Of a stretch of 64,000 bases of DNA, positions 1 to 64,000 are shown piece by piece. The stretch is from assembly GCF_002954405.1 (NCBI RefSeq), contig NZ_MQWC01000004.1, positions 1,572,301 to 1,636,300 of the forward strand, read 5' to 3'. This DNA is from Salinibacter sp. 10B. GTDB lineage: Bacteria; Bacteroidota; Rhodothermia; Rhodothermales; Salinibacteraceae. The notes under the pieces were generated by a model. It was given only the letters and a program-made list of their open reading frames with translations, did not search any database and was not told the DNA's origin. The position numbers were made by a program, and so were the translations under genes. Positions within the stretch are counted from its first letter, which is position 1. Every line of letters begins with the position of its first letter.

Positions 1-1032
1 CCGTGACCAGTCGATCGTGACCGAGCCATAGTTGGGATAGGGATAAATCGTGTCTCCCACGCGGAGGGGATTGGGCAGATTTTTCGCCTGCGGCCACTCC
101 TGGTTCAGGGCACTGGACGTAAAGTCGTACAGCGGATACGGGCCGCCGGTGTAACGAGACAGCTCGCCCCAGTGCACGTCTCCACTCAGAAAGAGAACGC
201 CGCCGGCCCCCGTCTCTTCGATCATCCGAAAGAGACGCGCCCGCTCCAGGGGCATCTGCGACCAGATCTCCCATCCGTGGTCGGGCGAGACCACCTGAAT
301 GCTCGACACGATGAGACGCACCTCGGCGGGCTTCTGGAGCTGCGCCCGCAGCCACTCCCACTGCGCCGCTCCCAGCATCGTCGCGTCGGGATCGCGGTTG
401 GGCGCGTATGGCCCAAACCCACGCTCCTCGGCCTCCTCACTGAGCTCGACCGTCTCGAAGCGGTCCCGGAAGTACCGCGTATCGAGCAGAATTATCTGCA
501 CACGTTTGCCGGGTGGACCGTAGCGATGAGCCCCATACACACCGGGTCGCTGGCGACGCGGCGAGTCCTCCGGCACGTCGAAGAAGTCCAGAAAGATCTC
601 TTCGGAGGTCTCTTTCTGTTCGTACCAGCCGCCCATGTCGTTAGCCCCGAAGTCGTGGTCGTCCCACGTGGCAAGGATCGGGGTCGTTTGCCGTAACTTC
701 TGGTAGCCCGGCTTGGCCGCCAGCCGGCTGTACTCGTGGCGGAGGGTGTCCATGTTTGCGGTATCCCCATAAATGTTGTCCCCTCCAAAGATGAAGAGGT
801 CGGGATCCTCCGCGAGAATGGGCGTCCAGATGGGCTGCGGCCGGTCCTGCACCGCACACGAGCCAAACACGATGCGCTGGAGAGGCTCGTCGGACGAAAC
901 GGTGGGCCGTGCCTCCTGCGCCTGTGCCGGTACGACGGCAATCGTCAAAAGGAGAATCGAGAGAACAATGACCGACGCCCCGCCTCCACGAGGAAGCGGG
1001 GCGCCGGGTGTCGGAATCGAATCAGCGATCAT
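1..1032 (-). CDS. PhoD-like alkaline phosphatase/phosphodiesterase, C-terminus beyond window
   Basis: The first 344 codons are present and the 3' end lies outside the window. From the ATG at 1032 the product has a hydrophobic export segment (residues about 20-38, ending AQAQ) and then the metal-binding blocks of PhoD-type metallophosphatases: FGSC near 55, GGDNIYGD at 83-90, WDDHDFGAND from 123 and SGDVHW with Asp285 and His287. PhoD-family enzymes hydrolyse phosphomonoesters or diesters outside the cytoplasm using Ca/Fe ions. The gene starts 42 bp after the susD stop, so it is probably the last gene of a susC-susD-phosphatase operon. This suggests that the imported substrate carries phosphate, which is inference. 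The family call is firm; exact substrate is unknown. Confidence 0.87.
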   Translation of the reverse strand, partial: MIADSIPTPGAPLPRGGGASVIVLSILLLTIAVVPAQAQEARPTVSSDEPLQRIVFGSCAVQDRPQPIWTPILAEDPDLFIFGGDNIYGDTANMDTLRHEYSRLAAKPGYQKLRQTTPILATWDDHDFGANDMGGWYEQKETSEEIFLDFFDVPEDSPRRQRPGVYGAHRYGPPGKRVQIILLDTRYFRDRFETVELSEEAEERGFGPYAPNRDPDATMLGAAQWEWLRAQLQKPAEVRLIVSSIQVVSPDHGWEIWSQMPLERARLFRMIEETGAGGVLFLSGDVHWGELSRYTGGPYPLYDFTSSALNQEWPQAKNLPNPLRVGDTIYPYPNYGSVTIDWSR

Positions 1033-1074
1033 TATGCAATGGGAATGAGAAACAACCAGTGACGGGACAAGCCC

Positions 1075-2580
1075 CTACTCAAGAAGCCACATCTCCGTGT
1101 TGATGGTATTGGGCCCCTGGCGTTCCACCGCCTCCCGGTAATTTTCTGCATTGAGCGACTGCTCGCTCTCGGGGTACCGGAAGCGGACGGGAATCTGATC
1201 CTGATTCACGTTCTGGGCCGACGGGTCGATGTCCGGCGTGCCGGTGCGGCGCCAGTTGAACCACCCTTCCATCCCGGTGTAGAAGAGCGCGATCCACTTC
1301 TGCGTGTTGATCTGCTCCAGGGCCCGCGTCTGGTCGTTGGTGGCATACGCCACTCCGGACTGGCTAAGATAGCCACTGGGCACGGACTGGCCGTACTGCT
1401 TCATCGACGCCTCGATGCCTTTCTCATAGAGCGACTGTGCATCGCCGCTGGTCCAACCCCGCTCGGCCGCCTCGGCCTTCAGGAAGAGCACCTCGGCATG
1501 GGTCATGATGAGCCCCTTCGCGGCGTTCGGCGACTCGAAGTAGCGGGTGGTGTTGAGGCTCGACTGAAATCCTCGTCCCCCGTTGTACTCGTTGGACTCA
1601 CTGTCGCTGAGGCCGTTCGGGACCCCGACGTACGTGTCGAGCGAGTCCGGCAGGTCGGCAAACACCGACAGGCGCGGGTCGTCGAACTGCTTCAGCGTTT
1701 CCGTGAAGGTCTGGCTCATACGGTACGTGCGGAACGTACCGACGCGCGACGTGTGGCGGGGCCACTCGTTCGGGCGCGAGGTCTGGTACTCCAGCGCCGC
1801 GTTGTCGACGTTGTCCTCAAACACCGGGTACTCCGACGGATTATTGACGATCGTGCGGAACTGCTCCTGCACGTTCACGCCGTCGATGGCCCCCTGCTTC
1901 TCCGAAAGCCGCATCAGAAGGCGGAGGCGCAGCGAATTGGCGAGCTTCTTCCACTTCATCACGTCGCCGCCGTACAGGATGTCGCCCTGAAGGGACTGCC
2001 CATCTCCGGGCTGAAGCAGGTCGTTGGCCTCTTCCAGGTTGGTAAGGAGGCTGTCGTACACCACCGATTGTCGGTTGTACACGGGCGTCGCTTCGCCCTC
2101 CGGCACCTGGTTGACCTCGCTATACGGAATGTCGCCGTACGCATCGGTGAGCATCGAGAAGATCCACGACTTCAGGACGAGCCCAGCCCCTTCGTACGCC
2201 GGGGTATTGCGCTCTTTGGCCACCGTCATCAGGGCGTCCACACTCCGAAGATCGTCGTAGAGGGGACCCCAATACCCGACCCCCGCCCAATTGTACCGGT
2301 CAATCTCGGTCGCGAACGACACCTTCGAGGCGTACTGGAGCACGAGATTGCCCGTCGTGTGGGCAGTGTTGACGGACGTGTTCACCGAGCTGCGGATGAT
2401 GTTCGGCAGCAGGAGGTCCGGCGAGACGGCCTTCGGCTCATTCGGATTGGTATTCACGGTCTCGAAGCGGGAGTCGCACCCCATCGCAAAGACCAGCACC
2501 GCAAGGGTGGTGGCCACGGCGAAGAGGCCCGTGCGAAACCGAAGAGAACGAAGCGAAAAGGAGGTTGAAGGTATAAACAT
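1075..2580 (-). CDS. SusD/RagB-like nutrient-binding outer-membrane lipoprotein
   Basis: A 501-residue lipoprotein with a hydrophobic N-terminus and a lipobox ending at Cys35 (FAMGC). The text after the lipid anchor (NTNPNEP, then a helical region with LTDAYGDIPYSE) is typical of the SusD-like_2 branch. SusD proteins sit on the cell surface and form the lid of a SusC channel, capturing glycans, peptides or other oligomers for TonB-powered import. The gene begins 53 bp after the susC stop and is followed closely by a PhoD-like phosphatase, so the three are probably co-transcribed. The ATG at 2580 is chosen because it gives a complete lipoprotein signal. Substrate cannot be read from the sequence. 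Confidence 0.93.
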   Translation of the reverse strand: MFIPSTSFSLRSLRFRTGLFAVATTLAVLVFAMGCDSRFETVNTNPNEPKAVSPDLLLPNIIRSSVNTSVNTAHTTGNLVLQYASKVSFATEIDRYNWAGVGYWGPLYDDLRSVDALMTVAKERNTPAYEGAGLVLKSWIFSMLTDAYGDIPYSEVNQVPEGEATPVYNRQSVVYDSLLTNLEEANDLLQPGDGQSLQGDILYGGDVMKWKKLANSLRLRLLMRLSEKQGAIDGVNVQEQFRTIVNNPSEYPVFEDNVDNAALEYQTSRPNEWPRHTSRVGTFRTYRMSQTFTETLKQFDDPRLSVFADLPDSLDTYVGVPNGLSDSESNEYNGGRGFQSSLNTTRYFESPNAAKGLIMTHAEVLFLKAEAAERGWTSGDAQSLYEKGIEASMKQYGQSVPSGYLSQSGVAYATNDQTRALEQINTQKWIALFYTGMEGWFNWRRTGTPDIDPSAQNVNQDQIPVRFRYPESEQSLNAENYREAVERQGPNTINTEMWLLE

Positions 2581-2633
2581 ACGTATCAGTAACTGCAGGC
2601 AAGAGGGGACTCAGAAAGCGAGCGGGGGTTGGG

Positions 2634-5600
2634 TTAGAAGTCCAGCCGCAGGTTCATGCCGAAGCTGCGCGTAGACGGCAGCTGCTGCACCTCAAAGCCC
2701 GGCGTGCGCTGGGCCCCGTTGACCATGGTCGTCTCGGGGTCGATGTGCGGCACGTCGGTCCAGAGGAAGAGATTGCGGCCGACCAGCGAGACCCCGATGT
2801 TCTGGATTCCCGTCTCGCCCAACCAGGACGGCGTGAAGTTGTACTTCAGCGTCATCTCGCGGAGCTTCACGTAGGACGCGTCGAACGAGTTTGCCTCGAC
2901 GTTCGGCCGGGCGTAGTAGCTGCGAAGCCACGTGACGTACTGGGCCGATTCTGTATTCTCCGAGTAGGTGCCGTCCGCGTTCTGCACCACCCCGTCGCCC
3001 GTCACGGTCTCGCCCCGGCAGCAGGTGGTCCCTTCGAGGGTCCCGCCCTCAATGCCGGTAGCGTGGGTGTTGGAGTAGATGAGACCGCCCTGTCGCACGT
3101 CGAAGAGGACGTTGAGATTCAGGTTGTTGTAGCTGAGCGTGGTCCCAATGCCGCCCTGCCAGTCGTGGTTGTAGTTCCCCACCTTCTGCACCTCGTCGGT
3201 CAGCTGCGGCAGCCCGTCCTCGTAAATGATCTCACCGGTGTGCGGGCTGTTCGGGTCTTCGACGCGATCAAAGACGCGGCCGTAGATGTCGCCCATGCGA
3301 CCGCCTTCCCGCGCCTGCACGGACCCGCCGAACGGGCCTTCGCCGAGCACAAACGTGTCGATGCCTTCTGCCAGCTCGACGATCGTGCTCCGGTTGCGCG
3401 CCCAGTTTAGGGAGACGTCCCATCCGAAGCCGCCGATGTTCTCGATCGGCGTCAGCTCCAGGCGCGTCTCCACGCCGGCGTTGCGCACCTCTCCTGCGTT
3501 CAGGAGACGCGTATCATAGCTGGTAGAGCTGGCCAGCGGCACTCGGAGAATCTGATTGCGCGTGCTGCTGCGGTAGTACGTCGCATCGAGCTGGACTCGT
3601 CCCTCGAAGAACCGAAGGTTGGTTCCGACCTCGTAGGAGGACGTAATCTCCGGCTGGAGGTCCGGGTTGGCCAGATCCGACTCCGCAACCACATTCGCCG
3701 TGCTTCCCCACGTCGGCTGAAAGGTATACGTATTGGTGAGGCGGTAGGGCTCCGTGTCGTTTCCGACCTGTGCCCAGCTGGCCCGCACCTTCGCAAAGGA
3801 GAGCGGCAGTGCGTCCGGCACCTCGAACAGATCCGTCGCAATCACACTCAGCGACGCCGACGGGTAGAAGTAGGAATTATTGTCGGACGGCAGGGTGCTC
3901 GACCAGTCGTTGCGGGCCGTCAGGTCGAGAAACACCATGTCTTCGTAGCTGATCGTGCTGGACCCAAAGACCCCGAGGATTTCCTCCTCCTGATTGAATT
4001 CGCTGGTCTGGGGCGACGAGCGAGCATTGCCGATGTTGTAGACGCCCGGCACGCTGAGGGCCTGTGCCGTCAGCTCCACGTTGCGGCGCGTTTGTCGCAT
4101 AAAGTTGGCGCCCACCGACGGCTCCACCGTGAAGGCCCCGAGCTCGCGGGTGTAGTTGAGCAGCACATTGGAGTTCCACTCCAGGAAGTTGCGGTCGGTC
4201 TCCTGCATCCATCCGTTCGGCGCCGTGATGGTGCTGAAGGCCTTCCGCTGCTTGGTGAACTCGTCACTGTAGTCAAGACCGGTGCGGGCCCGCAGGTCAA
4301 GGTTCTCCGTGAAGTCGTAGCGCGCCGTCACGCCGCCGTACAGGCGATCCCGATCCAGACTGTTGGTGTTTTCGTTGACCTGGAAGTAGGGATTGTTCGT
4401 CCAGTTCAGGTCGTAGTGCGCCTGCTGGATGCCCTCCTGTCCTTCCCGCCAGTAGTCGCGAAGTCGGTCCATTTCAACGTCCCGTGCGCCCCACGTGAAG
4501 TAGTACATGATCGACTCCGATCCGTACCCGGAGGTCGGGAGATTGTCGCTGGTCGACTTTGCAAAGTTGGCGTTGGCATCCACCGTCAGGTCCTCGGTGA
4601 TGTCGTAGCTGGCATTGATCGCCGCACTGGTCCGGTCAAGGTCCGTGTTCGGCACAATGCCCGAGCGGTCGCTCCGCGAAAGAGAGGCCCGAAATGAGCC
4701 CTGTTCATTTCCGCCCCGGACGGCCACATTGGTCGTGACGTTCATGCCCGTGTTGAAGAAGTTTCGGACGTTGTTCGGCGCGGAGTCCATCGGCGCCATT
4801 CCACGACGGAACTGGTTCCGCTCAATGCCTTCATCGAGGGGTACGCCCCAGTTCCAGCCCGGAGCACCCGTGCCGTCCACGTAGCTGAATTCGTTGCCGT
4901 TGCCGTAGCTGTACTCGTTCTGGTAGTCCGGCAGTCGCAGCACGCGGTCGGCCATCACCCTCGTGCTCACCGTGGCCCCAATGCCGTCCGTCTCGGAGCC
5001 GTCCTTCGTCTCAATCAGAATGACCCCGTTGGCGGCGCGAGAACCGTAGAGGGCAGCGGCACTCGGCCCCTTCAGCACGCTCATTTCCGCGATGTCGCTC
5101 GGGTTGATCTGGCTCAGACCATTGCCGAAGTCGACCTGGGTGGTCTGAGCGTCGGTGGCCTGCGTGTTTGGCGTATTGTCGATCGGAACCCCGTTCACGA
5201 CGATCAGGGGCCGCCCCGATCCGGTGAGCGAGGACTCTCCGCGAATCGTCACGCGCGGCGAGCTGGCGAGACCGGCCGAGCCCCCAACAACGTTGAGGCC
5301 CGCCACCGTTCCGGAGAGACTGTTCATGACGTTCGTCTCCTGGGCGTCGGCAAGCTCCTGACCCGAGACCCGATCGACGGAGTAACCGAGCGATCGCTCC
5401 TCCCGATCGACCCCGAGCGCCGTCACCACCATCTCATCGAGCCCCACTGCGCCGGAGGTGAGTGTGAAGTCGACGGTGCGCGTCTCTCCGGCCTCCAGTT
5501 GAATGGTACGAGAGGCGTTCTGGTAGCCGACGAACGAAACGACGACCGTGTGCTGCCCCGGCGACACGGCGGTAATCTCGTAGCTTCCGCTTGCATCCGT

Positions 5601-5786
5601 CGAGACCCCTTTATCAAGGCCGCGGATGCGAACATTCGCCCCTGGAAGCGTCGCCCCCGACGTGTCCGTGACAACGCCACGGACCGTGGCCGGCGCCGAC
5701 TCTTGCTGGGCATGTGTGGGCGGCACAAGTACGAGCGCCCAGAGCAGGCTGAATAAGGCAAATGCGAATTGTGACAATCGAGTCAT
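2634..5786 (-). CDS. SusC/RagA-type TonB-linked outer-membrane transporter
   Basis: About 1050 residues. The ATG at 5786 is preferred over an upstream in-frame ATG at 5828 because it starts directly with a signal peptide (MTRLSQFAF, ending THAQQ). After it come a carboxypeptidase-regulatory-like beta-sandwich (about 30-110; GVVTDTSGATLPGANV), a TonB-box-like stretch (DEMVVTALGV), a plug domain with the SusC hallmark GSRAANGVILIETK, and a long TonB-receptor beta-barrel ending in an aromatic residue (RLDF). It is the channel partner of the SusD protein immediately downstream. Import through it is driven by TonB-ExbBD, which is not in this window. Length and domain order are normal for the family. 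Confidence 0.95.
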   Translation of the reverse strand: MTRLSQFAFALFSLLWALVLVPPTHAQQESAPATVRGVVTDTSGATLPGANVRIRGLDKGVSTDASGSYEITAVSPGQHTVVVSFVGYQNASRTIQLEAGETRTVDFTLTSGAVGLDEMVVTALGVDREERSLGYSVDRVSGQELADAQETNVMNSLSGTVAGLNVVGGSAGLASSPRVTIRGESSLTGSGRPLIVVNGVPIDNTPNTQATDAQTTQVDFGNGLSQINPSDIAEMSVLKGPSAAALYGSRAANGVILIETKDGSETDGIGATVSTRVMADRVLRLPDYQNEYSYGNGNEFSYVDGTGAPGWNWGVPLDEGIERNQFRRGMAPMDSAPNNVRNFFNTGMNVTTNVAVRGGNEQGSFRASLSRSDRSGIVPNTDLDRTSAAINASYDITEDLTVDANANFAKSTSDNLPTSGYGSESIMYYFTWGARDVEMDRLRDYWREGQEGIQQAHYDLNWTNNPYFQVNENTNSLDRDRLYGGVTARYDFTENLDLRARTGLDYSDEFTKQRKAFSTITAPNGWMQETDRNFLEWNSNVLLNYTRELGAFTVEPSVGANFMRQTRRNVELTAQALSVPGVYNIGNARSSPQTSEFNQEEEILGVFGSSTISYEDMVFLDLTARNDWSSTLPSDNNSYFYPSASLSVIATDLFEVPDALPLSFAKVRASWAQVGNDTEPYRLTNTYTFQPTWGSTANVVAESDLANPDLQPEITSSYEVGTNLRFFEGRVQLDATYYRSSTRNQILRVPLASSTSYDTRLLNAGEVRNAGVETRLELTPIENIGGFGWDVSLNWARNRSTIVELAEGIDTFVLGEGPFGGSVQAREGGRMGDIYGRVFDRVEDPNSPHTGEIIYEDGLPQLTDEVQKVGNYNHDWQGGIGTTLSYNNLNLNVLFDVRQGGLIYSNTHATGIEGGTLEGTTCCRGETVTGDGVVQNADGTYSENTESAQYVTWLRSYYARPNVEANSFDASYVKLREMTLKYNFTPSWLGETGIQNIGVSLVGRNLFLWTDVPHIDPETTMVNGAQRTPGFEVQQLPSTRSFGMNLRLDF

Positions 5787-6507
5787 GGAATGACAGACCA
5801 TTTCGAAGATATCGACACCAATAAACAACGGATTGTGCTGAATCCGTTTGTAATAGAAAGGTTATAGAACTAGAGGTTTGTGACTTCGCCAATAATAAAG
5901 TTGAAAGATTTAGCAAGCCCCCGCGATATGCAATTATGGAAAATTATGTAGGGGTCAGAATAGGTGTCCTATACCTTAAAATAATGGTTTATTTATGCCT
6001 CTTTAATAAGGGCGACACATTCTTCGAAGTTAAGACGAATGGGTTGACACTATACTTCTCGCCTCCCTCCTACCCATGCCGAAAAAATCAATCTCTTTTT
6101 CCAAATTCGCCCCTAATGTCGACGCCGCTCCTCCACTCATCGTATATGGATCGCCCCTTGAAAAAACGGGGGCTTCTCCATCAGGGGGCGCCGTCGGCGG
6201 AGGTGTCGCTCCCTCGACGTTGGGCATCGAAGGGCGCGCGCAAAGAGACCTGCAATCGAAGCTCCCTCTGCCGCACAATCGTGAACGCGCGCCCAAACGG
6301 ATCCGCAACGCCTCCGCAACATCTCCGTCACAATGGGGCTGCCCCCACCGCCACCGGGAAACGCCCGCCCGCCCCGGCGGTGTAATTCCTCATGTATGAG
6401 CTGACGCCCCCGGTTTTTACGGGTCACGCAACACGAAATACGCAATACGAGACCCCACCGGCAACGCTCGCTCCAAGCTCCTCCTCACGAAAGCTGCTGT
6501 CCCCCGC
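5787..6507. other. Divergent intergenic region between susC and uvrA
   Basis: About 720 bp without a convincing gene. The part next to susC (5830-6060) is AT-rich and should hold the susC promoter, but I could not fix a clear TTG/TAnnTTTG pair of the Bacteroidota type. A nested hairpin occurs at 6146-6181 (ATGGA pairs with TCCAT, inside it GCCCC with GGGGC, A-rich loop). A repeat-like block shared with 59263-59330 lies at 6426-6448. Short open frames here have no coding character and overlap one another on both strands. Confidence 0.5.
6426..6448. repeat. Copy of a dispersed intergenic motif (ACGAAATACGCAATA core)
   Basis: A 23-base stretch about 60 bp upstream of uvrA contains ACGAAATACGCAATA. 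The same 15-mer, in reverse complement, forms the left arm of the inverted repeat at 59263-59330. With one substitution (ACGCMAYACG) the match extends a further 8 bases. Two copies more than 50 kb apart, both in intergenic DNA, suggest a family of dispersed intergenic repeats. Confidence 0.55.
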
Positions 6508-9500
6508 ATGCCCGAGCACATCACGATCCGCGGTGCGCGCGAGCACAACCTCCAGAACATCGACCTCGACATTCCGCGCAATCGGCTCGTCGTGATCACC
6601 GGGCTGTCGGGGTCCGGCAAGTCGAGCCTTGCGTTCGACACCATCTTTGCCGAGGGGCAGCGGCGCTACATGGAGAGCCTGAGTGCCTACGCCCGCCAGT
6701 TCCTGGAGATGATGGAGCGGCCCGAGATCGACTACATCGACGGCCTCTCCCCCGTCATCTCCATTGAGCAGAAAACCGTAAGTGGCAACCCGCGCTCCAC
6801 CGTCGGTACCGTCACGGAGGTGTACGACTTCCTGCGCCTGCTCTACGCCCGCGCCGCCACGGCGTACTCCTACGAGACCGGCAACCGGATGCGGCAGCAG
6901 AGCGACGATGAGATCGTGGACGGCATCCTCGACTTTCCCGAGGGCACGCGCCTGCAGATCCTCGCCCCCGTCGTGAAGGCGCGCAAGGGGCATTACCGTG
7001 AGCTCTTCGAGCAAACCTCCGCTCAAGGCTTCGAGCGCTTCCGGGTGGACGGCGAGATGCGCATCTACGAGGAGGGCATGAAGCTGGAGCGCTACGAAAC
7101 GCACGACGTGGAGGTGGTGGTGGACCGGCTCAAGGTGAAGGACGGCATCCGCTCGCGCGTGAGTCAGTCCGTGGAGACCGCGCTGGAGATGGGTGGCGGC
7201 ACGCTCATAGCGAATGTGGTGGACGGCCCCGACGTCGAAACCGGCGACCACCTCTTCAGTCGCCACCTCGTGGACCCCGAGACGGGCCTCTCCTACGAGG
7301 AGCCCTCGCCCAACATGTTCTCGTTCAACACTCCGTACGGCGCGTGCCCCAACTGCGAGGGGTTGGGCACAACGAACGAGATCGACCCGCAGCTCGTCAT
7401 CCCCCATCCTGAGAAGACGATCAATGAAGGGGCCCTCGCACCGCTCGGCAAACCCCGCGACATCTGGATCTTCAACCAACTGGAGGCGGTCGCGGAGGCG
7501 TACGGCTTCGACTTCGACACGCCGATTGAGGACCTGACCGACGAGCAGCGGCGCGTCATCCTCGACGGGGCGGGCGACGAGCAGTTCGACATCACCTACG
7601 GCTATAAGGGCCGCGAGGTGAAGTACAAGCACCGCTTCGGCGGCCTCTACGAGCACATCTGGCACACCTACGAGGAGACGAGCTCCTCCAAGAAACGGCG
7701 ACGGGCGGAGTCGTTCATGCGTGAGATGGACTGTCCCGAGTGCGGCGGGGGGCGCCTCAAACAGGAGAGCCTCCACTACCGCATCGCCGACCAGTCGATC
7801 GCCGACCTGGCGCAGATGGACCTCACCCAGCTGCGCGAGTTCGTGGAGGACGTGCCGTTCGAAACCGAGCGGCAGAAGCGCATCGGCGAACCGATCGTGA
7901 AGGAAGTGCGCGAACGACTCGACTTTCTCGTCGGCGTGGGCGTGGGCTACCTCACGCTCGACCGCCCGGCCCGCACGCTCAGCGGCGGCGAGAGCCAGCG
8001 CATCCGTCTCGCCACACAGGTGGGCACCCAGCTCACCGGCGTCCTCTACGTCCTCGACGAGCCGTCGATCGGCCTGCACCCGCGCGACAACAACCGCCTC
8101 ATCCAGTCCCTAGAGTCGCTGCGGGACCTCGGCAACTCGGTGCTCGTGGTGGAGCACGACCGCGACATGATCGAAGCCGCTGACCACGTGGTCGATCTTG
8201 GCCCCGGTGCCGGCATCCACGGCGGGCACGTCATCACCACCGGCCCGCCCTCCGTGCTGACGGTGGACCCTGCCTCAACGAACGGCCAGGGCAACCCGCA
8301 GGCCCGTTCCGCCGGAACGGCCAATGGAAAAAATACCGAAGCGGGCGATATCGTCATCGAGGACAACGGCGTCGCCCGCGAACAGGTGGCCGAGCGCGCC
8401 GCCGCTTACGACAGCGCGCACTACGACTTCAAGAGCCTGACGGCGGCCTACCTCCAGGGCAAACGCGTCATTCCTCTTCCCAAGAAGCGTCGCGAAGGCA
8501 CGGGGGATTCCATCACCCTGACGGGCGCCACGGGGCACAACCTGAAGGGACAGGAGGTCGACTTTCCGCTTGGCAAATTCATCTGCGTGACGGGCGTCAG
8601 CGGCTCCGGCAAGTCGACGCTCGTGAACCAGACCCTCTTCCCCATCCTCCACCGCGAATACCACGACGCGAAGACGGTGCCCCTTTCCTACGATAGCGTG
8701 GAGGGCCTCGACAACGCCGACAAGGTGATCGAGATCGACCAGCAGCCCATCGGCCGCACGCCGCGCTCCAACGCGGCCACGTACACGAAGCTGATGGATT
8801 ACCTGCGCGACCTCTTCGCCAAGCTGCCGGAGGCAGAGATCCGCGGCTACGACAAGAGCCGCTTCAGCTTCAACACCGATCCCGGCCGCTGCGAGAAGTG
8901 CGGCGGCACCGGCACGGTAACCCTCGAAATGAATTTCCTGCCGGACGTGGACGTCACGTGCGACGAGTGCGACGGCAAGCGCTACGGTCCCGAGACGCTG
9001 GAGGTGGAGTACAAGGGCAAGAATATCGCCGAGGTGCTGGACCTGACCGTCGCGGAGGCGCTCGACTTCTTCGAGAACCAGCCGCGCCTCCTGCGCACGC
9101 TCAAGACGCTCGACGCGGTGGGCCTGGGCTACCTCACGCTCGGCCAGCCGTCCACCACCCTGAGTGGAGGCGAGGCGCAGCGCGTCAAACTGTCCAAGGA
9201 GCTCTCCCGCCCCGGCACGGGCGACACGATCTACATCCTCGACGAGCCGACGACCGGCATGCACTTCGAGGACGTGCGGCACCTGCTCAACGTCCTGCAC
9301 GGCCTGGTGGACGAGGGCAACACGGTGATCGTCATCGAGCACAACATGGACATCATCAAGCAGGCCGATCACCTCATTGACCTCGGCCCGGAGGGCGGGC
9401 GCGAGGGCGGCGAGATTCTGTTTGAGGGGACGCCGGAAGCCCTGGCAGCGGCCGACACGCACACGTCCCACTTCCTGCAGGAGGAACTGGAGCGCACGCA

Positions 9501-9570
9501 ACAGGCACAGGACGCAGGCGGTGAGATCGCGGCGGTAGGAGCTACAAGCGAGGCGGAGGTAACAACCTGA
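6508..9570 (+). CDS. uvrA: Excinuclease ABC subunit A
   Basis: A 1020-residue UvrA, the damage-sensing dimeric ATPase of nucleotide excision repair. Walker A motifs lie at residues 32-39 (GLSGSGKS) and 696-703 (GVSGSGKS), with two ABC signatures (LSGGESQRIRLA and LSGGEAQRVKLS) and Walker B stretches ending DEPSIGL and DEPTTGM. The C-terminal zinc module is intact (CEKC at 795-798, CDEC at 818-821), as is the central CPEC. The first zinc module is incomplete: CPNC at 280-283 is present, but the expected preceding CxxC is replaced by a VDPETG-type stretch. A Gly/Asn/Ala-rich insertion near residues 590-620 and a long C-terminal tail explain the extra length over the usual 940. It is convergent with the small gene at 9577. 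Confidence 0.97.
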   Translation: MPEHITIRGAREHNLQNIDLDIPRNRLVVITGLSGSGKSSLAFDTIFAEGQRRYMESLSAYARQFLEMMERPEIDYIDGLSPVISIEQKTVSGNPRSTVGTVTEVYDFLRLLYARAATAYSYETGNRMRQQSDDEIVDGILDFPEGTRLQILAPVVKARKGHYRELFEQTSAQGFERFRVDGEMRIYEEGMKLERYETHDVEVVVDRLKVKDGIRSRVSQSVETALEMGGGTLIANVVDGPDVETGDHLFSRHLVDPETGLSYEEPSPNMFSFNTPYGACPNCEGLGTTNEIDPQLVIPHPEKTINEGALAPLGKPRDIWIFNQLEAVAEAYGFDFDTPIEDLTDEQRRVILDGAGDEQFDITYGYKGREVKYKHRFGGLYEHIWHTYEETSSSKKRRRAESFMREMDCPECGGGRLKQESLHYRIADQSIADLAQMDLTQLREFVEDVPFETERQKRIGEPIVKEVRERLDFLVGVGVGYLTLDRPARTLSGGESQRIRLATQVGTQLTGVLYVLDEPSIGLHPRDNNRLIQSLESLRDLGNSVLVVEHDRDMIEAADHVVDLGPGAGIHGGHVITTGPPSVLTVDPASTNGQGNPQARSAGTANGKNTEAGDIVIEDNGVAREQVAERAAAYDSAHYDFKSLTAAYLQGKRVIPLPKKRREGTGDSITLTGATGHNLKGQEVDFPLGKFICVTGVSGSGKSTLVNQTLFPILHREYHDAKTVPLSYDSVEGLDNADKVIEIDQQPIGRTPRSNAATYTKLMDYLRDLFAKLPEAEIRGYDKSRFSFNTDPGRCEKCGGTGTVTLEMNFLPDVDVTCDECDGKRYGPETLEVEYKGKNIAEVLDLTVAEALDFFENQPRLLRTLKTLDAVGLGYLTLGQPSTTLSGGEAQRVKLSKELSRPGTGDTIYILDEPTTGMHFEDVRHLLNVLHGLVDEGNTVIVIEHNMDIIKQADHLIDLGPEGGREGGEILFEGTPEALAAADTHTSHFLQEELERTQQAQDAGGEIAAVGATSEAEVTT

Positions 9571-9576
9571 ACGTGT

Positions 9577-9789
9577 CTACTCGCTCTGCGAGACTTCCTG
9601 TTGGGCTGCAGCATATCCTTCCTGGAAGCCCCGTTGAAAGTCGTCAAGCATGTCGGGCCCGGCCACAAACAGGGACACCGCGATTCCAATCCCGCCAATC
9701 AGGGCCCCTGCTTTCCCCCATTGTTCGTCCCTCTTAACGATCCCAAGGATCAGCAAAGCAAGTCCGGCAAAGAGCACTACGGTCCACAT
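9577..9789 (-). CDS. Small membrane protein of unknown function
   Basis: A 70-residue product with two hydrophobic segments (about 3-18, LFAGLALLILGIV, and 28-45, ALIGGIGIAVSLFVAG) separated by a short charged loop (KRDEQWGK), followed by an acidic and Gln-rich tail. It would sit in the inner membrane as a hairpin. Its stop codon is 6 bp from the uvrA stop, so the two genes converge with no room for a separate terminator. I do not recognise the family. Conservation of a two-helix hairpin plus a sensible ATG (9789) makes it more likely real than chance, but no function can be assigned. Confidence 0.6.
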   Translation of the reverse strand: MWTVVLFAGLALLILGIVKRDEQWGKAGALIGGIGIAVSLFVAGPDMLDDFQRGFQEGYAAAQQEVSQSE

Positions 9790-10167
9790 TTCAACCTAAT
9801 ATTTTTTACTACCGAGAACGTATTTCTTTGACTGAACATAATCAGAAAGCTCAAGGAAGGAAATCAAACGGCAATCGGCTCCGATTCTTGCAGGGCCATG
9901 TACATGCACCCGTCTGCCGGGTTGATGGGCCTCGGCGCCGGACCTTCGGTCTGACCTAGCATCAATTCTGCTCAATCACGGACTGCGTAGGCCTTTTCCC
10001 AATGTCATTGGAACGCGCCGCGGTCTCCCCTCCCACAGCACTGCTTCTCTATCCACCTCCTTTTTTTGGAAGGGGTTCCATTCTTTTATTTTCCTTTATG
10101 ATAAAGTAGGACCTATATATACTTCAAGGGCACATTCCTGCCTCCTGGACCGACCGTTCCGGCACCA
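9790..10167. other. Divergent intergenic region before TonB receptor
   Basis: About 380 bp between two divergent starts. The stretch from 10055 to 10130 is T-rich and then AT-rich (TATATATA near 10113-10120) and is the likely promoter zone for the receptor gene at 10168. A short imperfect hairpin (GGACC-TTC-GGTC) occurs near 9940. I see no gene and no clear operator. Confidence 0.4.
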
Positions 10168-12498
10168 ATGGTGACGCTGAATGCCCAGCAGCGCGCTCCG
10201 GGCGTCTCTCCCCAAGTAGGAAATCCAACGCTGATCTTTTTTGGGCAGCTCCTGCTGCTCATCATCCTCTGGCTGTCGTGGCCGGGACCGTCAGCGCACG
10301 CCCAGGACGCGTTGCTCCAAGGATTTGTGACCGACGCAACCAGCGGAGAGGCCCTGGCGGGAGCGAACGTTGTCGTGTACGGTTCCGGTCAAAAGCGGCA
10401 GGGGGCGGTCACGAACGAAGAAGGGTACTTTCTCGTCGACGAGCTTTCGCCTGGCCGGTATCGGGTTCGGGTGAGTTTCGTGGGCTACGTTTCGCATCTC
10501 GATACCCTCTACCTCCGGGACCCGCGCCGGTACAGCGTGCAACTCTCGCCTCGCCAACAGGCCCTGGACGAGGTGGTCGTGACCTCACGGAAAGGAGCGG
10601 CGGCCCTGAACGCGGGACGTCAAGAAATTGAGCCAAGTGACCTGCGCCGAATTCCAACGCCGGGTCCGGGCGGCGGTGATCTGGCAGGCTACCTGAAAAC
10701 TCTTCCGGGGGTTGTGTCAATGGGCGACCGTGGAGGACAGCTCTTTATTCGAGGGGGAAAACCGTCTCAAAATCTCATTCTGATGGACGGAATACGCATC
10801 TATCGGCCGTTCCACGCCGTTGGTTTCTTTTCGGCCTTTCCGGAAGATCTCGTGTCCGAGGTGGAATTGTACGAAGGGGGCTTTGGTGCCCGGTATTCGG
10901 GACGGATCTCTTCCGTGATGGATGTGTCGATGCGTGGCGGCAACAACCGGCAGTTCGAAGGCCGATTGGCCCTGAGCCCGTTCCTCACGAGCCTGCGCGC
11001 CGAAGGGCCGGTCCAAAGGGGATCCCTCTCTTTCCTCGGGTCGGTGCGGCGATCGACGATCGAGCAAACGGCCCCTGCGCTCATCGGGCAGGAGGTCCCC
11101 ATGAAGTTCAGCGACGCGTTTTTCAAGCTGCAGCACGCAGGACAAAACTTCCGATGCTCAGGGTCGACGATGCATACGTACGACCGCGGCCGCGTCGACG
11201 CCACCCGGGACCGATCGGTACGCTGGGGCAACCTGGTTGTGGGAGGACGATGCGCCGGCTTCACCCCGGGCTCTGGGAGTTTTTCCGAGGTCAATGTCGG
11301 ACTGACGCATGCCTTCAATGAGATTGGGACGAAGGCCCGAACCCGATCGGCCCACACGTGGGGACTCGGTGTAGACATGCACCTCACGCACTCGCTTGGC
11401 GAAACAGCTCTGATTCCCGGCGACGACACGAAGATACAATGGGGTGTGTACGGTCGTCGGGACGTGTGGACGTACCACTTAAAAGAGAAATTCCAGCACC
11501 TGCGGGACGGATCCTCGATCGTACTAAACGTGGGGGGACACCTCGGAATGGAGATGTCGCCGATCGACAATCTCGATCTGAAACCGAGTGTCGCGCTCAC
11601 CCAGCCGTTCGACTATGGCGTCAGCGTCGAGCCCCGATTCCGCATGGCGTGGCGCCCCTGGGGCACCGAGGCCCGCCAACTGAATGCGGCCCTTGGCCTG
11701 TACCGGCAAACGATTGCGGGGATCAGCGACGAACGAGACGCCGGGGCCTCCTTCACCGCGTGGGTGCCCGCTCCGATCAACGAACGACGGGTCCAGGCGC
11801 TTCATGCCTTGACGGGATGGCGACAAGACATGGGTCGCCTTGGCCTATCGGTCGAAGGATACTACAAGCGACTGACCGACCTCCCCGTCCCCCGCTGGAG
11901 CCCACGCCCTCGATTTACCACTGAAATGCGTTTGGCCGACGGCCGGGTCTACGGTTTCGACACCCGTGTCGAACTTGAGCAAGGACCTTTCTATCTGTAC
12001 CTCGGCTACGGGTACATGTGGATGCAATACACCGCGCCTGACGGGAATTTCGGTGAGTGGTTCAGTGATCCTCTGCAGTCGTACCATCCCCCTCACGACC
12101 GACGCCACCAACTGAAGGGCATCGGAAGCCTCGACGTGGGACGCTTTACAACGCAGATCCGCTGGCAGTACGGGTCGGGGCTGCCCTTCACCCAGCCCAT
12201 TGGATTTGATACCCTGATTCACTGGTCCGGCCTCAACGAACACCCGGCGTCTGACGCCGGGACGGGTCGGGTACTGTTCCAGAAGCCCTATCGCGGCCGC
12301 CTGCCGACCTATCATCGGTTGGACCTCTCGGTGGAATACGTCATCCCGCTCTCGCTCGGCCAACTCACGCTCCGGGCCGGCGGCATCAACGCCTACAACC
12401 GGCAAAATCTGTTTTACTACGACGTGTTCACCCTGCAACGCGTTGACCAGTTGCCTCTTATGCCCTTCGTTTCAATCGAGCTGGAGACGTCCCGATGA
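10168..12498 (+). CDS. TonB-dependent receptor with carboxypeptidase-like N-domain (cassette copy 1)
   Basis: A 776-residue outer-membrane receptor. It has a signal segment (about 27-50, ending SAHAQ), a carboxypeptidase-regulatory-like domain (LLQGFVTDATSGEALAGAN onward), a short linker with EVVVTSRKG, a plug domain with LPGVVSMGDRGGQLFIRGG, and a beta-barrel to the C-terminus. It is shorter than SusC proteins and has no SusD partner; instead its last 4 bases overlap the start of a DUF4249-like lipoprotein gene, a common partnership in Bacteroidota. It is strongly similar to the receptor at 33927-36287 in the plug (shared RGGQLFIRGG, PSQN, AFP, GGFGA) and at the C-terminus (FTLxRVDQLP). The ligand is unknown. 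Confidence 0.9.
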   Translation: MVTLNAQQRAPGVSPQVGNPTLIFFGQLLLLIILWLSWPGPSAHAQDALLQGFVTDATSGEALAGANVVVYGSGQKRQGAVTNEEGYFLVDELSPGRYRVRVSFVGYVSHLDTLYLRDPRRYSVQLSPRQQALDEVVVTSRKGAAALNAGRQEIEPSDLRRIPTPGPGGGDLAGYLKTLPGVVSMGDRGGQLFIRGGKPSQNLILMDGIRIYRPFHAVGFFSAFPEDLVSEVELYEGGFGARYSGRISSVMDVSMRGGNNRQFEGRLALSPFLTSLRAEGPVQRGSLSFLGSVRRSTIEQTAPALIGQEVPMKFSDAFFKLQHAGQNFRCSGSTMHTYDRGRVDATRDRSVRWGNLVVGGRCAGFTPGSGSFSEVNVGLTHAFNEIGTKARTRSAHTWGLGVDMHLTHSLGETALIPGDDTKIQWGVYGRRDVWTYHLKEKFQHLRDGSSIVLNVGGHLGMEMSPIDNLDLKPSVALTQPFDYGVSVEPRFRMAWRPWGTEARQLNAALGLYRQTIAGISDERDAGASFTAWVPAPINERRVQALHALTGWRQDMGRLGLSVEGYYKRLTDLPVPRWSPRPRFTTEMRLADGRVYGFDTRVELEQGPFYLYLGYGYMWMQYTAPDGNFGEWFSDPLQSYHPPHDRRHQLKGIGSLDVGRFTTQIRWQYGSGLPFTQPIGFDTLIHWSGLNEHPASDAGTGRVLFQKPYRGRLPTYHRLDLSVEYVIPLSLGQLTLRAGGINAYNRQNLFYYDVFTLQRVDQLPLMPFVSIELETSR

Positions 12499-13385
12499 TC
12501 TCGCTCCTTTCCTCTACCAAGCGACGGTTCCTTGCAGGAGTTGCTGTTTTCTTCCTTGGCAGTGTCACGTTCGGATGCAGCGACGTCGCGTTCGATCCCT
12601 TCACGGAGACGCATCGGCACTACTCTATGAGTGGATACCTCAACGCTCGCGCCGACACCCAGGTCGTGCGTGTTGAGCGGCTGCGAGACTCGCTGCTTTT
12701 CGGCAATACGTCCCTCAACGCTACGGTCACGATGGCCCATCCGGCCTCCGGACAGAGCTGGACACTGCGAGACTCTCTTTTTCGACTGGGCTCAGGGCGA
12801 ACGGTGCGAAATTTCTGGACGACGGCCCCGGTGCACCCGACGGAGACGTACCGGATCTCGGTTCAGCCCCCGGACAATCGGGGCGCCTCTGCAACGGTGA
12901 CACTCCCCGATACCTTCGCCGCCCCTAAGGTGCTGTCCCATCCCGTCTGTTTGCGTCCTCTCACTCGATGCGGAGGCGCCTTTCGCGTCGAGATTACGGG
13001 CATTGATCGCCTCGCAGCGGCACAAGCGGTGTATCATCACGGCCACTCGTCGACAGTCCGGATCGATTACCTAGACCGCGCTCGTCCGACCGACGATGGC
13101 TTTATCGTGGAGTTGGACTGGCGTGAAGCGATCAAGCGCCTCGATAATGTGGAGGCCTTCACGTGTGTTAACGTCTTCGTGGCGGCGGGCGGGCCCGACT
13201 GGCCGAAAGCGGACACGCTTACTGACGAGAACGCTCCTTCGTACCTACAGCCCGGCGTCTGGTCGAACGTGGACGGGGGCATCGGCTTCTTGGGCGGAAT
13301 TGCCACGATGCTCGTGGACGTGTATCCCCCTCGCGACTGCACCGTGAACGAGGAGCGCTTCGGGCGCACACACGCCGTACGATAG
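12495..13385 (+). CDS. DUF4249-like surface lipoprotein (cassette copy 1)
   Basis: A 296-residue lipoprotein whose signal ends at Cys28 (VTFGC). The ATG at 12495 overlaps the receptor stop in an ATGA, which indicates translational coupling. The mature part is beta-rich and shares RADTQ-VRV near residue 50, DSL, and a W-x-P-x-E-x-YR motif (HPTETYRISV) with the lipoprotein at 33003-33914. This pattern fits DUF4249, lipoproteins usually encoded next to TonB receptors and thought to act as receptor-associated surface components. The family name is tentative since I judged it from motifs alone. Cysteines occur in the second half (CLRPLTRCGG, TCVNV, PPRDC) and may form disulfides. Confidence 0.75.
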   Translation: MISLLSSTKRRFLAGVAVFFLGSVTFGCSDVAFDPFTETHRHYSMSGYLNARADTQVVRVERLRDSLLFGNTSLNATVTMAHPASGQSWTLRDSLFRLGSGRTVRNFWTTAPVHPTETYRISVQPPDNRGASATVTLPDTFAAPKVLSHPVCLRPLTRCGGAFRVEITGIDRLAAAQAVYHHGHSSTVRIDYLDRARPTDDGFIVELDWREAIKRLDNVEAFTCVNVFVAAGGPDWPKADTLTDENAPSYLQPGVWSNVDGGIGFLGGIATMLVDVYPPRDCTVNEERFGRTHAVR

Positions 13386-13419
13386 CACTGCCCCTTCCAA
13401 GCAGCAGAGGGATCGCGCG

Positions 13420-13905
13420 CTATTCAGCGTCGGATAAAAACTCCCACTCCACCACAGAAGCGGAAGCGCCATGCTCCTCGGCCGCATCCAGAAACCGGAT
13501 CTGCTCGTCGGAAAGCTGATCCCAGTGCGGGCATTTTGCTTCGACGAGCCGAACGGACGCGCCCCCAGAATCCCAAAGCACGAGATCCGGAGCCCCCTTC
13601 GACAGGCCCGTGGCCTCGTAGATCATGCCCAGCAGTTCGGACACAAAACCAGGAAGCTCTGTTCGCTCGGTCTCGAAGGTGCCGTCGGGCCCCTGCACGA
13701 GATCCACGACGCCAGACGTTGTGCTCCTGGAGTTGAGCCACGCTCCCGTCTCCCCCAATCGGAGCTCAAGGTGCAGAACAGCCAGCTCAGCAGGCAGACA
13801 TCGGCCCGACATCATGGCAAGCGGCTTTTGCCACCAGCGCCGGGACGACTTCCGAAATCGAAACATGCTTCCCTCGGGAGGGTGATGCTCAGTATGTACA
13901 CGCAT
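13420..13905 (-). CDS. VRR-NUC domain nuclease, single-domain
   Basis: A 161-residue protein whose C-terminal half fits the VRR-NUC fold of PD-(D/E)xK nucleases: GAPDLVLW with Asp107, LVEAKCP with Glu122 and Lys124, and a downstream LSDEQ with Gln135. The N-terminal part is basic (RFRKSSRRWW) up to about residue 35, which could bind DNA. ATG codons at 13905 and 13866 are both possible starts. Such domains occur in phage nucleases, in type III restriction-like enzymes and in the Fan1 repair nuclease; alone, the domain could be a structure-specific nuclease of mobile origin. It converges with the DUF4249-like gene, 34 bp away. The partner or pathway is not visible. Confidence 0.75.
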   Translation of the reverse strand: MRVHTEHHPPEGSMFRFRKSSRRWWQKPLAMMSGRCLPAELAVLHLELRLGETGAWLNSRSTTSGVVDLVQGPDGTFETERTELPGFVSELLGMIYEATGLSKGAPDLVLWDSGGASVRLVEAKCPHWDQLSDEQIRFLDAAEEHGASASVVEWEFLSDAE

Positions 13906-14227
13906 TACCGCGAGTTATCTCAGCTCAAACAAGCACGAAACGGCCGATAGACTCCGACACGGACGATCGATATTGGCTCGCGAAGTATCCAACCACTAGC
14001 GTGCCAGAGAAGCCCTCTCCGTCCGGCAGCGCTCGCCTGAAAACCGCCCGCGCCTATTTTCAGCGGCACGATCTGAGCCCCCTCTGTCCCTCCTGCTCAA
14101 CACTGCCGATACTCGTCCGCTACGGCAAGACATACGCCCCTGCTACTTGCCCCTGGCATAATAAGAGCGGTGGGTTCTGCCGCCCCGTTTGCATTCCCTG
14201 GTATACTGTGCTCATCGCCGCCTCTTC
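13906..14227. other. Non-coding stretch beside the broken DUF6122 gene
   Basis: About 320 bp. One 87-codon frame starting with GTG at 14001 carries CPSC and CPWH motifs, but it runs into the antisense of the DUF6122 gene and lacks convincing codon character, so I do not call it. No repeats, operators or RNA genes were recognised. Confidence 0.4.
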
Positions 14228-14684
<457 letters not shown>

Positions 14685-14782
14685 TCACTCTCGGTCAGCA
14701 AAGACGAACTGCTCTACCGTAACCGCAAGAGAGCGGCAGCAGCCCGGGTTCAGGGGTAGTGGACGTGCTTATGGCGCGCCGT

Positions 14783-15139
14783 TTACTCTTCCTTGCTCGC
14801 GAACCGTACCTGCTCGGCCGCAGCAACCACAAATTGATCTGGGAGGCGACCTGCATATTCCTCCAAGAGACGGCGCAGGACGGAAATCTTATTTTGACCC
14901 CGTTCGTTACCGAGTCGAAGAAGCACAATACCGCAGTGTGGGGATCGTTCACGGTAGACCTTACCGCCGAAGTCCTTGTCGTTCGTGATCAAAATTCGTC
15001 CCTCCTCGTGCGACCGTCGAATAATCTTGCTATCCGCAATACCCGGTGCATCGTCGTACACTGAAAAGACATCGTGCCCCTTTTCCTCCAGCCACCGTGC
15101 AACGGCTGGCCCCGTGCATTCATCTACCAGAAATCGCAT
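14783..15139 (-). CDS. DUF5615 PIN-like protein, putative toxin
   Basis: A 118-residue protein starting MRFLVDE, with Asp6, and carrying ILITNDKDFG (Asp54, Asp56) and LLRLGN. These are the hallmarks of DUF5615, small PIN-like ribonuclease-fold proteins. The gene follows the DUF433 gene with 3 bp between them, the standard DUF433-DUF5615 order, which is widely regarded as a toxin-antitoxin-type module. In this reading the protein would be the RNase toxin and the DUF433 protein the antitoxin. Toxicity is inference from family and context. The acidic residues expected for metal binding are present, so it appears intact. Confidence 0.85.
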   Translation of the reverse strand: MRFLVDECTGPAVARWLEEKGHDVFSVYDDAPGIADSKIIRRSHEEGRILITNDKDFGGKVYRERSPHCGIVLLRLGNERGQNKISVLRRLLEEYAGRLPDQFVVAAAEQVRFASKEE

Positions 15140-15142
15140 GAG

Positions 15143-15385
15143 CTACGCTGCTTTCAAGGGCATGAAGCTCGAATCGGAGAGCGATTTCGCACTGAACAGC
15201 AGACACGCCCGGATGTCCTCCCGCTCAAGTCGATGATACTCTTCAAGAATCTCTTCCTCGGTCGCTCCGTGGGCCATGAGATTCAAGATGTGGTCCACGG
15301 TAAGTCGGGTGCCCTGAATGACGGGCTTTCCAGTCATCACGTCGGGATCGACCGTAATTCGTTCCAGCAGCTCTTCATCACTCAT
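15143..15385 (-). CDS. DUF433 protein, putative antitoxin of DUF5615
   Basis: An 80-residue protein from the ATG at 15385 (MSDEELLERITVDPDVM); an upstream in-frame start at 15475 would add 30 unrelated residues. It carries the DUF433 signature, GKPVIQGTRLTVDHILNLMAHG followed by TEEEILEEYHRLEREDIRACL, which forms a small helix-turn-helix. DUF433 proteins are DNA-binding-like and are generally encoded just before a DUF5615 PIN-like protein, as here. It may repress its own promoter; two copies of a 25-base motif lie upstream at 15476-15500 and 15541-15565 and are candidate binding sites. Confidence 0.88.
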   Translation of the reverse strand: MSDEELLERITVDPDVMTGKPVIQGTRLTVDHILNLMAHGATEEEILEEYHRLEREDIRACLLFSAKSLSDSSFMPLKAA

Positions 15386-15475
15386 AAAATCAGAGAAGCA
15401 AGAGGGGGCTCCGATTTGGTTCGATAGATACAGCCGCAGGGTTTCAAGGTTGCACCAGAGCGCCATGCCACGCAA

Positions 15476-15565
15476 TTATGCCAAACCGCTGGGCATAGTA
15501 CGCGCTGGCAATCCTCTCTAACCATTTGGGCAACGGGCAGTTACGCCAAACCGTTGCGCACAATA
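15476..15565. repeat. Two direct copies of a 25-base motif upstream of the DUF433/DUF5615 pair
   Basis: Copies at 15476-15500 and 15541-15565 match at 20 of 25 positions and share the exact core GCCAAACCG. The spacing is 65 bp centre to centre. They lie between the DUF433 start and the end of smc, so they are placed as operator sites for autoregulation. A third partial echo (CATAGTAC) follows at 15579-15586. Binding is inference. Confidence 0.45.
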
Positions 15566-15693
15566 TCAATAGGTTTGACATAGTACAATACCGGACCCAG
15601 GATCTCAGCGGACCCATACTTCTGCTGATCGACGGAAGGACTCCTCTCTCAAGAACCAGGAAGCCCGCTGTACGTCCGCCGCCAACAGTACTG

Positions 15694-18600
15694 CTACTCC
15701 GTCAGCTCCATCGCCTCGTCGAACTCCACGCCCACGAGCGTCGAGACGCCCTGCTCCTCCATCGTCACGCCGTACATGCGGTCCGAGAGGGCCATGGTGC
15801 GCTGGTTGTGGGTCACGAGCACGAACTGGGTCTCGTCCTCAAAGCGGCGGACGAGGCTCATGAAGCGCTCCACGTTGGCGTCGTCGAGCGGGGCGTCCAC
15901 CTCGTCGAGCACGCAGAAGGGGCTCGGCTTCACGAGGTAGATCGAAAAGAGAAGTGCGGTGGCCGTGAGGGCCTTCTCGCCGCTGGAGAGCTGGTCGAGC
16001 GTCACCGGCCGCTTGCCGCGCGGCTTGGCGATGATCTCGATGGGCGAGTCGATGGGGTCGTCCGGGTCCTCCAGCGCAAGCTCCGCCGTGGCGCCCTCTC
16101 CAAAGAGCTCCGTAAAGATGTCGCCGAAGCTGTCCTTGATCTGATCAAAGGTTTCGAAGAAGCGCTCGGCGGCGGTCGAGTTGATCTCCTCGATCGTTTC
16201 GAGCAGCGTCTCCTCCGCCTCCTCCAGGTCCGCTTTCTGCTCCTGCAAAAAGTCGAGGCGCTCCTTCTCCTCCTCGTACTCCTCCAGCGCCAGCGGATTC
16301 ACGTCCCCCAGCGCGTTGATCGTGCCGCGCAGGCTCTTGACCTCGGACTGGGCCTCTTTCTCGTCGAAGTCCTCCGGCACCTCCACCGGATCGTCGGCGA
16401 GGTCGCGCTCGAAGTCCTCCGCCACGCTCCCCACCACATCCTCAATGCGGGTCTCAATCTCGGCGAGGTGGACGGCGGCCTCGTTCTTTTCGTTGAGGGC
16501 CGACTCTCGGTCCTGCCGGAGGGACCGCAACTGCGACTCCACTTCCGCAATCTCCGACTTGGTGTTCTGTAGCGCCTCTTCGGCCTCTTCGACCTTCTCG
16601 TCGTGCGCCTCCCGCTCGCTCCGGATGGCCTCGATCTGCTCGTCGAGGTCCGTCTGCTTGTCGAGCGCCGCCTCAATCGTCTCCTGATACTCCTCAATCT
16701 TCTCCGCCCGCCTCTCGGTGGCCTGGTCGATCTCGGCAATCCGCTCGCGGGCGCGCTCCAGGTCCTGCTCCAGGTTCTCCAGCCGGTTGCGCGCCTCCAC
16801 GGCGGCCACATTGGCGTCGCTGAAGGCGTCCACGGCCTGTCGCTCGCGCTCTTCGGCTTCCTCAAGGGCTTCTTCGGCCTCTGCCCGTTTCTGCCGGAGG
16901 GCATCGACCCGCTCCTGTCCTTCTTCCACCTGCGCGCGCAGCGCCTCCGCCTGCTCCCGGTGCTCGGCCCGCTCGGCCTCAATTTCGTCCGCCCGCTCGC
17001 GAAGCTCCTGGCGGCGCTCCTCCACCGACTCCTTTTCGTACTCCAGCCGCTCGACCGTCGACTGCACGTCGGACAGCGCCTCCTCGGCCTCTCGCACTGC
17101 CGCCCGGCGGGCGTCCAGGTCGATCTCGTGGAGGGCCTGCCGCGCCTCCTCAACGGTCGTTTCCTGCTTCTCGCACTTCTGCTGAAGCTCGTTCATATGC
17201 TCGCGGGCCCGGTCCAGCTGCTCGCGGCGGCCCAGCCGACTGGCGGCGGGGGAGACGTTTTCGGTCTGGCTCCCCCCCTTGACCACACCGCGCCCATCCA
17301 CCCACTCGCCGGTGCGTGCGAAAATGCGGATCGGCCCCTCGGCCTGGTCGGCGGCGGCCTCTACGTCGTCGAGCGTGTCGGTGAGGTAGCAGTCGTGCAG
17401 CAGGGTGTCGGCGAGGGCGTCGTAGGCCGTGTCGGTAGTGCGCACCACGTCGCGGAGCGGGGTGGTGCCGGCGGGGGCCTCCCCGTTCGGGACCGACGCG
17501 GGAAGATGGTCGAGAATGAGAAAGGAGGCCTGTCCCTTCTCGGCCTCCCGCAGCTGAGCGATGGCGGACCGAGCGTCCTCGGGGGTGCGGACGACGATGC
17601 ACGAGGCGAGGTCGCCCAGCGCCGCGTCCAGGGCCACACGCACCTCGTCGTCGCAGGCCAGCACGTCGGCCACCGTTTTCAGATCGTCCAGCGACCCGTC
17701 CGTGGCGAGATACTGCACGGCGTCCGACAGCTCGTCGTAGCTCGACACCAGGCCGTCTAGCAGCTCCACCTCGGCCTCGGCGGCGTCGCGCTGCCGTTCC
17801 AGTTCGCGGAGCCGGTCGGTGGCCTCGTCGAGGTTCTGTTCTCTATCCTCGTGCTCCGCTTCCGCCCGGTCGAGCTGAGTCTGCGCCTCCTCCAGTTTCT
17901 CCCGGAGGTCGGCCCGCCGGCTCTGCGCCTCTCGGAGCCGGTCGTCAAATCCCTCGGCCTTTGCCTGAAGCTCGTCCTCTTGCTCGGCGACGCGATCCTG
18001 CTCCTCCTCCAGCATCTCAAGCCGGTTCGTGTGCTGGTCCAGCCGGCGCCGGCGCTCCCCCTGCTCGTCCGCTGCCGCCTCGGCCTTCTCCCGAAGGTCC
18101 TGCACCCGCTCGCGGAGGTCGGCCGCGGCGGCCTTGGCTTCGTCTCGCTCGGCCTCCGCTTCTTCCAGCGCCGCTTCGGCCTCGTCCAGCGCTGGACGCG
18201 CCTGCTCAATCGTGCTCTCCAGCCGCTGCACCTGCCCCGAGAGCTCCTCCCGCTGCTCTAGGGCCTCCTCCTGCGCCTGCTCGGCCTCGTCGCGGTCGCT
18301 GCGCGCTCGGTTCAGGCGCTCGCGCTGCAGTCGCTGCTCGGCCTCCAGGTCACGCACCTGCGCCCGGTGCTCCTGCAACTCTTCGCGGCGCTCCTGAAGC
18401 GTGGCCTCTCGCGCCTCAAGCGTGTCTCGCAATTCCTCCAGTCGCTCCTCCGTCTCGGATTCTTTTGCCTCCAATGCTTTCGCCCGCTCGGTCTGCTCGT
18501 CCTCTTTTTCCTGCAGCTGTTCCTGTTTGTGAATGAGGCGGTCGTACTCCACCTGCGAGAGCAGTAGCTCCAGCCGGTGCAGCTCCGCCTCCGCCTCCTT

Positions 18601-19245
18601 GTACTTCTGTGCCTTCTCGGCCTGGCGCTGCAGCCGCTCCACCTGCGTGCTAATCTCGTCGGTCAGGTCGCGGATGCGCTCCAGGTCGGACTGCGTGTTG
18701 TCGAGCTTGCGGAGGGCCTGGCGCCGGCGCATCTTGTAGCGCGTAATGCCGGCGGCCTCCTCAAACATGCGACGGCGGTCCTCGGTGGAGCCGGACACCA
18801 GCTCGTCGACCATACTCAGCTCAATCACCGAGTAGGCGTCCGCCGCCATCCCCGTGTCCATGAACAGGTCGGTGATGTCCTTCAGGCGGCACTGCGTCCC
18901 GTTCATCAGGTACTCCGACTTGCCGTCGCGGAAGAGGCGCCGCCCGATCGTCACTTCGGAGTACTCCGTGGGCAGCACCCCGTCGGTGTTCTCAATCGTG
19001 AGCTCCACCTCGGCCATGCCGAGCGGGCGCCGGTCGGAGGTGCCGTTGAAGATGAGGTTTTCCATCTTCTCGGAGCGGAGTACGGTGGGCCGCTGCTCAC
19101 CGATCACCCAGCGGATGGCGTCCACAATGTTCGACTTGCCACAGCCGTTGGGGCCGACGATGGTGGTGACGCCGGGATCAAAGGCCAGCGTCGTCGACTC
19201 GGCAAAGCTCTTAAAGCCCTGCAGCTCCAGTTTACTCAGATACAT
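15694..19245 (-). CDS. smc: Chromosome segregation protein SMC
   Basis: A full-length 1183-residue SMC. The head has Walker A at residues 31-38 (GPNGCGKS) and an N-terminal block reading MYLSKLELQGFKSFA; the C-terminal half has the ABC signature LSSGEKALTATALL and Walker B CVLDEVDAPLDD. Between them are two very long Glu/Arg/Ala-rich coiled coils around a hinge (roughly residues 510-680, with DDLKTVADVL and a Gly-rich end VVKGGSQTEN). SMC forms ATP-dependent DNA-looping dimers with ScpA and ScpB, neither of which is in this window. The coiled coil is rich in acidic residues. The ATG at 19245 gives the canonical N-terminus. Confidence 0.98.
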   Translation of the reverse strand: MYLSKLELQGFKSFAESTTLAFDPGVTTIVGPNGCGKSNIVDAIRWVIGEQRPTVLRSEKMENLIFNGTSDRRPLGMAEVELTIENTDGVLPTEYSEVTIGRRLFRDGKSEYLMNGTQCRLKDITDLFMDTGMAADAYSVIELSMVDELVSGSTEDRRRMFEEAAGITRYKMRRRQALRKLDNTQSDLERIRDLTDEISTQVERLQRQAEKAQKYKEAEAELHRLELLLSQVEYDRLIHKQEQLQEKEDEQTERAKALEAKESETEERLEELRDTLEAREATLQERREELQEHRAQVRDLEAEQRLQRERLNRARSDRDEAEQAQEEALEQREELSGQVQRLESTIEQARPALDEAEAALEEAEAERDEAKAAAADLRERVQDLREKAEAAADEQGERRRRLDQHTNRLEMLEEEQDRVAEQEDELQAKAEGFDDRLREAQSRRADLREKLEEAQTQLDRAEAEHEDREQNLDEATDRLRELERQRDAAEAEVELLDGLVSSYDELSDAVQYLATDGSLDDLKTVADVLACDDEVRVALDAALGDLASCIVVRTPEDARSAIAQLREAEKGQASFLILDHLPASVPNGEAPAGTTPLRDVVRTTDTAYDALADTLLHDCYLTDTLDDVEAAADQAEGPIRIFARTGEWVDGRGVVKGGSQTENVSPAASRLGRREQLDRAREHMNELQQKCEKQETTVEEARQALHEIDLDARRAAVREAEEALSDVQSTVERLEYEKESVEERRQELRERADEIEAERAEHREQAEALRAQVEEGQERVDALRQKRAEAEEALEEAEERERQAVDAFSDANVAAVEARNRLENLEQDLERARERIAEIDQATERRAEKIEEYQETIEAALDKQTDLDEQIEAIRSEREAHDEKVEEAEEALQNTKSEIAEVESQLRSLRQDRESALNEKNEAAVHLAEIETRIEDVVGSVAEDFERDLADDPVEVPEDFDEKEAQSEVKSLRGTINALGDVNPLALEEYEEEKERLDFLQEQKADLEEAEETLLETIEEINSTAAERFFETFDQIKDSFGDIFTELFGEGATAELALEDPDDPIDSPIEIIAKPRGKRPVTLDQLSSGEKALTATALLFSIYLVKPSPFCVLDEVDAPLDDANVERFMSLVRRFEDETQFVLVTHNQRTMALSDRMYGVTMEEQGVSTLVGVEFDEAMELTE

Positions 19246-19634
19246 GCACCCAGTACGTCATCAGAATAGAGTGTCCGCGGCCCGGCGTCGTCCACGCGGG
19301 CAAAGCGGAGGCGTCGGTAGATTGGTTCAAAGAACAAACCGAATTGCCGTTTTGCAAGTGTCCGACGGTTCCCGAAAACCCCGCCAACACGCCGCAGACG
19401 GGCGACACACGTCTTCACGCTCCTCTGATTCTGTTATTGTCCACACTCTTTTCTTACCAAACCGAGGATCCCACCCGTCCATCGCAGATCCATTCGCATT
19501 GAGTGTAAATATATCTCTGCCGCGAGAATGAGGACGCATCCGTTCGACTCAAAACCGAATCAGGATCACCTCTCCAAGCGTACGTCGGGACGGATTAATC
19601 AGTGACGTATTTTTCTGGATCGTCGTTTCCTTCC
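19246..19634. other. Divergent intergenic region between smc and a DUF6364 gene
   Basis: About 390 bp containing the promoters of two divergent genes. The segment 19490-19520 is AT-rich (GTAAATATATC) and is a plausible promoter position for smc or an upstream part of the other gene. No repeats or operators were recognised. Confidence 0.4.
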
Positions 19635-19877
19635 ATGAAATCGAAGGTCACACTCCGAATCGACGAGGACGTCAAACGGGTAGCGAAAGCCATTGCCCAG
19701 AAGCCAGGAGAAAGCGTCTCCTCGATGGTAGAGACCTACTTCCAACTTCTTGCGAGTGAGGCAGGAGAGACAAAGCGCTCTGATGGGCGGGATCTCGGCC
19801 CCATCACCCGCCGGATTGCCGGGGCACTCGATCGTACCGATGCCTCCGACGAGGAATCTGATTCCGTTGATTTGTGA
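19635..19877 (+). CDS. DUF6364-family antitoxin-like protein, no toxin partner seen
   Basis: An 80-residue protein from the ATG at 19635 (MKSKVTLRIDEDVKRVAKAI); the earlier in-frame GTG at 19602 adds only 11 unrelated residues. The N-terminal TLRIDEDV beta-strand followed by KPGESVSSMVETYFQLL is the ribbon-helix-helix-like pattern of DUF6364, a family normally found directly before a PIN-domain toxin. Here the next gene is an NTF2-like protein on the opposite strand, 22 bp away, so the antitoxin appears orphaned. The tail is acidic (DASDEESDSVDL). It could be a relic of a lost module or a stand-alone regulator. Confidence 0.7.
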   Translation: MKSKVTLRIDEDVKRVAKAIAQKPGESVSSMVETYFQLLASEAGETKRSDGRDLGPITRRIAGALDRTDASDEESDSVDL

Positions 19878-19899
19878 TCTGCGTCGCATACTTGACCGC

Positions 19900-20427
19900 T
19901 CACGAGTCGTCGGGTCCCGACCGGTAACTGACCGACCGCATCGTCCCGTCGGGGCCGACGACGTTCGTTTCCGAGCCGGGCACGACGTCGGTGTTGTGGG
20001 CGGAGATGCAGATCCACGTGCCCTCGGTCCGGCGCACGACAAACGAGAAGAGATTTCGCCGCACGCCCGGGCGCTCGACCTCGCCAACGGGCGTCTGTCC
20101 CTCCAACCGCATCTTCGCGTGCACCACGCAGGCTGCCGGGCCGTGCGCCTCCGGGTCCCCGCTGATTTGCGTCACCCGTTTCTCCAAAAGCGTTATTGTC
20201 GACTCGCTGAAGATCGTGTCGAACCCGTAGGCATGAGCGCGTCGGATGGCGTCACGGTCGTGCCACCAGAGCCCGGTGACGTTCACGAATTCGGCGTCCT
20301 CTGCGAAGAGAGAGGCCAGCCGGTCGGCATCTCGGTCGTTCCAGGCCTCCACCCAGAGTGCTGCGATGCGCCCGGGCTGGTGGGCAGGGCCGTAACCAAT
20401 ATCGTTTGTCGCAGGACGTTCGGGCAC
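19900..20427 (-). CDS. NTF2-like (SnoaL/SgcJ-EcaC type) protein
   Basis: A 175-residue product with the layout of the SgcJ/EcaC branch of NTF2-like proteins: IAALWVEAWNDRDADRLASLFAEDAEFVN, then a conserved DRDAIRRAHAYGF, and later ISAHNTDVVPG at the end of the cone-shaped sheet. Family members include small hydrolases, isomerases and ligand-binding proteins; a catalytic role cannot be assigned here. The start is a GTG at 20427, because there is no ATG before the conserved domain. The gene stands alone, next to the palindrome-rich stretch upstream of an IS110 remnant. Confidence 0.75.
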   Translation of the reverse strand: MPERPATNDIGYGPAHQPGRIAALWVEAWNDRDADRLASLFAEDAEFVNVTGLWWHDRDAIRRAHAYGFDTIFSESTITLLEKRVTQISGDPEAHGPAACVVHAKMRLEGQTPVGEVERPGVRRNLFSFVVRRTEGTWICISAHNTDVVPGSETNVVGPDGTMRSVSYRSGPDDS

Positions 20428-21242
20428 GAGTCGTCGAGGACCTTGCGAAAGAGTCTGTCCGTAGAGTTTTTGCTATTTTGAAGTTCTTCATCTCCGTCGC
20501 TCCAAACTTGATGGGACATCTCAACTCGACTTTGGCCATTTGACTTCGACCAATCGTCGTTTCTAGAAGATGGAGGCCGGTAGGCGTAGTATTTATTTGA
20601 TGTCGGGGGCAAACCGCGACATGGAAATAATCAAAAAGTGCCTCAATCCGCTGGAATAGGCAGTTTTTCGGTCATTCGAAAGCGCCAAAGTCGAGCCCAG
20701 AACGCGTTGTGCTATGGGGCAAGGCATGTGCGCGGCTTTGGAAGACTGCTTCTTCCGAAGGAAAACATCACACCCGTCGCTCCAGGGAATCTGGGATTCC
20801 CAGCATCTAGATGTCCAAACTTGATTTGGAGCCCATCTACCGATTGCGGAGGCCTCCTCGTCCAGTCGGATGGGTCCCAAATCAAGTTTGGGACGACAAA
20901 AAAGTTTCTTTCTGACGTTTGGAGAGGGGCACACATACCGTCGACATATAGCACAAGCCGTTCTCAGATGTCCGGGAGCCTTGTATGTTGGAATTCGCTA
21001 CATGATTATCGATTTCGGGGGCCGCAGCTCGTTGGAGCCTTGGTCCAAGGAGGGTTCTACTTGAGACCGATGGATAGCTGGAGCGTTGCCTCCTCTTGTT
21101 GCTTTGAAGCCCGAACCGTTGCCTGAACCGAAGCTGGCGATGTCCGCCTCTCGCTTCGAGTTCGTATCCTGCAAGGTTGGCCATCTTGATGGCCTGGGCC
21201 AAAGCGACATTTGCGATCTCGTTCATCGCTTCCATTTCCGCT
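20428..21242. other. Palindrome-rich non-coding region upstream of an IS110 transposase remnant
   Basis: About 815 bp with no credible gene, made of several short frames that overlap on both strands. Its composition is lower in GC than its neighbours. It contains a series of perfect or near-perfect inverted repeats: 20785-20801 (GGGAATC/GATTCCC), 20814-20893 (24-25-base arms), 20848-20857 (GGAGGCCTCC), 21038-21050 (CCTTGG/CCAAGG) and 21179-21194 (GGCCATC/GATGGCC). In IS110-group elements the non-coding end upstream of the transposase encodes a structured bridge RNA, so part of this region may be a decayed left end. This is inference; element boundaries cannot be fixed because IS110 elements lack terminal inverted repeats. 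Confidence 0.45.
20814..20893. repeat. Large inverted repeat, 24-base arms with an inner palindrome
   Basis: The left arm 20814-20837 (begins TCCAAACTTGATTTGG) and right arm 20869-20893 (ends CCAAATCAAGTTTGGGA) pair over about 24 bases with two mismatches. The 31-base loop includes the perfect palindrome GGAGGCCTCC at 20848-20857. A further partial copy of the left arm (TCCAAACTTGAT) occurs near 20500. It could be a folded RNA, a small transposable relic, or a protein-binding cruciform. Confidence 0.6.
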
Positions 21243-21617
21243 ATGACATGCGCTGGTATCGATGTAGCCAAAAAGCATCTGGACCTGGCAATTCGGTTCG
21301 GTTCTGAGGAGGTCGAGACCCACCATTTTGAAAACGATTCTGAGGGCATCACTCAGCTTGAAGAGCTGCTCCGCGAGGCCGATCCGGAACGGATCGTCTT
21401 GGAGGCGACCGGTGGCTACGAACAACCGGTCAGCGCCGCCCTCTCGGCCACTCGATGCAACCAGAAAATTCGGGCGTTTTACGACCGATTAACCGATCGA
21501 GGGAAGGCCAAGAAGACGGCGCTCGTTGCTTGCATGCGGAAGCTTCTGGTGATCATGAACACGATGATGAAAAACGGAACCCAGTGGAATTCGGAATACC
21601 AGACCTCTTCTACTTGA
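21243..21617 (+). pseudogene. IS110-family transposase, internally deleted
   Basis: A 124-residue frame starting MTCAGIDVAKKHLDLAI, the N-terminal RuvC-like (DEDD) strand of IS110 transposases, and continuing to IVLEATGGYEQPVSAAL with the second acidic residue. Immediately afterwards the sequence jumps to NQKIRAFYDRLTDRGKAKKTALVACMRKLL, which belongs to the extreme C-terminus of the family. Intact IS110 transposases have 300-400 residues, so roughly 200-250 central residues, including the last two catalytic aspartates and the serine-bearing domain, are missing while the frame is kept. The product should be inactive. The neat in-frame junction suggests a deletion within the element, not gradual decay. 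Confidence 0.8.
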
Positions 21618-21674
21618 CAATTAACACCGTTGCTATCCAGAAGACCAGAGAGGCCTCAACGTCCATCGGGCTTG

Positions 21675-21700
21675 GCAATCTTGACCGGAGTCAAGCTTGC
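21675..21700. terminator. Hairpin between the IS110 remnant and xseA
   Basis: Arms 21675-21685 (GCAATCTTGAC) and 21690-21700 (GTCAAGCTTGC) pair at 10 of 11 positions around a CGGA tetraloop. It lies between two converging frames and may end transcription of xseA or belong to the right end of the insertion element. No T-run follows on either strand, so an intrinsic terminator is uncertain. Confidence 0.4.
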
Positions 21701-21741
21701 ACATCTCCGATGTCCCAGAGTGACGAAGTGAGACAGTGCTC

Positions 21742-22992
21742 CTACGTCTCGTCTCGGTCGCCCGTGTCCGACTGCACCTCCGCCACCCGACTCCCGTCGT
21801 GAAAGCGAAGACGGAGGAGATCGCCGTCCTGAAGCGATTCGGCCGAGGGCACCGGGTCGCCGTCACGAGTCGGGTAGGCGTAGCCGCGGCGGAGGGGCTG
21901 TTCGGGATCGAGGGCCTGCAGGCGGCTCTGGAGTCGGTCGAGGCGGGTGCGGGCCTGCTCCGTGATGCGCTCGCCGCTGCGCTCCAGGCGGTCGACGATC
22001 GCGTCGAGGTGCTGGCGATGCTGTTCGAGGCGGCGAATCGGAGAGTGGAAGGCCCGGGACGACACGAGGGCGTCGATACGCTGGCGGGCATCCTGCAGCT
22101 GGCGAGTCACGCGGTCGCGGAGACGGTCATGGAGGTCCCGTACGCGATGGGCCACGTCCCGCCGGTCCGGCACCACAATCTCAGCGGCCATCGACGGCGT
22201 GGCGGCCCGTTCGTCGGCCACAAAGTCGGCTATGGACGTGTCACTCTCGTGCCCCACCGCACTCACCACCGGCAGGTCCGACGCGTCGATGGCCCGCGCC
22301 ACTACCTCTTCGTTGAAGGCCCAGAGGTCCTCCGTAGAGCCGCCGCCCCGTCCCGTAATGATCAGATCCGGGCGCTGATCGTCGTCCGCCGGAAGATCGT
22401 TGAATGCCGCAATCGCATCGGCGATGGCCTGCGGGGCGTCGAGGCCCTGCACGGGCACCGGGCAGAGCACGACCTGGGCCGGGGGGAAGCGCCGCTCTAG
22501 CACCGACAGGATGTCCTGCAAGGCTGCCCCTTCCCCAGACGTCACGACGCCGATCTTCTCAGGAAACGTCGGCAGCGCCTTCTTGCGCTCTCGGTCAAAG
22601 AGGCCTTCATCCTTCAGCTTCTGCTTCAGTTGCTCGTAGGCCTCCTGCTGTGCCCCCTTCCCCGCCTGCCGCATCGCCTGCGCCATGATTTGCAGGTCGC
22701 CCCGCCGCTCGTAGACCGACGCGTGGCCGTTCACGCGCACCTGCATGCCCTCCTCCGGCTCAAAATAGACGTACTGCGTGAGGTGCTTCCACATCACGCA
22801 TCGGATCTGAGCGTCGGCGTCCTTCAGCGTAAAGTAGCAGTGGCCCGACGCTGCGCGGGTAAAATTGGACAGCTCGCCCTCCACCCACACGTCATCGTAA
22901 TGGCTCTCCACAAGGTCGCTGAGACCGCGGGTGAGCTCGGTGACGCTGAGGATCCCACCGTCAGAGATAGAATGATCATTGGAGGTCGGCAT
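21742..22992 (-). CDS. xseA: Exodeoxyribonuclease VII large subunit
   Basis: A 416-residue XseA from the ATG at 22992 (MPTSNDHSISDGGILSVTELT); an upstream in-frame start at 23073 would add 27 unconserved residues. The N-terminal OB-fold (VWVEGELSNFTRAASGHCYFTLKD) is followed by the catalytic domain with IGVVTSGEGAALQDIL, DLIITGRGGGSTEDLWAFN and VVSAVGHESDTSIADFVAD, then a coiled-coil segment and C-terminal RRGYAYPTRDG. With XseB it degrades single-stranded DNA to oligonucleotides. The small subunit xseB, often adjacent, is not found in this window. All catalytic-domain motifs are intact. Confidence 0.96.
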   Translation of the reverse strand: MPTSNDHSISDGGILSVTELTRGLSDLVESHYDDVWVEGELSNFTRAASGHCYFTLKDADAQIRCVMWKHLTQYVYFEPEEGMQVRVNGHASVYERRGDLQIMAQAMRQAGKGAQQEAYEQLKQKLKDEGLFDRERKKALPTFPEKIGVVTSGEGAALQDILSVLERRFPPAQVVLCPVPVQGLDAPQAIADAIAAFNDLPADDDQRPDLIITGRGGGSTEDLWAFNEEVVARAIDASDLPVVSAVGHESDTSIADFVADERAATPSMAAEIVVPDRRDVAHRVRDLHDRLRDRVTRQLQDARQRIDALVSSRAFHSPIRRLEQHRQHLDAIVDRLERSGERITEQARTRLDRLQSRLQALDPEQPLRRGYAYPTRDGDPVPSAESLQDGDLLRLRFHDGSRVAEVQSDTGDRDET

Positions 22993-23244
22993 AAAACGCA
23001 ACTGGGTGGGTCGTGAAGAGGCAGAACAAACGTACGTTGGCGCACGCCAAAAGGTGTGCGACCTGCGGGGCATTCCGCCATTCTAAGCATCCGTCATGAG
23101 TGGCGCAGATGCAACTAACGGGCGCTTTTCCACGTGCGCCTCACGAATCCAGTATGTTCACGGGAACTTCGCTTTTTGAAGATGTTAGGCTAGCGGAAGC
23201 GGCCGTTCTGGCGGTATCCCTCCCTCCTCTACTCGCGTGCTCTC

Positions 23245-26169
23245 ATGACCCGTACTCCCCGTGCTGTATTCTGCCTGATCACCGTTCTCCTGGGACTGAC
23301 ACTCGCCGGGCCCGCGTGGGCGCAGCGGACGATCACCGGCACGGTCACTGACGTTGAGGAGGCTCCCCTTCCGGGCGTGAACGTGCAGGTGGAGGGGACC
23401 ACGCGGGGCACCACCACCAACATGGACGGCAGCTACGCCATCGAATTGCCGGCCGAGCGCAATCAGCTGGTCTTTACGTTCGTCGGCTTCCGATCTCAAA
23501 CCGTTATGGTCGGGGACCAGTCCACGGTCGACGTGCAGCTCGAAGAGGACGTGCTGGGACTCGACGAGGTGGTGGTGACGGGCCTCGCCACCAGCGTCAA
23601 GCGGCGCAATCTGGCCAATGCCGTGGGCACGATCAGCGAAGAGGACCTCGTGCCCGTCCCGGCGCAGACCCTTGAGCGGGCACTCAGCGGAAAGATTGCG
23701 GGGCTCAACGTAAGCCAGAACACCGGCGCGCCCGGCGGCGGCATCAACGTCAACCTGCGCGGCACCTCCACCATCACCGGCTCCACCCAGCCGCTCTACG
23801 TCGTGGACGGCGTCATCATGGACAACTCCGACATCCAGCCCGGACTCGACTTCGTCACGGAAGCTGCGTCAGCAGGAAGCGACAATCCCCAGGGCCAGCC
23901 CACCAACCGCATCGCCGACATCAATCCGAACGATATCGAGTCCATCGAGGTGCTGAAGGGCGCGAGCGCGGCAGCCATCTACGGCTCAAAAGCCACGAAC
24001 GGGGTCGTTATCATCAGTACGAAGCGAGGGCAGGCCGGCGAAACCCAGATCAACATCACCCAGCAGACCGGTTTCTCGACCATCCTCAACAAGATTGGGA
24101 CGCGCGACTTCACCGACAATCCGGAGGCGGCGGGCGACGATGCGGATCTCGTGCGGCAGAACGGCTTCATCGACTACGAGGAGCTGGTGTACGGGCGCGA
24201 GGGGCTGACCTCCGAGACGACCGTGTCCATTTCGGGGGGCGACGCGGACACGCGCTTCTATGCCAGCGGCCTGGCCCTCACGGAGAATGGGATCGTGGAC
24301 AACACGGGCTACGACAAGTATTCGGCCAAGCTGAACCTGGAGCAGAAGGTGAGCGACCGGCTCCGCGTCCAGCTCAACTCGTCGCTCGTCCGGTCGGAAT
24401 CGGACCGCAGCGTGACAGGGAATGAAAACCAGGGCGCCACGACCCTCGGCTTCTCGGTGGCCTTCACGCCCAGCTACGTCGACATCCGGCAAAACCCCGA
24501 CGGCACGTATCCGGATGGGCCGGCGGGCTCGAATGCCCTGCAGACCGTGGACCTACTGAAAAACAACGAGCTCAGCTATCGGGGTACGCTCTCGGGGCTC
24601 ATCAACTTCAATATTTTCCAGAATGAGACCCAAAACCTCGACTTCATCCTTCGCGGCGGCGCCGATGCATACTCGCTGACGAACGAGATCGTCTCCCCCC
24701 CGACGCTCCAGTTCGAGCAGGCAAAAGATCTGGCCGTGCGGGGCGTGTCGGTGGCGGGCGAGACCACAAGCCTCAGCACCAACATCTGGGCGAACCTCGT
24801 GCACCGGTGGGCGGCCACGGATGGCCTCAATTTTACAACCACCGGCGGCATTCAGTACGAGACCCGCGATATCGACAACGTGCAGGCACTCGCGGAAGGC
24901 ATCATCGTCACCCAGGAAAACATTGACCAGGCCACCAGCCTGCGGGGCTTTGAGGACGTGCTCCGACAGCGCGAGGTGGGCTTCTTCGTGCAGGAAGAGG
25001 CCGACATCAACGAGCAGTTCTTCCTGACGGCCGGCCTGCGCGCCGATGCCTCCAGTCGCGTGGGCGATACCGACCAACTGTATTTCTATCCCAAGGCATC
25101 GGCCTCGGTACAGCTGGCCAACTTTGACTTTTGGGACGGTTTTCGCTCGACCCTTCCGCAGTTAAAGTTCAGAAGCGCCTTTGGGCGTACGGGCAACCTC
25201 CCGCGGGCCGACGCCAAGTACACGTCGCTCGACGCCGAAAACATCGGGGGCGTGGGGGGCGTGATCGTCCCGACGCGACGAGGCAATCCAGACATCGAGC
25301 CGGAGACCACGCAGGAGTGGGAGTTCGGGGTGGACGCGGCATTTCTGCAGGAGCGCGGGACGGTTGAGTTCACGTATTACCGCCAGAACATCCGCGACCT
25401 GATTCTGGAGAACGAGCTGCCGAAGTCGTCCGGGTTTGCGACGGAGTTCATCAACGCGGGCGACATGCGCACCAGCGGCATCGAGGTGGCCCTGAACGTC
25501 GTCCCGGTCCTGGCCGACAACGTGAACTGGCGCTCCACGGTGACGTTTGCCCGAGATCGCTCCGAGATTACGTCGCTCGACGTCGACCCCTTCCAGGTCG
25601 GCGGCTTTTCGCTCTCCCTCGGCCAGTTCCAGATCGAAGAGGGCCGCTCGCCCACGACCATCGTCGGCCAGAACGAGGCCGGCGCGCTCACGACGTTCGG
25701 CAACTCGAACGCCGATTTCCAGATCGGATGGAGCAACTCGCTTCAGGCGTACGGCTTCCAACTCGGCTTCCTGTGGGACTGGAAGGAAGGGGGCGACGTC
25801 ATCAACCTCGGCAAGCTCATCACCGACCTGGCCGGCACCACGCCGGACCTCGGCACGGAAGAGGGACAGGCCCGAGCAGCGGGCGCGGGCGGCACGGGAC
25901 GCTACGTGGAAGACGGCACCTACCTGAAGCTGCGGGAGGCCAGCCTGACCTATACCGTTCCCGCTGCAACGCTCGGGCGATGGTTTAATGAGGGTGTCCG
26001 TTCGCTGAACGTGGGGGTGGGCGGCCGCAATCTGCTGATGTTTACGCCCTACGACGGCTACGACCCGGAGGTGAGCCAGTTCGGCAATGTGGCTGTGGGA
26101 CGGGCGGTGGACGTGATCCCGTTTCCCTCCTCGCGCCACTTCTACTTCAAGGTCGGCCTCGGCTTCTAG
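23245..26169 (+). CDS. SusC/RagA-type TonB-linked outer-membrane transporter (second pair)
   Basis: A 974-residue SusC protein with a signal peptide (MTRTPRAVFCLITVLL, cleavage after AWA), a carboxypeptidase-regulatory-like domain (ITGTVTDVEEAPLPGVNVQV), a DEVVVTGLA box, a plug with LRGTSTITGSTQPLYVVDGV and GSKATNGVVIISTKRG, and a TonB barrel ending KVGLGF. Together with the SusD-like lipoprotein downstream it forms a TonB-driven uptake unit. It differs clearly from the SusC at 2634 (different length, plug and barrel), so the two pairs are not recent duplicates. The substrate is unknown; no glycosidase, peptidase or regulator lies directly in the same transcript. Confidence 0.95.
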   Translation: MTRTPRAVFCLITVLLGLTLAGPAWAQRTITGTVTDVEEAPLPGVNVQVEGTTRGTTTNMDGSYAIELPAERNQLVFTFVGFRSQTVMVGDQSTVDVQLEEDVLGLDEVVVTGLATSVKRRNLANAVGTISEEDLVPVPAQTLERALSGKIAGLNVSQNTGAPGGGINVNLRGTSTITGSTQPLYVVDGVIMDNSDIQPGLDFVTEAASAGSDNPQGQPTNRIADINPNDIESIEVLKGASAAAIYGSKATNGVVIISTKRGQAGETQINITQQTGFSTILNKIGTRDFTDNPEAAGDDADLVRQNGFIDYEELVYGREGLTSETTVSISGGDADTRFYASGLALTENGIVDNTGYDKYSAKLNLEQKVSDRLRVQLNSSLVRSESDRSVTGNENQGATTLGFSVAFTPSYVDIRQNPDGTYPDGPAGSNALQTVDLLKNNELSYRGTLSGLINFNIFQNETQNLDFILRGGADAYSLTNEIVSPPTLQFEQAKDLAVRGVSVAGETTSLSTNIWANLVHRWAATDGLNFTTTGGIQYETRDIDNVQALAEGIIVTQENIDQATSLRGFEDVLRQREVGFFVQEEADINEQFFLTAGLRADASSRVGDTDQLYFYPKASASVQLANFDFWDGFRSTLPQLKFRSAFGRTGNLPRADAKYTSLDAENIGGVGGVIVPTRRGNPDIEPETTQEWEFGVDAAFLQERGTVEFTYYRQNIRDLILENELPKSSGFATEFINAGDMRTSGIEVALNVVPVLADNVNWRSTVTFARDRSEITSLDVDPFQVGGFSLSLGQFQIEEGRSPTTIVGQNEAGALTTFGNSNADFQIGWSNSLQAYGFQLGFLWDWKEGGDVINLGKLITDLAGTTPDLGTEEGQARAAGAGGTGRYVEDGTYLKLREASLTYTVPAATLGRWFNEGVRSLNVGVGGRNLLMFTPYDGYDPEVSQFGNVAVGRAVDVIPFPSSRHFYFKVGLGF

Positions 26170-26327
26170 TACAGCATCGATGCCTCGCTTGAACGGAAGG
26201 TCTCCTGCCCTGAAGCGTGGACGCCGTGATGCCTGAACGCATGATGGGTCGCTCCACCCGCCTCCCGAAGTTACACATCACGAACTCACGCTTCAATTTT
26301 TCCTCCCCCGACAATCTCACTGCTCTC

Positions 26328-27728
26328 ATGACGATGGTTTCTCGATGCACTTCCTCCTTCCAACGGCACGTCCTCCTCTGGGGGCTCGCGGTCGCTCTCA
26401 TTGCGGTGCTTCTCACGGGCTGCGACACGCTCGACTTCGAGGATCCGAATGCCCCCCAGGCCGACGTGGTGAGCATCCAAAATCTGGCGACGGGCACCGA
26501 GGGCGCGATGCGCGATGAGTTGGACATCTATCTCCAGACTGTCGCCATCTTCGGCCGGGAAGGGTACTTCTTCGAGCCTGCCGATCCCCGCTACACCGGC
26601 GAGCTGTACGTAGGACCGCTGGACCCGAACGGCTTTCTCGTCACCGACCCGTGGTCCGGCCGCTATCGCACCATCCGCAACGCAAACGAGCTCCGCGACC
26701 GCGCCGCCATTCAGCGGGCGGAGACGCCCGAGCAGTTCAGCGAGGACGACGTTCTGGCCGTGGAGGGCTTTGCAAAGACCATCATCGGGTACCAGCTGCT
26801 CCTGGTGCTGAACTCGACCTGGGACAATGGGCTCAAGATCGAATTCAATGACGACGTAAATACGCCGGTGGTGTCTCGCGCCGATGCGTTTGCCGAGATC
26901 GAGCGGTACCTCGACGAGGGCTTTGCGGACCTCGACGGCGTTGAGGCCTTCCCCTTCACGCTGTCATCCGGATTCGACGACGGGGGATTTGGGACCCCCG
27001 ACGGCTTTCGGCAGTTCAACCGAGCCGTCCGGGCACGGGTGGCGGCCTACCAGGGCAAGTACGGCGACGTGCTCGACGCACTGGACGACTCGTTCATCAA
27101 CCCGATGGGGGATCTCGACCGCGGCGTGTACCACGTCTACGCCACCGGCATCGGGGAGCGCACGAATCCCCTCTTTGAGGTGCCTACGTCCTCCGGCGTC
27201 AAGCTGCGGGCGCACCCGTCGTTCGGTACCGACGCCCGCCCAAACGATGAGCGGTTTGCCGAGAAGGTGCTGGACCGCACCGCCGACGCGAACAATCCGG
27301 AGAATTCATTCTCTGCCTCTCCGTCTGCCGCCAACGGCCTGTCGAGTGCGCTGGTCGTGACGCTCTTCGAAACCTCGACCTCCCCGATCCCCATCCTCCG
27401 CAACGAGGAGCTGCTCCTGCTCCGCGCCGAGGCGTACACTCTCGGGACGAACCAGGATTTGAATGCGGCCGTCGCCGATCTCGACGTGATCCGAATGGCG
27501 GCCGGCTTGGATCCGTACGGCGGGCCCGTCACGGAGACTGCCGTGTTCGACGAGTTGCTGTACAACCGCCGGTACTCGCTCTTTATCGAGGGGCACCGGT
27601 GGATCGACGTGCGGCGATTCGACCTCCTGGACACGCTCCCCCGCGACATGGTGAACCCCGACAACCCGACCCCCAGCACCATCTTTGCGCAGGTGCCCAT
27701 CCCGCTCGACGAGACCCCAGAGAATTGA
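26328..27728 (+). CDS. SusD/RagB-like nutrient-binding lipoprotein (second pair)
   Basis: A 466-residue lipoprotein from the ATG at 26328 (MTMVSRCTSSFQ), chosen because it leads straight into a signal ending in a lipobox (VLLTGC); an in-frame frame opening at 26217 would add 37 residues ahead of the signal. The body has SusD features: an N-terminal helical repeat part (GFAKTIIGYQLLLVLNSTWDNG), and near the C-terminus EELLLLRAEAYTLGTNQDLNAAVADLDVIR and the RRYSLFIEGHRWIDVRRF motif typical of SusD/RagB. It starts 158 bp after the susC stop. A strong terminator follows at 27868-27894. Confidence 0.93.
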   Translation: MTMVSRCTSSFQRHVLLWGLAVALIAVLLTGCDTLDFEDPNAPQADVVSIQNLATGTEGAMRDELDIYLQTVAIFGREGYFFEPADPRYTGELYVGPLDPNGFLVTDPWSGRYRTIRNANELRDRAAIQRAETPEQFSEDDVLAVEGFAKTIIGYQLLLVLNSTWDNGLKIEFNDDVNTPVVSRADAFAEIERYLDEGFADLDGVEAFPFTLSSGFDDGGFGTPDGFRQFNRAVRARVAAYQGKYGDVLDALDDSFINPMGDLDRGVYHVYATGIGERTNPLFEVPTSSGVKLRAHPSFGTDARPNDERFAEKVLDRTADANNPENSFSASPSAANGLSSALVVTLFETSTSPIPILRNEELLLLRAEAYTLGTNQDLNAAVADLDVIRMAAGLDPYGGPVTETAVFDELLYNRRYSLFIEGHRWIDVRRFDLLDTLPRDMVNPDNPTPSTIFAQVPIPLDETPEN

Positions 27729-27867
27729 CGAGCAGAAGGGAGGAGGTCATTGGATGACACAGAGGCTCCCTCTCCATAAACTTACCGGATGACAGCGCTG
27801 ATTACGGACCCTAGATATGATTGTCTTCCCGATCGGGACTGGTCGGGAGATTTGAGACTTGCGTTGA

Positions 27868-27894
27868 GAGCCCCGTGGGCACACGACGGGGCTC
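27868..27894 (+). terminator. Intrinsic terminator after the second susC-susD pair
   Basis: A perfect 9-bp GC-rich stem (GAGCCCCGT / ACGGGGCTC) with a 9-base loop is followed by TTT. It lies 140 bp after the susD stop and ahead of the phosphatase gene, separating the two transcription units. Confidence 0.75.
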
Positions 27895-27955
27895 TTTGCG
27901 TTAGGGGGACGGATTCGAATTCGTGCCGACTCTCAATCCGATCCTGTTGCGTTCT

Positions 27956-28498
27956 ATGTCTGAGTCTTCCCCCATCCGCATCCAGTTCGTGTGCCTCGGC
28001 AACATCTGCCGGAGCCCCCTCGCCAAAGCCGTATTCCGCGACAAGGTGGAAAAGCACGGCCTCTCGGAGCACTTTGAAATTGTGTCGTCTGGCACAAGCA
28101 ACTACCACATTGGCGATCCGGCCGATCGTCGGATGCGGAAAACCGCGAAGCGCAACGGGCACTCGCTCGACGATCATAGCGCCTCGCAGTTTCAGGCCGA
28201 GGACCTGGAGCAGTTCGATCACATCTTTGTGATGGACAAGAGCAACCTGAACGACGTGCTCCACCTCGACGAAAACGATGAGTACGGCGCGAAGGTGCGT
28301 CTCTTCCGTGAGTTCGACCCCGAGCCCGGCGATTATCAGGTGCCGGACCCGTACCACGGCGGACGAGAAGGCTTCGAAAACGTCTACGACATCGTGAACC
28401 GCACGTCGGATGCCATTCTGCACCGATTGGTGGAAGAGCACGGACTCGCAGACCATCTGGACGAGGTAGAGAACAAGGGCGCGGGTGAGCGGGAGTAG
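27956..28498 (+). CDS. Low-molecular-weight protein tyrosine phosphatase family protein
   Basis: A 180-residue LMW-PTP from the ATG at 27956 (MSESSPIRIQFVCLGNICRS). The P-loop CLGNICRS has the nucleophile Cys13 and Arg19, and the general-acid loop reads VPDPYHGG. The gene lies 68 bp before a fructosamine kinase-family gene. Bacterial LMW-PTP relatives encoded next to such kinases have been reported to dephosphorylate ribulosamine 5-phosphates, feeding the kinase in the removal of sugar adducts from proteins, and that is the preferred reading here. An alternative is a classical tyrosine phosphatase of exopolysaccharide control, but no tyrosine kinase or capsule gene is nearby. Confidence 0.93.
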   Translation: MSESSPIRIQFVCLGNICRSPLAKAVFRDKVEKHGLSEHFEIVSSGTSNYHIGDPADRRMRKTAKRNGHSLDDHSASQFQAEDLEQFDHIFVMDKSNLNDVLHLDENDEYGAKVRLFREFDPEPGDYQVPDPYHGGREGFENVYDIVNRTSDAILHRLVEEHGLADHLDEVENKGAGERE

Positions 28499-28566
28499 GA
28501 CCAAACACATCCCCCAACACTCGTTCCTCCTCCACGCCTACCCCCCATTCGTCCACGCTCAAACAG

Positions 28567-29439
28567 ATGATTCCTGATTCGCTGCGCGAGACCTTGGAAA
28601 CCCATCTTGACGTGACGATTGATAGTGTCGCGGCAGTGGGAGGCGGCTGCATTGCCAATGCCTGCCGGGTCGAAACTGACGGTGCGCCCTTTTTTCTAAA
28701 ATACGGCGACGAAGAGGTAGCGCGCACCTTCCCGGGTGAGGCGGCGGGCCTGGAGGCACTCGCGGCCGCCGACAGTCCACTGACCGTCCCGTCCATCCGT
28801 GAAACTGCCCCGCCCACGGACGACCGCCCCGGCTTTCTCGTGATGGAGTGGATCAATTCCGGACGCAGAGGCCGTCGGTTCTGGGAGCGGTTTGGGGAAG
28901 GACTGGCCGCACTACACCGTCACGCTGCCGAGGCGTACGGCTTCGACGATGACAACTTCATCGGCCAGTCGCCGCAACCGAACGAGTGGATGGACGAGTG
29001 GCCAGCCTTTTTCCGATCGCAGCGGCTGGAGCCGCAGGTGCAAATGGCCCGGGAGCGCGGCCGGTGGCAGTCCTCGTGGAATCGTCCGCTGGAGACCCTG
29101 TATCGGCGCCTGCCCGAGCTTCTGCCGGAAACCCCCGACGCCTCGGTCCTCCACGGCGATTTGTGGAAGGGCAACTTCATGGTGACGGCGGTGGGCGAGC
29201 CTGCGATTATCGATCCGGCCACGTACTATGGCCACCGAGAAGCGGACCTCGCCATGACGGAGCTCTTTGGGGGCTTCCAAGATCGCTTCTACGACGCCTA
29301 CCGCTCGGCCTGGGCTCTGGACCCCGGCTACGAGACGCGTCGCGACATCTACAACCTGTACCACCTGCTCAACCATCTCAACCTCTTCGGCGCAGGCTAC
29401 GCGAACTCTGTGCAGCGGACGCTCAACGCAGTGGTCTAG
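28567..29439 (+). CDS. Fructosamine/ketosamine-3-kinase family protein
   Basis: A 290-residue cytoplasmic kinase of the aminoglycoside phosphotransferase fold. It has a nucleotide-binding N-lobe (FFLKYG with the ATP-contacting Lys), the catalytic HGDLWKGN with His196 and Asp198, and the metal-binding IIDPATYYGHREADLAM with Asp216. This exact last motif is the signature of fructosamine-3-kinase-type proteins. It phosphorylates sugar adducts (ribulosamine or erythrulosamine in most bacteria) on glycated proteins so that they fall off spontaneously. The LMW-PTP gene immediately before it supports a deglycation pair. No regulatory site was recognised. Confidence 0.95.
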   Translation: MIPDSLRETLETHLDVTIDSVAAVGGGCIANACRVETDGAPFFLKYGDEEVARTFPGEAAGLEALAAADSPLTVPSIRETAPPTDDRPGFLVMEWINSGRRGRRFWERFGEGLAALHRHAAEAYGFDDDNFIGQSPQPNEWMDEWPAFFRSQRLEPQVQMARERGRWQSSWNRPLETLYRRLPELLPETPDASVLHGDLWKGNFMVTAVGEPAIIDPATYYGHREADLAMTELFGGFQDRFYDAYRSAWALDPGYETRRDIYNLYHLLNHLNLFGAGYANSVQRTLNAVV

Positions 29440-29716
29440 CGCCTTCGTGCTATTGGCCCTCCTTCCGTTTCCCTTTCTTCTCCATGGTCAATTAGCGGGA
29501 GCAGCAATAGCTCAATCTCGCCCAGGAGCTTTCGACCGGAAAATCGTCTCGAAATTGCCCTTGGATATGAGCGAGCCGGTCGTTACCCTATTATCAATCT
29601 TGATGGGAGCTTCGACAGATATTCCTGCGTGAGCAACGAGCCGCGCTTCGCCGACAGGCCGACGCTCCACGGTCCTTTCCACGATCGGGATCCTCCAAAC
29701 TGACCGCCCCCGTTCG

Positions 29717-31315
29717 ATGCGCTCCCTGCTTGCTCCCCTCCTCTTACTGGCCCTTCTGCTTCCGCTTTCGTCGCCTCGTGCCCAGGTAGTGTCGACGGCC
29801 AACGGACGGGTGGAAGGCACTCCCGTATCCGACGGGGTGCACGCCTTCAAAGGCATTCCCTATGCCAAGCCCCCGATCGGGGAGCGTCGCTGGCGCCCCC
29901 CCCAACCGGTCGAATCGTGGAGCGGGGTGCGCTCGGCCACCCGCTTCGGCCCCCGCTGCATGCAGACCCGTCCCTACGGCGATATGATTTTCCGAAGCGC
30001 GGGCATGAGTGAAGACTGCCTTTACCTGAACGTATGGACCCCGGCCGATGCCCCCACAGGATCGTTGCCGGTGCTGGTCTACTTTTACGGCGGCGGGTTC
30101 ATCGCGGGCGACGGCTCGGAGCCTCGCTATGATGGAGCGAGCATGGCCCGGGAAGACATTGTCGTGGTGACGCTCAACTACCGTCTCGGCGTGTTCGGCT
30201 TCATGGCCCATCCAGCCCTTACTGCCGAGTCGCCAGAACAGGCCTCCGGCAACTACGGGCTGCTGGACCAGGCACAGGCCCTCCGCTGGGTGCAAAACAA
30301 CATTGCGGCCTTCGGGGGCGACCCCGATCGGGTAACGATTGGAGGAGAATCGGCCGGATCAATGTCGGTGAGCGGCCACCTCGCATCGCCCCTGTCAACG
30401 GGACGATTTGCACGAGCCATCGGGGAAAGCGGGGCCCTGCTGGGCGCTCTTTCCCCCTCCTCACTCGCCGACGCGGAGGAAAAAGGCAGCCGATTTGCCG
30501 ATCAGGTGGGGGCCGATTCCCTTGCCGAGTTGCGTGCCCTGTCGTCGTCACGACTATTAGAACATGCGGCCAAACCCACTGCGCCCCGGTTTGGCGTTAC
30601 AGTGGACGGCCACTTTCTCTCAATGCCCCCCTCAGAAGTGTACGCCGAAAAAGAACAGGCACGCGTCCCCCTCCTCGTCGGATGGAATTCGAAGGAAAGC
30701 GACTACCGTGCCATCATTGGCAACGACCCGCCCACTCCCACAGTCTACAAATCGGCGGTCCGAGATTTGTACGGGGACCGGGCCGACCGGGCACTTGAGC
30801 TCTATGCGGCCAACACCTGGACCGAAGTCCTCCAGGCTGGGACCGACCTTGCCAGTGACCGGTTCATGGGGTACCCTACCTGGAAGTGGAGCGATCGTCA
30901 TCGCCGGACCGGTCCCCCGGTGTACCGCTACTTCTACACCCACCCTCGCCCGCCAATGAAACCGGGCAAGGGAAATAACGTCCCGGGCCTCGCCGGCACA
31001 AATGAAAACGCCGGACGCATCACGCCGCCGCGCGGCGCCGTTCATGCTGCGGAAATTGAGTATGCCCTCGGCACCCTCGACACGAACGACATCTACGCCT
31101 GGACGCCGACGGACCGAACAGTGTCCAGGTACATGAAGAGCTACTTTGCCAACTTTATCAAGACCGGCGACCCAAATGGCGAGGCCCTTCCCGCCTGGCC
31201 GATGGCCGGTTCCGATGAGCAGGCAATGGTCATGCGGCTGAACGCAACGCCGGAGGCCGTGCCGGCTCGTCACCCCGACCGCTATCAGTTTCTGGATGCG
31301 GTCGCGTCGGAGTAA
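29717..31315 (+). CDS. Exported type-B carboxylesterase
   Basis: A 532-residue alpha/beta hydrolase with an N-terminal signal peptide ([17 protein letters not shown], ending SPRAQ). It has [10 protein letters not shown] and [10 protein letters not shown] near the N-terminus, the oxyanion-hole stretch VYFYGGGF, and the nucleophile elbow GGESAGS with Ser212. The rest of the triad is probably Glu327 (in NSKESD) and His443 (in [13 protein letters not shown]). The protein would act in the periplasm or outside the cell, removing ester groups from sugars or other substrates. The next gene, 95 bp on, is an exported oxidoreductase, and the two may be partners, although a regulatory site separates them. 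Confidence 0.93.
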
Positions 31316-31380
31316 TTGCCACCAGAGCCGCCGTACGCCGACGCCAAAAAAAGAAGCGGTTCGACTTTCTTTCGATTACT

Positions 31381-31394
31381 TGAAAGCGCTTGCA
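31381..31394. promoter_or_regulatory. LacI/CcpA-family type operator before an exported oxidoreductase
   Basis: TGAAAGCGCTTGCA matches the LacI-family consensus TGNAANCGNTTNCA at every fixed position and the cre-type consensus as well. It lies 16 bp before the ATG at 31411, where a bound repressor would block transcription. Matches to the same consensus occur upstream of the receptor at 47205. The regulator gene is not in this window. Confidence 0.65.
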
Positions 31395-31410
31395 CAAACC
31401 TCTAACCCTT

Positions 31411-32802
31411 ATGTCTGATAACACACTCTCTCGACGTTCTTTTCTCAGCAAAACGGCCGCGGCCGGTGCAGCGGCGTTCACCGCCCCCCTGGTGGTTCCC
31501 CGTCACGTGTTGGGCGGCCCCGACCACCAGGCCCCCAGCGACACCCTGAACATTGCCGGCATTGGTGTCGGTGGGGTGGGCGAAAGCAACATTGACAACG
31601 TGGCGGAGACCGAGAACATTGTGGCCTTTGCCGACGCCGACCACGGCTATGCGTCCGAGGTCTTCGACAAGTATCCCGACGCCGCCACCTATTACGACTA
31701 CCGGCGGATGTTCGATGAGATGGGGAATGAAATCGACGGCGTCATCATCGCCACGCCGGACCACACGCACGCCAAGATTACGGCCGACGCCATGAAGCGC
31801 GGCCTTCACGTCTACACCCAGAAGCCCCTGACGTGGTCGGTGGGCGAGGCGCGCTACCTGCGGCAGCTGGCCCAGGAAACTGACGTGGTCACACAAATGG
31901 GAAACCAGGGCCACTCCAGCGACGATGCGCGCCTGATCAACGAGTACGTGCGGAGCGGAGCGATCGGGGAGGTCGAGAAGGTGCACGTCTGGACCAACCG
32001 ACCGATTTGGCCGCAGGGCATTGAGATGCCTGAGGAAGTGCAGCGTGTCCCCGACCAGTTGAACTGGGACCTCTTTCTCGGTCCGGCCCATGAGGAGCCG
32101 TACCACGAGGACTTCCATCCCTTCAGTTGGCGGGGCTGGGTAGACTGGGGAACCGGGGCCCTCGGCGACATGGGCGCCCACCTGGTGGACCACCCTTTCT
32201 GGGCGCTGGAGCTAGGTGCCCCGACCTCCGTCCAGACGCGTTCCACGGCCTTCAACGGCGAGAGCTGGCCCCAATCGACGATGACGCACTACAACTTCCC
32301 CGCTCGGGGCGACAACCCGCCGGTGAAGATGATCTGGTACGACGGGGGCCTCATGCCGGAGCGTCCCGACGTCATCCCCGAAGACGTATCGCTCAACCCG
32401 GCCGGCGGTGCGCTCCTCGTCGGCAGTGAGGGCTACCTCATGCACGAAACCTACGGCAGCAATCCTCAGATCTTTCCGGAGGAAAAAGCAGAGGAGCTGG
32501 ACACACCGCCCCAAATGTTCGATCGCATTCAGGGAGAAAACCACGAGCTGAACTGGGCCCGCGCAATCAAGGGGCAGGAAGAGGCCACCTCCCACTTTGA
32601 GTATGCGACCCAGCTGACGGAAACGATGCTTCTGGGCGTCGTGTCTCTCCGTGCCGACAATAAAAAGATCCAGTGGGACGGAGATGCGGGACGGGTTACC
32701 AACGACGAAGCGGCCAATCAGTACCTGGCCCGGCAAAATCCGAGAGAGCCGTGGGCAATCCCCGAAGTGCAGAACGCCGTCGGGGCAACGGCACAGCAGT
32801 AA
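31411..32802 (+). CDS. Tat-exported Gfo/Idh/MocA-family oxidoreductase
   Basis: A 463-residue protein. The ATG at 31411 places a twin-arginine signal (SRRSFLSK, Arg8-Arg9, then an Ala-rich core) at the N-terminus; a start at 31390 adds 7 residues. The Rossmann half begins LNIAGIGVGGVG, and the conserved Lys-Pro sits in TQKPLTWSVGEA, where Gln replaces the usual Glu. The substrate half contains GALGDMGAHLVDHPFW. Tat export lets such proteins fold with bound NAD(P) before crossing the membrane. Members act on sugars, glycosides or inositols. The upstream LacI-type operator supports sugar-responsive expression. Confidence 0.93.
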   Translation: MSDNTLSRRSFLSKTAAAGAAAFTAPLVVPRHVLGGPDHQAPSDTLNIAGIGVGGVGESNIDNVAETENIVAFADADHGYASEVFDKYPDAATYYDYRRMFDEMGNEIDGVIIATPDHTHAKITADAMKRGLHVYTQKPLTWSVGEARYLRQLAQETDVVTQMGNQGHSSDDARLINEYVRSGAIGEVEKVHVWTNRPIWPQGIEMPEEVQRVPDQLNWDLFLGPAHEEPYHEDFHPFSWRGWVDWGTGALGDMGAHLVDHPFWALELGAPTSVQTRSTAFNGESWPQSTMTHYNFPARGDNPPVKMIWYDGGLMPERPDVIPEDVSLNPAGGALLVGSEGYLMHETYGSNPQIFPEEKAEELDTPPQMFDRIQGENHELNWARAIKGQEEATSHFEYATQLTETMLLGVVSLRADNKKIQWDGDAGRVTNDEAANQYLARQNPREPWAIPEVQNAVGATAQQ

Positions 32803-32886
32803 CGCTGTCCGCATGCTCAGGACGGTCACCACGGAGGGGAACGCTTCCCTCTCCTCGGCACTGTCCACTCACGCAAGCACCGGTAC

Positions 32887-32934
32887 AACGGGCCCCTCGA
32901 CCGAGGCCAAACGGCATCGGACGGGGGGCCCGTT
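32887..32934. terminator. Hairpin between convergent genes
   Basis: Perfect 10-base arms AACGGGCCCC (32887-32896) and GGGGCCCGTT (32925-32934) enclose a 28-base loop, midway between the oxidoreductase stop (32802) and the lipoprotein stop (33003). The position suits a bidirectional terminator. No long T-run follows. Confidence 0.5.
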
Positions 32935-33002
32935 ATACTGGACGGGAGGGACAATCTCGACAAAGCGTCGTCTCCAGGGCGTCCCGCGCCTCGCCCAGCC
33001 TC

Positions 33003-33914
33003 TCAATAGAGATCGGCCGGATCGGTCCAGCCCGCCCTCTCCAGCACCTCAACCGAGGGCGTCCACCGTTTCTTGAGCCGATACCCAGCCCCTACGAAAC
33101 CGAATCCATCCGTCACGTTCGACATGGTGCCGGGTTCGACCAGCACCTCAGGATCGAATGCTCCCCCAGGAGGATTCCAGGCGTCGTTCACAACCTCGAG
33201 ACGGAGAGTCATATTCCGCATGACGATTCCAACCGTCGGATTCCAGAGGTCGGCATTCACGAGCCGCTCTCGGAGCGTTCGGTAGTCTTCAGTCAAATCA
33301 ATGGGCACCACCCACTCCCCGTCGGTCCGCTCTGGAATGCCACTGTACGACACGCGCAGGCGTGCTGTGGGGGATGCAGACCCCGCCACGTTGTCCTGCC
33401 GGTCATACTGTACGTAGTACTCCACCTCTACGTTGATGAGGCGCGGCACAGCCTGGGTAACGTGCACGGGCACAATCACGGGCAACGTCTCCGCCTGCGG
33501 CTCATGAAGGGCAAGCGCCGAATTTTCGGGCACCGGCACTTCCACCTGAGCGGTGCGCTCGCCCTCCCCCGCGACCTCCACCCGATAGGTGTGTTCGTAC
33601 TCGATGGGCGTCCGGCTCCAGTACACGTGCGCATACCGCCCGTCGTCTTCCTGAATCAGCGAATCGTGCCAGGTCGCGCGCCGGCCGCGGGTCAGGTCGG
33701 TCGACGTCACCGTCACGGCCAGCGAGTCCGGAGCTGTGGGCTCCAATCGGTCTTCAATGGGATAGACGCGTACCCACTGTGTATCCGCTCGCGGCTGGAG
33801 CACGCCATAGAGAGAAAAGGCTTTGTCGGTGCCCACGATCGGATCCACCGTGGCTTCACAGCCGATGAGCAGGGCCATCCCGGCACACAAAAGTCCAAAG
33901 TAAACGGAGCGCAT
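33003..33914 (-). CDS. DUF4249-like surface lipoprotein (cassette copy 2)
   Basis: A 303-residue lipoprotein with a signal ending at Cys19 (LLIGC). It shares with the protein at 12495-13385 the block around RADTQWVRV, a DSL, and a W-x-R-x-P-x-E-x-x-YR motif (TPIEYEHTYRVEV), and both end with a MSNV/WSNV-DG-GF stretch. The gene starts 12 bp after the stop of its TonB receptor, so the pair is co-transcribed, as in the first cassette. It is the last gene of the long minus-strand run and would decorate or assist the receptor at the cell surface. The DUF4249 assignment is by motif and context. Confidence 0.75.
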   Translation of the reverse strand: MRSVYFGLLCAGMALLIGCEATVDPIVGTDKAFSLYGVLQPRADTQWVRVYPIEDRLEPTAPDSLAVTVTSTDLTRGRRATWHDSLIQEDDGRYAHVYWSRTPIEYEHTYRVEVAGEGERTAQVEVPVPENSALALHEPQAETLPVIVPVHVTQAVPRLINVEVEYYVQYDRQDNVAGSASPTARLRVSYSGIPERTDGEWVVPIDLTEDYRTLRERLVNADLWNPTVGIVMRNMTLRLEVVNDAWNPPGGAFDPEVLVEPGTMSNVTDGFGFVGAGYRLKKRWTPSVEVLERAGWTDPADLY

Positions 33915-33926
33915 GAGGAACCTCCT

Positions 33927-36287
33927 CTATTTGTACCGGAGCGCAATCCCTAGGGAGGGCGTAAACGGAAGCTGATCGACCCGCTTGAGCGTGAAGGTGT
34001 CCAGGTAGAAAATATTGCGTCGGTGATACGCGTTCACCACAGAGGCCTGAACGGCGAGCTCCACGTCGGTTCCCAGTGCAATGCTCTGCTCGGCAGACAC
34101 ATCGAGACGGTGGTACGAAGGCAACACCCCTCCGAACGGCTCCCCGTAAATGATGCGACGAGTCCCGGGCACGTCCTTCACGTCCCGGACCTGGGTGACT
34201 GGCGCAAATCCATCGAAGCCCACAATCCGGCTGTACGGCCGTCCACTGGCAAACTGCCATCGCGCACTCGCCTCGAATCCTCCTACCTCAACATTCAGGA
34301 GTACGCTCAACTGATGGCGACGGTCGTGCGGGGGGCGAAAGCGGAGGTCCTCGGTTCCGTACCAAAGTTCGATCTCGTCCTGGCGCGCATCATACGTTGT
34401 ATTGGCGTAGCCGTATCCCAAGTATCCATAAAGGGGCCCCCACTCTCCCTCAAGGCGCACGTCGGCCCCAAACGAACGGCCCTCGGCCGGCTGCAAGCGC
34501 GTGGTAAAGCGGGGGAAAGCCGTCCATTCCGCAATGAAGAGATCCGAGAGCCGCTTATAGTATCCTTCGAGCGAAAGCTCCAGTCCCCGAATCAGCCCCA
34601 CGTGATACCCGATCACTCCGTGAACAGCCCGGGGCGTACGTCCCCTTCGCACATCGTCTCGCGGCAGCCCGCTGTGTTTGGGAATATTGGTCCACGCAGT
34701 GAACACACTCGCGGCGTCTCGTCGATCGCTCAGTCCTACCGCCTCCTGGTAGTACACCCCAGTCGCGGCACTCACCCGGTGCCGCCCCTTCTCCCAGCGC
34801 CCGCGCAGGCGCGGCGCCAGAAACGGGTTAAACCGACTCTTCAGAAACTGCAGTCGAAGCCCCGGCTCAACTCGAAATGCGCCGAGCATGATCGTCGGCT
34901 CTACGTACATCACGATGTGGTCGAGCGTCGTGCGCTCATCCCGAAAGGCATCCTGATACAACCCGTCGAGCTCGTGGGAGAACCGAGAAAAACTGCCCTC
35001 AAACCCAGCCTGAATCGACAGCTGCTCCCCCGGAAATCGAGCGTCGAAGGCCATGCGCGTGGTCCGAACCCGTGAACTGCGGATCGGTGCCCCAGACGGC
35101 CCCAACTCCGTTCGAAGGCCCGAGACCGACAGGTGCGCGTCCGTCACGACGGGGAGGGTGGACGGAACGGCGAGATATCGTGCTCCAATCCCCCAGTTAT
35201 GCCATCGCACTTCCCCGAACGGTTGGGCCTGAATCGTCTCCTCCGGAAGCCTGCCGACGGCGGACGCAGACCGTATCGTTCCTCGATCATAGGTCCGAAC
35301 GGCACTCAGCGACAGGCGACTATTATCGGCGAGATCGGCGTGCACCTTCCCGAACGCATCGCCAAACTGAAAGGGAAGCTCGTCCCCAATCAAGGGACCT
35401 GCCCACTGTTCCACCCGAGACTGCCGTACAGACACGAGCCCCGAGATCTGATCGGTTCCAAGTGGCCCCTCCAGACGGGCCTCTCCAATAAAAGGTGATA
35501 CGCTGACCCGGCTCGCAAAGTGACGCTTGTTGCCCGTTCGGGTCGACACGTCAATCACCGACGAGAGGCGTCGTCCATATTTCGCGCCGAAGCCCCCTGC
35601 AAACAGGTCTGCATGATCGATGATATCCGACGGGAAGGCAGAGTAAAACCCGAGTAGATGGAAGGGCTGGTAAATCACCATGCCGTCCAGAAGCACCATG
35701 TTCTGCGACGGTTCCCCCCCGCGGATAAAGAGCTGCCCCCCTCGGTCGGCCAGCGTGACAACCCCCGGAAGCACCGTTAGGTACGACGACAGATCTCCAC
35801 TGACGTCCGGCGTCGGGATCCGCTCCACCTCGACCGGATCAATCCGCTCATGTCCGGCCTCCACATCCGTCATATCACCCCGCTCCTCTTCAACGACGAT
35901 CTCTTCCAGAGGAGATTCCCCGGCTCGAATCGACACGTTCACCGTCTGCTGCCGTCCGGACGCGAGCCTCAACGTATCGACATATGAGACGTACCCGACG
36001 AACGAAACCTGCAGTTCATAGCGCCCCGGGCGGATGCCCTTCAAGAGGTAGACCCCGTCCTCGTCGGTAGCCCCGCCGTACGACACCGTCGAGTCTGCAA
36101 CGCGCTGGAGAAGAACGTTGGCCCCCGTAAGGGGCTGCCCATCACTGGAGTCCGTGACGAATCCGCTGATAGCCGCTCGGCCCTGGGCCTGCGCCATTCC
36201 ATTCCCCCAAAACAGAAGAAGCGGAAGCAGGAGCCCCCACAAAAGACGAGCCGTTCGGGACCGGAAGACGACTGCGACGAACGCCAT
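33927..36287 (-). CDS. TonB-dependent receptor with carboxypeptidase-like N-domain (cassette copy 2)
   Basis: About 786 residues from the ATG at 36287 (MAFVAVVFRSRTARLLWG), which begins with a signal peptide ending MAQAQ; an earlier in-frame start at 36338 is less likely. A carboxypeptidase-regulatory-like domain (ISGFVTDSSDGQPLTGANV) is followed by EEIVVEEERG, the plug (LPGVVTLADRGGQLFIRGGEPSQN) and a barrel ending FTPSLGIALRYK. It parallels the receptor at 10168 along its whole length. It is followed by its lipoprotein partner and preceded by an exported Gfo/Idh/MocA protein, so its ligand may be a carbohydrate or a sugar-derived compound (inference). Confidence 0.9.
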   Translation of the reverse strand: MAFVAVVFRSRTARLLWGLLLPLLLFWGNGMAQAQGRAAISGFVTDSSDGQPLTGANVLLQRVADSTVSYGGATDEDGVYLLKGIRPGRYELQVSFVGYVSYVDTLRLASGRQQTVNVSIRAGESPLEEIVVEEERGDMTDVEAGHERIDPVEVERIPTPDVSGDLSSYLTVLPGVVTLADRGGQLFIRGGEPSQNMVLLDGMVIYQPFHLLGFYSAFPSDIIDHADLFAGGFGAKYGRRLSSVIDVSTRTGNKRHFASRVSVSPFIGEARLEGPLGTDQISGLVSVRQSRVEQWAGPLIGDELPFQFGDAFGKVHADLADNSRLSLSAVRTYDRGTIRSASAVGRLPEETIQAQPFGEVRWHNWGIGARYLAVPSTLPVVTDAHLSVSGLRTELGPSGAPIRSSRVRTTRMAFDARFPGEQLSIQAGFEGSFSRFSHELDGLYQDAFRDERTTLDHIVMYVEPTIMLGAFRVEPGLRLQFLKSRFNPFLAPRLRGRWEKGRHRVSAATGVYYQEAVGLSDRRDAASVFTAWTNIPKHSGLPRDDVRRGRTPRAVHGVIGYHVGLIRGLELSLEGYYKRLSDLFIAEWTAFPRFTTRLQPAEGRSFGADVRLEGEWGPLYGYLGYGYANTTYDARQDEIELWYGTEDLRFRPPHDRRHQLSVLLNVEVGGFEASARWQFASGRPYSRIVGFDGFAPVTQVRDVKDVPGTRRIIYGEPFGGVLPSYHRLDVSAEQSIALGTDVELAVQASVVNAYHRRNIFYLDTFTLKRVDQLPFTPSLGIALRYK

Positions 36288-36380
36288 GGGACATTGGGTA
36301 TCAGTTCCCGCAAGTGAGTGTGTACGCCCCAAAGGCAACAGACGAGGTGAAGGAATTCGTAGGATCGTGGAGAATCCCGT

Positions 36381-37517
36381 CTATTCGCCTTGCAACCGCA
36401 CCGTTTCTCCCGTTCGTGCCGAGCGACGAGCAGCCTCCAAAATTTTGGTCACGATCATGTTGTTCTCGAGGGATGAAAGCCCCTTTGGCTCCACCTCTCC
36501 CCGAACCACGTTGCGCAGGTACGGCACCGCTGCTTCGTAAAACGACGGCTGCGCCTCAAGCGTCACGTCCCGCTCCTCGGCCTCTCCGATCCGCACACGC
36601 ATCTGGGTCGGAGTATCGGCGTGAATGTAGCCGTTCCGTCCATAAATCGACATGTCCTTGCGACTGTAGGGCCAATTCCACGAGGCCTGGATCACCCCCT
36701 GGCCCCCGGGATAGGTCAACAGGATGGTCGCAATGTCGTCCACCTTCTGGTACACGGGATCCGACTTCACCTGCTGCGTGACAGCCGTTACCGTTTGGGG
36801 ACGTCGTCCCTCCATGAGCCATGTGAGCAAGTTCGCTCCATAGCAGCCAAAGTCCATGAGGGCCCCGCCCCCATTCAGGGTCGGATCGGTCAGCCAGTTC
36901 AGAAAGGTCGGCCCCACCCCGATCTCTTTGGGCCCGCGGTGCCCATCGCGCACGACGATCTTTCGCAGGGTCCCAAGCTCGCCGTTCTCTCGGGCAAGAG
37001 CGTGGGCACGATGGGTGCTCGGATACCAGGTCGTTTCGTAGTTCACCAGTACGTGGACGTCATTCGCCTGCGCCGCCTGTTGGATCGCACGAGCGTGCTC
37101 CATTCCCACGGCCAGCGGCTTTTCGACCATCACGTGCACCCCTCGGCGGGCCGCTTCCTCTACGACGCGGCGGTGATCGAAGGTATTGGTAAACACCACC
37201 ACGGCATCCGGACGTGCCTCCGCAAGCATCGTCGTGAGGCTGCCATACAGGCGTTCCGCACCAAGATCATACTGTTCAGCAACCTGCCGCCGCAACGCCG
37301 TATCCGATTCGGCAAGCCCAACCACCTGCACTCCCTCATAGGGTCTCGCCTGCAAAAACCCGTGGACGTGACCGTGCACCATGCCCACGACCCCCAAACG
37401 CAGGGTCTCCTTCGGAGCGTCCGTCCCCGGCTCCGAAAGCGGCTGGGCCGGAAGTGCGTAGCTTCCTCCTCCAAGCCCCACAAGCACAAGGAGTACGATC
37501 CGTATGAGTACTCGCAT
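36381..37517 (-). CDS. Gfo/Idh/MocA-family oxidoreductase with a Sec-type signal
   Basis: A 378-residue protein from the ATG at 37517 (MRVLIRIVLLVLVGLGGG), which gives a cleavable hydrophobic signal ending LPAQP. The earlier in-frame start is a TTG that overlaps the upstream gene. The Rossmann domain starts LRLGVVGMVHGHVHGF, the catalytic Lys-Pro is in VMVEKPLAVGM, and the second half has GGGALMDFGCYGANLL, where Tyr stands in the usual His position. No twin-arginine pair is present, so export, if real, would be unfolded through Sec, which is unusual for an NAD(P) enzyme. It lies between the CRTAC1 lipoprotein and the second receptor cassette. Confidence 0.85.
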   Translation of the reverse strand: MRVLIRIVLLVLVGLGGGSYALPAQPLSEPGTDAPKETLRLGVVGMVHGHVHGFLQARPYEGVQVVGLAESDTALRRQVAEQYDLGAERLYGSLTTMLAEARPDAVVVFTNTFDHRRVVEEAARRGVHVMVEKPLAVGMEHARAIQQAAQANDVHVLVNYETTWYPSTHRAHALARENGELGTLRKIVVRDGHRGPKEIGVGPTFLNWLTDPTLNGGGALMDFGCYGANLLTWLMEGRRPQTVTAVTQQVKSDPVYQKVDDIATILLTYPGGQGVIQASWNWPYSRKDMSIYGRNGYIHADTPTQMRVRIGEAEERDVTLEAQPSFYEAAVPYLRNVVRGEVEPKGLSSLENNMIVTKILEAARRSARTGETVRLQGE

Positions 37518-37587
37518 ACCACTATCCCGTCGATGACTGTCATGCCGACGCCTCCCCCCTCTCTCCTTTTCAATTGCTTGCCCTTCA

Positions 37588-39333
37588 TCAAACGGCGGCT
37601 CGGCCCTCGCCCTCAACGATACGAAGCGTCTGGTTGGCCTGGACCGCTGAGATTCGGTCCACCTCGCCGCTCGGCCAATGCACCGTCACCTGCTCGACCT
37701 GCGATTGTCCGCCGAGCCCAAAGGTCAACGCCAACTCGATCGATGAGAGATAGCTCGACCCCGTCCGAAGCACCCGTTCCTGCTGTTCCTCCCCGTACTC
37801 GATCCGCACCCGGGCTCCGATCCCATCCCGGTTGCTTTCCGTCCCCTGCAGTTGTACCCGGAGGTAATTCGGCCCATTTTCCTGATCCCGCACTCGGTTC
37901 TGCCAGAGGTGCGCCTCGCCCTCATTCTCCGTCACGAGAATGTCCAGGTCCCCATCCTTGTCGTAGTCGCCGTAGGCCGCCCCTCGGGCGACAAGAGAAT
38001 CGGCAAGGGGCCCCTGCTCGACCGTCATCTCGTCAAACCGTCCCTTGCCGTTGTTCAAGAAGAGATGGGGACGCTGCTTGTAGTGCACCGCCCGGTCGAT
38101 GCTTTCGATGTCCGGCTGGACGTGCCCGTTTGCGACAAAAAGATCCAGGGTGCCATTCAACTCCGCGTCAAACAAAAACAACCCAAACCCGAGCGTAAAC
38201 TTGCCCGGACGACCGACCCCTGACCGCGCCGACCGGTCTCTAAAGAGCCCGTCGCGCTGATGACGGAAGACGCTGATCTTCTCCCGCGAGAAGTTGCCAA
38301 CGAAGATGGTGGAACGCCCCGTACTGTCCACAATGCCGGCATCGGTTCCCATTCCGGCCCGTACCTGTCCCGACTGGCTGTAGGCTGTGCCGCTCACGCG
38401 CCCCCGCTCCGTAAATGTCCCATCTCCATTGTTCTCATAGAGCAGATTGCGCTCCATGTCGTTCGCCACGTACAGGTCCATCCACCCGTCCCGGTTGTAA
38501 TCCAGCATCGTGACCCCCAGGGTTTTGCCCGGGGAGGACTGGAATCCGGCGCGCTCCGTCCACTCCGTGAATGTGCCGTCGCCGTCATTGTGGTAGAAGC
38601 GTCCGATGGCCCCCTCGTATTCTTCGGGGGTACAGTAGGCCTTTGTCTTTCCATCGACCGAACAGAACAGATCGTTTTCCCGGCTCCACTTCACATAATT
38701 CCCCACGTACAGATCGAGGTGACCGTCGTTGTCGGCATCAAAGAACGCGGCGGAGCTGCTCCACTCAGGAGGAGCCGTTAACCCTGCCTCTTTTCCAACC
38801 TCAGTGAACGTCCCGTCCCCTTCATTTCGGAAAAGCAGATTCCGATTCAGCGTCGTCAAGAGGAAGTCGCTATGGCCGTCGTTGTTATAGTCGGCGACAG
38901 TAACGCCGAAGCCGTATGCCTCGACCGCCCCCAGCCCTGCCTCCTCGCTCACGAGGGTAAACGATCCGTTCCCGTCGTTGCGATAAAGCCAGAGCGCATG
39001 TTCAAGGTCGACCTCACTCTTCGGCCAGACGCCCCCGCCGGCAAGGAGAATATCGAGCCGGCCATCCCCGTTGTAATCGATGAAGCCCCCCCCACTTCCC
39101 ATCGTTTCCGGAAACCATTTTTCCCCAAATGCTCCGGTGCGGTGCTGGAAATCGTCGAGGTTGGCCTGCTCAGTTACGTCCGTAAACGAGACTGGGGCGT
39201 CCTCTTCCGCAGAGGGCGAAGACGAGGAGTGAGTACACCCCGTCATTACGATTCCCCCGAGAAGAAGCCCAAGACACAAAACGATGCCTCGCCTCCCTTC
39301 CGTCGTCGTTTGATCGAGCAACAACTGCACCAC
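37588..39333 (-). CDS. CRTAC1-family FG-GAP/UnbV-domain lipoprotein
   Basis: A 581-residue lipoprotein starting with GTG at 39333, with a lipobox at Cys33 (IVMTGC). The body is a series of FG-GAP/VCBS-type repeats with Ca-binding loops (DYNGDGRLDILLAGGG, DYNNDGHSDFLL, DADNDGHLDLYVGN, DYNRDGWMDLYVAND, DYDKDGDLDILVTEN), which form a beta-propeller. It ends in an ASPIC/UnbV domain (about 480-575; GIGARVRIEYG, SSYLSSIELALTFGLG). CRTAC1-type proteins are surface or secreted and are often found near TonB uptake genes, but their precise role is unknown. It follows the TPR lipoprotein by 130 bp, and the two families commonly occur together. Confidence 0.92.
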   Translation of the reverse strand: MVQLLLDQTTTEGRRGIVLCLGLLLGGIVMTGCTHSSSSPSAEEDAPVSFTDVTEQANLDDFQHRTGAFGEKWFPETMGSGGGFIDYNGDGRLDILLAGGGVWPKSEVDLEHALWLYRNDGNGSFTLVSEEAGLGAVEAYGFGVTVADYNNDGHSDFLLTTLNRNLLFRNEGDGTFTEVGKEAGLTAPPEWSSSAAFFDADNDGHLDLYVGNYVKWSRENDLFCSVDGKTKAYCTPEEYEGAIGRFYHNDGDGTFTEWTERAGFQSSPGKTLGVTMLDYNRDGWMDLYVANDMERNLLYENNGDGTFTERGRVSGTAYSQSGQVRAGMGTDAGIVDSTGRSTIFVGNFSREKISVFRHQRDGLFRDRSARSGVGRPGKFTLGFGLFLFDAELNGTLDLFVANGHVQPDIESIDRAVHYKQRPHLFLNNGKGRFDEMTVEQGPLADSLVARGAAYGDYDKDGDLDILVTENEGEAHLWQNRVRDQENGPNYLRVQLQGTESNRDGIGARVRIEYGEEQQERVLRTGSSYLSSIELALTFGLGGQSQVEQVTVHWPSGEVDRISAVQANQTLRIVEGEGRAAV

Positions 39334-39463
39334 GGGCTACCTCATCTGGAATCAAAGTACTGCGCCTCTGCCACGCTCCCCCTCCAGGAGAGGGTCCCCA
39401 AAAGGAACCGCCCCTCATCCACCAATGCTCCGTCCGCACTGCCCCTCAAATAGCCACTGCGCT

Positions 39464-40723
39464 CTATGAGTCCCCGGCCTCAAGAGAGGACAAGTACTTC
39501 CGTGCCCTCGGATGATTCGGACGCTGCTGGAGGACGCGTTTCCACATCTTTCGGGCCTTTTCCGTTTCTCCGTTGCGGGCGTACACGACGCCAAGATTGA
39601 ACCATCCATCCGTGAAGTCGGGATGGCGACGCAGGAGGGCCTGGTAGTGCGTCACAGCCGTCTTGTAGTTCCCGCGTGCAGCCGCTAGCTGGGCCAACTG
39701 GTCTCGAAGGGTCGGACTTGAGGGCCGGAGGTACAACGCGATGCTGTACGTCTCTTGCGCCTTCCCCAGCCGGCCGATGTCCCGGTACGCATCGGCCAAC
39801 GTCTTCCACCGCTGTGGATTGCCGGGCTGGTCCTTCGCCACCGACTCTAGACGCTCAATCTCGCGCTGTCGCTTGTCGAGCGTATCGGCCTGGACCAAAT
39901 ACTGCTTCCCCTTCTCTTTCTGCCCGGTTCGCACGAGCGCCTGCCCGAGATTATAGTGGGCTTCCTGGTGCCACGGACGCTCCTCAATCACGGACCGGAG
40001 ATGCGTAATTGCGTCCTCGTACCGCCCCAACTGGTAGAGGTGAGAGGCGACGACGTATTGATAATTCACGTTCTCGGGTTCAAGCTCCAGCGCCCGACGT
40101 GAATGCGTGAGCGCCGTCTCCACCTTTCCTTCTTCCTCAAACAGGCGCCCAAGCCGGGCGTGCGCCGCCGCCGTGGTGGAGTCTAACGACAAGGCCTGCT
40201 CGTATGCCCACTGCGCACTATCCGGCTTTCCGACCGCACTGTAGGCCTTCCCCACCTCCACGAGCGTAGAGGCCGACGAAAACTGTTCTTGCTCGTTCTG
40301 GAAGTACCGAAGAGCCTTCTCGAAATTCTGGCGGCGGTAGGCATTATTCCCAAGATTAAACCACGCGCCCTGATACTGCGGATTCAGCGACAAAACCTTC
40401 CGGTATTCCTTTGCCGCCTCGTCGAAGCGCTTGAGTTCAGAGAGAACGCGGCCCCGCTGAAAGTGCCCGTCGGCCAGTCGCGGCGCCCGGTGCACCACGC
40501 TGTCGGCAAGCGTAAGCGCATTGCGGAGGGCTCCTTGCTTCAAGGCCCGTTGCGACTGCACGAGCATAGAGACCGTCGTATCGTCGACGGCCTCCCGGGA
40601 CATGGCATTCCCCGCCCCCCCCGACTCCGCTTCTCCTCCGGATCCACACCCCAACACGATCAGGGTACAAACCACGAGCGGAAGCACCATTCGCCAGGCC
40701 GCTCCGGGATGCCGTGTGTCCAT
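39464..40723 (-). CDS. TPR-repeat lipoprotein
   Basis: A 419-residue protein from the ATG at 40723 (MDTRHPGAAWRMVL), with a lipobox at Cys26 (LIVLGC) and a Gly/Glu/Ser linker. About eight to nine tetratricopeptide repeats fill the rest (for example KRFDEAAKEYRKVLSLNPQY, PDSAQWAYEQALSLDSTTAA, RYEDAITHLRSVIEERPWH, ETEKARKMWKRVLQQRPNHP). It is predicted to be anchored in the envelope as a protein-binding scaffold. The position between the PorV-like protein and the CRTAC1 lipoprotein, all on one strand with short gaps, suggests a shared assembly or uptake function, which is inference. Confidence 0.9.
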   Translation of the reverse strand: MDTRHPGAAWRMVLPLVVCTLIVLGCGSGGEAESGGAGNAMSREAVDDTTVSMLVQSQRALKQGALRNALTLADSVVHRAPRLADGHFQRGRVLSELKRFDEAAKEYRKVLSLNPQYQGAWFNLGNNAYRRQNFEKALRYFQNEQEQFSSASTLVEVGKAYSAVGKPDSAQWAYEQALSLDSTTAAAHARLGRLFEEEGKVETALTHSRRALELEPENVNYQYVVASHLYQLGRYEDAITHLRSVIEERPWHQEAHYNLGQALVRTGQKEKGKQYLVQADTLDKRQREIERLESVAKDQPGNPQRWKTLADAYRDIGRLGKAQETYSIALYLRPSSPTLRDQLAQLAAARGNYKTAVTHYQALLRRHPDFTDGWFNLGVVYARNGETEKARKMWKRVLQQRPNHPRARKYLSSLEAGDS

Positions 40724-40796
40724 CAATCGAGTCAACTCGCGCAGAAAGAAACCGTGATACAGCTACGTGCAAAGGCGTGCAAGCCGTCTGAGGACA

Positions 40797-41819
40797 TTAA
40801 AACCCGACGTTGAGACCAATGCGGTTCACGCCGTTGAACACGTCGAAGGACGTGTACGAGTAGTCGGCCCCCAGGTCGAAGCCGGCAAAGGTCGTCTGCA
40901 GGCCGGCCCCTGCGTTGAAGCCTTCTTCGAGGCTGGACTTCGGTAGCGTATAGCCGCCTCGAATGGAGAAGGTTTCCATGAAGGTGTACTCTCCTCCAAA
41001 GTGCATCCGCTCGCTGAAGTCGCGGGGCGTAACGCCTTTGAGCATGATGTTGAGCGAGTGGTTATCGTTCGGATCAGACAGAAAGTCCGTCATCTCGAAC
41101 ATGTCCGCGGAAATGCCCACGGAGAGCTCCATTGGCAGCTCGAAGCTCTGACGCTCATACTGCACCTCGGGCGAGAAATTTCGCACGTTCATAGCGACCT
41201 GGATGCCTCGATAATCGGTATCATACTGAATCCCGAAGTCGTAGGCCCCGGTCCCGAGGTCGTTCTGCTTCGTGGTCCCGTCCGTCGACATGACGCTTGG
41301 GCCCAGGTTCTGCTTGGCGTATTTCACCTTCGCCCCCACCGAGATGCGATCCGTCACCGGATACGCATATCCAACCCCGAACGCCCAGGAGCTGGGGCTG
41401 AACGTGCCGGTCGACACATATCCCTGGTCGTTCCCGGCCCGGCGGGTGCCTTCAAGGTCGCCGTAGCTCACCTGCATGAAGGTGAACCCAATGACCCCGT
41501 ACGTGCCCTCGAACGGACGGAGAGACACGCTCGCACTGTTATAGTCAATGTCTGCGATCCACTGCATGGTCGAGAACGCAGCGTGTCCATAATTCTCCAT
41601 CTGGGCCATTCCCGCCGGATTGTAGAACATGGACGTCGACTGCAGCTGGAGGGTGGTTCCCGTCCCCCCCATGCCCGCCACCTTCGGACTCAGCGACTGG
41701 CTCAGGAACTTCATGCCGGTCTGCGCACGCTTGGTGTTGTCCTGAGCCGTGGCAGGAGCAGAAAGCCCAACCAATAGGGCACATGAAAGAACGATGGTCG
41801 TAACGATGCGCGATTTCAT
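40797..41819 (-). CDS. PorV/PorQ-family outer-membrane protein
   Basis: A 340-residue beta-barrel protein from the ATG at 41819 (MKSRIVTTIVLSCALL, signal ending PATAQ). The segment MKFLSQSLSPKVAGMGGTGTTLQLQSTSMFYNPAGMAQ is the PorV/PorQ-type start of a FadL-like barrel, and the protein ends with INRIGLNVGF. PorV-type proteins shuttle type IX secretion cargo to the attachment complex. It follows, by 87 bp, a 730-residue protein with a type IX-like C-terminal domain, so a cargo/shuttle relation is likely. The core secretion genes are not in the window. Confidence 0.9.
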   Translation of the reverse strand: MKSRIVTTIVLSCALLVGLSAPATAQDNTKRAQTGMKFLSQSLSPKVAGMGGTGTTLQLQSTSMFYNPAGMAQMENYGHAAFSTMQWIADIDYNSASVSLRPFEGTYGVIGFTFMQVSYGDLEGTRRAGNDQGYVSTGTFSPSSWAFGVGYAYPVTDRISVGAKVKYAKQNLGPSVMSTDGTTKQNDLGTGAYDFGIQYDTDYRGIQVAMNVRNFSPEVQYERQSFELPMELSVGISADMFEMTDFLSDPNDNHSLNIMLKGVTPRDFSERMHFGGEYTFMETFSIRGGYTLPKSSLEEGFNAGAGLQTTFAGFDLGADYSYTSFDVFNGVNRIGLNVGF

Positions 41820-41906
41820 AATGTTCACCTCGGTTAATCGAGTGATCTCTACAATGTGGGCACTCGGTAGGCGCCCGCAGACGTTCGTTGGGCAAACCGT
41901 TTGCTC

Positions 41907-44099
41907 CTACCGAACAATGACGAATTTCTTCTTGGAAACCTGTCCGGTATCCAGATCCCGCACGACGGCGATGTACAACCCACTCGCCACCAGCTGGCGG
42001 TCTGCAGTGGTGTGATCCCAGTACTCGTCTCCACTGCCGTCATTGTGGCGGATGGTCTCAACCAGCTCTCCCATCTCCGTGTAGATCCGGATGACACAGT
42101 TGCCCGGAATCTCCAGGAATCCGAGCCGGTCCTGCTGGTCCCACCGCACTTCCTGGTCGGCCGCCACGTTGTAGGGATTCGGCACAATCTTGAAGTCTGC
42201 CACCGACTCGCCCGGTCCGCGCTTGAGTGAAGCCGGATCCCAGGTCTGCGTCTGGTAGCGGTTGCTCTTGAGCGGCTTGCCGGTCGGGGTCATCGCCGTC
42301 CCGTTATTATTCTCGCTTCCAACCGCCTGGATGTAGTAGTAATACTGGGCGCCTCGGACCACGTCCGAGTCACTGTACTCCCGCGTGCCACCGCCCACAT
42401 CCGCGATCTTCTCGTACTGATATTCATTCTCGTACTGTCCCTCGACGCGTCCTCGGGCGCGGTAGATTTCAAATCCTCCGGGCGGGTTGGTCTCGCGCTC
42501 CCAACTCAGGCTAATCTGGTCGACCCCAGACTCCACACTGAACGTACTCGGCGGCTTCGGTGCCTGCGGAATCCCATAGTTCGTGATCGCGCCGTTGGCA
42601 TCGCTCGACGCCTGGAAGTTTGCGATTGCGCGCTCAAAGGTCTGGAAAAGCGAGTCGCGACCGGTCATGACCCACGGGTTCTTGCCCATGCTTTCGTCCG
42701 GATCAATCGTCCCGTCGCCGTCCGCGTCGTATTCGATGTCCTCAAATGCGTCCGTCGTGCTCCGATCGCTCGGATTGCTCGCCGTTTGCTTGAAGCCCTG
42801 TCCGATCTTGACGCGCGCTTCCGGCGACAGGCCCGATACAGCCTCGGCGATCACGATGCGAACACTCTCTCCGGGCTCAAGGTCGTACGGCCCGTAGCTG
42901 AAGGCAGAGGTATACCCACCGGCCTTGCCGAGCTTCGGGTCCCCTTCACCCATCACAGTGGTAAAGTCTCCGTCCTGATCGGCCACGTCGGCGTGGTGGG
43001 GGAACATGTGCGATCCGGTGCCCGACGTGTAGTCGTCGGTGGCGCGTTCGGCCTGAGAGATAAAGCGATACTCCCGGTTCATCTGCTCATTGAACGCGCT
43101 GTTGCCGGACGTGAGGGGATGGTCCGCGTCGATGTAGCCCGTCATCGAGGGCTGTCGCGGCTTGTCCGGAGAGGAGGGGGCGTACAGCTTCACGGTCCCC
43201 ATAAACTCGGTCGTGGTCAGCTCTCCTCCGTCGTCTCCCTGCTCTAGGAAGGCCGGGCTGTCATTCCAGGCCGGTCCACCGAGCGGGTCCATTTCGGCCC
43301 CCGGGGAGTTTCCGTTCCAAGTGTACTGCGCCGCAAAGTCCACGTCGTAGTCGTCCTGTCCGTCTCCCACGACATCATTCAAGACGTTGGCGCCCCACTC
43401 CTGTCCCGGAATGGCACTTCGGTTTCCGTGGGTGTAGCGCTTCTGGAAGTGAAGGTACACGTCCTCGGCCGTCTGATCTTCGAGGGCTCCGTTCTCCTGG
43501 GCGCTTGTGTGCCCGGTGTTCGTCAGGACGTATTCTTGAATGTGGTACTTATCGTGTGCGGAGTTCGTCCACCCGTACACGCGCTTCGTAAGGGTCACCC
43601 CCAGAAGCGTGTGCGCCTTGAGTTCGATCATCTGGTCAGACGGGAGATCCGGCCGGACCTCATCGTAGGTCTTGTCCTCATTGAGGGTCTCATTTCCATC
43701 CACCGTAACGGTGGGCGGCTCGTACTTCACGATCTTCCTCAAGCTCACGGGGAAGAACTCACCGAACCCGGTCGTTCGTGGCCCGACGTGAACGACCCGG
43801 CGGTCGTACTGCGTGCCGTCCGCGCCCTGCACGTTCTTTGCGCCGATCCAGAGCGCACCTGCTCGCAGGCGTCCGGCCTGAAACTCTGGATACAACCGGA
43901 GGTGATTTCCTCCTGCGCTGTAATATTCCTGCTGTCCACCGGTTGCCGTGTACACCATCTGGAGTTCCCCAACGGCCATCGGCCGCTGGTCAAACTGGGC
44001 ATACCCCTTTTCCGTCTCCGTCAGCCCCATGAAGAGGAGCAAACAGCCTGCGGCGATGAAGGCATGTACTTGGAGCCAATCAGTATCAAAAGAGCTCAT
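41907..44099 (-). CDS. Large exported protein with fibronectin type III and type IX-like C-terminal domain
   Basis: About 730 residues from the ATG at 44099 (MSSFDTDWLQVHAFIAAG), with a hydrophobic signal ending KGYAQ. The first 550 residues are beta-rich and not recognised. A fibronectin type III-like domain follows (STFSVESGVDQISLSWERETNP to REYSDSD, YYYYIQAVG). The last 90 residues (VPNPYNVAADQEVRW, IRIYTEMGELVETI, SGLYIAVV, KKKFVIVR) are a FlgD-like/type A sorting domain of the kind that directs proteins through type IX secretion. The gene sits 76 bp after a TonB receptor and ahead of a PorV-family gene. It may be the surface partner of that receptor. Confidence 0.85.
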   Translation of the reverse strand: MSSFDTDWLQVHAFIAAGCLLLFMGLTETEKGYAQFDQRPMAVGELQMVYTATGGQQEYYSAGGNHLRLYPEFQAGRLRAGALWIGAKNVQGADGTQYDRRVVHVGPRTTGFGEFFPVSLRKIVKYEPPTVTVDGNETLNEDKTYDEVRPDLPSDQMIELKAHTLLGVTLTKRVYGWTNSAHDKYHIQEYVLTNTGHTSAQENGALEDQTAEDVYLHFQKRYTHGNRSAIPGQEWGANVLNDVVGDGQDDYDVDFAAQYTWNGNSPGAEMDPLGGPAWNDSPAFLEQGDDGGELTTTEFMGTVKLYAPSSPDKPRQPSMTGYIDADHPLTSGNSAFNEQMNREYRFISQAERATDDYTSGTGSHMFPHHADVADQDGDFTTVMGEGDPKLGKAGGYTSAFSYGPYDLEPGESVRIVIAEAVSGLSPEARVKIGQGFKQTASNPSDRSTTDAFEDIEYDADGDGTIDPDESMGKNPWVMTGRDSLFQTFERAIANFQASSDANGAITNYGIPQAPKPPSTFSVESGVDQISLSWERETNPPGGFEIYRARGRVEGQYENEYQYEKIADVGGGTREYSDSDVVRGAQYYYYIQAVGSENNNGTAMTPTGKPLKSNRYQTQTWDPASLKRGPGESVADFKIVPNPYNVAADQEVRWDQQDRLGFLEIPGNCVIRIYTEMGELVETIRHNDGSGDEYWDHTTADRQLVASGLYIAVVRDLDTGQVSKKKFVIVR

Positions 44100-44175
44100 C
44101 ACGAAACGATAGTTATGAACGAGTCTTGACATCTATATTCTGTTCCCCTTGTCCCCTCCTCCCCCCGAATCTGCC

Positions 44176-47100
44176 CTAGAAGGACATCCGGACGCCGATG
44201 TTCACGCTCCTCGGGAAGAGGTAATGCAGGGACTTCGCATTGGGCGGATTGATGTGGTCTCCCTCAATGTCGCCGGGCTGGTCATCCCCGTACTGCGGAT
44301 CTCCGTCTCCATCCGTGGGGGCATAGTTCTGCTCCCATCCGTCGACGGCCTCCTGGGGCAAGCGCAGGGAGTTCATGTACTGCTGAAAGTCCCGCGGCCC
44401 GAAGAAGGACGCCTGATTGAGGTTCTTCAGGTTGAAGACGTTGTTCACGTCCGCAAAGATCTGTGCGCTCACACCTGATGTCTGAATGGTCTTGCTCAGC
44501 CGCATGTCGACCATCTTGTAGGCTTCCCACTGCATGTTGTCCTCCACTTCCGGCACCGTGAGCTCGTTGGTGTAGGTGAAGTAGCTCCCGGCCTTCCACC
44601 GGCCGAGGAAGTTCAGCCGCAGGTCGCCGAACACGTTGCCCCCAAGCAGGTCCGGACCGAAGTCCGACGGAGTCAAGAACGTGAGGCTGACACGGGCGTA
44701 GGGCTGCGGCTGCGGCTTCGACTGGTAGTAGTCGGTTGTGAACCGCTCGTACTGCCGCTGATCGACGCGACTTTCGAACTGCTGCCCGAACCCAAAGTCA
44801 CCTTCGGACTCCACCTGGTAGGTGTAGTTAATGAAGCCGCGAACCCAATCGCCCCGGCTTTTCCGCAGGCTGATCTCGACTCCGCGAACGTCCCGGTAGT
44901 TTTCGGCTCTCGGGTACTCGTACTCGATGAGCCCATTGCGGCTCGTGTAGTTGACCCAGCGGGGCTGGCTCTGAAGGTCCTTGTAGTATCCCGCAATCCG
45001 GAGCAGGAACTGCTCGACGAACCCTTGCTCGTAGCCCAGCTCGTAGGCGGTCGTCTTCGGCCGGGGCATGCCCGGATTCGCAATCTGTACGACGTTATCC
45101 GTCTGGTTCCCGCGGCGGACCATGTCGAGGAAGTCCGGACGCGTCTGCTGGTAAAAGTGGCCGTAGTTGAAGTACAGCTTACTGACGTCGGTCATGGGGA
45201 ACGACACCCCGAGCCGCGGACTCAGGTTGACCTGCGGGTCGGCGGGCTCGGTCTCCATCATCTCGTCGAAGCGCGGCTTATTCCCGCCCAGAAAGGCAGA
45301 CGGATACCGGTTCACGGTCCCATCTTGGGACTCCGGAAAGACGTAACGCTCCGTGTTCGAGTCGAAGTAGTCGAGGCGCAGCCCCACGTTGGCGATCATG
45401 CCCTTGTACTCCAGCTTATCCTGGATGAAGGCCGCGCCGTAGAGGGGCGAGCTGTCGTAGTGGGCGTAATGGTCCGGCGGGTTGACGAGAAAGTCCTTGT
45501 AATTAAAGTCGACGTCGTGATTCTCGACTTTAAACTCAACGCCGGCCTTTGCCGTGTGGTACTGGCCGATGGCCCTCGTAAGGGCGATCTTTCCTCTCCA
45601 CTCTCGCGTGTCAGTCGTATCCCGAAACTCAGAGTGGTGGCCGCCCATCCGCAGACCCGTAATCGAGTTTTCGGACGCAAACTGAAATCCGATTGGTCCC
45701 TCGTCTACACTGACCCCTCCAAACTGTGCGACTTTGGTCGTGTCGCGTGCCCGAGGAGGATTCGTGCGGTAGCTGGTTTTCCGCCACTGCAGCTGGGCCT
45801 CATAGAATGTATTCTCGCCGAGCGTGTGGTTCACCTTCAAGCCTCCCATGTAGCGCCGAATCGTGCTTTCCGACCAGGCGCCCGTCCCGAAGATGTCTTC
45901 GCCATTCCAGGCTCCGATGTCCGTGTAGTTGACCCCGGCCCCGTAGTTTGAAATCCACTCTCGATTTCCATCCCGACGGATGCGTGTGGGGCCTGTTCGC
46001 GGGCTCTCGTCGTTGTTTCCTTTCTGAATGGCCGTCATTCCCGTCAACGTCACCTTGAAGTTGTTCGTGACGTTCGAGGTGAGGTTGAAGCGGCCGGTCT
46101 GCTCATCATACCCACTTCGCGACAGCGGAATAATGTACTCCTCCTGCTCGCGGCGGTAGGAAACGGCAAATCGGAGATCCCCGAGATAATCACTGACAAG
46201 CGGCACTGGACCGCCGATCGTCCCGTCGATCTGATAGTCCGGCTTGTCGATGCTAATGTCCCGACGATGGCGATACTCAAACAGATCCTGTGCCTGCTGC
46301 GGCGTGAGCTGAGGATTGTTGGCCGCGATCTCATTGAATCCTTCGAAGTCAGGATACGAGTTTTGGAGCTCCTCCGGCCACTCGCCCGTGCCCTCCATCG
46401 CTACCTCTGGGTCCATGTACGGGCGCATCCAGTAGGAATTCGGGTCGGTGGGCGAAATGCCGAAGCTCTTGCTGCTTGCCGGACTATAGCGGGCAAGCAC
46501 GTCCACCATGTACTCGTCGCGCGGCCCCTCAATCGTGGTCACATTCACCATCCCGGAGCGGATATTGCCGTACTCGGCGTTGAATCCGCCGGACTGGACC
46601 TGAACCTGCTGAATCGCGGTGTAGGGAACGCCGGTGTACGGCGTGTTATCCCGTCCACTCTGCTGGCTGAAGCCGTTGACCCGAAAGTCCGCCTGACTGG
46701 CCTCACTCCCTCGGATGTTCAGCCCCTGAATTCCGGCCTGGAGCCCAACGACACTAGCAACGTCGGCCGCCGGAAGGTTTTCAATATCCTCGGCACTGAT
46801 GTCCGCCCGACTCGCCGATAGGTCCGACTGCACAACCTCTTGCTGGGCCTGTACAGTCACACCATCAAGCTGCGCCACATCTTCTCGTAGCTCAATCGTA
46901 ATTTCGGACGTCAGGTCCTGATTCACCTGCACCCCCTCGACCGTAGCCGTCTCGTACCCGACGAATGTCGCTCGAAGGGTGTAGGTGCCTGGGGGAATGT
47001 TAATCAGCCGAAACTGCCCGTTCGCGTTCGTGCTAGTTCCCGTCCCGGCCATCTCCGGAATGACGACGTTCACCCCAGGAAGGGACTTCCCCGTCTCTGC

Positions 47101-47205
47101 GTCGACGACCTGCCCGGCAATCTGCCCCGTTTGCGCCCAGGCCAGAGAGGCAGACATAAGTAAAACGAGAAATGTAGATGCGAGAAACCGTATCGCTTTC
47201 CTCAT
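44176..47205 (-). CDS. TonB-dependent receptor, first gene of the long minus-strand run
   Basis: A 1009-residue outer-membrane receptor with a signal (MRKAIRFLASTFLVLL, cleavage after AWA), a carboxypeptidase-regulatory-like domain (IAGQVVDAETGKSLPGVNV) and a plug (IENLPAADVASVVGLQAGIQGL, FNAEYGNIRSGMVNV), followed by a large barrel ending SVNIGVRMSF. It has no SusD partner; the gene behind it encodes a large secreted protein instead. The length resembles Oar-like or SusC-like receptors. Several LacI-type operator sequences lie in its leader (47336-47446), implying sugar-dependent control of this gene and perhaps of the following operon. Confidence 0.92.
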   Translation of the reverse strand: MRKAIRFLASTFLVLLMSASLAWAQTGQIAGQVVDAETGKSLPGVNVVIPEMAGTGTSTNANGQFRLINIPPGTYTLRATFVGYETATVEGVQVNQDLTSEITIELREDVAQLDGVTVQAQQEVVQSDLSASRADISAEDIENLPAADVASVVGLQAGIQGLNIRGSEASQADFRVNGFSQQSGRDNTPYTGVPYTAIQQVQVQSGGFNAEYGNIRSGMVNVTTIEGPRDEYMVDVLARYSPASSKSFGISPTDPNSYWMRPYMDPEVAMEGTGEWPEELQNSYPDFEGFNEIAANNPQLTPQQAQDLFEYRHRRDISIDKPDYQIDGTIGGPVPLVSDYLGDLRFAVSYRREQEEYIIPLSRSGYDEQTGRFNLTSNVTNNFKVTLTGMTAIQKGNNDESPRTGPTRIRRDGNREWISNYGAGVNYTDIGAWNGEDIFGTGAWSESTIRRYMGGLKVNHTLGENTFYEAQLQWRKTSYRTNPPRARDTTKVAQFGGVSVDEGPIGFQFASENSITGLRMGGHHSEFRDTTDTREWRGKIALTRAIGQYHTAKAGVEFKVENHDVDFNYKDFLVNPPDHYAHYDSSPLYGAAFIQDKLEYKGMIANVGLRLDYFDSNTERYVFPESQDGTVNRYPSAFLGGNKPRFDEMMETEPADPQVNLSPRLGVSFPMTDVSKLYFNYGHFYQQTRPDFLDMVRRGNQTDNVVQIANPGMPRPKTTAYELGYEQGFVEQFLLRIAGYYKDLQSQPRWVNYTSRNGLIEYEYPRAENYRDVRGVEISLRKSRGDWVRGFINYTYQVESEGDFGFGQQFESRVDQRQYERFTTDYYQSKPQPQPYARVSLTFLTPSDFGPDLLGGNVFGDLRLNFLGRWKAGSYFTYTNELTVPEVEDNMQWEAYKMVDMRLSKTIQTSGVSAQIFADVNNVFNLKNLNQASFFGPRDFQQYMNSLRLPQEAVDGWEQNYAPTDGDGDPQYGDDQPGDIEGDHINPPNAKSLHYLFPRSVNIGVRMSF

Positions 47206-47335
47206 AGCAGGTGGATTTTGATCTAATCGAAAAGGGATCTCTTAACGAAAAAGTGGGCGTTCTTCCAGAACCGCTTCTCCACTCCGTGGGGCGTTCAACG
47301 AAGACACCAGTACATCCACATCGGTGGGGCACCTC

Positions 47336-47361
47336 TGAAACCGCTTCTGGAATCGGTTCCA
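47336..47361. promoter_or_regulatory. Overlapping LacI-type operator sequences upstream of the receptor at 47205
   Basis: TGGAATCGGTTCCA at 47348-47361 matches TGNAANCGNTTNCA at every fixed position and is extended by a flanking C/G to a 16-base dyad. An overlapping weaker site, TGAAACCGCTTCTG at 47336-47349, matches with two deviations. They lie 130-155 bp before the receptor start. A related inner dyad GAACCGCTTC occurs at 47268-47277. Confidence 0.6.
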
Positions 47362-47432
47362 GACACGTCCAGCTCACTTTCTTTTTCTCTTCACGACCCC
47401 AGTGTAATCACGAAGAACCAGTAACCCAAAAG

Positions 47433-47446
47433 TGAAACCGGTTTTA
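47433..47446. promoter_or_regulatory. LacI-type operator in the divergent promoter region
   Basis: TGAAACCGGTTTTA matches TGNAANCGNTTNCA with one deviation and contains the perfect palindrome AAACCGGTTT. It lies 228 bp before the receptor start and 185 bp before rtcB, so it could serve either side; together with the sites at 47336-47361 it suggests a looped repressor complex. Confidence 0.55.
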
Positions 47447-47630
47447 TTGTATGAAAACCCCCCTACATTTACCATAAACCGAACACGAACTTACGCCTGT
47501 CTTATATTTTTCTATGATGAAACTTGGGCCGGCTGACGGGACCGTATCATGCGTACGCGCCGTTAAAAAACAGCGCACAGGCTGAACGGTACTCTCTGCC
47601 CCGGCCTTCCCCAACCGACTCTGCTCTCCT

Positions 47631-50615
47631 ATGCCCGAATACACGCTCGAGAAACTCGACGATTATCGATGGCAGCTCCCCAAGCGCGGACGAATGAACG
47701 TCCCCGCCCGCCTCTACGCCAGCGAGCCGATGCTGGAAGACATCCTCGACGACGATGCCCCCCAGCAGGCCATCAACGTGGCCCACATGCCCGGCATCGT
47801 GACGGCCTCGCTCGCGATGCCCGACATTCATTGGGGCTACGGCTTTCCCATTGGCGGTGTGGCTGCGTTCGATCCGGACGACGGGGTGATCTCGCCTGGA
47901 GGAGTGGGCTACGACATCAACTGCCTCTCGGGCGACAGCGAAGTCCTTCACGCCCACGGCTACACGCGCACGATCGCGGAGATGGAGACGACGTGGCAGG
48001 ACGACATTCTCCACTGTCACGACCTTGAGGCATCGTCGAGCGACGAGACGTCCGTAGCCGCATTTTTGAAGCATCAACCCGATCAGCCGGTGTATCGCCT
48101 TCGCACCACCGGCGACGACGAGGTGTTGGCCACTGGCGACCATCCGTTCTGGACGCCCGACGGCATGACCGACCTCGACGATTTGGACCCGGGCGATCAG
48201 ATCGCTCGCCGTCCGTTCGAAGGGGTGCCCTACGACGAGCCGTCCGATCGCATTCTCGTCGACGAGGCTGACGTCCGCAAGGTGCTAAAAGCTCAGGGAA
48301 AGGAAGACGCCGGAAATGCTGTCGGACAAGTGCTCCATTATCTGCAAGAACGGGACCTCCTTCCGCTTCGAGCCTCCGACTCAGCGGTTCCGCACCTCAT
48401 CAAAATCGCCGGCGTTCTGTTCGGGGACGGCACGCTCTACTTCAGCGGCGACCACGAAAAAGGAACCGCGTGGTTTTACGCTGCCCCTGACGATCTGGAG
48501 GCGATTCGCTCCGACGTGGAAGCGGCCGGGTTCACACCCTCTCGCATCTACCGGCGGGAACGGAGCCACAGCGTCGATACGCCCTCCGACCACTACGAAT
48601 TCGAGCGACCCGAGACTTCCTTCAAGGTCGTCAGTACGTCTTTCGCGGCCCTCATGGCGGCATTGGGCGTGCCCGTCGGCGACAAAGCAGCCCAGGACTA
48701 CGGAATTCCCGCATGGCTGCCCGATGCTCCGCTCTGGCATCAACGGCTGTTCCTGGCGCCGCTCTTCGGCGCTGAGCTGTCTGCTCCCTCGACGATGACG
48801 CACTACGGACGCAACTTTTACGCTCCGGCGCTTTCTCTCAGCAAAAGCGACGGGTTTGCAGAGAGCGGCCGGCAGTTCCTTGAGGACCTGGCGTCAATCA
48901 TTGAGGACTTCGGGGTAGAGACGAAGGAGATCACCGAAGTTGCTCCGGAGAATAGTGCCGACGGTCGTGTGCGGCTTCGTCTGTTGCTCTCGTCGCGAAC
49001 GGAATCTATGCTCGCACTGTGGAGCCGGATTGGGTACGACTACAATCAAAAACGGTCGTCGCTCGCGATGGCAGCCGTCGAATACCTCAAGCAAAAACAA
49101 CAGGTCCTTTCCCTGCGAGAGACCGCTGCGGAGCAGGCCCGAATGCGCCATGAGACTGGTACATTCCCTTCTACCATCTACGACGACTTGACGGGTGAAC
49201 ACGTCAACCGCCGGTTTCTGGAGCGGGCGCTTTATGGAGAGCGGAAAACCGGCGTCCGCATTGGATCCTCGTTTCCCACCTTCGACACGTTTTGCGAGGA
49301 CACGCTCGACGGACTGGAGCAAAGCGGAATGGTTTGGTCGACGGTGGACGCAATCGAGCCTGTGAACCTGGAAGCGGAAACAGGAGACCCTCACGTGTAC
49401 GACTTCACTGTCGCGCATGAGGACCACAACTTTGTCGCGGACGGATTCGTCGTTTCGAATTGCGGCGTGCGGCTGATGTCGTCCAAGCTCACGAAGGAGG
49501 ACATCGACAAGCAGGATGCGGAGCGCCTCGTGGATACCCTCTTCCACCGCGTGCCCACAGGCGTGGGCTCCTCCGGTGCTCTGCGCGTCGACCACTCCAC
49601 CCTGCCGCGCGTCCTGCAACGGGGCGCAACGTGGGCCGTGAACCAGGGCTACGGCTCCGAGGCCGACCTCGACGTGATCGAGGAGGGCGGACAGGTCGAC
49701 GGCGCCGATCCGGATGCGGTGTCGAGCCGGGCGAAAGAGCGTGGACTTCCCCAACTCGGCACGCTCGGCTCCGGCAATCACTTTCTGGAAGTCGGGTACG
49801 TGTCGGAGGTGTACAACGAACGAGCGGCCCGCATCATGGGGCTCGACGAAGGCGCCGTCACCGTCATTATCCACTCCGGGAGCCGAGGCTTCGGATACCA
49901 GGTGTGCGACGACGCCCTGCAGGACGTGGACCGGGCCATGAACAAGTACAACATCGAGCTGCCGGACCGGCAGTTGGCCTGTGCCCCCATCGACTCGCCC
50001 GAGGGGCAGAAATATCTCCGCGGGATGCGCTGCGCGATTAACTACGCATTTGCCAATCGGCAGGTGATGGCCCACAACACGCGAGTGGCGTTCGAGGAGG
50101 CGCTCGACCTCTCCCCCCGTGAGCACGGCCTGCACACCGTGTATGAGGTCGCCCACAACATCGCAAAATTCGAGACGCACCGCGTAAACGGACGCAAGCA
50201 GGAGGTGTGTGTGCACCGAAAAGGGGCAACGCGGGCCCTCCCGGCGGGCCACCCGCTCGTGCCGGGCCGCTACCAGCAAGTGGGCCAGCCCGTACTCATC
50301 CCCGGCGACATGGGACGCTACTCGTACGTCCTCGTGGGCACCGACAAAGCCATGGACGAAACGTTCGGCAGCACGTGCCACGGCGCCGGCCGCAAGATGA
50401 GCCGCCGGCAGGCCCGCAAAACAGCGGGGAATCGCAACATTACCGCCGAGCTCGCCAACGAGGGCATCGTCGTCCGTGGCGAAAGCGGCCGCACGGTGCG
50501 AGAAGAGATTCCAGAGGCGTATAAAGATGTCGCCGATGTCGTCGAGGCCGTGGAAGGAGCCGGCCTTTCTCAAAAGGTGGCCCGACTTCGACCGCTCGGT
50601 GTCATCAAAGGCTGA
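47631..50615 (+). CDS. rtcB: RNA-splicing ligase RtcB containing an intein
   Basis: The 994-codon gene encodes a 481-residue RtcB split by a 513-residue intein. The N-extein (residues 1-97) ends SPGGVGYDIN and the C-extein resumes CGVRLMSSKL at residue 611. RtcB joins 2',3'-cyclic phosphate and 5'-OH RNA ends using Mn and GTP. After splicing the metal-binding cysteine is Cys98 and the guanylylated histidine in CHGAGRKMSR is His404, the same numbers as in the well-studied Pyrococcus enzyme. Other active-site text is intact (GNHFLEVGYV, HSGSRGFGYQV). No archease or RtcA gene is nearby. The enzyme needs protein splicing to be active. Confidence 0.97.
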   Translation: MPEYTLEKLDDYRWQLPKRGRMNVPARLYASEPMLEDILDDDAPQQAINVAHMPGIVTASLAMPDIHWGYGFPIGGVAAFDPDDGVISPGGVGYDINCLSGDSEVLHAHGYTRTIAEMETTWQDDILHCHDLEASSSDETSVAAFLKHQPDQPVYRLRTTGDDEVLATGDHPFWTPDGMTDLDDLDPGDQIARRPFEGVPYDEPSDRILVDEADVRKVLKAQGKEDAGNAVGQVLHYLQERDLLPLRASDSAVPHLIKIAGVLFGDGTLYFSGDHEKGTAWFYAAPDDLEAIRSDVEAAGFTPSRIYRRERSHSVDTPSDHYEFERPETSFKVVSTSFAALMAALGVPVGDKAAQDYGIPAWLPDAPLWHQRLFLAPLFGAELSAPSTMTHYGRNFYAPALSLSKSDGFAESGRQFLEDLASIIEDFGVETKEITEVAPENSADGRVRLRLLLSSRTESMLALWSRIGYDYNQKRSSLAMAAVEYLKQKQQVLSLRETAAEQARMRHETGTFPSTIYDDLTGEHVNRRFLERALYGERKTGVRIGSSFPTFDTFCEDTLDGLEQSGMVWSTVDAIEPVNLEAETGDPHVYDFTVAHEDHNFVADGFVVSNCGVRLMSSKLTKEDIDKQDAERLVDTLFHRVPTGVGSSGALRVDHSTLPRVLQRGATWAVNQGYGSEADLDVIEEGGQVDGADPDAVSSRAKERGLPQLGTLGSGNHFLEVGYVSEVYNERAARIMGLDEGAVTVIIHSGSRGFGYQVCDDALQDVDRAMNKYNIELPDRQLACAPIDSPEGQKYLRGMRCAINYAFANRQVMAHNTRVAFEEALDLSPREHGLHTVYEVAHNIAKFETHRVNGRKQEVCVHRKGATRALPAGHPLVPGRYQQVGQPVLIPGDMGRYSYVLVGTDKAMDETFGSTCHGAGRKMSRRQARKTAGNRNITAELANEGIVVRGESGRTVREEIPEAYKDVADVVEAVEGAGLSQKVARLRPLGVIKG
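47922..49460 (+). other. Intein with LAGLIDADG-type homing endonuclease inside rtcB
   Basis: The insertion occupies residues 98-610. It starts with a Cys nucleophile (CLSGDSEVLH, block A), has the block B TxxH (Thr168-His171 in ATGDHPFW), and ends with block F VYDFTVAHEDHNFVADGF and block G VVSN followed by Cys611. Two LAGLIDADG-like helices, IAGVLFGDGTL (about 259-269) and RLFLAPLFGAELS (about 371-383), indicate a homing endonuclease. The penultimate residue is Ser instead of the usual His. The insertion point splits the metal-ligand loop of RtcB, a known intein site. Splicing and endonuclease activity are inferred. Confidence 0.93.
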
Positions 50616-50971
50616 CCCCGTACACCGGGCGAACTGCCTGAAGCCCAGACCCGTAGCGGCTTCGCCGTACCTCCCAGCAGAGGACGATTGCCCTGTTTTT
50701 CAAAAATTCATTTACATTAATCTAACCCCACATATTCGACGTTCTCCCCTCCTCTCCCCATCTCCTTTTACCCGACCCTAAGAATTACCTCTTCCCACTC
50801 CCTATTGGAATAGAATTTGTTGTCGGGGTTTACTCCATCATTCTGGTACAAAACGAAACAAAGGGGAGTATTCTGTTTACACAATATTGCCTTCAGACGA
50901 AGGTCCCGTGCGCAGCTCTTTTCACAAACTCGCGGGAGCGGGCGATCTCGTTCGTCTCCCGTCCACTCGTT
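50616..50971. other. Intergenic region after rtcB
   Basis: About 355 bp. The stretch 50690-50830 is AT-rich and T/C-rich and probably holds the promoter of the small membrane gene at 50972. I saw no strong hairpin after rtcB, no repeat and no gene; a 284-codon frame on the minus strand (50768-51622) is antisense to a better candidate and is not called. Confidence 0.4.
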
Positions 50972-51346
50972 ATGGAAGATGTTCGTCGTGTCATCCTCTA
51001 CCTCAGTGGCGTCATCGGCGTTTGGGTCCTTGTCAGTTTTGGCGGCACCATGTTCGACACCGCCAATGCCTCCCTCTGGGTGAATAGCCTGATGTGGTCC
51101 CTGCTCTCCTCTCTCATTGTGTTGCCGGCGCTCCTGCTGGTGACCCATGCCGCTACGAAACAACGCTCTCAATCTGCTTCTCCGTCGAAGGAGTCCCCCT
51201 CCCAGGAGGAACCAGAACCCTTCGTGAAGCACTCGTCGGACGAGATCCGTACGCTGTGGCCCGAACCCGAACAGAAGAGTGAATGGCCCCCGAATGACGT
51301 CGTCCGGGAGCAAAAGCAGGCCCGGGAAAAAGTACATACGAACTGA
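50972..51346 (+). CDS. Small two-helix membrane protein of unknown function
   Basis: A 124-residue product with two hydrophobic segments, about 7-27 (VILYLSGVIGVWVLVSFGG) and 39-60 (LMWSLLSSLIVLPALLLVTHA), and a hydrophilic tail rich in Ser, Glu, Pro and Gln (SPSKESPSQEEPEP). The helices would form an inner-membrane hairpin with the tail in the cytoplasm. I do not recognise the family. It is followed by a strong bidirectional terminator and converges on an mscS-like gene. Codon use and the sensible membrane layout favour a real gene over its antisense alternative. Confidence 0.6.
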   Translation: MEDVRRVILYLSGVIGVWVLVSFGGTMFDTANASLWVNSLMWSLLSSLIVLPALLLVTHAATKQRSQSASPSKESPSQEEPEPFVKHSSDEIRTLWPEPEQKSEWPPNDVVREQKQAREKVHTN

Positions 51347-51391
51347 GCCTCTTCTTTTCTGCCCCCATTTCTGTTCTGGCTTCGGCCTTCT

Positions 51392-51428
51392 ATGCCCGTT
51401 CGGACCTCGCACGGATCCGAACGGGCAT
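51392..51428. terminator. Bidirectional terminator between convergent genes
   Basis: A perfect 13-bp stem (ATGCCCGTTCGGA / TCCGAACGGGCAT) with an 11-base loop lies between the stops at 51346 and 51435. It is followed by GTGTGTTTAT on the plus strand and preceded by AAGGCC on the other, so T-tracts are weak, but the stem is very stable and correctly placed. Confidence 0.75.
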
Positions 51429-51434
51429 GTGTGT

Positions 51435-52553
51435 TTATGGCCGTTCTGGCCCTCCTGGCGCTGAAAAGGACGAGCCGCCCTCCTCCTGCAACTGGGCGCG
51501 AACGACGGGAAGTGCGTCGGGGTGCTCCTCTCGGAGGTAGGCCACCAGCTGTTCTCGAATCTCACATCGGAGTTCCCACAGCTGAGGAGCACTGGCGGCA
51601 CTGGCAATCGCCCGCAGTTCAATTCCTCGCTCGCTCGTGTTCGTCACGTGCAGGGCACAGGTGTCTCCGTCCCAGTATTCCGACGCCTCGACGACCCGCT
51701 GCAACTCGTCTCGCACTGCCGGTACCGGGGTCCGATAGTCGACGTAGAGAAACACCGAGCCGATGAGATCCGCAGACGTGCGGGTCCAGTTCTGAAACGG
51801 CTTCTCGACGAAATGGGTGATGGGTAGAACGATGCGCCGTTTGTCCCACACCCGCACGACGACGTAGGTGAGCGTAATCTCCTCAACCCAGCCAAATTCT
51901 TCCTCCACAATCACAACGTCGTCGACGCGGATGGGCTGGGTGAGGGCGATCTGAATGCCCGCGATGAGGTTGCCGAGCGTGCTCTGCGCGGCAATGCCGA
52001 GCACAATACCGACGATGCCGGCCGACGCCAAGATTCCGGTGCCCAATTCCCGAAACGGCTCGTACTGTAGGAGCACCAGTCCCACGCCCAACACGATAAT
52101 CACGGTGGTGGCGATGCGACGCAGAATCCGAACCTGCGTCACGATCTTCCGAGCCTTTAGGTTGTCCGGCACGTCGATGGAATAATACTCTGCCACGGCC
52201 TCCTCCCCCGCCCGCAGCGCCGCCACAACCAGCCACGTGGTCGCGACAATGAGCAAGACGTAGAGCCCCCCATCCAGAACAGTCCCCATCTCCGCAGAGA
52301 GATGGGGACGGACGACCGGACGAATGCCATACGCGAACAGGATGGGTACCAGGATCCGCAGGGGCTCCGGGAGCCGGCGGAGCAGGGCCCCGCGCAGCGG
52401 CAAGGAGTCGGAGGAGCGCCGCAGAATGCGACGGGCGCCCCAGGTGAATAGGGCATGCACCAGGAGGCCGAGCACGGTGGCTCCGATTAGGAGACCGAAT
52501 GCCCACAACCCATTGCCCCCATTCGGAGCGTCCCCGAAGAACAGCGTCTCCAT
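51435..52553 (-). CDS. MscS-family mechanosensitive ion channel
   Basis: A 372-residue inner-membrane protein from the ATG at 52553 (METLFFGDAPNGG). Four hydrophobic segments are visible; the last, ILASAGIVGIVLGIAAQSTLGNLIAGIQIAL, is the pore-lining helix with the Gly/Ala pattern of MscS. The beta domain follows (PIRVDDVVIVEEEFGWVEEITLTYVVVRVWDKRRIVLP) and then the cytoplasmic cage. Such channels release solutes during osmotic downshock, or permit slow ion flux. The gene ends 41 bp before the GH31 gene region on the same strand but is transcribed after it, so they could share a transcript. Confidence 0.93.
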   Translation of the reverse strand: METLFFGDAPNGGNGLWAFGLLIGATVLGLLVHALFTWGARRILRRSSDSLPLRGALLRRLPEPLRILVPILFAYGIRPVVRPHLSAEMGTVLDGGLYVLLIVATTWLVVAALRAGEEAVAEYYSIDVPDNLKARKIVTQVRILRRIATTVIIVLGVGLVLLQYEPFRELGTGILASAGIVGIVLGIAAQSTLGNLIAGIQIALTQPIRVDDVVIVEEEFGWVEEITLTYVVVRVWDKRRIVLPITHFVEKPFQNWTRTSADLIGSVFLYVDYRTPVPAVRDELQRVVEASEYWDGDTCALHVTNTSERGIELRAIASAASAPQLWELRCEIREQLVAYLREEHPDALPVVRAQLQEEGGSSFSAPGGPERP

Positions 52554-52594
52554 CGCCAAAAGGATCTGGACATAGACAGCGCGACGGGGTTCCG

Positions 52595-55078
52595 TCAGTC
52601 GTCAATGCGGGCGCCGTAGACCGTGATCCGGAGCGGCTCGTGGGTGTCGGCTCGCTGCTGTACGTAGAGGACGTGCTCAGTATTGTCGTAATACCACCCG
52701 CCGTCCCGCACGACCTCCTCACGAGACCCCTTTTGTGATAGGGATTGTCCGCTCGCACCGACGCGGGTCGGCGCAGCGGCGATCCGATGCACGTCGGCCT
52801 GAAGGGTGCGTGCGTCGGGCTGCCCGTCGTAGTGCCCATTTGCAGCCCCAATCGTCAGGCGGAGCGCCGGAGCCCCTGCCCCTCGCCGCCACGACTGTCG
52901 GAGGGACGTGAGCGCGTAGCGTCCCTGCCGGTAGCCTCGCGTCCGCCCGTCGTCCTGATAGAGTGAGAACGATGCGCTCCTCCCCGAGTCGGGATATATG
53001 GCGAGGCCGAGCGTGTCGGCCGGCTGGGCGCCAGTATGCGGAGCGACCGGTCGCGTGGGCAGAATAGACCCCGCCTTGACAAAGAGCGGAATCTCGTTGA
53101 GCGGGGCGTCGACGGTGATCGTTTGCCCGCCGTCGTATGCTTGATCACTCCACCAGTCGATCCACCTTCCCTCCGGAAGTCGGACCGTCTTCGAGCGCTT
53201 GCCCTCTTCCAGTACCGGCGCCACCAGAAGATTCGGCCCCAGCAGGTACGCGTCCGTGTAGTCATGCAGCTGCTCGTCGTCCGGGTCTGCAAAGAAGAGG
53301 GGACGAGCAATTGGGAGTCCGGTGCGGTGATTCGTCCAGGCCAAGGAGTAGAGATACGGCATCAACCGGTAGCGGAGATGCACGCTGGAGCGGACGATGC
53401 GCTCCACCTGACGGCCAAACCGCCAGGGCTCGGTCGGCAGATTGTCGACGCCGTGGACGCGCATGATGGGCGACAGAGCGCCGTGCTGCAGCCAGCGAGC
53501 ATAGAGCTCCGGCTGCTTGGGTCCCCCCGTAAAGCCGCCGAGGTCCGAGCCGTAGTAGCCGAAGCCACTCAGCCCCATATTGAGGAGGAGCGACGGCTGG
53601 GCTTGCAGTCCGGTAAAGCTGCGCGCCACGTCGCCACTCCACAGCACAGTCCCAAAGCGCTGAATGCCGGCGTACCCCGACCGTGTGAGATTCACCATGC
53701 GCTGATTCGGCCGCCAGTCGTCCCATCGCTGATACAGGGTACGCGCCCAGAGAAAGTTGTAGAGGTTGTGGATCTCGGGCGTGGTCCCCAAGTGGTGCCG
53801 CATGTCTGCCGGATGCTTCTCCGGCTCGCCCAGGTCCGTCCAGAGGCCCGCCATCGTCTCGCCCATGAACGGCGGATACTGGCCCGCCCACCAGTCCTGC
53901 GCGGCCGGATCCGTAATGTCGAGCAGGGCCACGTCGCACCCATCCGGGCACGACCACCAGTCCTCCATCACGTACGGCTCGCCCGCCGGGGTCTGTCCCA
54001 CGAAGCTGCTATCGAGAGCCGGCTCAAAGAGGCGCGACGGGCGCACGATGTAGGGCTCCGAGATGGCGATCGTCTGCACGCCCCGGGCCTTCAGGTCGCG
54101 CATCATCCGGAACGGCTCCGGAAAGGCCTCTCGGTTCCACCGCAGATCCCCCATGTGCTCGAACCAGTAGAGGTCGAGGATAAGCGCATCCACCGGAAAC
54201 TCCTTTTGCCGAAGCGTATCGACGACGCTCCGGGCCGCATCCTCCGTCCGATAGCCGTATTTCGACTGCATGTAGCCGAGTGCCCACTTGGGCGGAAGCG
54301 GCTGCCGTCCCGTGAGGGTCGTGTACTGCTGGACCTGCTCCTTGATGGTCGGCGCCACGAGCACGAAGTAGCGGAGATGCCCCCCTCCCGCCTGGTACCG
54401 AAGCTGCGTCGAGTCGGCTTGCCCCACGTCGATTTGCGCCCGATAGGGGTTGTCGATAAAAAGGCCGTACCCGCCCGTCGTGGGCATGAACGGCACGTTC
54501 ACCTTCATCGTCATCGGCGCCTCGTTATAGCCGTAGCGTTGCGTGTTCACGAGATCGAAGGCGTGGCCCGTTACGCCAAACACGGGGCGTTCGCCGGTCC
54601 CGTAGGCTCGCGTCTCCGCGTCCATTTCCATTCGGAGCGTGCGGCTCGTGTCCGTCCACGCGACGTTCATAGCGGCCTCCGAGAAGACGGTCTCCCCTGT
54701 TTCGTTGGCTACGCGGACGCGTAGGGGACGCTTCTCCACAATCACCGTGACCTTGCCCCCGCGGACGTAGAGGCCCTCCGCACTTTCGTGAACCGCGAAC
54801 CGGAGATCGGTCCTTGGCTCCGCCACCACCGCCCGCGAGGTGTCGGGGGCGGATTCGCCTCGCCGCCAGTGCACCTTCACGATGGAAGGACGAACGAGCG
54901 TCAAGTGGAGATCGGCATTCTGGCCCTCCACAACGACCGTCGAGGCGTCCACCTGATGTTCAACGTAGTCGCCTGGACCGTCTGAAGCCCGCTGCGCGAA
55001 GCTGTCGCTGAGTGGCACGGCGAAGAGCAGGACGCCCAAAAACAGATGTCTAAAAAACACCATGCGTGTATTCATCAT
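52595..55078 (-). CDS. Exported glycoside hydrolase family 31 alpha-glucosidase-like protein
   Basis: About 827 residues from the ATG at 55078 (MMNTRMVFFRHLFLGVLL, signal ending DSFAQ); an in-frame start at 55267 would add 63 residues before the signal. The (beta/alpha)8 core has ALILDLYWFEHMGDLRW, the nucleophile block GLWTDLGEPE with Asp415, and the acid/base block RFGTVLWSGDVAR with Asp483. A GH31 N-terminal beta-sandwich precedes it and a DUF5110-like C-terminal beta domain follows. GH31 enzymes remove alpha-linked glucose or xylose from oligosaccharides. The signal places it in the periplasm or outside. It may supply sugars to the uptake systems of this region. Confidence 0.94.
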   Translation of the reverse strand: MMNTRMVFFRHLFLGVLLFAVPLSDSFAQRASDGPGDYVEHQVDASTVVVEGQNADLHLTLVRPSIVKVHWRRGESAPDTSRAVVAEPRTDLRFAVHESAEGLYVRGGKVTVIVEKRPLRVRVANETGETVFSEAAMNVAWTDTSRTLRMEMDAETRAYGTGERPVFGVTGHAFDLVNTQRYGYNEAPMTMKVNVPFMPTTGGYGLFIDNPYRAQIDVGQADSTQLRYQAGGGHLRYFVLVAPTIKEQVQQYTTLTGRQPLPPKWALGYMQSKYGYRTEDAARSVVDTLRQKEFPVDALILDLYWFEHMGDLRWNREAFPEPFRMMRDLKARGVQTIAISEPYIVRPSRLFEPALDSSFVGQTPAGEPYVMEDWWSCPDGCDVALLDITDPAAQDWWAGQYPPFMGETMAGLWTDLGEPEKHPADMRHHLGTTPEIHNLYNFLWARTLYQRWDDWRPNQRMVNLTRSGYAGIQRFGTVLWSGDVARSFTGLQAQPSLLLNMGLSGFGYYGSDLGGFTGGPKQPELYARWLQHGALSPIMRVHGVDNLPTEPWRFGRQVERIVRSSVHLRYRLMPYLYSLAWTNHRTGLPIARPLFFADPDDEQLHDYTDAYLLGPNLLVAPVLEEGKRSKTVRLPEGRWIDWWSDQAYDGGQTITVDAPLNEIPLFVKAGSILPTRPVAPHTGAQPADTLGLAIYPDSGRSASFSLYQDDGRTRGYRQGRYALTSLRQSWRRGAGAPALRLTIGAANGHYDGQPDARTLQADVHRIAAAPTRVGASGQSLSQKGSREEVVRDGGWYYDNTEHVLYVQQRADTHEPLRITVYGARIDD

Positions 55079-55287
55079 CGAATGCAGGACGTGGATCGAG
55101 TGAACGAATAACGTCGGTCGGCGAGCAGCGGGCAACGCGGCGTTTTTGCCGGACATTGAGAGGCTGATCGGTTTTTTTGCACCGCTGCGACGGATCGATA
55201 GATCCCCTAACCAGGAGTTGCTATTCTCGTGCTGTGCACTGACGTCGATGTGAGAGAACATTGGCAATCCATTGAGATGTCGGGCAT

Positions 55288-55845
55288 TTACCGCCGCACC
55301 AGTCGGGTCGGACGACGATCGGAGGGCCGGAGCCGCCCACGGCGCGTCGTCCGCAGCTCTTCCACAGTCACGAACGAGCGAGGAGCCCGAGCTTCAATGA
55401 GATCGATCACGTGGGGAGCTTCTTTTCGCTCCACGACCGTGTTGAGAATGTCGACCGGTCCGTCCTGCCCTCGGCCGTCCACCTCCGTGACGGCGTACCC
55501 TTTTGCGCGAAGGGCCTGAGCCGTAGCCCCATTCGCATCGTCGGGCACGATGGCCCGCACGACGACAGTACCGAGCGCCAGCCCGTTTTCTGCAAGGATG
55601 CCTACGTACGTTCCAGCCGCAAACCCAGCCGCATATCCCAGAATGTGGTACGGCGATCCAAGGTGTTGAAGGGTGCTCCCCACCGCCACAACCCAAATGA
55701 GCACCTCTACAAATCCGACCAGCGCAGCAATTCCCCGTTGTCCCCGCACCGCTACGATCATCCGCACGGTGCCAAGGGAGACATCTATCAGACGAAGTGC
55801 AAATATGAGGAGTGGACCATAGGGAAGAGCGAAAAACGCATCCAT
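55288..55845 (-). CDS. UPF0316/DUF2179-domain membrane protein
   Basis: A 185-residue protein from the ATG at 55845. Three hydrophobic segments (GPLLIFALRLIDVSLGTVR, IAALVGFVEVLIWVVAVG, ILGYAAGFAAGTYVGIL) are followed by a soluble domain with GTVVVRAIVPDD, GYAVTEVDGRGQDG and VERKEAPHVIDLI, which is the UPF0316 family with a C-terminal DUF2179 domain. The biochemical role of the family is unknown; DUF2179 is suggested to bind a ligand. It is separated from the GH31 gene by 209 bp and divergent from the peptidase-like gene at 56067. Confidence 0.9.
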   Translation of the reverse strand: MDAFFALPYGPLLIFALRLIDVSLGTVRMIVAVRGQRGIAALVGFVEVLIWVVAVGSTLQHLGSPYHILGYAAGFAAGTYVGILAENGLALGTVVVRAIVPDDANGATAQALRAKGYAVTEVDGRGQDGPVDILNTVVERKEAPHVIDLIEARAPRSFVTVEELRTTRRGRLRPSDRRPTRLVRR

Positions 55846-55907
55846 GAGAGAAGAAAATGCTGTGGTGTGAGAGACGATGGAGACCGTTATTCATCAAGGG
55901 ACACTCC

Positions 55908-55936
55908 CCGATCGGTGTAAAAAATTCACCGACCGG
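55908..55936. promoter_or_regulatory. A-rich-loop hairpin in a divergent promoter region
   Basis: Arms CCGATCGGTG and CACCGACCGG pair at 9 of 10 positions around a loop of TAAAAAATT. It lies between the divergent starts at 55845 and 56067. It could be an operator dyad or a leader hairpin; no family of regulator is suggested by the sequence. Confidence 0.35.
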
Positions 55937-56066
55937 CCCTCGAACCGGCGTTCAATTTCGGCGTCTAACGGGGACCTCAGACTTTTCTAACGGACGCTCG
56001 TAACAACGTCCCACCAATCCTCCACTACGCTTTCCCTTTCCCGTTCCCTCCTCCCTGGAGGCCCTC

Positions 56067-59000
56067 ATGCGTGTTTTCCTTGGGTTCCTTATCGCTCTTT
56101 CTCTAGTGCTCGTGCTGTCGCCGAACGCCTCGGCCCAGTACTTTGGACGAAATAAGGTCCAGTACGACCGTTTCAAATTCGACATCCTACCGACCCAGCA
56201 CTTCGATCTCTACTTCTATCAAGAGACCGAGACGGCAGCGCAGGACGCGGCTCGAATGGCCGATCGCTGGTACGAGCGACACAGCACCGTCTTTGCCCAT
56301 GACCTTACCGCCCGACGTCCGCTCATTTTCTACGCCAACTCCGCCGACTTCCAGCAAACCAACGTCATCAGTGGCTCGATTGGACAGGGCACGGGCGGTG
56401 TCACTGAGGGCCTGAAACAGCGGGTAGTGATGCCGTTCACGGGCATGTATAGTGAAACCGACCACGTCCTCGGGCACGAACTCGTGCATTCCTATCAGTA
56501 CGACCTTGCCCTCTCAACGCCCAGCGGGATTCAGCTCCAGCGCCTTCCGCTGTGGCTCATCGAAGGCATGGCCGAATACCTATCGATCGGCTCCCACGAC
56601 CCCCACACGGCCATGTGGGTGCGCGATGCGCTGGTGCGGGACGACCTGCCGACCATCGACGACTTGTCCACCGGACGCTACTTCCCGTACCGCTTTGGAC
56701 ACGCCTATATGGCGTACATTGGCGGCACCTACGGGGACGGCGCCGTGCCGGAGCTCTACAAGCTGGCGGGACGCGTGGGCCTGGAAGAAGGGATCCCTCT
56801 GGTCACCGGCATGACGCCCGACTCGCTCTCGCAGGACTGGATTCGCACCATCCGGGAGGCGTACGGCCCGCTCGTGGACAACCGCACGTCGCTACAGGAC
56901 GCCGGGCGCCACGTTCTTTCAGCAGAGAAGGGCACCGGGGACGTCAACATTTCCCCGGCCCTGAGCCCCGACGGACGCTACGTGGCCTTCTTGTCTACGA
57001 AGGATCTCTTCTCGATCAACTTGTACGTGGCCGACGCCCGTTCCGGCGACATTGTACAGCGGCTTCGGTCCTCGACCCGAGATGCACACTTCGACGCCAT
57101 TCGCTTCATCAACTCGGCGGGCACGTGGTCGCCCGACGGTCGCCGCTTTGCGTTCATCGCCTTCTCGAAAGGTGACAACGAACTTGCCATCTGGAACGTG
57201 GAAACGGGCAAAATTGAACGGCGGGTGGCCGTGGAAAACGTCCCTTCTCTCGCCCAGCCGGCCTGGTCGCCGGACGGGGAGTCGATCGCGTTCTCTGGCA
57301 TGGACGGAGGCATCAGCGACCTGTACCTGATCCACCTCGAATCGGGACGTGTACGCCAGCTTACGAATGATCGCTACGGCGATCTCCAGCCGGCCTGGTC
57401 GCCAGACGGAACGACCCTCGCCTTCGTGTCGGATCGCAACCCAAACGGTACCGATTTTTCGACGCTTCAGTTTGGACATCCTCGGCTTGCCCTCATTGAC
57501 GTGGAAACGGGGGCGATTGAGGCACTGCGGCCCTTCGCCCGCGGCCTCCAACACAACCCACAGTTCGCTCCCGATGGCCGCGGACTTTTCTTCATTAGCG
57601 ACCACGATGGATTCAAAGACGTCCACCACCTCGACCTCGAGACGAAGGAAACAACGGCCATTACCCGCCTGCAAACCGGCGCCAGCAGCTTCACGCCTCT
57701 CTCCCCGGCGATGACAGTAGCCGCCCAAAGCGGCAGCATGATGTTCTCTGTGTTCTCAGACAATAGCTATACGGTCGTCGCCCTCGATGCGTCAGAGCTT
57801 TCGACTCGAATCCAGCGGCTCGCATCGCCGGTCCCGCCAGACTCGATCCTCTCCGAACGGTCTGCACTGCCGGCCATGCCGGACCCCGTTGAAACCGACT
57901 CTCTTGCCCCCGACACGACCGTCCAGGCGGAAGCGGGCCTCCTTCCTCCCTGGACCGGCGGCGGCCTTGTCGACGACGCCCTGGACCGTCCCACGGCAGG
58001 ACTTCCCACAGAGCCGTACGGGGACATTCAACCGTACAGCCCTCGCCTTGAGCTAGACGCCGTTGCCCCTCCGTCGGTGGGCGTAGCAGTAGGAGGAGGA
58101 TTCGGCACGCAATTGGGCGGAAGCGTCGGCTTCTACTTCAGCGACATGTTGGGCGAACATAACCTCTCCCTTTCCGTCCTCGCCAACGGTTCCTTCCAGG
58201 ACATCGGCGGGCAAGTCACCTACATCAATCGAGCCCAACGTCTCAACTACGGCCTCCAGCTCGCCCACATCCCCATCCTCTCCCGAGGGGGATTCGTGTC
58301 TGTGCTCAGCAACGGAGCCCTTCAGGTGACTGAGGTCGAGCAACGCATTTTCATTGATCAGTTCAGTGTGTTGGGGGCCTATCCGCTCCAGAGCACCCGT
58401 CGCTTTGAGGTGCAAACCGGACTTTCGCGCTACGGCTTTTCGGAAGACTTCCGCATTTTCCAAGAGTCCGGGTTCGGCGGCTTCGTTGAAGTCAGCGAAG
58501 GCTCGATCCCGACCCGAGACCCGGTGTATCTCTCTCAGTCGTCGGCGGCGTACGTCGTCGATTTCTCAAACTTCGGCTTCACCTCTCCCATCCAGGGAGG
58601 ACGGTACCGCCTGCAGGTGGGCTCCACCCTGGGCAGTGCCAATTATGCCACCGTGCTCGGTGACGTGCGGCGCTACTTCCGCTCCGGCCTCTTCACGTTT
58701 GCCGGACGCGCCGTACACATCGGCAATTACGGCGCCAGTGACAATGACCTGTTTTCGGAAGAGTATCTTGGGTACTCATACTCGCAGGCCTACGTGCGTG
58801 GCTACAGCTTCAACTCGTTTGATCCCGACGAGTGCTTTCTGACCTCTGCTCAAAGTACCTGCCCGGTGCTGGATCGGCTCATTGGCACGCGCGTCGCCAC
58901 CGCAAGCGCCGAGGTCCGATTCCCCTTCCTGGGAACGGAGAGCTACGGCCTTTTTTCTTTTCCGTACCTCCCCACTGAGATTGCCGTGTTCGCCGATGCC

Positions 59001-59201
59001 GGTGTGGCGTGGACCGCCGAGGACGCACCAGCCCTCGTGTGGGACCGCGACACGGACCGCCGGGTACCGGTCGTTAGCACGGGCGTGAGCGCGCGCATGA
59101 ATCTTTTTGGCGCCTTTATCCTGGAGGTGTTCTACGCAACTCCGTTCCAACGCCCCGAGAAGGGCGGATTCGTGGGCCTGAACCTCCTGCCGGGCTGGTG
59201 A
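56067..59201 (+). CDS. Exported fusion: metallopeptidase-like domain, PD40 propeller, beta-barrel-like C-terminus
   Basis: A 1044-residue protein with a signal (MRVFLGFLIALSLVLVL, cleavage after ASA). Residues about 25-270 look like a gluzincin-type peptidase (peptidase MA-like): HELVH at 137-141 and WLIEGMAEYL with Glu166. Residues about 290-560 form a TolB/PD40 propeller with repeats of SPDGRYVAF, SPDGRRFAF, SPDGESIAF, SPDGTTLAF and APDGRGLFF. From about 660 the sequence becomes Gly/aromatic-rich with alternating strands (GGGFGTQLGGSVGFYFSD, FVGLNLLPGW at the end), which resembles an Omp85-type outer-membrane barrel. It would therefore be a surface-anchored protease-like protein. The activity is unproven, but the metal ligands are present. 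Confidence 0.82.
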   Translation: MRVFLGFLIALSLVLVLSPNASAQYFGRNKVQYDRFKFDILPTQHFDLYFYQETETAAQDAARMADRWYERHSTVFAHDLTARRPLIFYANSADFQQTNVISGSIGQGTGGVTEGLKQRVVMPFTGMYSETDHVLGHELVHSYQYDLALSTPSGIQLQRLPLWLIEGMAEYLSIGSHDPHTAMWVRDALVRDDLPTIDDLSTGRYFPYRFGHAYMAYIGGTYGDGAVPELYKLAGRVGLEEGIPLVTGMTPDSLSQDWIRTIREAYGPLVDNRTSLQDAGRHVLSAEKGTGDVNISPALSPDGRYVAFLSTKDLFSINLYVADARSGDIVQRLRSSTRDAHFDAIRFINSAGTWSPDGRRFAFIAFSKGDNELAIWNVETGKIERRVAVENVPSLAQPAWSPDGESIAFSGMDGGISDLYLIHLESGRVRQLTNDRYGDLQPAWSPDGTTLAFVSDRNPNGTDFSTLQFGHPRLALIDVETGAIEALRPFARGLQHNPQFAPDGRGLFFISDHDGFKDVHHLDLETKETTAITRLQTGASSFTPLSPAMTVAAQSGSMMFSVFSDNSYTVVALDASELSTRIQRLASPVPPDSILSERSALPAMPDPVETDSLAPDTTVQAEAGLLPPWTGGGLVDDALDRPTAGLPTEPYGDIQPYSPRLELDAVAPPSVGVAVGGGFGTQLGGSVGFYFSDMLGEHNLSLSVLANGSFQDIGGQVTYINRAQRLNYGLQLAHIPILSRGGFVSVLSNGALQVTEVEQRIFIDQFSVLGAYPLQSTRRFEVQTGLSRYGFSEDFRIFQESGFGGFVEVSEGSIPTRDPVYLSQSSAAYVVDFSNFGFTSPIQGGRYRLQVGSTLGSANYATVLGDVRRYFRSGLFTFAGRAVHIGNYGASDNDLFSEEYLGYSYSQAYVRGYSFNSFDPDECFLTSAQSTCPVLDRLIGTRVATASAEVRFPFLGTESYGLFSFPYLPTEIAVFADAGVAWTAEDAPALVWDRDTDRRVPVVSTGVSARMNLFGAFILEVFYATPFQRPEKGGFVGLNLLPGW

Positions 59202-59262
59202 GGCGGTCTTCCCCTCAAAGGTCTCAAGTGAATCTCTAATGGGGGACCGTTCTGATTCCGGA

Positions 59263-59330
59263 TATTGCGTATTTCGTATGGCGTAGGACTGTACTCGGAC
59301 GTTCAGATACGCAATACGGACTACGCAATA
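59263..59330. repeat. Imperfect inverted repeat between convergent genes, copy of a dispersed motif
   Basis: Arms 59263-59285 (TATTGCGTATTTCGTAT then GGCGTA) and 59308-59330 (TACGCAATACGGACTACG then CAATA) pair with about four mismatches around a 22-base loop. The left arm shares ACGAAATACGCAATA with the intergenic block at 6426-6448. The location between the stop at 59201 and the stop at 59358 suits a bidirectional terminator; the resemblance to another site suggests a repeat family. Confidence 0.6.
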
Positions 59331-59357
59331 GGAAAGAAGACGCCTCCTTGTGACCAT

Positions 59358-59999
59358 TCAATTCGATGGGCGAACCGCCTCTTCTACCGGCGTATCGCCG
59401 CCGTAAAGCTCAATCGTGCGGCCAATGGTGGCGTCGTTGTCCAGACAGGCCCGGACGGTAGCGGCCACGTCGGCCCGGGGAATGTCCGGACCGCCGTCCT
59501 GCGGCGTAAACGCAGTGGTCACTCGACCCGTGCCCTCCTCATCGGTAAGGGTAGTGGGTCGCAGAATTGTCGCCGCAAGAGCCGATCGTTCGAGGTAGTC
59601 GTCTGCACACCGCTTGGCTACGAGATAGGGCCGGAGCGGCTCGTAGCCGGCGTCTGGATTGGCCGCCCCCCGAGCACTCACCATGACGAAACGGTCAATG
59701 CCCTGCTCTTCACAGGCGTCTACGGCCCGCCGCGCCCCCCAGAGGTCGACCATAAGCGTCTTGTCCCAGCCGGTCCCCCCACCCGATCCCGCCGTAAAGA
59801 CGACGGCCTCTGCTCCCTCTAGGGCAGGGGCAAAGGTTCCTTCGAGATCGCCAAGACGGGGGAGGCCTCCACGCTCTTGAATCTGTTCGAATTGCTCTTC
59901 GGAACGGACGACCCCAATAACCTCATGGCCTGCCTCATCCAGGAGGGGAAGAAGCCGACGCCCAATTCCGCCATTGGCACCGATGACTGCAACCTGCAT
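59358..59999 (-). CDS. NAD(P)-binding atypical short-chain dehydrogenase
   Basis: A 213-residue cytoplasmic protein starting MQVAVIGANGGIGRRLLPLL, with the glycine-rich GANGGIG dinucleotide motif, VVFTAGSGGGTGWDKT, then RFVMVSARGA and PYLVAKRCADDYLERS, which stands for the tyrosine-lysine region of atypical SDRs (NmrA/NAD(P)H-binding type). The family includes redox sensors and reductases that bind NADPH; the substrate cannot be told. It is transcribed alone, convergent with the fusion-protein gene, and has a 460-bp non-coding region upstream of it. Confidence 0.9.
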   Translation of the reverse strand: MQVAVIGANGGIGRRLLPLLDEAGHEVIGVVRSEEQFEQIQERGGLPRLGDLEGTFAPALEGAEAVVFTAGSGGGTGWDKTLMVDLWGARRAVDACEEQGIDRFVMVSARGAANPDAGYEPLRPYLVAKRCADDYLERSALAATILRPTTLTDEEGTGRVTTAFTPQDGGPDIPRADVAATVRACLDNDATIGRTIELYGGDTPVEEAVRPSN

Positions 60000-60460
60000 A
60001 ACGTCTTCTCTTCAAGATTCATTCGAAGGACGATAATGCCGGCTCTGGTTTTCGGTGGAACGACCTCCCACACACCCTGAGCCTTCTATCTTCCTAAACT
60101 GTCCTACCGAAGGAAAGCAGGTCGCGAAAAAAGATCAATGGCCTGTTGTCGACAACGCTCGGCCCGACTGAAAAGAATACCCGGGAGTTAGACCCGCCAG
60201 AAAGAAGTGCCCCCACATCTGAACGGGTCCCTCCCCTGGGAAGTGATTCGAAAAATGGGAGTCCAATACCAACGCAGTACTCCCGAGAAAAGGGACACGC
60301 TCAGAAAATGTCCAGCCCCCTCCCATCCCTAAAAAGACAATTTGTGTCCCAAAGCCGACATTGTCGCTTTAGATACACGATTCGTCGTAATAGGACAGCC
60401 GAAATGGACGCATAAATGCTTATTTTTAGGCTAAATAGTGAGTACTCAGAGTCCTTGACC
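60000..60460. other. Intergenic region, AT-rich in its right half
   Basis: About 460 bp between the start of the SDR gene and the stop of the HlyD gene. The part from 60350 to 60460 is AT-rich. A short dyad (GGGAGT / ACTCCC) lies around 60260-60287. I saw no gene or RNA element; the promoter of the SDR gene should lie near 60010-60110. Confidence 0.4.
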
Positions 60461-61651
60461 TTACCGCGTTTCCACCCGCATCCCATCCGACAACTCATTG
60501 CCGGGATGCGTCACCACGGGCGTGCCCTCACGCAGGCCCCCAGTAATCTCCACCTGAAGCCCACTCCGGTGTCCGACCTCGACCGCACGACGCTCTGCGC
60601 GACCGTCTTGTATCACGAACACGGCCCATCCGCCATCGTGACGAAACAGGGCACTCTGTGGCACCTGCAACACATCGGCACCGGCCCAGAGCACGAAGCG
60701 CGCCACAACGCGGTAGCCCGTCCCGAGCCGCTGCCATTGCGGAGACGACTCGGTCGGATCGACGATCACCTCGACCCGCTGCTCCTCAACCCCCAGAGCT
60801 GAGACTTCGGTCTCGCCCTGTGGTGGCACTACACGGACGCGCCCCTCCACCGTCGTGTCTCCACCCCAGCGCACCAGCTCAACTGGCGTCCCTTCCGTGA
60901 TACGCACGGCATCGGACGACAGCACGTCCACCGACACCTCCAGCGAATCAGGATTCCCTACGGTAAAGAGGGGCGTCCCCGCCTGCACGACGGTAGCACT
61001 CTCCTGATGAACCCGGAGGATGTGCCCCTCAACTGGAGCGCGAATCGCTCTCCGCGACGGCAGCGACTCTGGATCGGACGTCTCTGTGACAACTCGACTT
61101 CGAGCCGCGCGGAGCTCGCCGCGGGCCTGGGCCACGGTCTGCTGTGCGGCCTGATGATTGGCGTGCGCCTGCTGAGCCTCTACCCGCGCCTGATCGAGCT
61201 GCTGTTGAGAAGCGGTCCCTTGTTCGTGCAGCCGCTGGAGGCGCCGATACTCCTCCTCAGCGTACGTGAGCGCGGCCTTGGTCCCCGTTGCGTTCGCCTC
61301 TGCCCGTCGCAGGGCCGCTCGGGCCGACTCGACCTGTGCCTGAGCGGCCTCATAACTGCTGGCATCGAGCACGTTCGACGGGAGCGTGGCCAAATGCGCC
61401 AGCACGTCGCCCTTCCCAATCGTGTCGCCTGCAGCCCCCGGCACGCGCTTCAGGTACCCCGTGGTGGGCGCCGACACGAGGTACGGCTCGCGGAGCTGCG
61501 TCTGCCCCTCCTCTTCCACCGTCACGCGCAGGGAGTCTCGCACCGCACGCTCCACCGTAACCGCCGTCGCCGACGGCCAAAAGCCGTACACAAGCAGCCC
61601 AAGCAGAACCACAGTGCCAATACCGATCGCGACCGTCCGATTCCAAATCAT
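60461..61651 (-). CDS. HlyD/MacA-family periplasmic adaptor
   Basis: A 396-residue membrane fusion protein. One N-terminal transmembrane segment (TVAIGIGTVVLLGLLVYGF) is followed by a biotinyl-lipoyl half-motif (APTTGYLKRVPGAAGDTIGKGDVLAHL), a Gln/Ala-rich coiled-coil hairpin (about 95-200), the second lipoyl half (RAIRAPVEGHILRVHQESATVVQAGTPLF), and a beta-barrel domain to the C-terminus. It bridges an inner-membrane ABC permease to an outer-membrane channel. The permease gene is upstream in transcription by 74 bp, and the ATPase is presumably beyond the right window edge. Confidence 0.93.
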   Translation of the reverse strand: MIWNRTVAIGIGTVVLLGLLVYGFWPSATAVTVERAVRDSLRVTVEEEGQTQLREPYLVSAPTTGYLKRVPGAAGDTIGKGDVLAHLATLPSNVLDASSYEAAQAQVESARAALRRAEANATGTKAALTYAEEEYRRLQRLHEQGTASQQQLDQARVEAQQAHANHQAAQQTVAQARGELRAARSRVVTETSDPESLPSRRAIRAPVEGHILRVHQESATVVQAGTPLFTVGNPDSLEVSVDVLSSDAVRITEGTPVELVRWGGDTTVEGRVRVVPPQGETEVSALGVEEQRVEVIVDPTESSPQWQRLGTGYRVVARFVLWAGADVLQVPQSALFRHDGGWAVFVIQDGRAERRAVEVGHRSGLQVEITGGLREGTPVVTHPGNELSDGMRVETR

Positions 61652-61725
61652 GACTCCAACACGTCAAGTGAAACTTCGTAGCTTGTTCGCCTCTCGCCCT
61701 TCGCCTCTCGCCTCTCATCCCACGG

Positions 61726-64000
61726 CTATTCTCGCGTCTTCAGCACATCGATCAGATTGAGATTCCCCAGTCGCCGCCACACGACCAGTCCCGAAATGCC
61801 TCCGGCAACCAGTACCACCAGAGCAGAAAGGGCATAGGTACGCCGCGTCAACACCAGTGGGATGCGGAAAAGCTCCGTCTGCGCTCCTACCGCGGTGCCG
61901 TAACAGAGCCCGTATCCCAATACAAACCCGACCGGAATTGCTATGAGCGTAAGCAGGGCCAGCTCGCCCAGCAGCACGTATCCGATCTCGCCCTGTGAGA
62001 AGCCGAGAATGCGCAGGCTTGCCAGCTCGCGTGCTCGCTCAGAAAGCGCAATGCGGGCGGCATTGTAAATGACCCCGAACGCAATGGCCCCGGCAAAGAG
62101 CGCCATCACAAACGTGAAGGTGAGCACCGTTTCGCCCATGGTGTCGAGCAGCGACTGGATAGCGCGCCGCTGCAGCTGAACACTCGCCACGCGAGGACGT
62201 CCTGTGAGGGCCGAGATCGTTTCCTCCTCGTATCGGGGATCGAGGGCGAGGTACGCCCCGGAGAGGGCCGATCCTTCTCGCACCAGTCGGTTCAACGCAT
62301 CGATCTGCATGTACGCCCCCACGCCCACAAACTGCTTCGTGCGGCCGGCCACTCGAATCTGTCGCGTCGAACGCGCGCCCTCCAGCACTTCCACCGTCAG
62401 CGTGTCTCCCCGTGTTACCTCCAGCACATCGGCAATGTAATTGGAAAGCACGACGCCCTCTGCCGCCAGATCGATCGGCTCTAAATCGTCGGTCAGCGGG
62501 CGACGGATCTCCGGGGTGGACGCAAGGCCCTCGATGCCGGTGCGATACTGTCGATGTTCGTGCTGGAACCGCACGGGCACACTCCGGAAAGGCTCCGCCT
62601 CTACCACTCCGCGGAGGCTGGTCAATTCATACAATGCCTCGTCGGACGTGGGGCTGGTGAAGGTGACCGTCAGATCCTGCCGCTGCGCGCGGTTGAACTG
62701 CACGTCGATCATGAAGTCGACCGCATCGGCAAAGAAGGTGCTCGTCATGAGAATGGCGATGGACGCCGCGATGCCGAGAACCGACAACAGTGCTTTGATG
62801 GGTCGTCGCTCCAGGTGGCGCAGGATCATCCGCGTCGGCTGGTCAAAGAGGTCCTTTAACCCCAGACGCTCCACGATCGTCTCCCGATAGGTGGCCGGCG
62901 GCTCGGGCTGCATGGCCTGTGCAGGGCGAAGCGAGACCGCCTGCCACACAGCGTACAGCGTACCGCCGAGTGCCGCAGCGGCCGTGACGCCCACAGAAAT
63001 CGCAACTGTATCAATGCCGAGCGCATAGTGGAGCTCGGGAAATTTGTAGAACTCCAGGTACATCTGCGAGAGCAACTGCCCCATCCACGTTCCCAGTGCC
63101 ACTCCCCCCACCGCTCCAATCGCTACGATCACGAGCACCATTCCTACGTAGTGCCCTCCCACGTCCCAGTCGCTATACCCGAACGCCTTGAGGGTGGCGA
63201 TCACTTCCCGCTGGGTGCGAATGAGGCGACCAATTACCACGTTCAACAGAAAGGCCGCCACGGCGAGAAACGTGACCGGCATCACCGTGACGAGCTGCTC
63301 CAGCTGCTTAAGCTCTTCGGTCAGGTACCGATGCGACACCTGATCTTCGCGAAGGTACGCGTCGCGTCCGCCGTACGGGGCCAGCACCTGATCGATGCGG
63401 TCGAGCACATCCTGCGGGACAGCGCCGGCCGTAAACGAGAACGACACACTGTTGAACGCGCCCTCCATGTCGTAGGCTGCCCCCAGAGTCGAACGGGACA
63501 TCCAGAGGACGCCGAACCGCTCGGGGGTGGGAAAGAAGCCCCCGGGCTGAATCTGATAGATGTACTCGGGCGAGAGGACGACGCCGACGATTGTGAGGGC
63601 GCGGTGGCGACCATTGATGATGGCTGTGACCTCATCGCCGGCCCCCAGGTCGTGCGCCTCCGCAAAGGCCTCACTCACGACCGTCTCCGTGCCCCGCCGT
63701 GGCAGCCGTCCCTGCCGCACGACGAGTTGGTTTAGCGTGGGCTGGCCCCGCTCGGGAAGAGACAGCAACTGGCCGGTAATCGGTTCATCGAAGGCCTCCA
63801 CGTTAAGCCGAGCGTCGGCCACGACGCGCGTCTGTACCGTCGCCACCCCCTCCAGCCGCTGCAGACGACGCTCCACGCCGTTCGGCGCCCGCGTGAGCGC
63901 CGCAAACGCCTCCCCAAACCGCGCCTCCTCGTAGAATGACTGCTGCGACCGCGTGAGCGCATCCATCGTACCCAGCGCTGCGATGAACATGGCTACCCCG
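61726..64000 (-). CDS. FtsX-type ABC transporter permease, N-terminus beyond window
   Basis: At least 757 residues; the frame is open to the right edge, and the residues just before the first ATG in the window (GVAM at 63991-64000) show that the protein begins further upstream. The start of the visible part (MFIAALGTMDALTRSQQSFYEE) is the end of the first transmembrane helix and the beginning of a MacB-like periplasmic domain. Two FtsX modules follow, one near residues 240-360 and one near 640-750, each with three helices. With the adaptor behind it and an unseen ATPase it should form an efflux or lipoprotein-handling ABC system. Confidence 0.9.
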   Translation of the reverse strand, partial: GVAMFIAALGTMDALTRSQQSFYEEARFGEAFAALTRAPNGVERRLQRLEGVATVQTRVVADARLNVEAFDEPITGQLLSLPERGQPTLNQLVVRQGRLPRRGTETVVSEAFAEAHDLGAGDEVTAIINGRHRALTIVGVVLSPEYIYQIQPGGFFPTPERFGVLWMSRSTLGAAYDMEGAFNSVSFSFTAGAVPQDVLDRIDQVLAPYGGRDAYLREDQVSHRYLTEELKQLEQLVTVMPVTFLAVAAFLLNVVIGRLIRTQREVIATLKAFGYSDWDVGGHYVGMVLVIVAIGAVGGVALGTWMGQLLSQMYLEFYKFPELHYALGIDTVAISVGVTAAAALGGTLYAVWQAVSLRPAQAMQPEPPATYRETIVERLGLKDLFDQPTRMILRHLERRPIKALLSVLGIAASIAILMTSTFFADAVDFMIDVQFNRAQRQDLTVTFTSPTSDEALYELTSLRGVVEAEPFRSVPVRFQHEHRQYRTGIEGLASTPEIRRPLTDDLEPIDLAAEGVVLSNYIADVLEVTRGDTLTVEVLEGARSTRQIRVAGRTKQFVGVGAYMQIDALNRLVREGSALSGAYLALDPRYEEETISALTGRPRVASVQLQRRAIQSLLDTMGETVLTFTFVMALFAGAIAFGVIYNAARIALSERARELASLRILGFSQGEIGYVLLGELALLTLIAIPVGFVLGYGLCYGTAVGAQTELFRIPLVLTRRTYALSALVVLVAGGISGLVVWRRLGNLNLIDVLKTRE

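Follow-up and report, generated by a model that had tools for sequence, protein, structure and literature searches.

Inteins in RtcB have been described before. Proteins of this architecture are curated as NCBIfam NF038162 ('intein-containing RtcB family protein'), and in P. horikoshii RtcB (PH1602) the intein splice junction is likewise located at Cys98 (PMC4150793), a likeness of site and of spliced enzyme. The metal ligands of that enzyme are Asp95, Cys98, His203, His234 and His329 (PMC10630183). The window, that is, the whole stretch of 64,000 nucleotides analysed here, contains an rtcB1 precursor gene on its + strand (47631..50615; 994 aa, stop codon at 50613-50615, +) whose product matches NF038162 over its full length (1243.1 bits against a cut-off of 1150; positions 2-961 of 961), with the intein alone scoring 433.3 bits. 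This cut-off was exceeded in one of 14 control genomes. No architectural difference from the family was seen in the window's protein, and the RtcB intein is not new in kind, since the family is already curated.

The original prediction held that RtcB is interrupted at its catalytic Cys by a 513-residue intein, and the coordinates of the open reading frame bear this out exactly, with intein families scoring over their cut-offs. The N-extein (47631..47921, +; 97 aa) ends in SPGGVGYDIN, as placed by alignment to solved RtcBs, while the C-extein (49461..50612, +; 384 aa) begins with Cys+1, which corresponds in the 1uc2 alignment to the metal-ligand Cys98 (role described in PMC10630183). The two parts, claimed to form one continuous RtcB, do align end to end with both 2epg (E 6.7e-168) and 1uc2, the P. 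horikoshii enzyme (E 8.7e-158), meeting at YDIN/CGVRL; in the latter alignment the spliced extein (PF01139, RtcB) has all five P. horikoshii metal ligands. Computed from the ORF, the joined exteins come to 481 aa, the length proposed for the predicted product. A chance or frameshift artefact was rejected because a single open frame holds both RtcB halves and curated families score over cut-off. Judged from the sequence, the intein signal in rtcB1 is far beyond chance.

The roles of intein blocks A, B, F and G, including those of the nucleophiles at positions 1 and +1, are outlined in PMC7765530, and profile matches together with residues conserved in 20 aligned inteins place all four blocks, as originally claimed, within the insert (47922..49460, +; 513 aa, first residues CLSGD, last FVVSN). 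Searched alone, this intein matches Pfam Intein_splicing at 51.1 bits (cut-off 35.8), TIGR01445 at 38.8 bits (cut-off 24.5) and TIGR01443 at 26.3 bits (cut-off 15.6). Block A (47922..47960, +), matched by TIGR01445, holds the Cys1 nucleophile; block B (48123..48164, +; VLATGDHPFWTPDG) holds T71 and H74; block F (49395..49436, +; VYDFTVAHEDHNFV), matched by TIGR01443, holds D494 and H502; and block G (49437..49460, +; ADGFVVSN) ends in the terminal Asn, N513. These six residues are invariant in 20/20 aligned inteins. With Cys at 1 and +1, Thr/His in block B, Asp/His in block F and a terminal Asn, the insert is by its sequence a full-length class 1 intein. The class 1 feature without a match in it is the penultimate His of block G, which is replaced by Ser; 13 of the 20 aligned inteins (the window's included) have Ser here and seven, the Planctomycetota rows, have His. 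A penultimate His is usual in class 1 inteins and active exceptions exist; it was treated here as typical of the class and not as defining it.

In LAGLIDADG homing endonucleases each motif as a rule closes with an acidic residue, and the two such motifs first noticed in this intein both retain their catalytic acid: D169 in motif 1 (block C; 48405..48434, +; IAGVLFGDGT, core LFGDGT) and E285 in motif 2 (block E; 48747..48782, +; LFLAPLFGAELS, core LFGAEL). Each acid is kept in 19/20 inteins, both being lost only in one member (L101). A Pfam sequence search of the 513-aa intein gave no LAGLIDADG match. The AlphaFold model (pLDDT 91.9) combines a HINT fold with a LAGLIDADG endonuclease; the HINT fold matches the Ssp DnaB mini-intein (6frg; Z 21.8, 148 residues, 3.3 A) and 1mi8 (Z 21.7, 136 residues, 1.5 A), and residues 153-460, the structural-match range that defines the endonuclease domain (48378..49301, +), match the LAGLIDADG fold of E-DreI (Z 15.9, 203 residues, 2.7 A). 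On this model the homing endonuclease is apparently intact. Moreover, dN/dS is 0.09-0.12 for the central region of the intein (residues 111-470) in three pairs of carriers from the genus, so that this region is not decaying.

It is highly probable that the insert is a full-length class 1 intein with a LAGLIDADG endonuclease, lying before the catalytic-Cys codon, that splices, homes, is maintained by purifying selection and comes and goes through recombination between related bacteria. From the anatomy, predicted fold, conservation and presence/absence alleles, we infer splicing, cutting and homing of the following kind. Translation would yield the 994-aa precursor, in which Cys1 would attack the bond that follows Asn97; the N-extein would then pass to Cys+1, which is to become the Cys98 ligand of RtcB; and Asn513 would cyclise as the exteins join, giving the 481-aa RtcB and releasing the endonuclease of 513 aa. 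Where an rtcB allele lacks the intein, this enzyme would cut it at the conserved site and repair would then copy the intein in, with purifying selection holding the element and recombination among related bacteria bringing about gain and loss.

A different view is that splicing is conditional (on salt, redox or temperature) and that the intein serves the host as an RNA-repair switch. The insert interrupts the enzyme at a metal-ligand Cys, and the sole other RtcB found in the genome (G000:C4:2929548-2930840), which is intein-free, has Thr at the Cys98 position; canonical ligase activity should therefore depend on splicing. The site of the catalytic Cys was read in 11 of 18 non-RtcB1 loci and holds Thr (6), Ala (4) or Val (1); among the seven remaining loci a more distant RtcB (L025, in G024) has Cys. 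The intein is also strongly acidic (net charge -41 vs -10 for the extein), as expected for a high-salt cytoplasm, the host bacterium being probably salt-loving, and conditional inteins are known from RadA (PMC5790916) and DnaB (PMC6195587). However, five of the eight congeners having this rtcB are without the intein, which argues against a conserved regulatory role; a further four, 99% complete, are without this rtcB entirely, so that the gene is dispensable in the genus; and no regulation-specific feature was found. A switch function is very unlikely.

The distribution of the intein is in keeping with the mobile element favoured above. Three of the eight genomes of the genus having this rtcB carry it, and one carrier (G013) and a close relative that is intein-free (G014) have loci that are syntenic on both sides and rtcB genes whose sole difference, substitutions aside, is an exact insertion at this site. 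Because of this patchy carriage and the syntenic intein-free allele, the intein is, by its distribution, a mobile element gained and lost in the genus. Homing was not caught in the act: intein synonymous divergence is about equal to that of the extein or above it (0.64 vs 0.75, 1.01 vs 0.73 and 1.11 vs 0.72 in the three pairs), which leaves a recent transfer between any of the three carriers unsupported. A divergent tract adjoins the insertion site in G013 vs G014, but its best breakpoint lies 295 nt upstream, so that the tract does not qualify as a clean co-conversion footprint.

Beyond the genus, the same intein occurs at the same site in Chloroflexota, in Planctomycetota, in another family of the order and on one haloarchaeal plasmid. 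Within the window's own class, full-length members were found in six genomes out of 244, one of the six being the window's; a Chloroflexota sample gave 6/400, a Planctomycetota sample 7/392, and one plasmid of the haloarchaeon Natrinema also carries a member. According to the original prediction, RtcB inteins are known chiefly from archaea; that pattern was not seen in this sampling, in which the genomes were bacterial and members fall in three bacterial phyla and on one archaeal plasmid. Carriage by phages was rejected, as 50,697 phage records gave no match to the intein and the 13 loci that a scan of IMG/VR yielded all matched it in part, over no more than 260 residues.

Non-vertical inheritance, including transfer across domains, had also been raised as a possibility, and the first part of this proposal stands: inheritance is not simply vertical, given that the carriers' exteins do not form one clade (AU p 0.00026) and that a syntenic intein-free allele exists. 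Plain vertical descent, in which the order's ancestor had the intein and some lineages lost it, is unlikely. It would accommodate the intein at the same site in the order's other family (f11; G193, G194 and G196), whose exteins form a clade with those of the window's family at 100/99, and a joint intein clade of the two families is not rejected by the AU test (p 0.074; 0.096 without Natrinema). Yet the best intein trees do not place the inteins of the two families as sisters, and the window's intein is closer to two Chloroflexota (48%) than to f11 (42-44%), while its extein is far closer to f11 (67%) than to those two Chloroflexota (52 and 55%).

The second part of the proposal, taken here as acquisition from, or donation to, a haloarchaeon living in the same hypersaline environment, is unlikely and at most suggestive. 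The Natrinema intein groups with those of the genus at 92/93, and still does so when the acidic bias is lessened by either of two recodings (SH-aLRT/bootstrap 99.6/78 and 94.7/75); sharing of Salinibacter polB inteins with haloarchaea has also been published (PMC4071816). Nevertheless, this is the one archaeal row in the intein tree, it carries a composition flag and sits on the longest branch (1.39), and its identity to the window's intein (38%) is below that of the nearest Chloroflexota. Any cross-domain transfer would be ancient, and exchange with haloarchaea is no more than hinted at by these sequences.

A separate observation concerns related loci outside the window, in which TGA stands at the codon of the catalytic Cys. 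One planctomycetal member of the intein family (L105, genome G645) has TGA at this codon, which is also +1, and reads intein, VVHN, TGA, GVRLL, C-extein with no other stop and a SECIS-like hairpin after the TGA. An intein-free RtcB (L124, genome G915) has TGA at the same codon and a hairpin at the same spacing. Both genomes have SelB, which is common there (9/14 genomes tested). These are candidate selenocysteine RtcBs, and the balance tips slightly towards selenocysteine being able to replace the catalytic Cys, in L105 doubling as the intein's +1 nucleophile. When synonymous codons were drawn anew, an equally good hairpin arose in 182/5000 draws for L105 and 1240/5000 for L124, and a Cys-coding member (L035) also has such a hairpin (80/5000 draws). 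No tRNA-Sec was found in 48,638 bases, which cover a small part of the two genomes, and selA was not among the scanned genes beside selB (three in L143, three in L142). Cys is kept in six other RtcBs of G915's order, and the G915 rtcB contig has only 3,807 bases. A scan of 392 genomes for the TGA pattern, designed for intein-free genes and hence unable to match G645, gave two matches, the G915 RtcB and one due to chance, against three in the reversed control; a viral match of the pattern was not RtcB. A literature search found no natural selenocysteine RtcB. If the candidates are real, they would, as far as that search goes, constitute a new selenoprotein family, with selenium in place of a thiol prone to oxidation at the ligase site and at a splicing junction, and G645 would hold a natural intein required to splice onto selenocysteine. 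This by-product may outweigh the window's intein in importance.

The window's intein is a mobile element of a known kind, well preserved and lodged in the most conserved site of its enzyme. RtcB inteins occur in three bacterial phyla, Bacteroidota, Chloroflexota and Planctomycetota, and offer a testable case for exchange between halophiles. Since G013 carries the intein and G014 lacks it at the same locus, the pair provides a clean presence/absence system for studying, in closely related genomes, how the intein is gained and lost and at what cost. Among described inteins, that of the Natrinema thermotolerans plasmid RtcB (CP031304.1, QCC61297.1) shares the site, the full-length HINT and HEN type and the acidity of the window's, but is plasmid-borne, has archease directly upstream and has diverged in sequence to the identity given above. 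PI-PfuI (1dq3), PI-PkoII (2cw7) and the Tli and Pho VMA inteins have the same HINT and LAGLIDADG layout, but lie in other host genes and sites and show 12-20% identity to the window's intein in structural alignments. The Salinibacter polB inteins (PMC4071816) come from related halophilic bacteria and are shared with Halobacteria; they occupy another gene, and RtcB is absent from the main text of that report.

The rtcB1 gene of Salinibacter sp. 10B is a single open reading frame of 994 amino acids on the forward strand (47631-50615), and its product scores 1243.1 bits, against a cut-off of 1150, on the NCBIfam model NF038162 ("intein-containing RtcB family protein"), over model positions 2-961 of 961. 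Because this model exists, the intein-containing family is already known to annotators; in the accessible parts of the published literature on RtcB, Salinibacter and RNA-ligase inteins, no treatment of the RtcB intein of this group was found. Taken alone, the 513-residue insert scores 433.3 bits on the same model; its score on Pfam Intein_splicing is 51.1 bits, above the cut-off of 35.8. The original prediction placed the intein at 47922-49460 within a single RtcB and gave 481 residues for the joined product; re-computation returned exactly these figures, and the flanking parts (residues 1-97 and 611-994) can be aligned over their whole length with RtcBs of solved structure as one continuous enzyme. 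In this alignment the intein interrupts the protein directly before Cys98 of the P. horikoshii RtcB (1uc2). According to the portion of PMC10630183 available, Cys98 is a ligand of both Mn ions and loss of activity is linked to its oxidation, and an excerpt of PMC4150793 mentions a splice junction at Cys98 of the P. horikoshii enzyme.

The intein was aligned as one of 20 full-length relatives, all at the same site: three from the genus, three from another family of the order (f11: G193, G194, G196), six from a Chloroflexota and seven from a Planctomycetota sample (searches centred on the genomes of the loci L034 and L035), and one from a haloarchaeal plasmid (Natrinema). Residues C1, T71, H74, D494, H502 and N513 are invariant in all 20. 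At the penultimate position 13 sequences have Ser, and the seven from Planctomycetota have His. Of the 20, 19 retain both endonuclease acids, D169 and E285; L101 (G642) has lost both and keeps the splicing residues that were checked, a decay stage of the homing cycle. Partial intein-type matches covering model positions 53-381 occur in another gene, an NAD-epimerase-like reading frame (GGAGFIGCNLAD...), at two loci of the Chloroflexota sample (L102 and L103; G540 and G269), and were left out of the alignment. An AlphaFold2 model built from 19 rows, leaving out Natrinema, has a mean pLDDT of 91.9 and a pTM of 0.90. In this predicted structure the two ends of the intein fold as a HINT domain, matching 6frg, the Ssp DnaB mini-intein, at Z 21.8. 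Residues 153-460 superpose on E-DreI, a LAGLIDADG enzyme, at Z 15.9 (203 residues, 2.7 A); Pfam reported no LAGLIDADG domain from the sequence of the 513 residues.

Purifying selection appears to act on the endonuclease: in three carrier pairs, dN/dS is 0.09-0.12 for residues 111-470, a central region made up mostly of endonuclease, and 0.04-0.10 for the extein. At synonymous sites, intein and extein diverge by 0.64 and 0.75 between the window's genome (G000) and G020, 1.01 and 0.73 between G000 and G013, and 1.11 and 0.72 between G020 and G013. Since the two parts are alike in this respect, the intein either dates back at least to the split of the carrier lineages or came from unsampled lineages.

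The distribution of the intein among relatives is patchy. Some RtcB is present in 26 of the 27 genomes of the family, and RtcB1, defined by an extein identity of at least 69% to that of the window, in 12, three of which carry the intein (G000, G013 and G020). Within the genus RtcB1 occurs in eight of 13 genomes; three of these eight genes bear the intein and five are intein-free, one of them decayed (G017), and four of the five congeners from which RtcB1 is absent are 99% complete. A clade of the carriers' exteins is rejected (AU p 0.00026). G013 and its intein-free congener G014 have the same neighbours on both sides (identity 90.8% upstream, 98.1% downstream and 95.3% across the C-extein) and exteins with 94.5% DNA identity, and the intein is a precise insertion between them. 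As read from these sequences, such presence and absence is characteristic of a mobile intein that lineages acquire and lose through recombination. In the tract upstream of the insertion, G013 and G014 are unusually divergent: 198 of 1114 aligned sites differ, compared with 163 of 2999 farther upstream and 90 of 4968 on the downstream side. With the best breakpoint 295 nt before the insertion, however, this tract gives no more than a hint of homing or of loss through conversion. In the RtcB1 of G017 (L042, approximately 7540-7565), 17 residues are missing a short distance before the intein site, which reads DVNCGAR, and this deletion is conceivably the scar of faulty repair at a homing site.

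The window's genome also encodes a second, intein-free RtcB (G000:C4:2929548-2930840), 44% identical to the rtcB1 extein, in which Thr takes the place of Cys98 and GGGEHF that of GSGNHF. Every one of the 13 genomes of the genus has an RtcB of this score class. The Cys98 site was read in 11 of 18 non-RtcB1 loci, seven of the 11 from the genus, and is Thr in six, Ala in four and Val in one; among the seven loci outside this count, a more distant RtcB of another genus (L025) has Cys. In the second copy L002 and ten further ones, Thr, Ala or Val replaces the catalytic Cys, and the conserved Asn is exchanged for Glu (GGGEHF). These paralogues are possibly a different enzyme. Given the Thr of the second copy, the intein-bearing RtcB is the sole canonical-site copy in the window's genome, which leaves room for the proposed but improbable control through splicing. 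In G013 rtcB1 is immediately preceded by an archease gene and one of Uma2 type, and archease adjoins rtcB in Natrinema; in the window's genome archease is located elsewhere.

Two RtcB genes carry an in-frame TGA at the catalytic Cys codon. In the intein-bearing RtcB of G645 (L105, G645:C319) it occupies locus bases 3031-3033, the Cys+1/Cys98 codon, with no other stop in the frame across intein and C-extein. The second gene (L124/L132; G915:C305:145-1452), which came from a directed scan of 392 genomes of the phylum of G645, is intein-free; reading PF01139 through it gave one TGA, and the same reading of six other RtcBs of its order gave none. A SECIS-like hairpin follows the TGA, its loop about 20 nt downstream, with the same spacing in both, and SelB is over the cut-off in both genomes (nine of 14 tested in all). 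Among 35 distinct post-codon sequences of the loci studied (33 Cys, two TGA), the TGA sequences ranked first and third by hairpin, and codon redraws made the L105 and L124 hairpins no more than weakly unusual. The second rank fell to L035 (G245, from 4528), a Cys-coding RtcB of the same phylum whose strong SECIS-like hairpin may be the fossil of a former selenocysteine codon; fossil SECIS elements are reported in other families in the part of PMC1794560 available. The two TGA-bearing genes are candidate selenocysteine RtcBs. The literature on RtcB with selenoproteins or selenocysteine, as far as accessible, yielded no natural case, and in PMC4150793 selenocysteine was put artificially at Cys98 of the P. 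horikoshii RtcB. A few kb away from selB, the genome of G645 further encodes a Hen1-type RNA-repair methyltransferase (L142, 8953-10395; 363 bits on PF12623).

The original prediction raised the question of cross-domain transfer. The best extein and intein trees differ, the family and f11 forming a single clade for the extein (100/99) and not being sisters for the intein, but a joint intein clade of the two is not rejected (AU p 0.074, or 0.096 without Natrinema). The window's intein is 48% identical to those of the Chloroflexota genomes G244 and G256 and 42-44% to those of f11. For its extein, by contrast, the identities are 52 and 55% with the former and 67% with the latter. The Natrinema intein, the sole archaeal row, groups with those of the genus at 92/93, and after recoding at 99.6/78 and 94.7/75; it has a long branch and a biased composition, and both it and the window's intein are strongly acidic (net -40 and -41). 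Taken from these sequence comparisons, transfer of the intein at some depth is probable. Sharing of polB inteins between Salinibacter and Halobacteria is described in the accessible part of PMC4071816.
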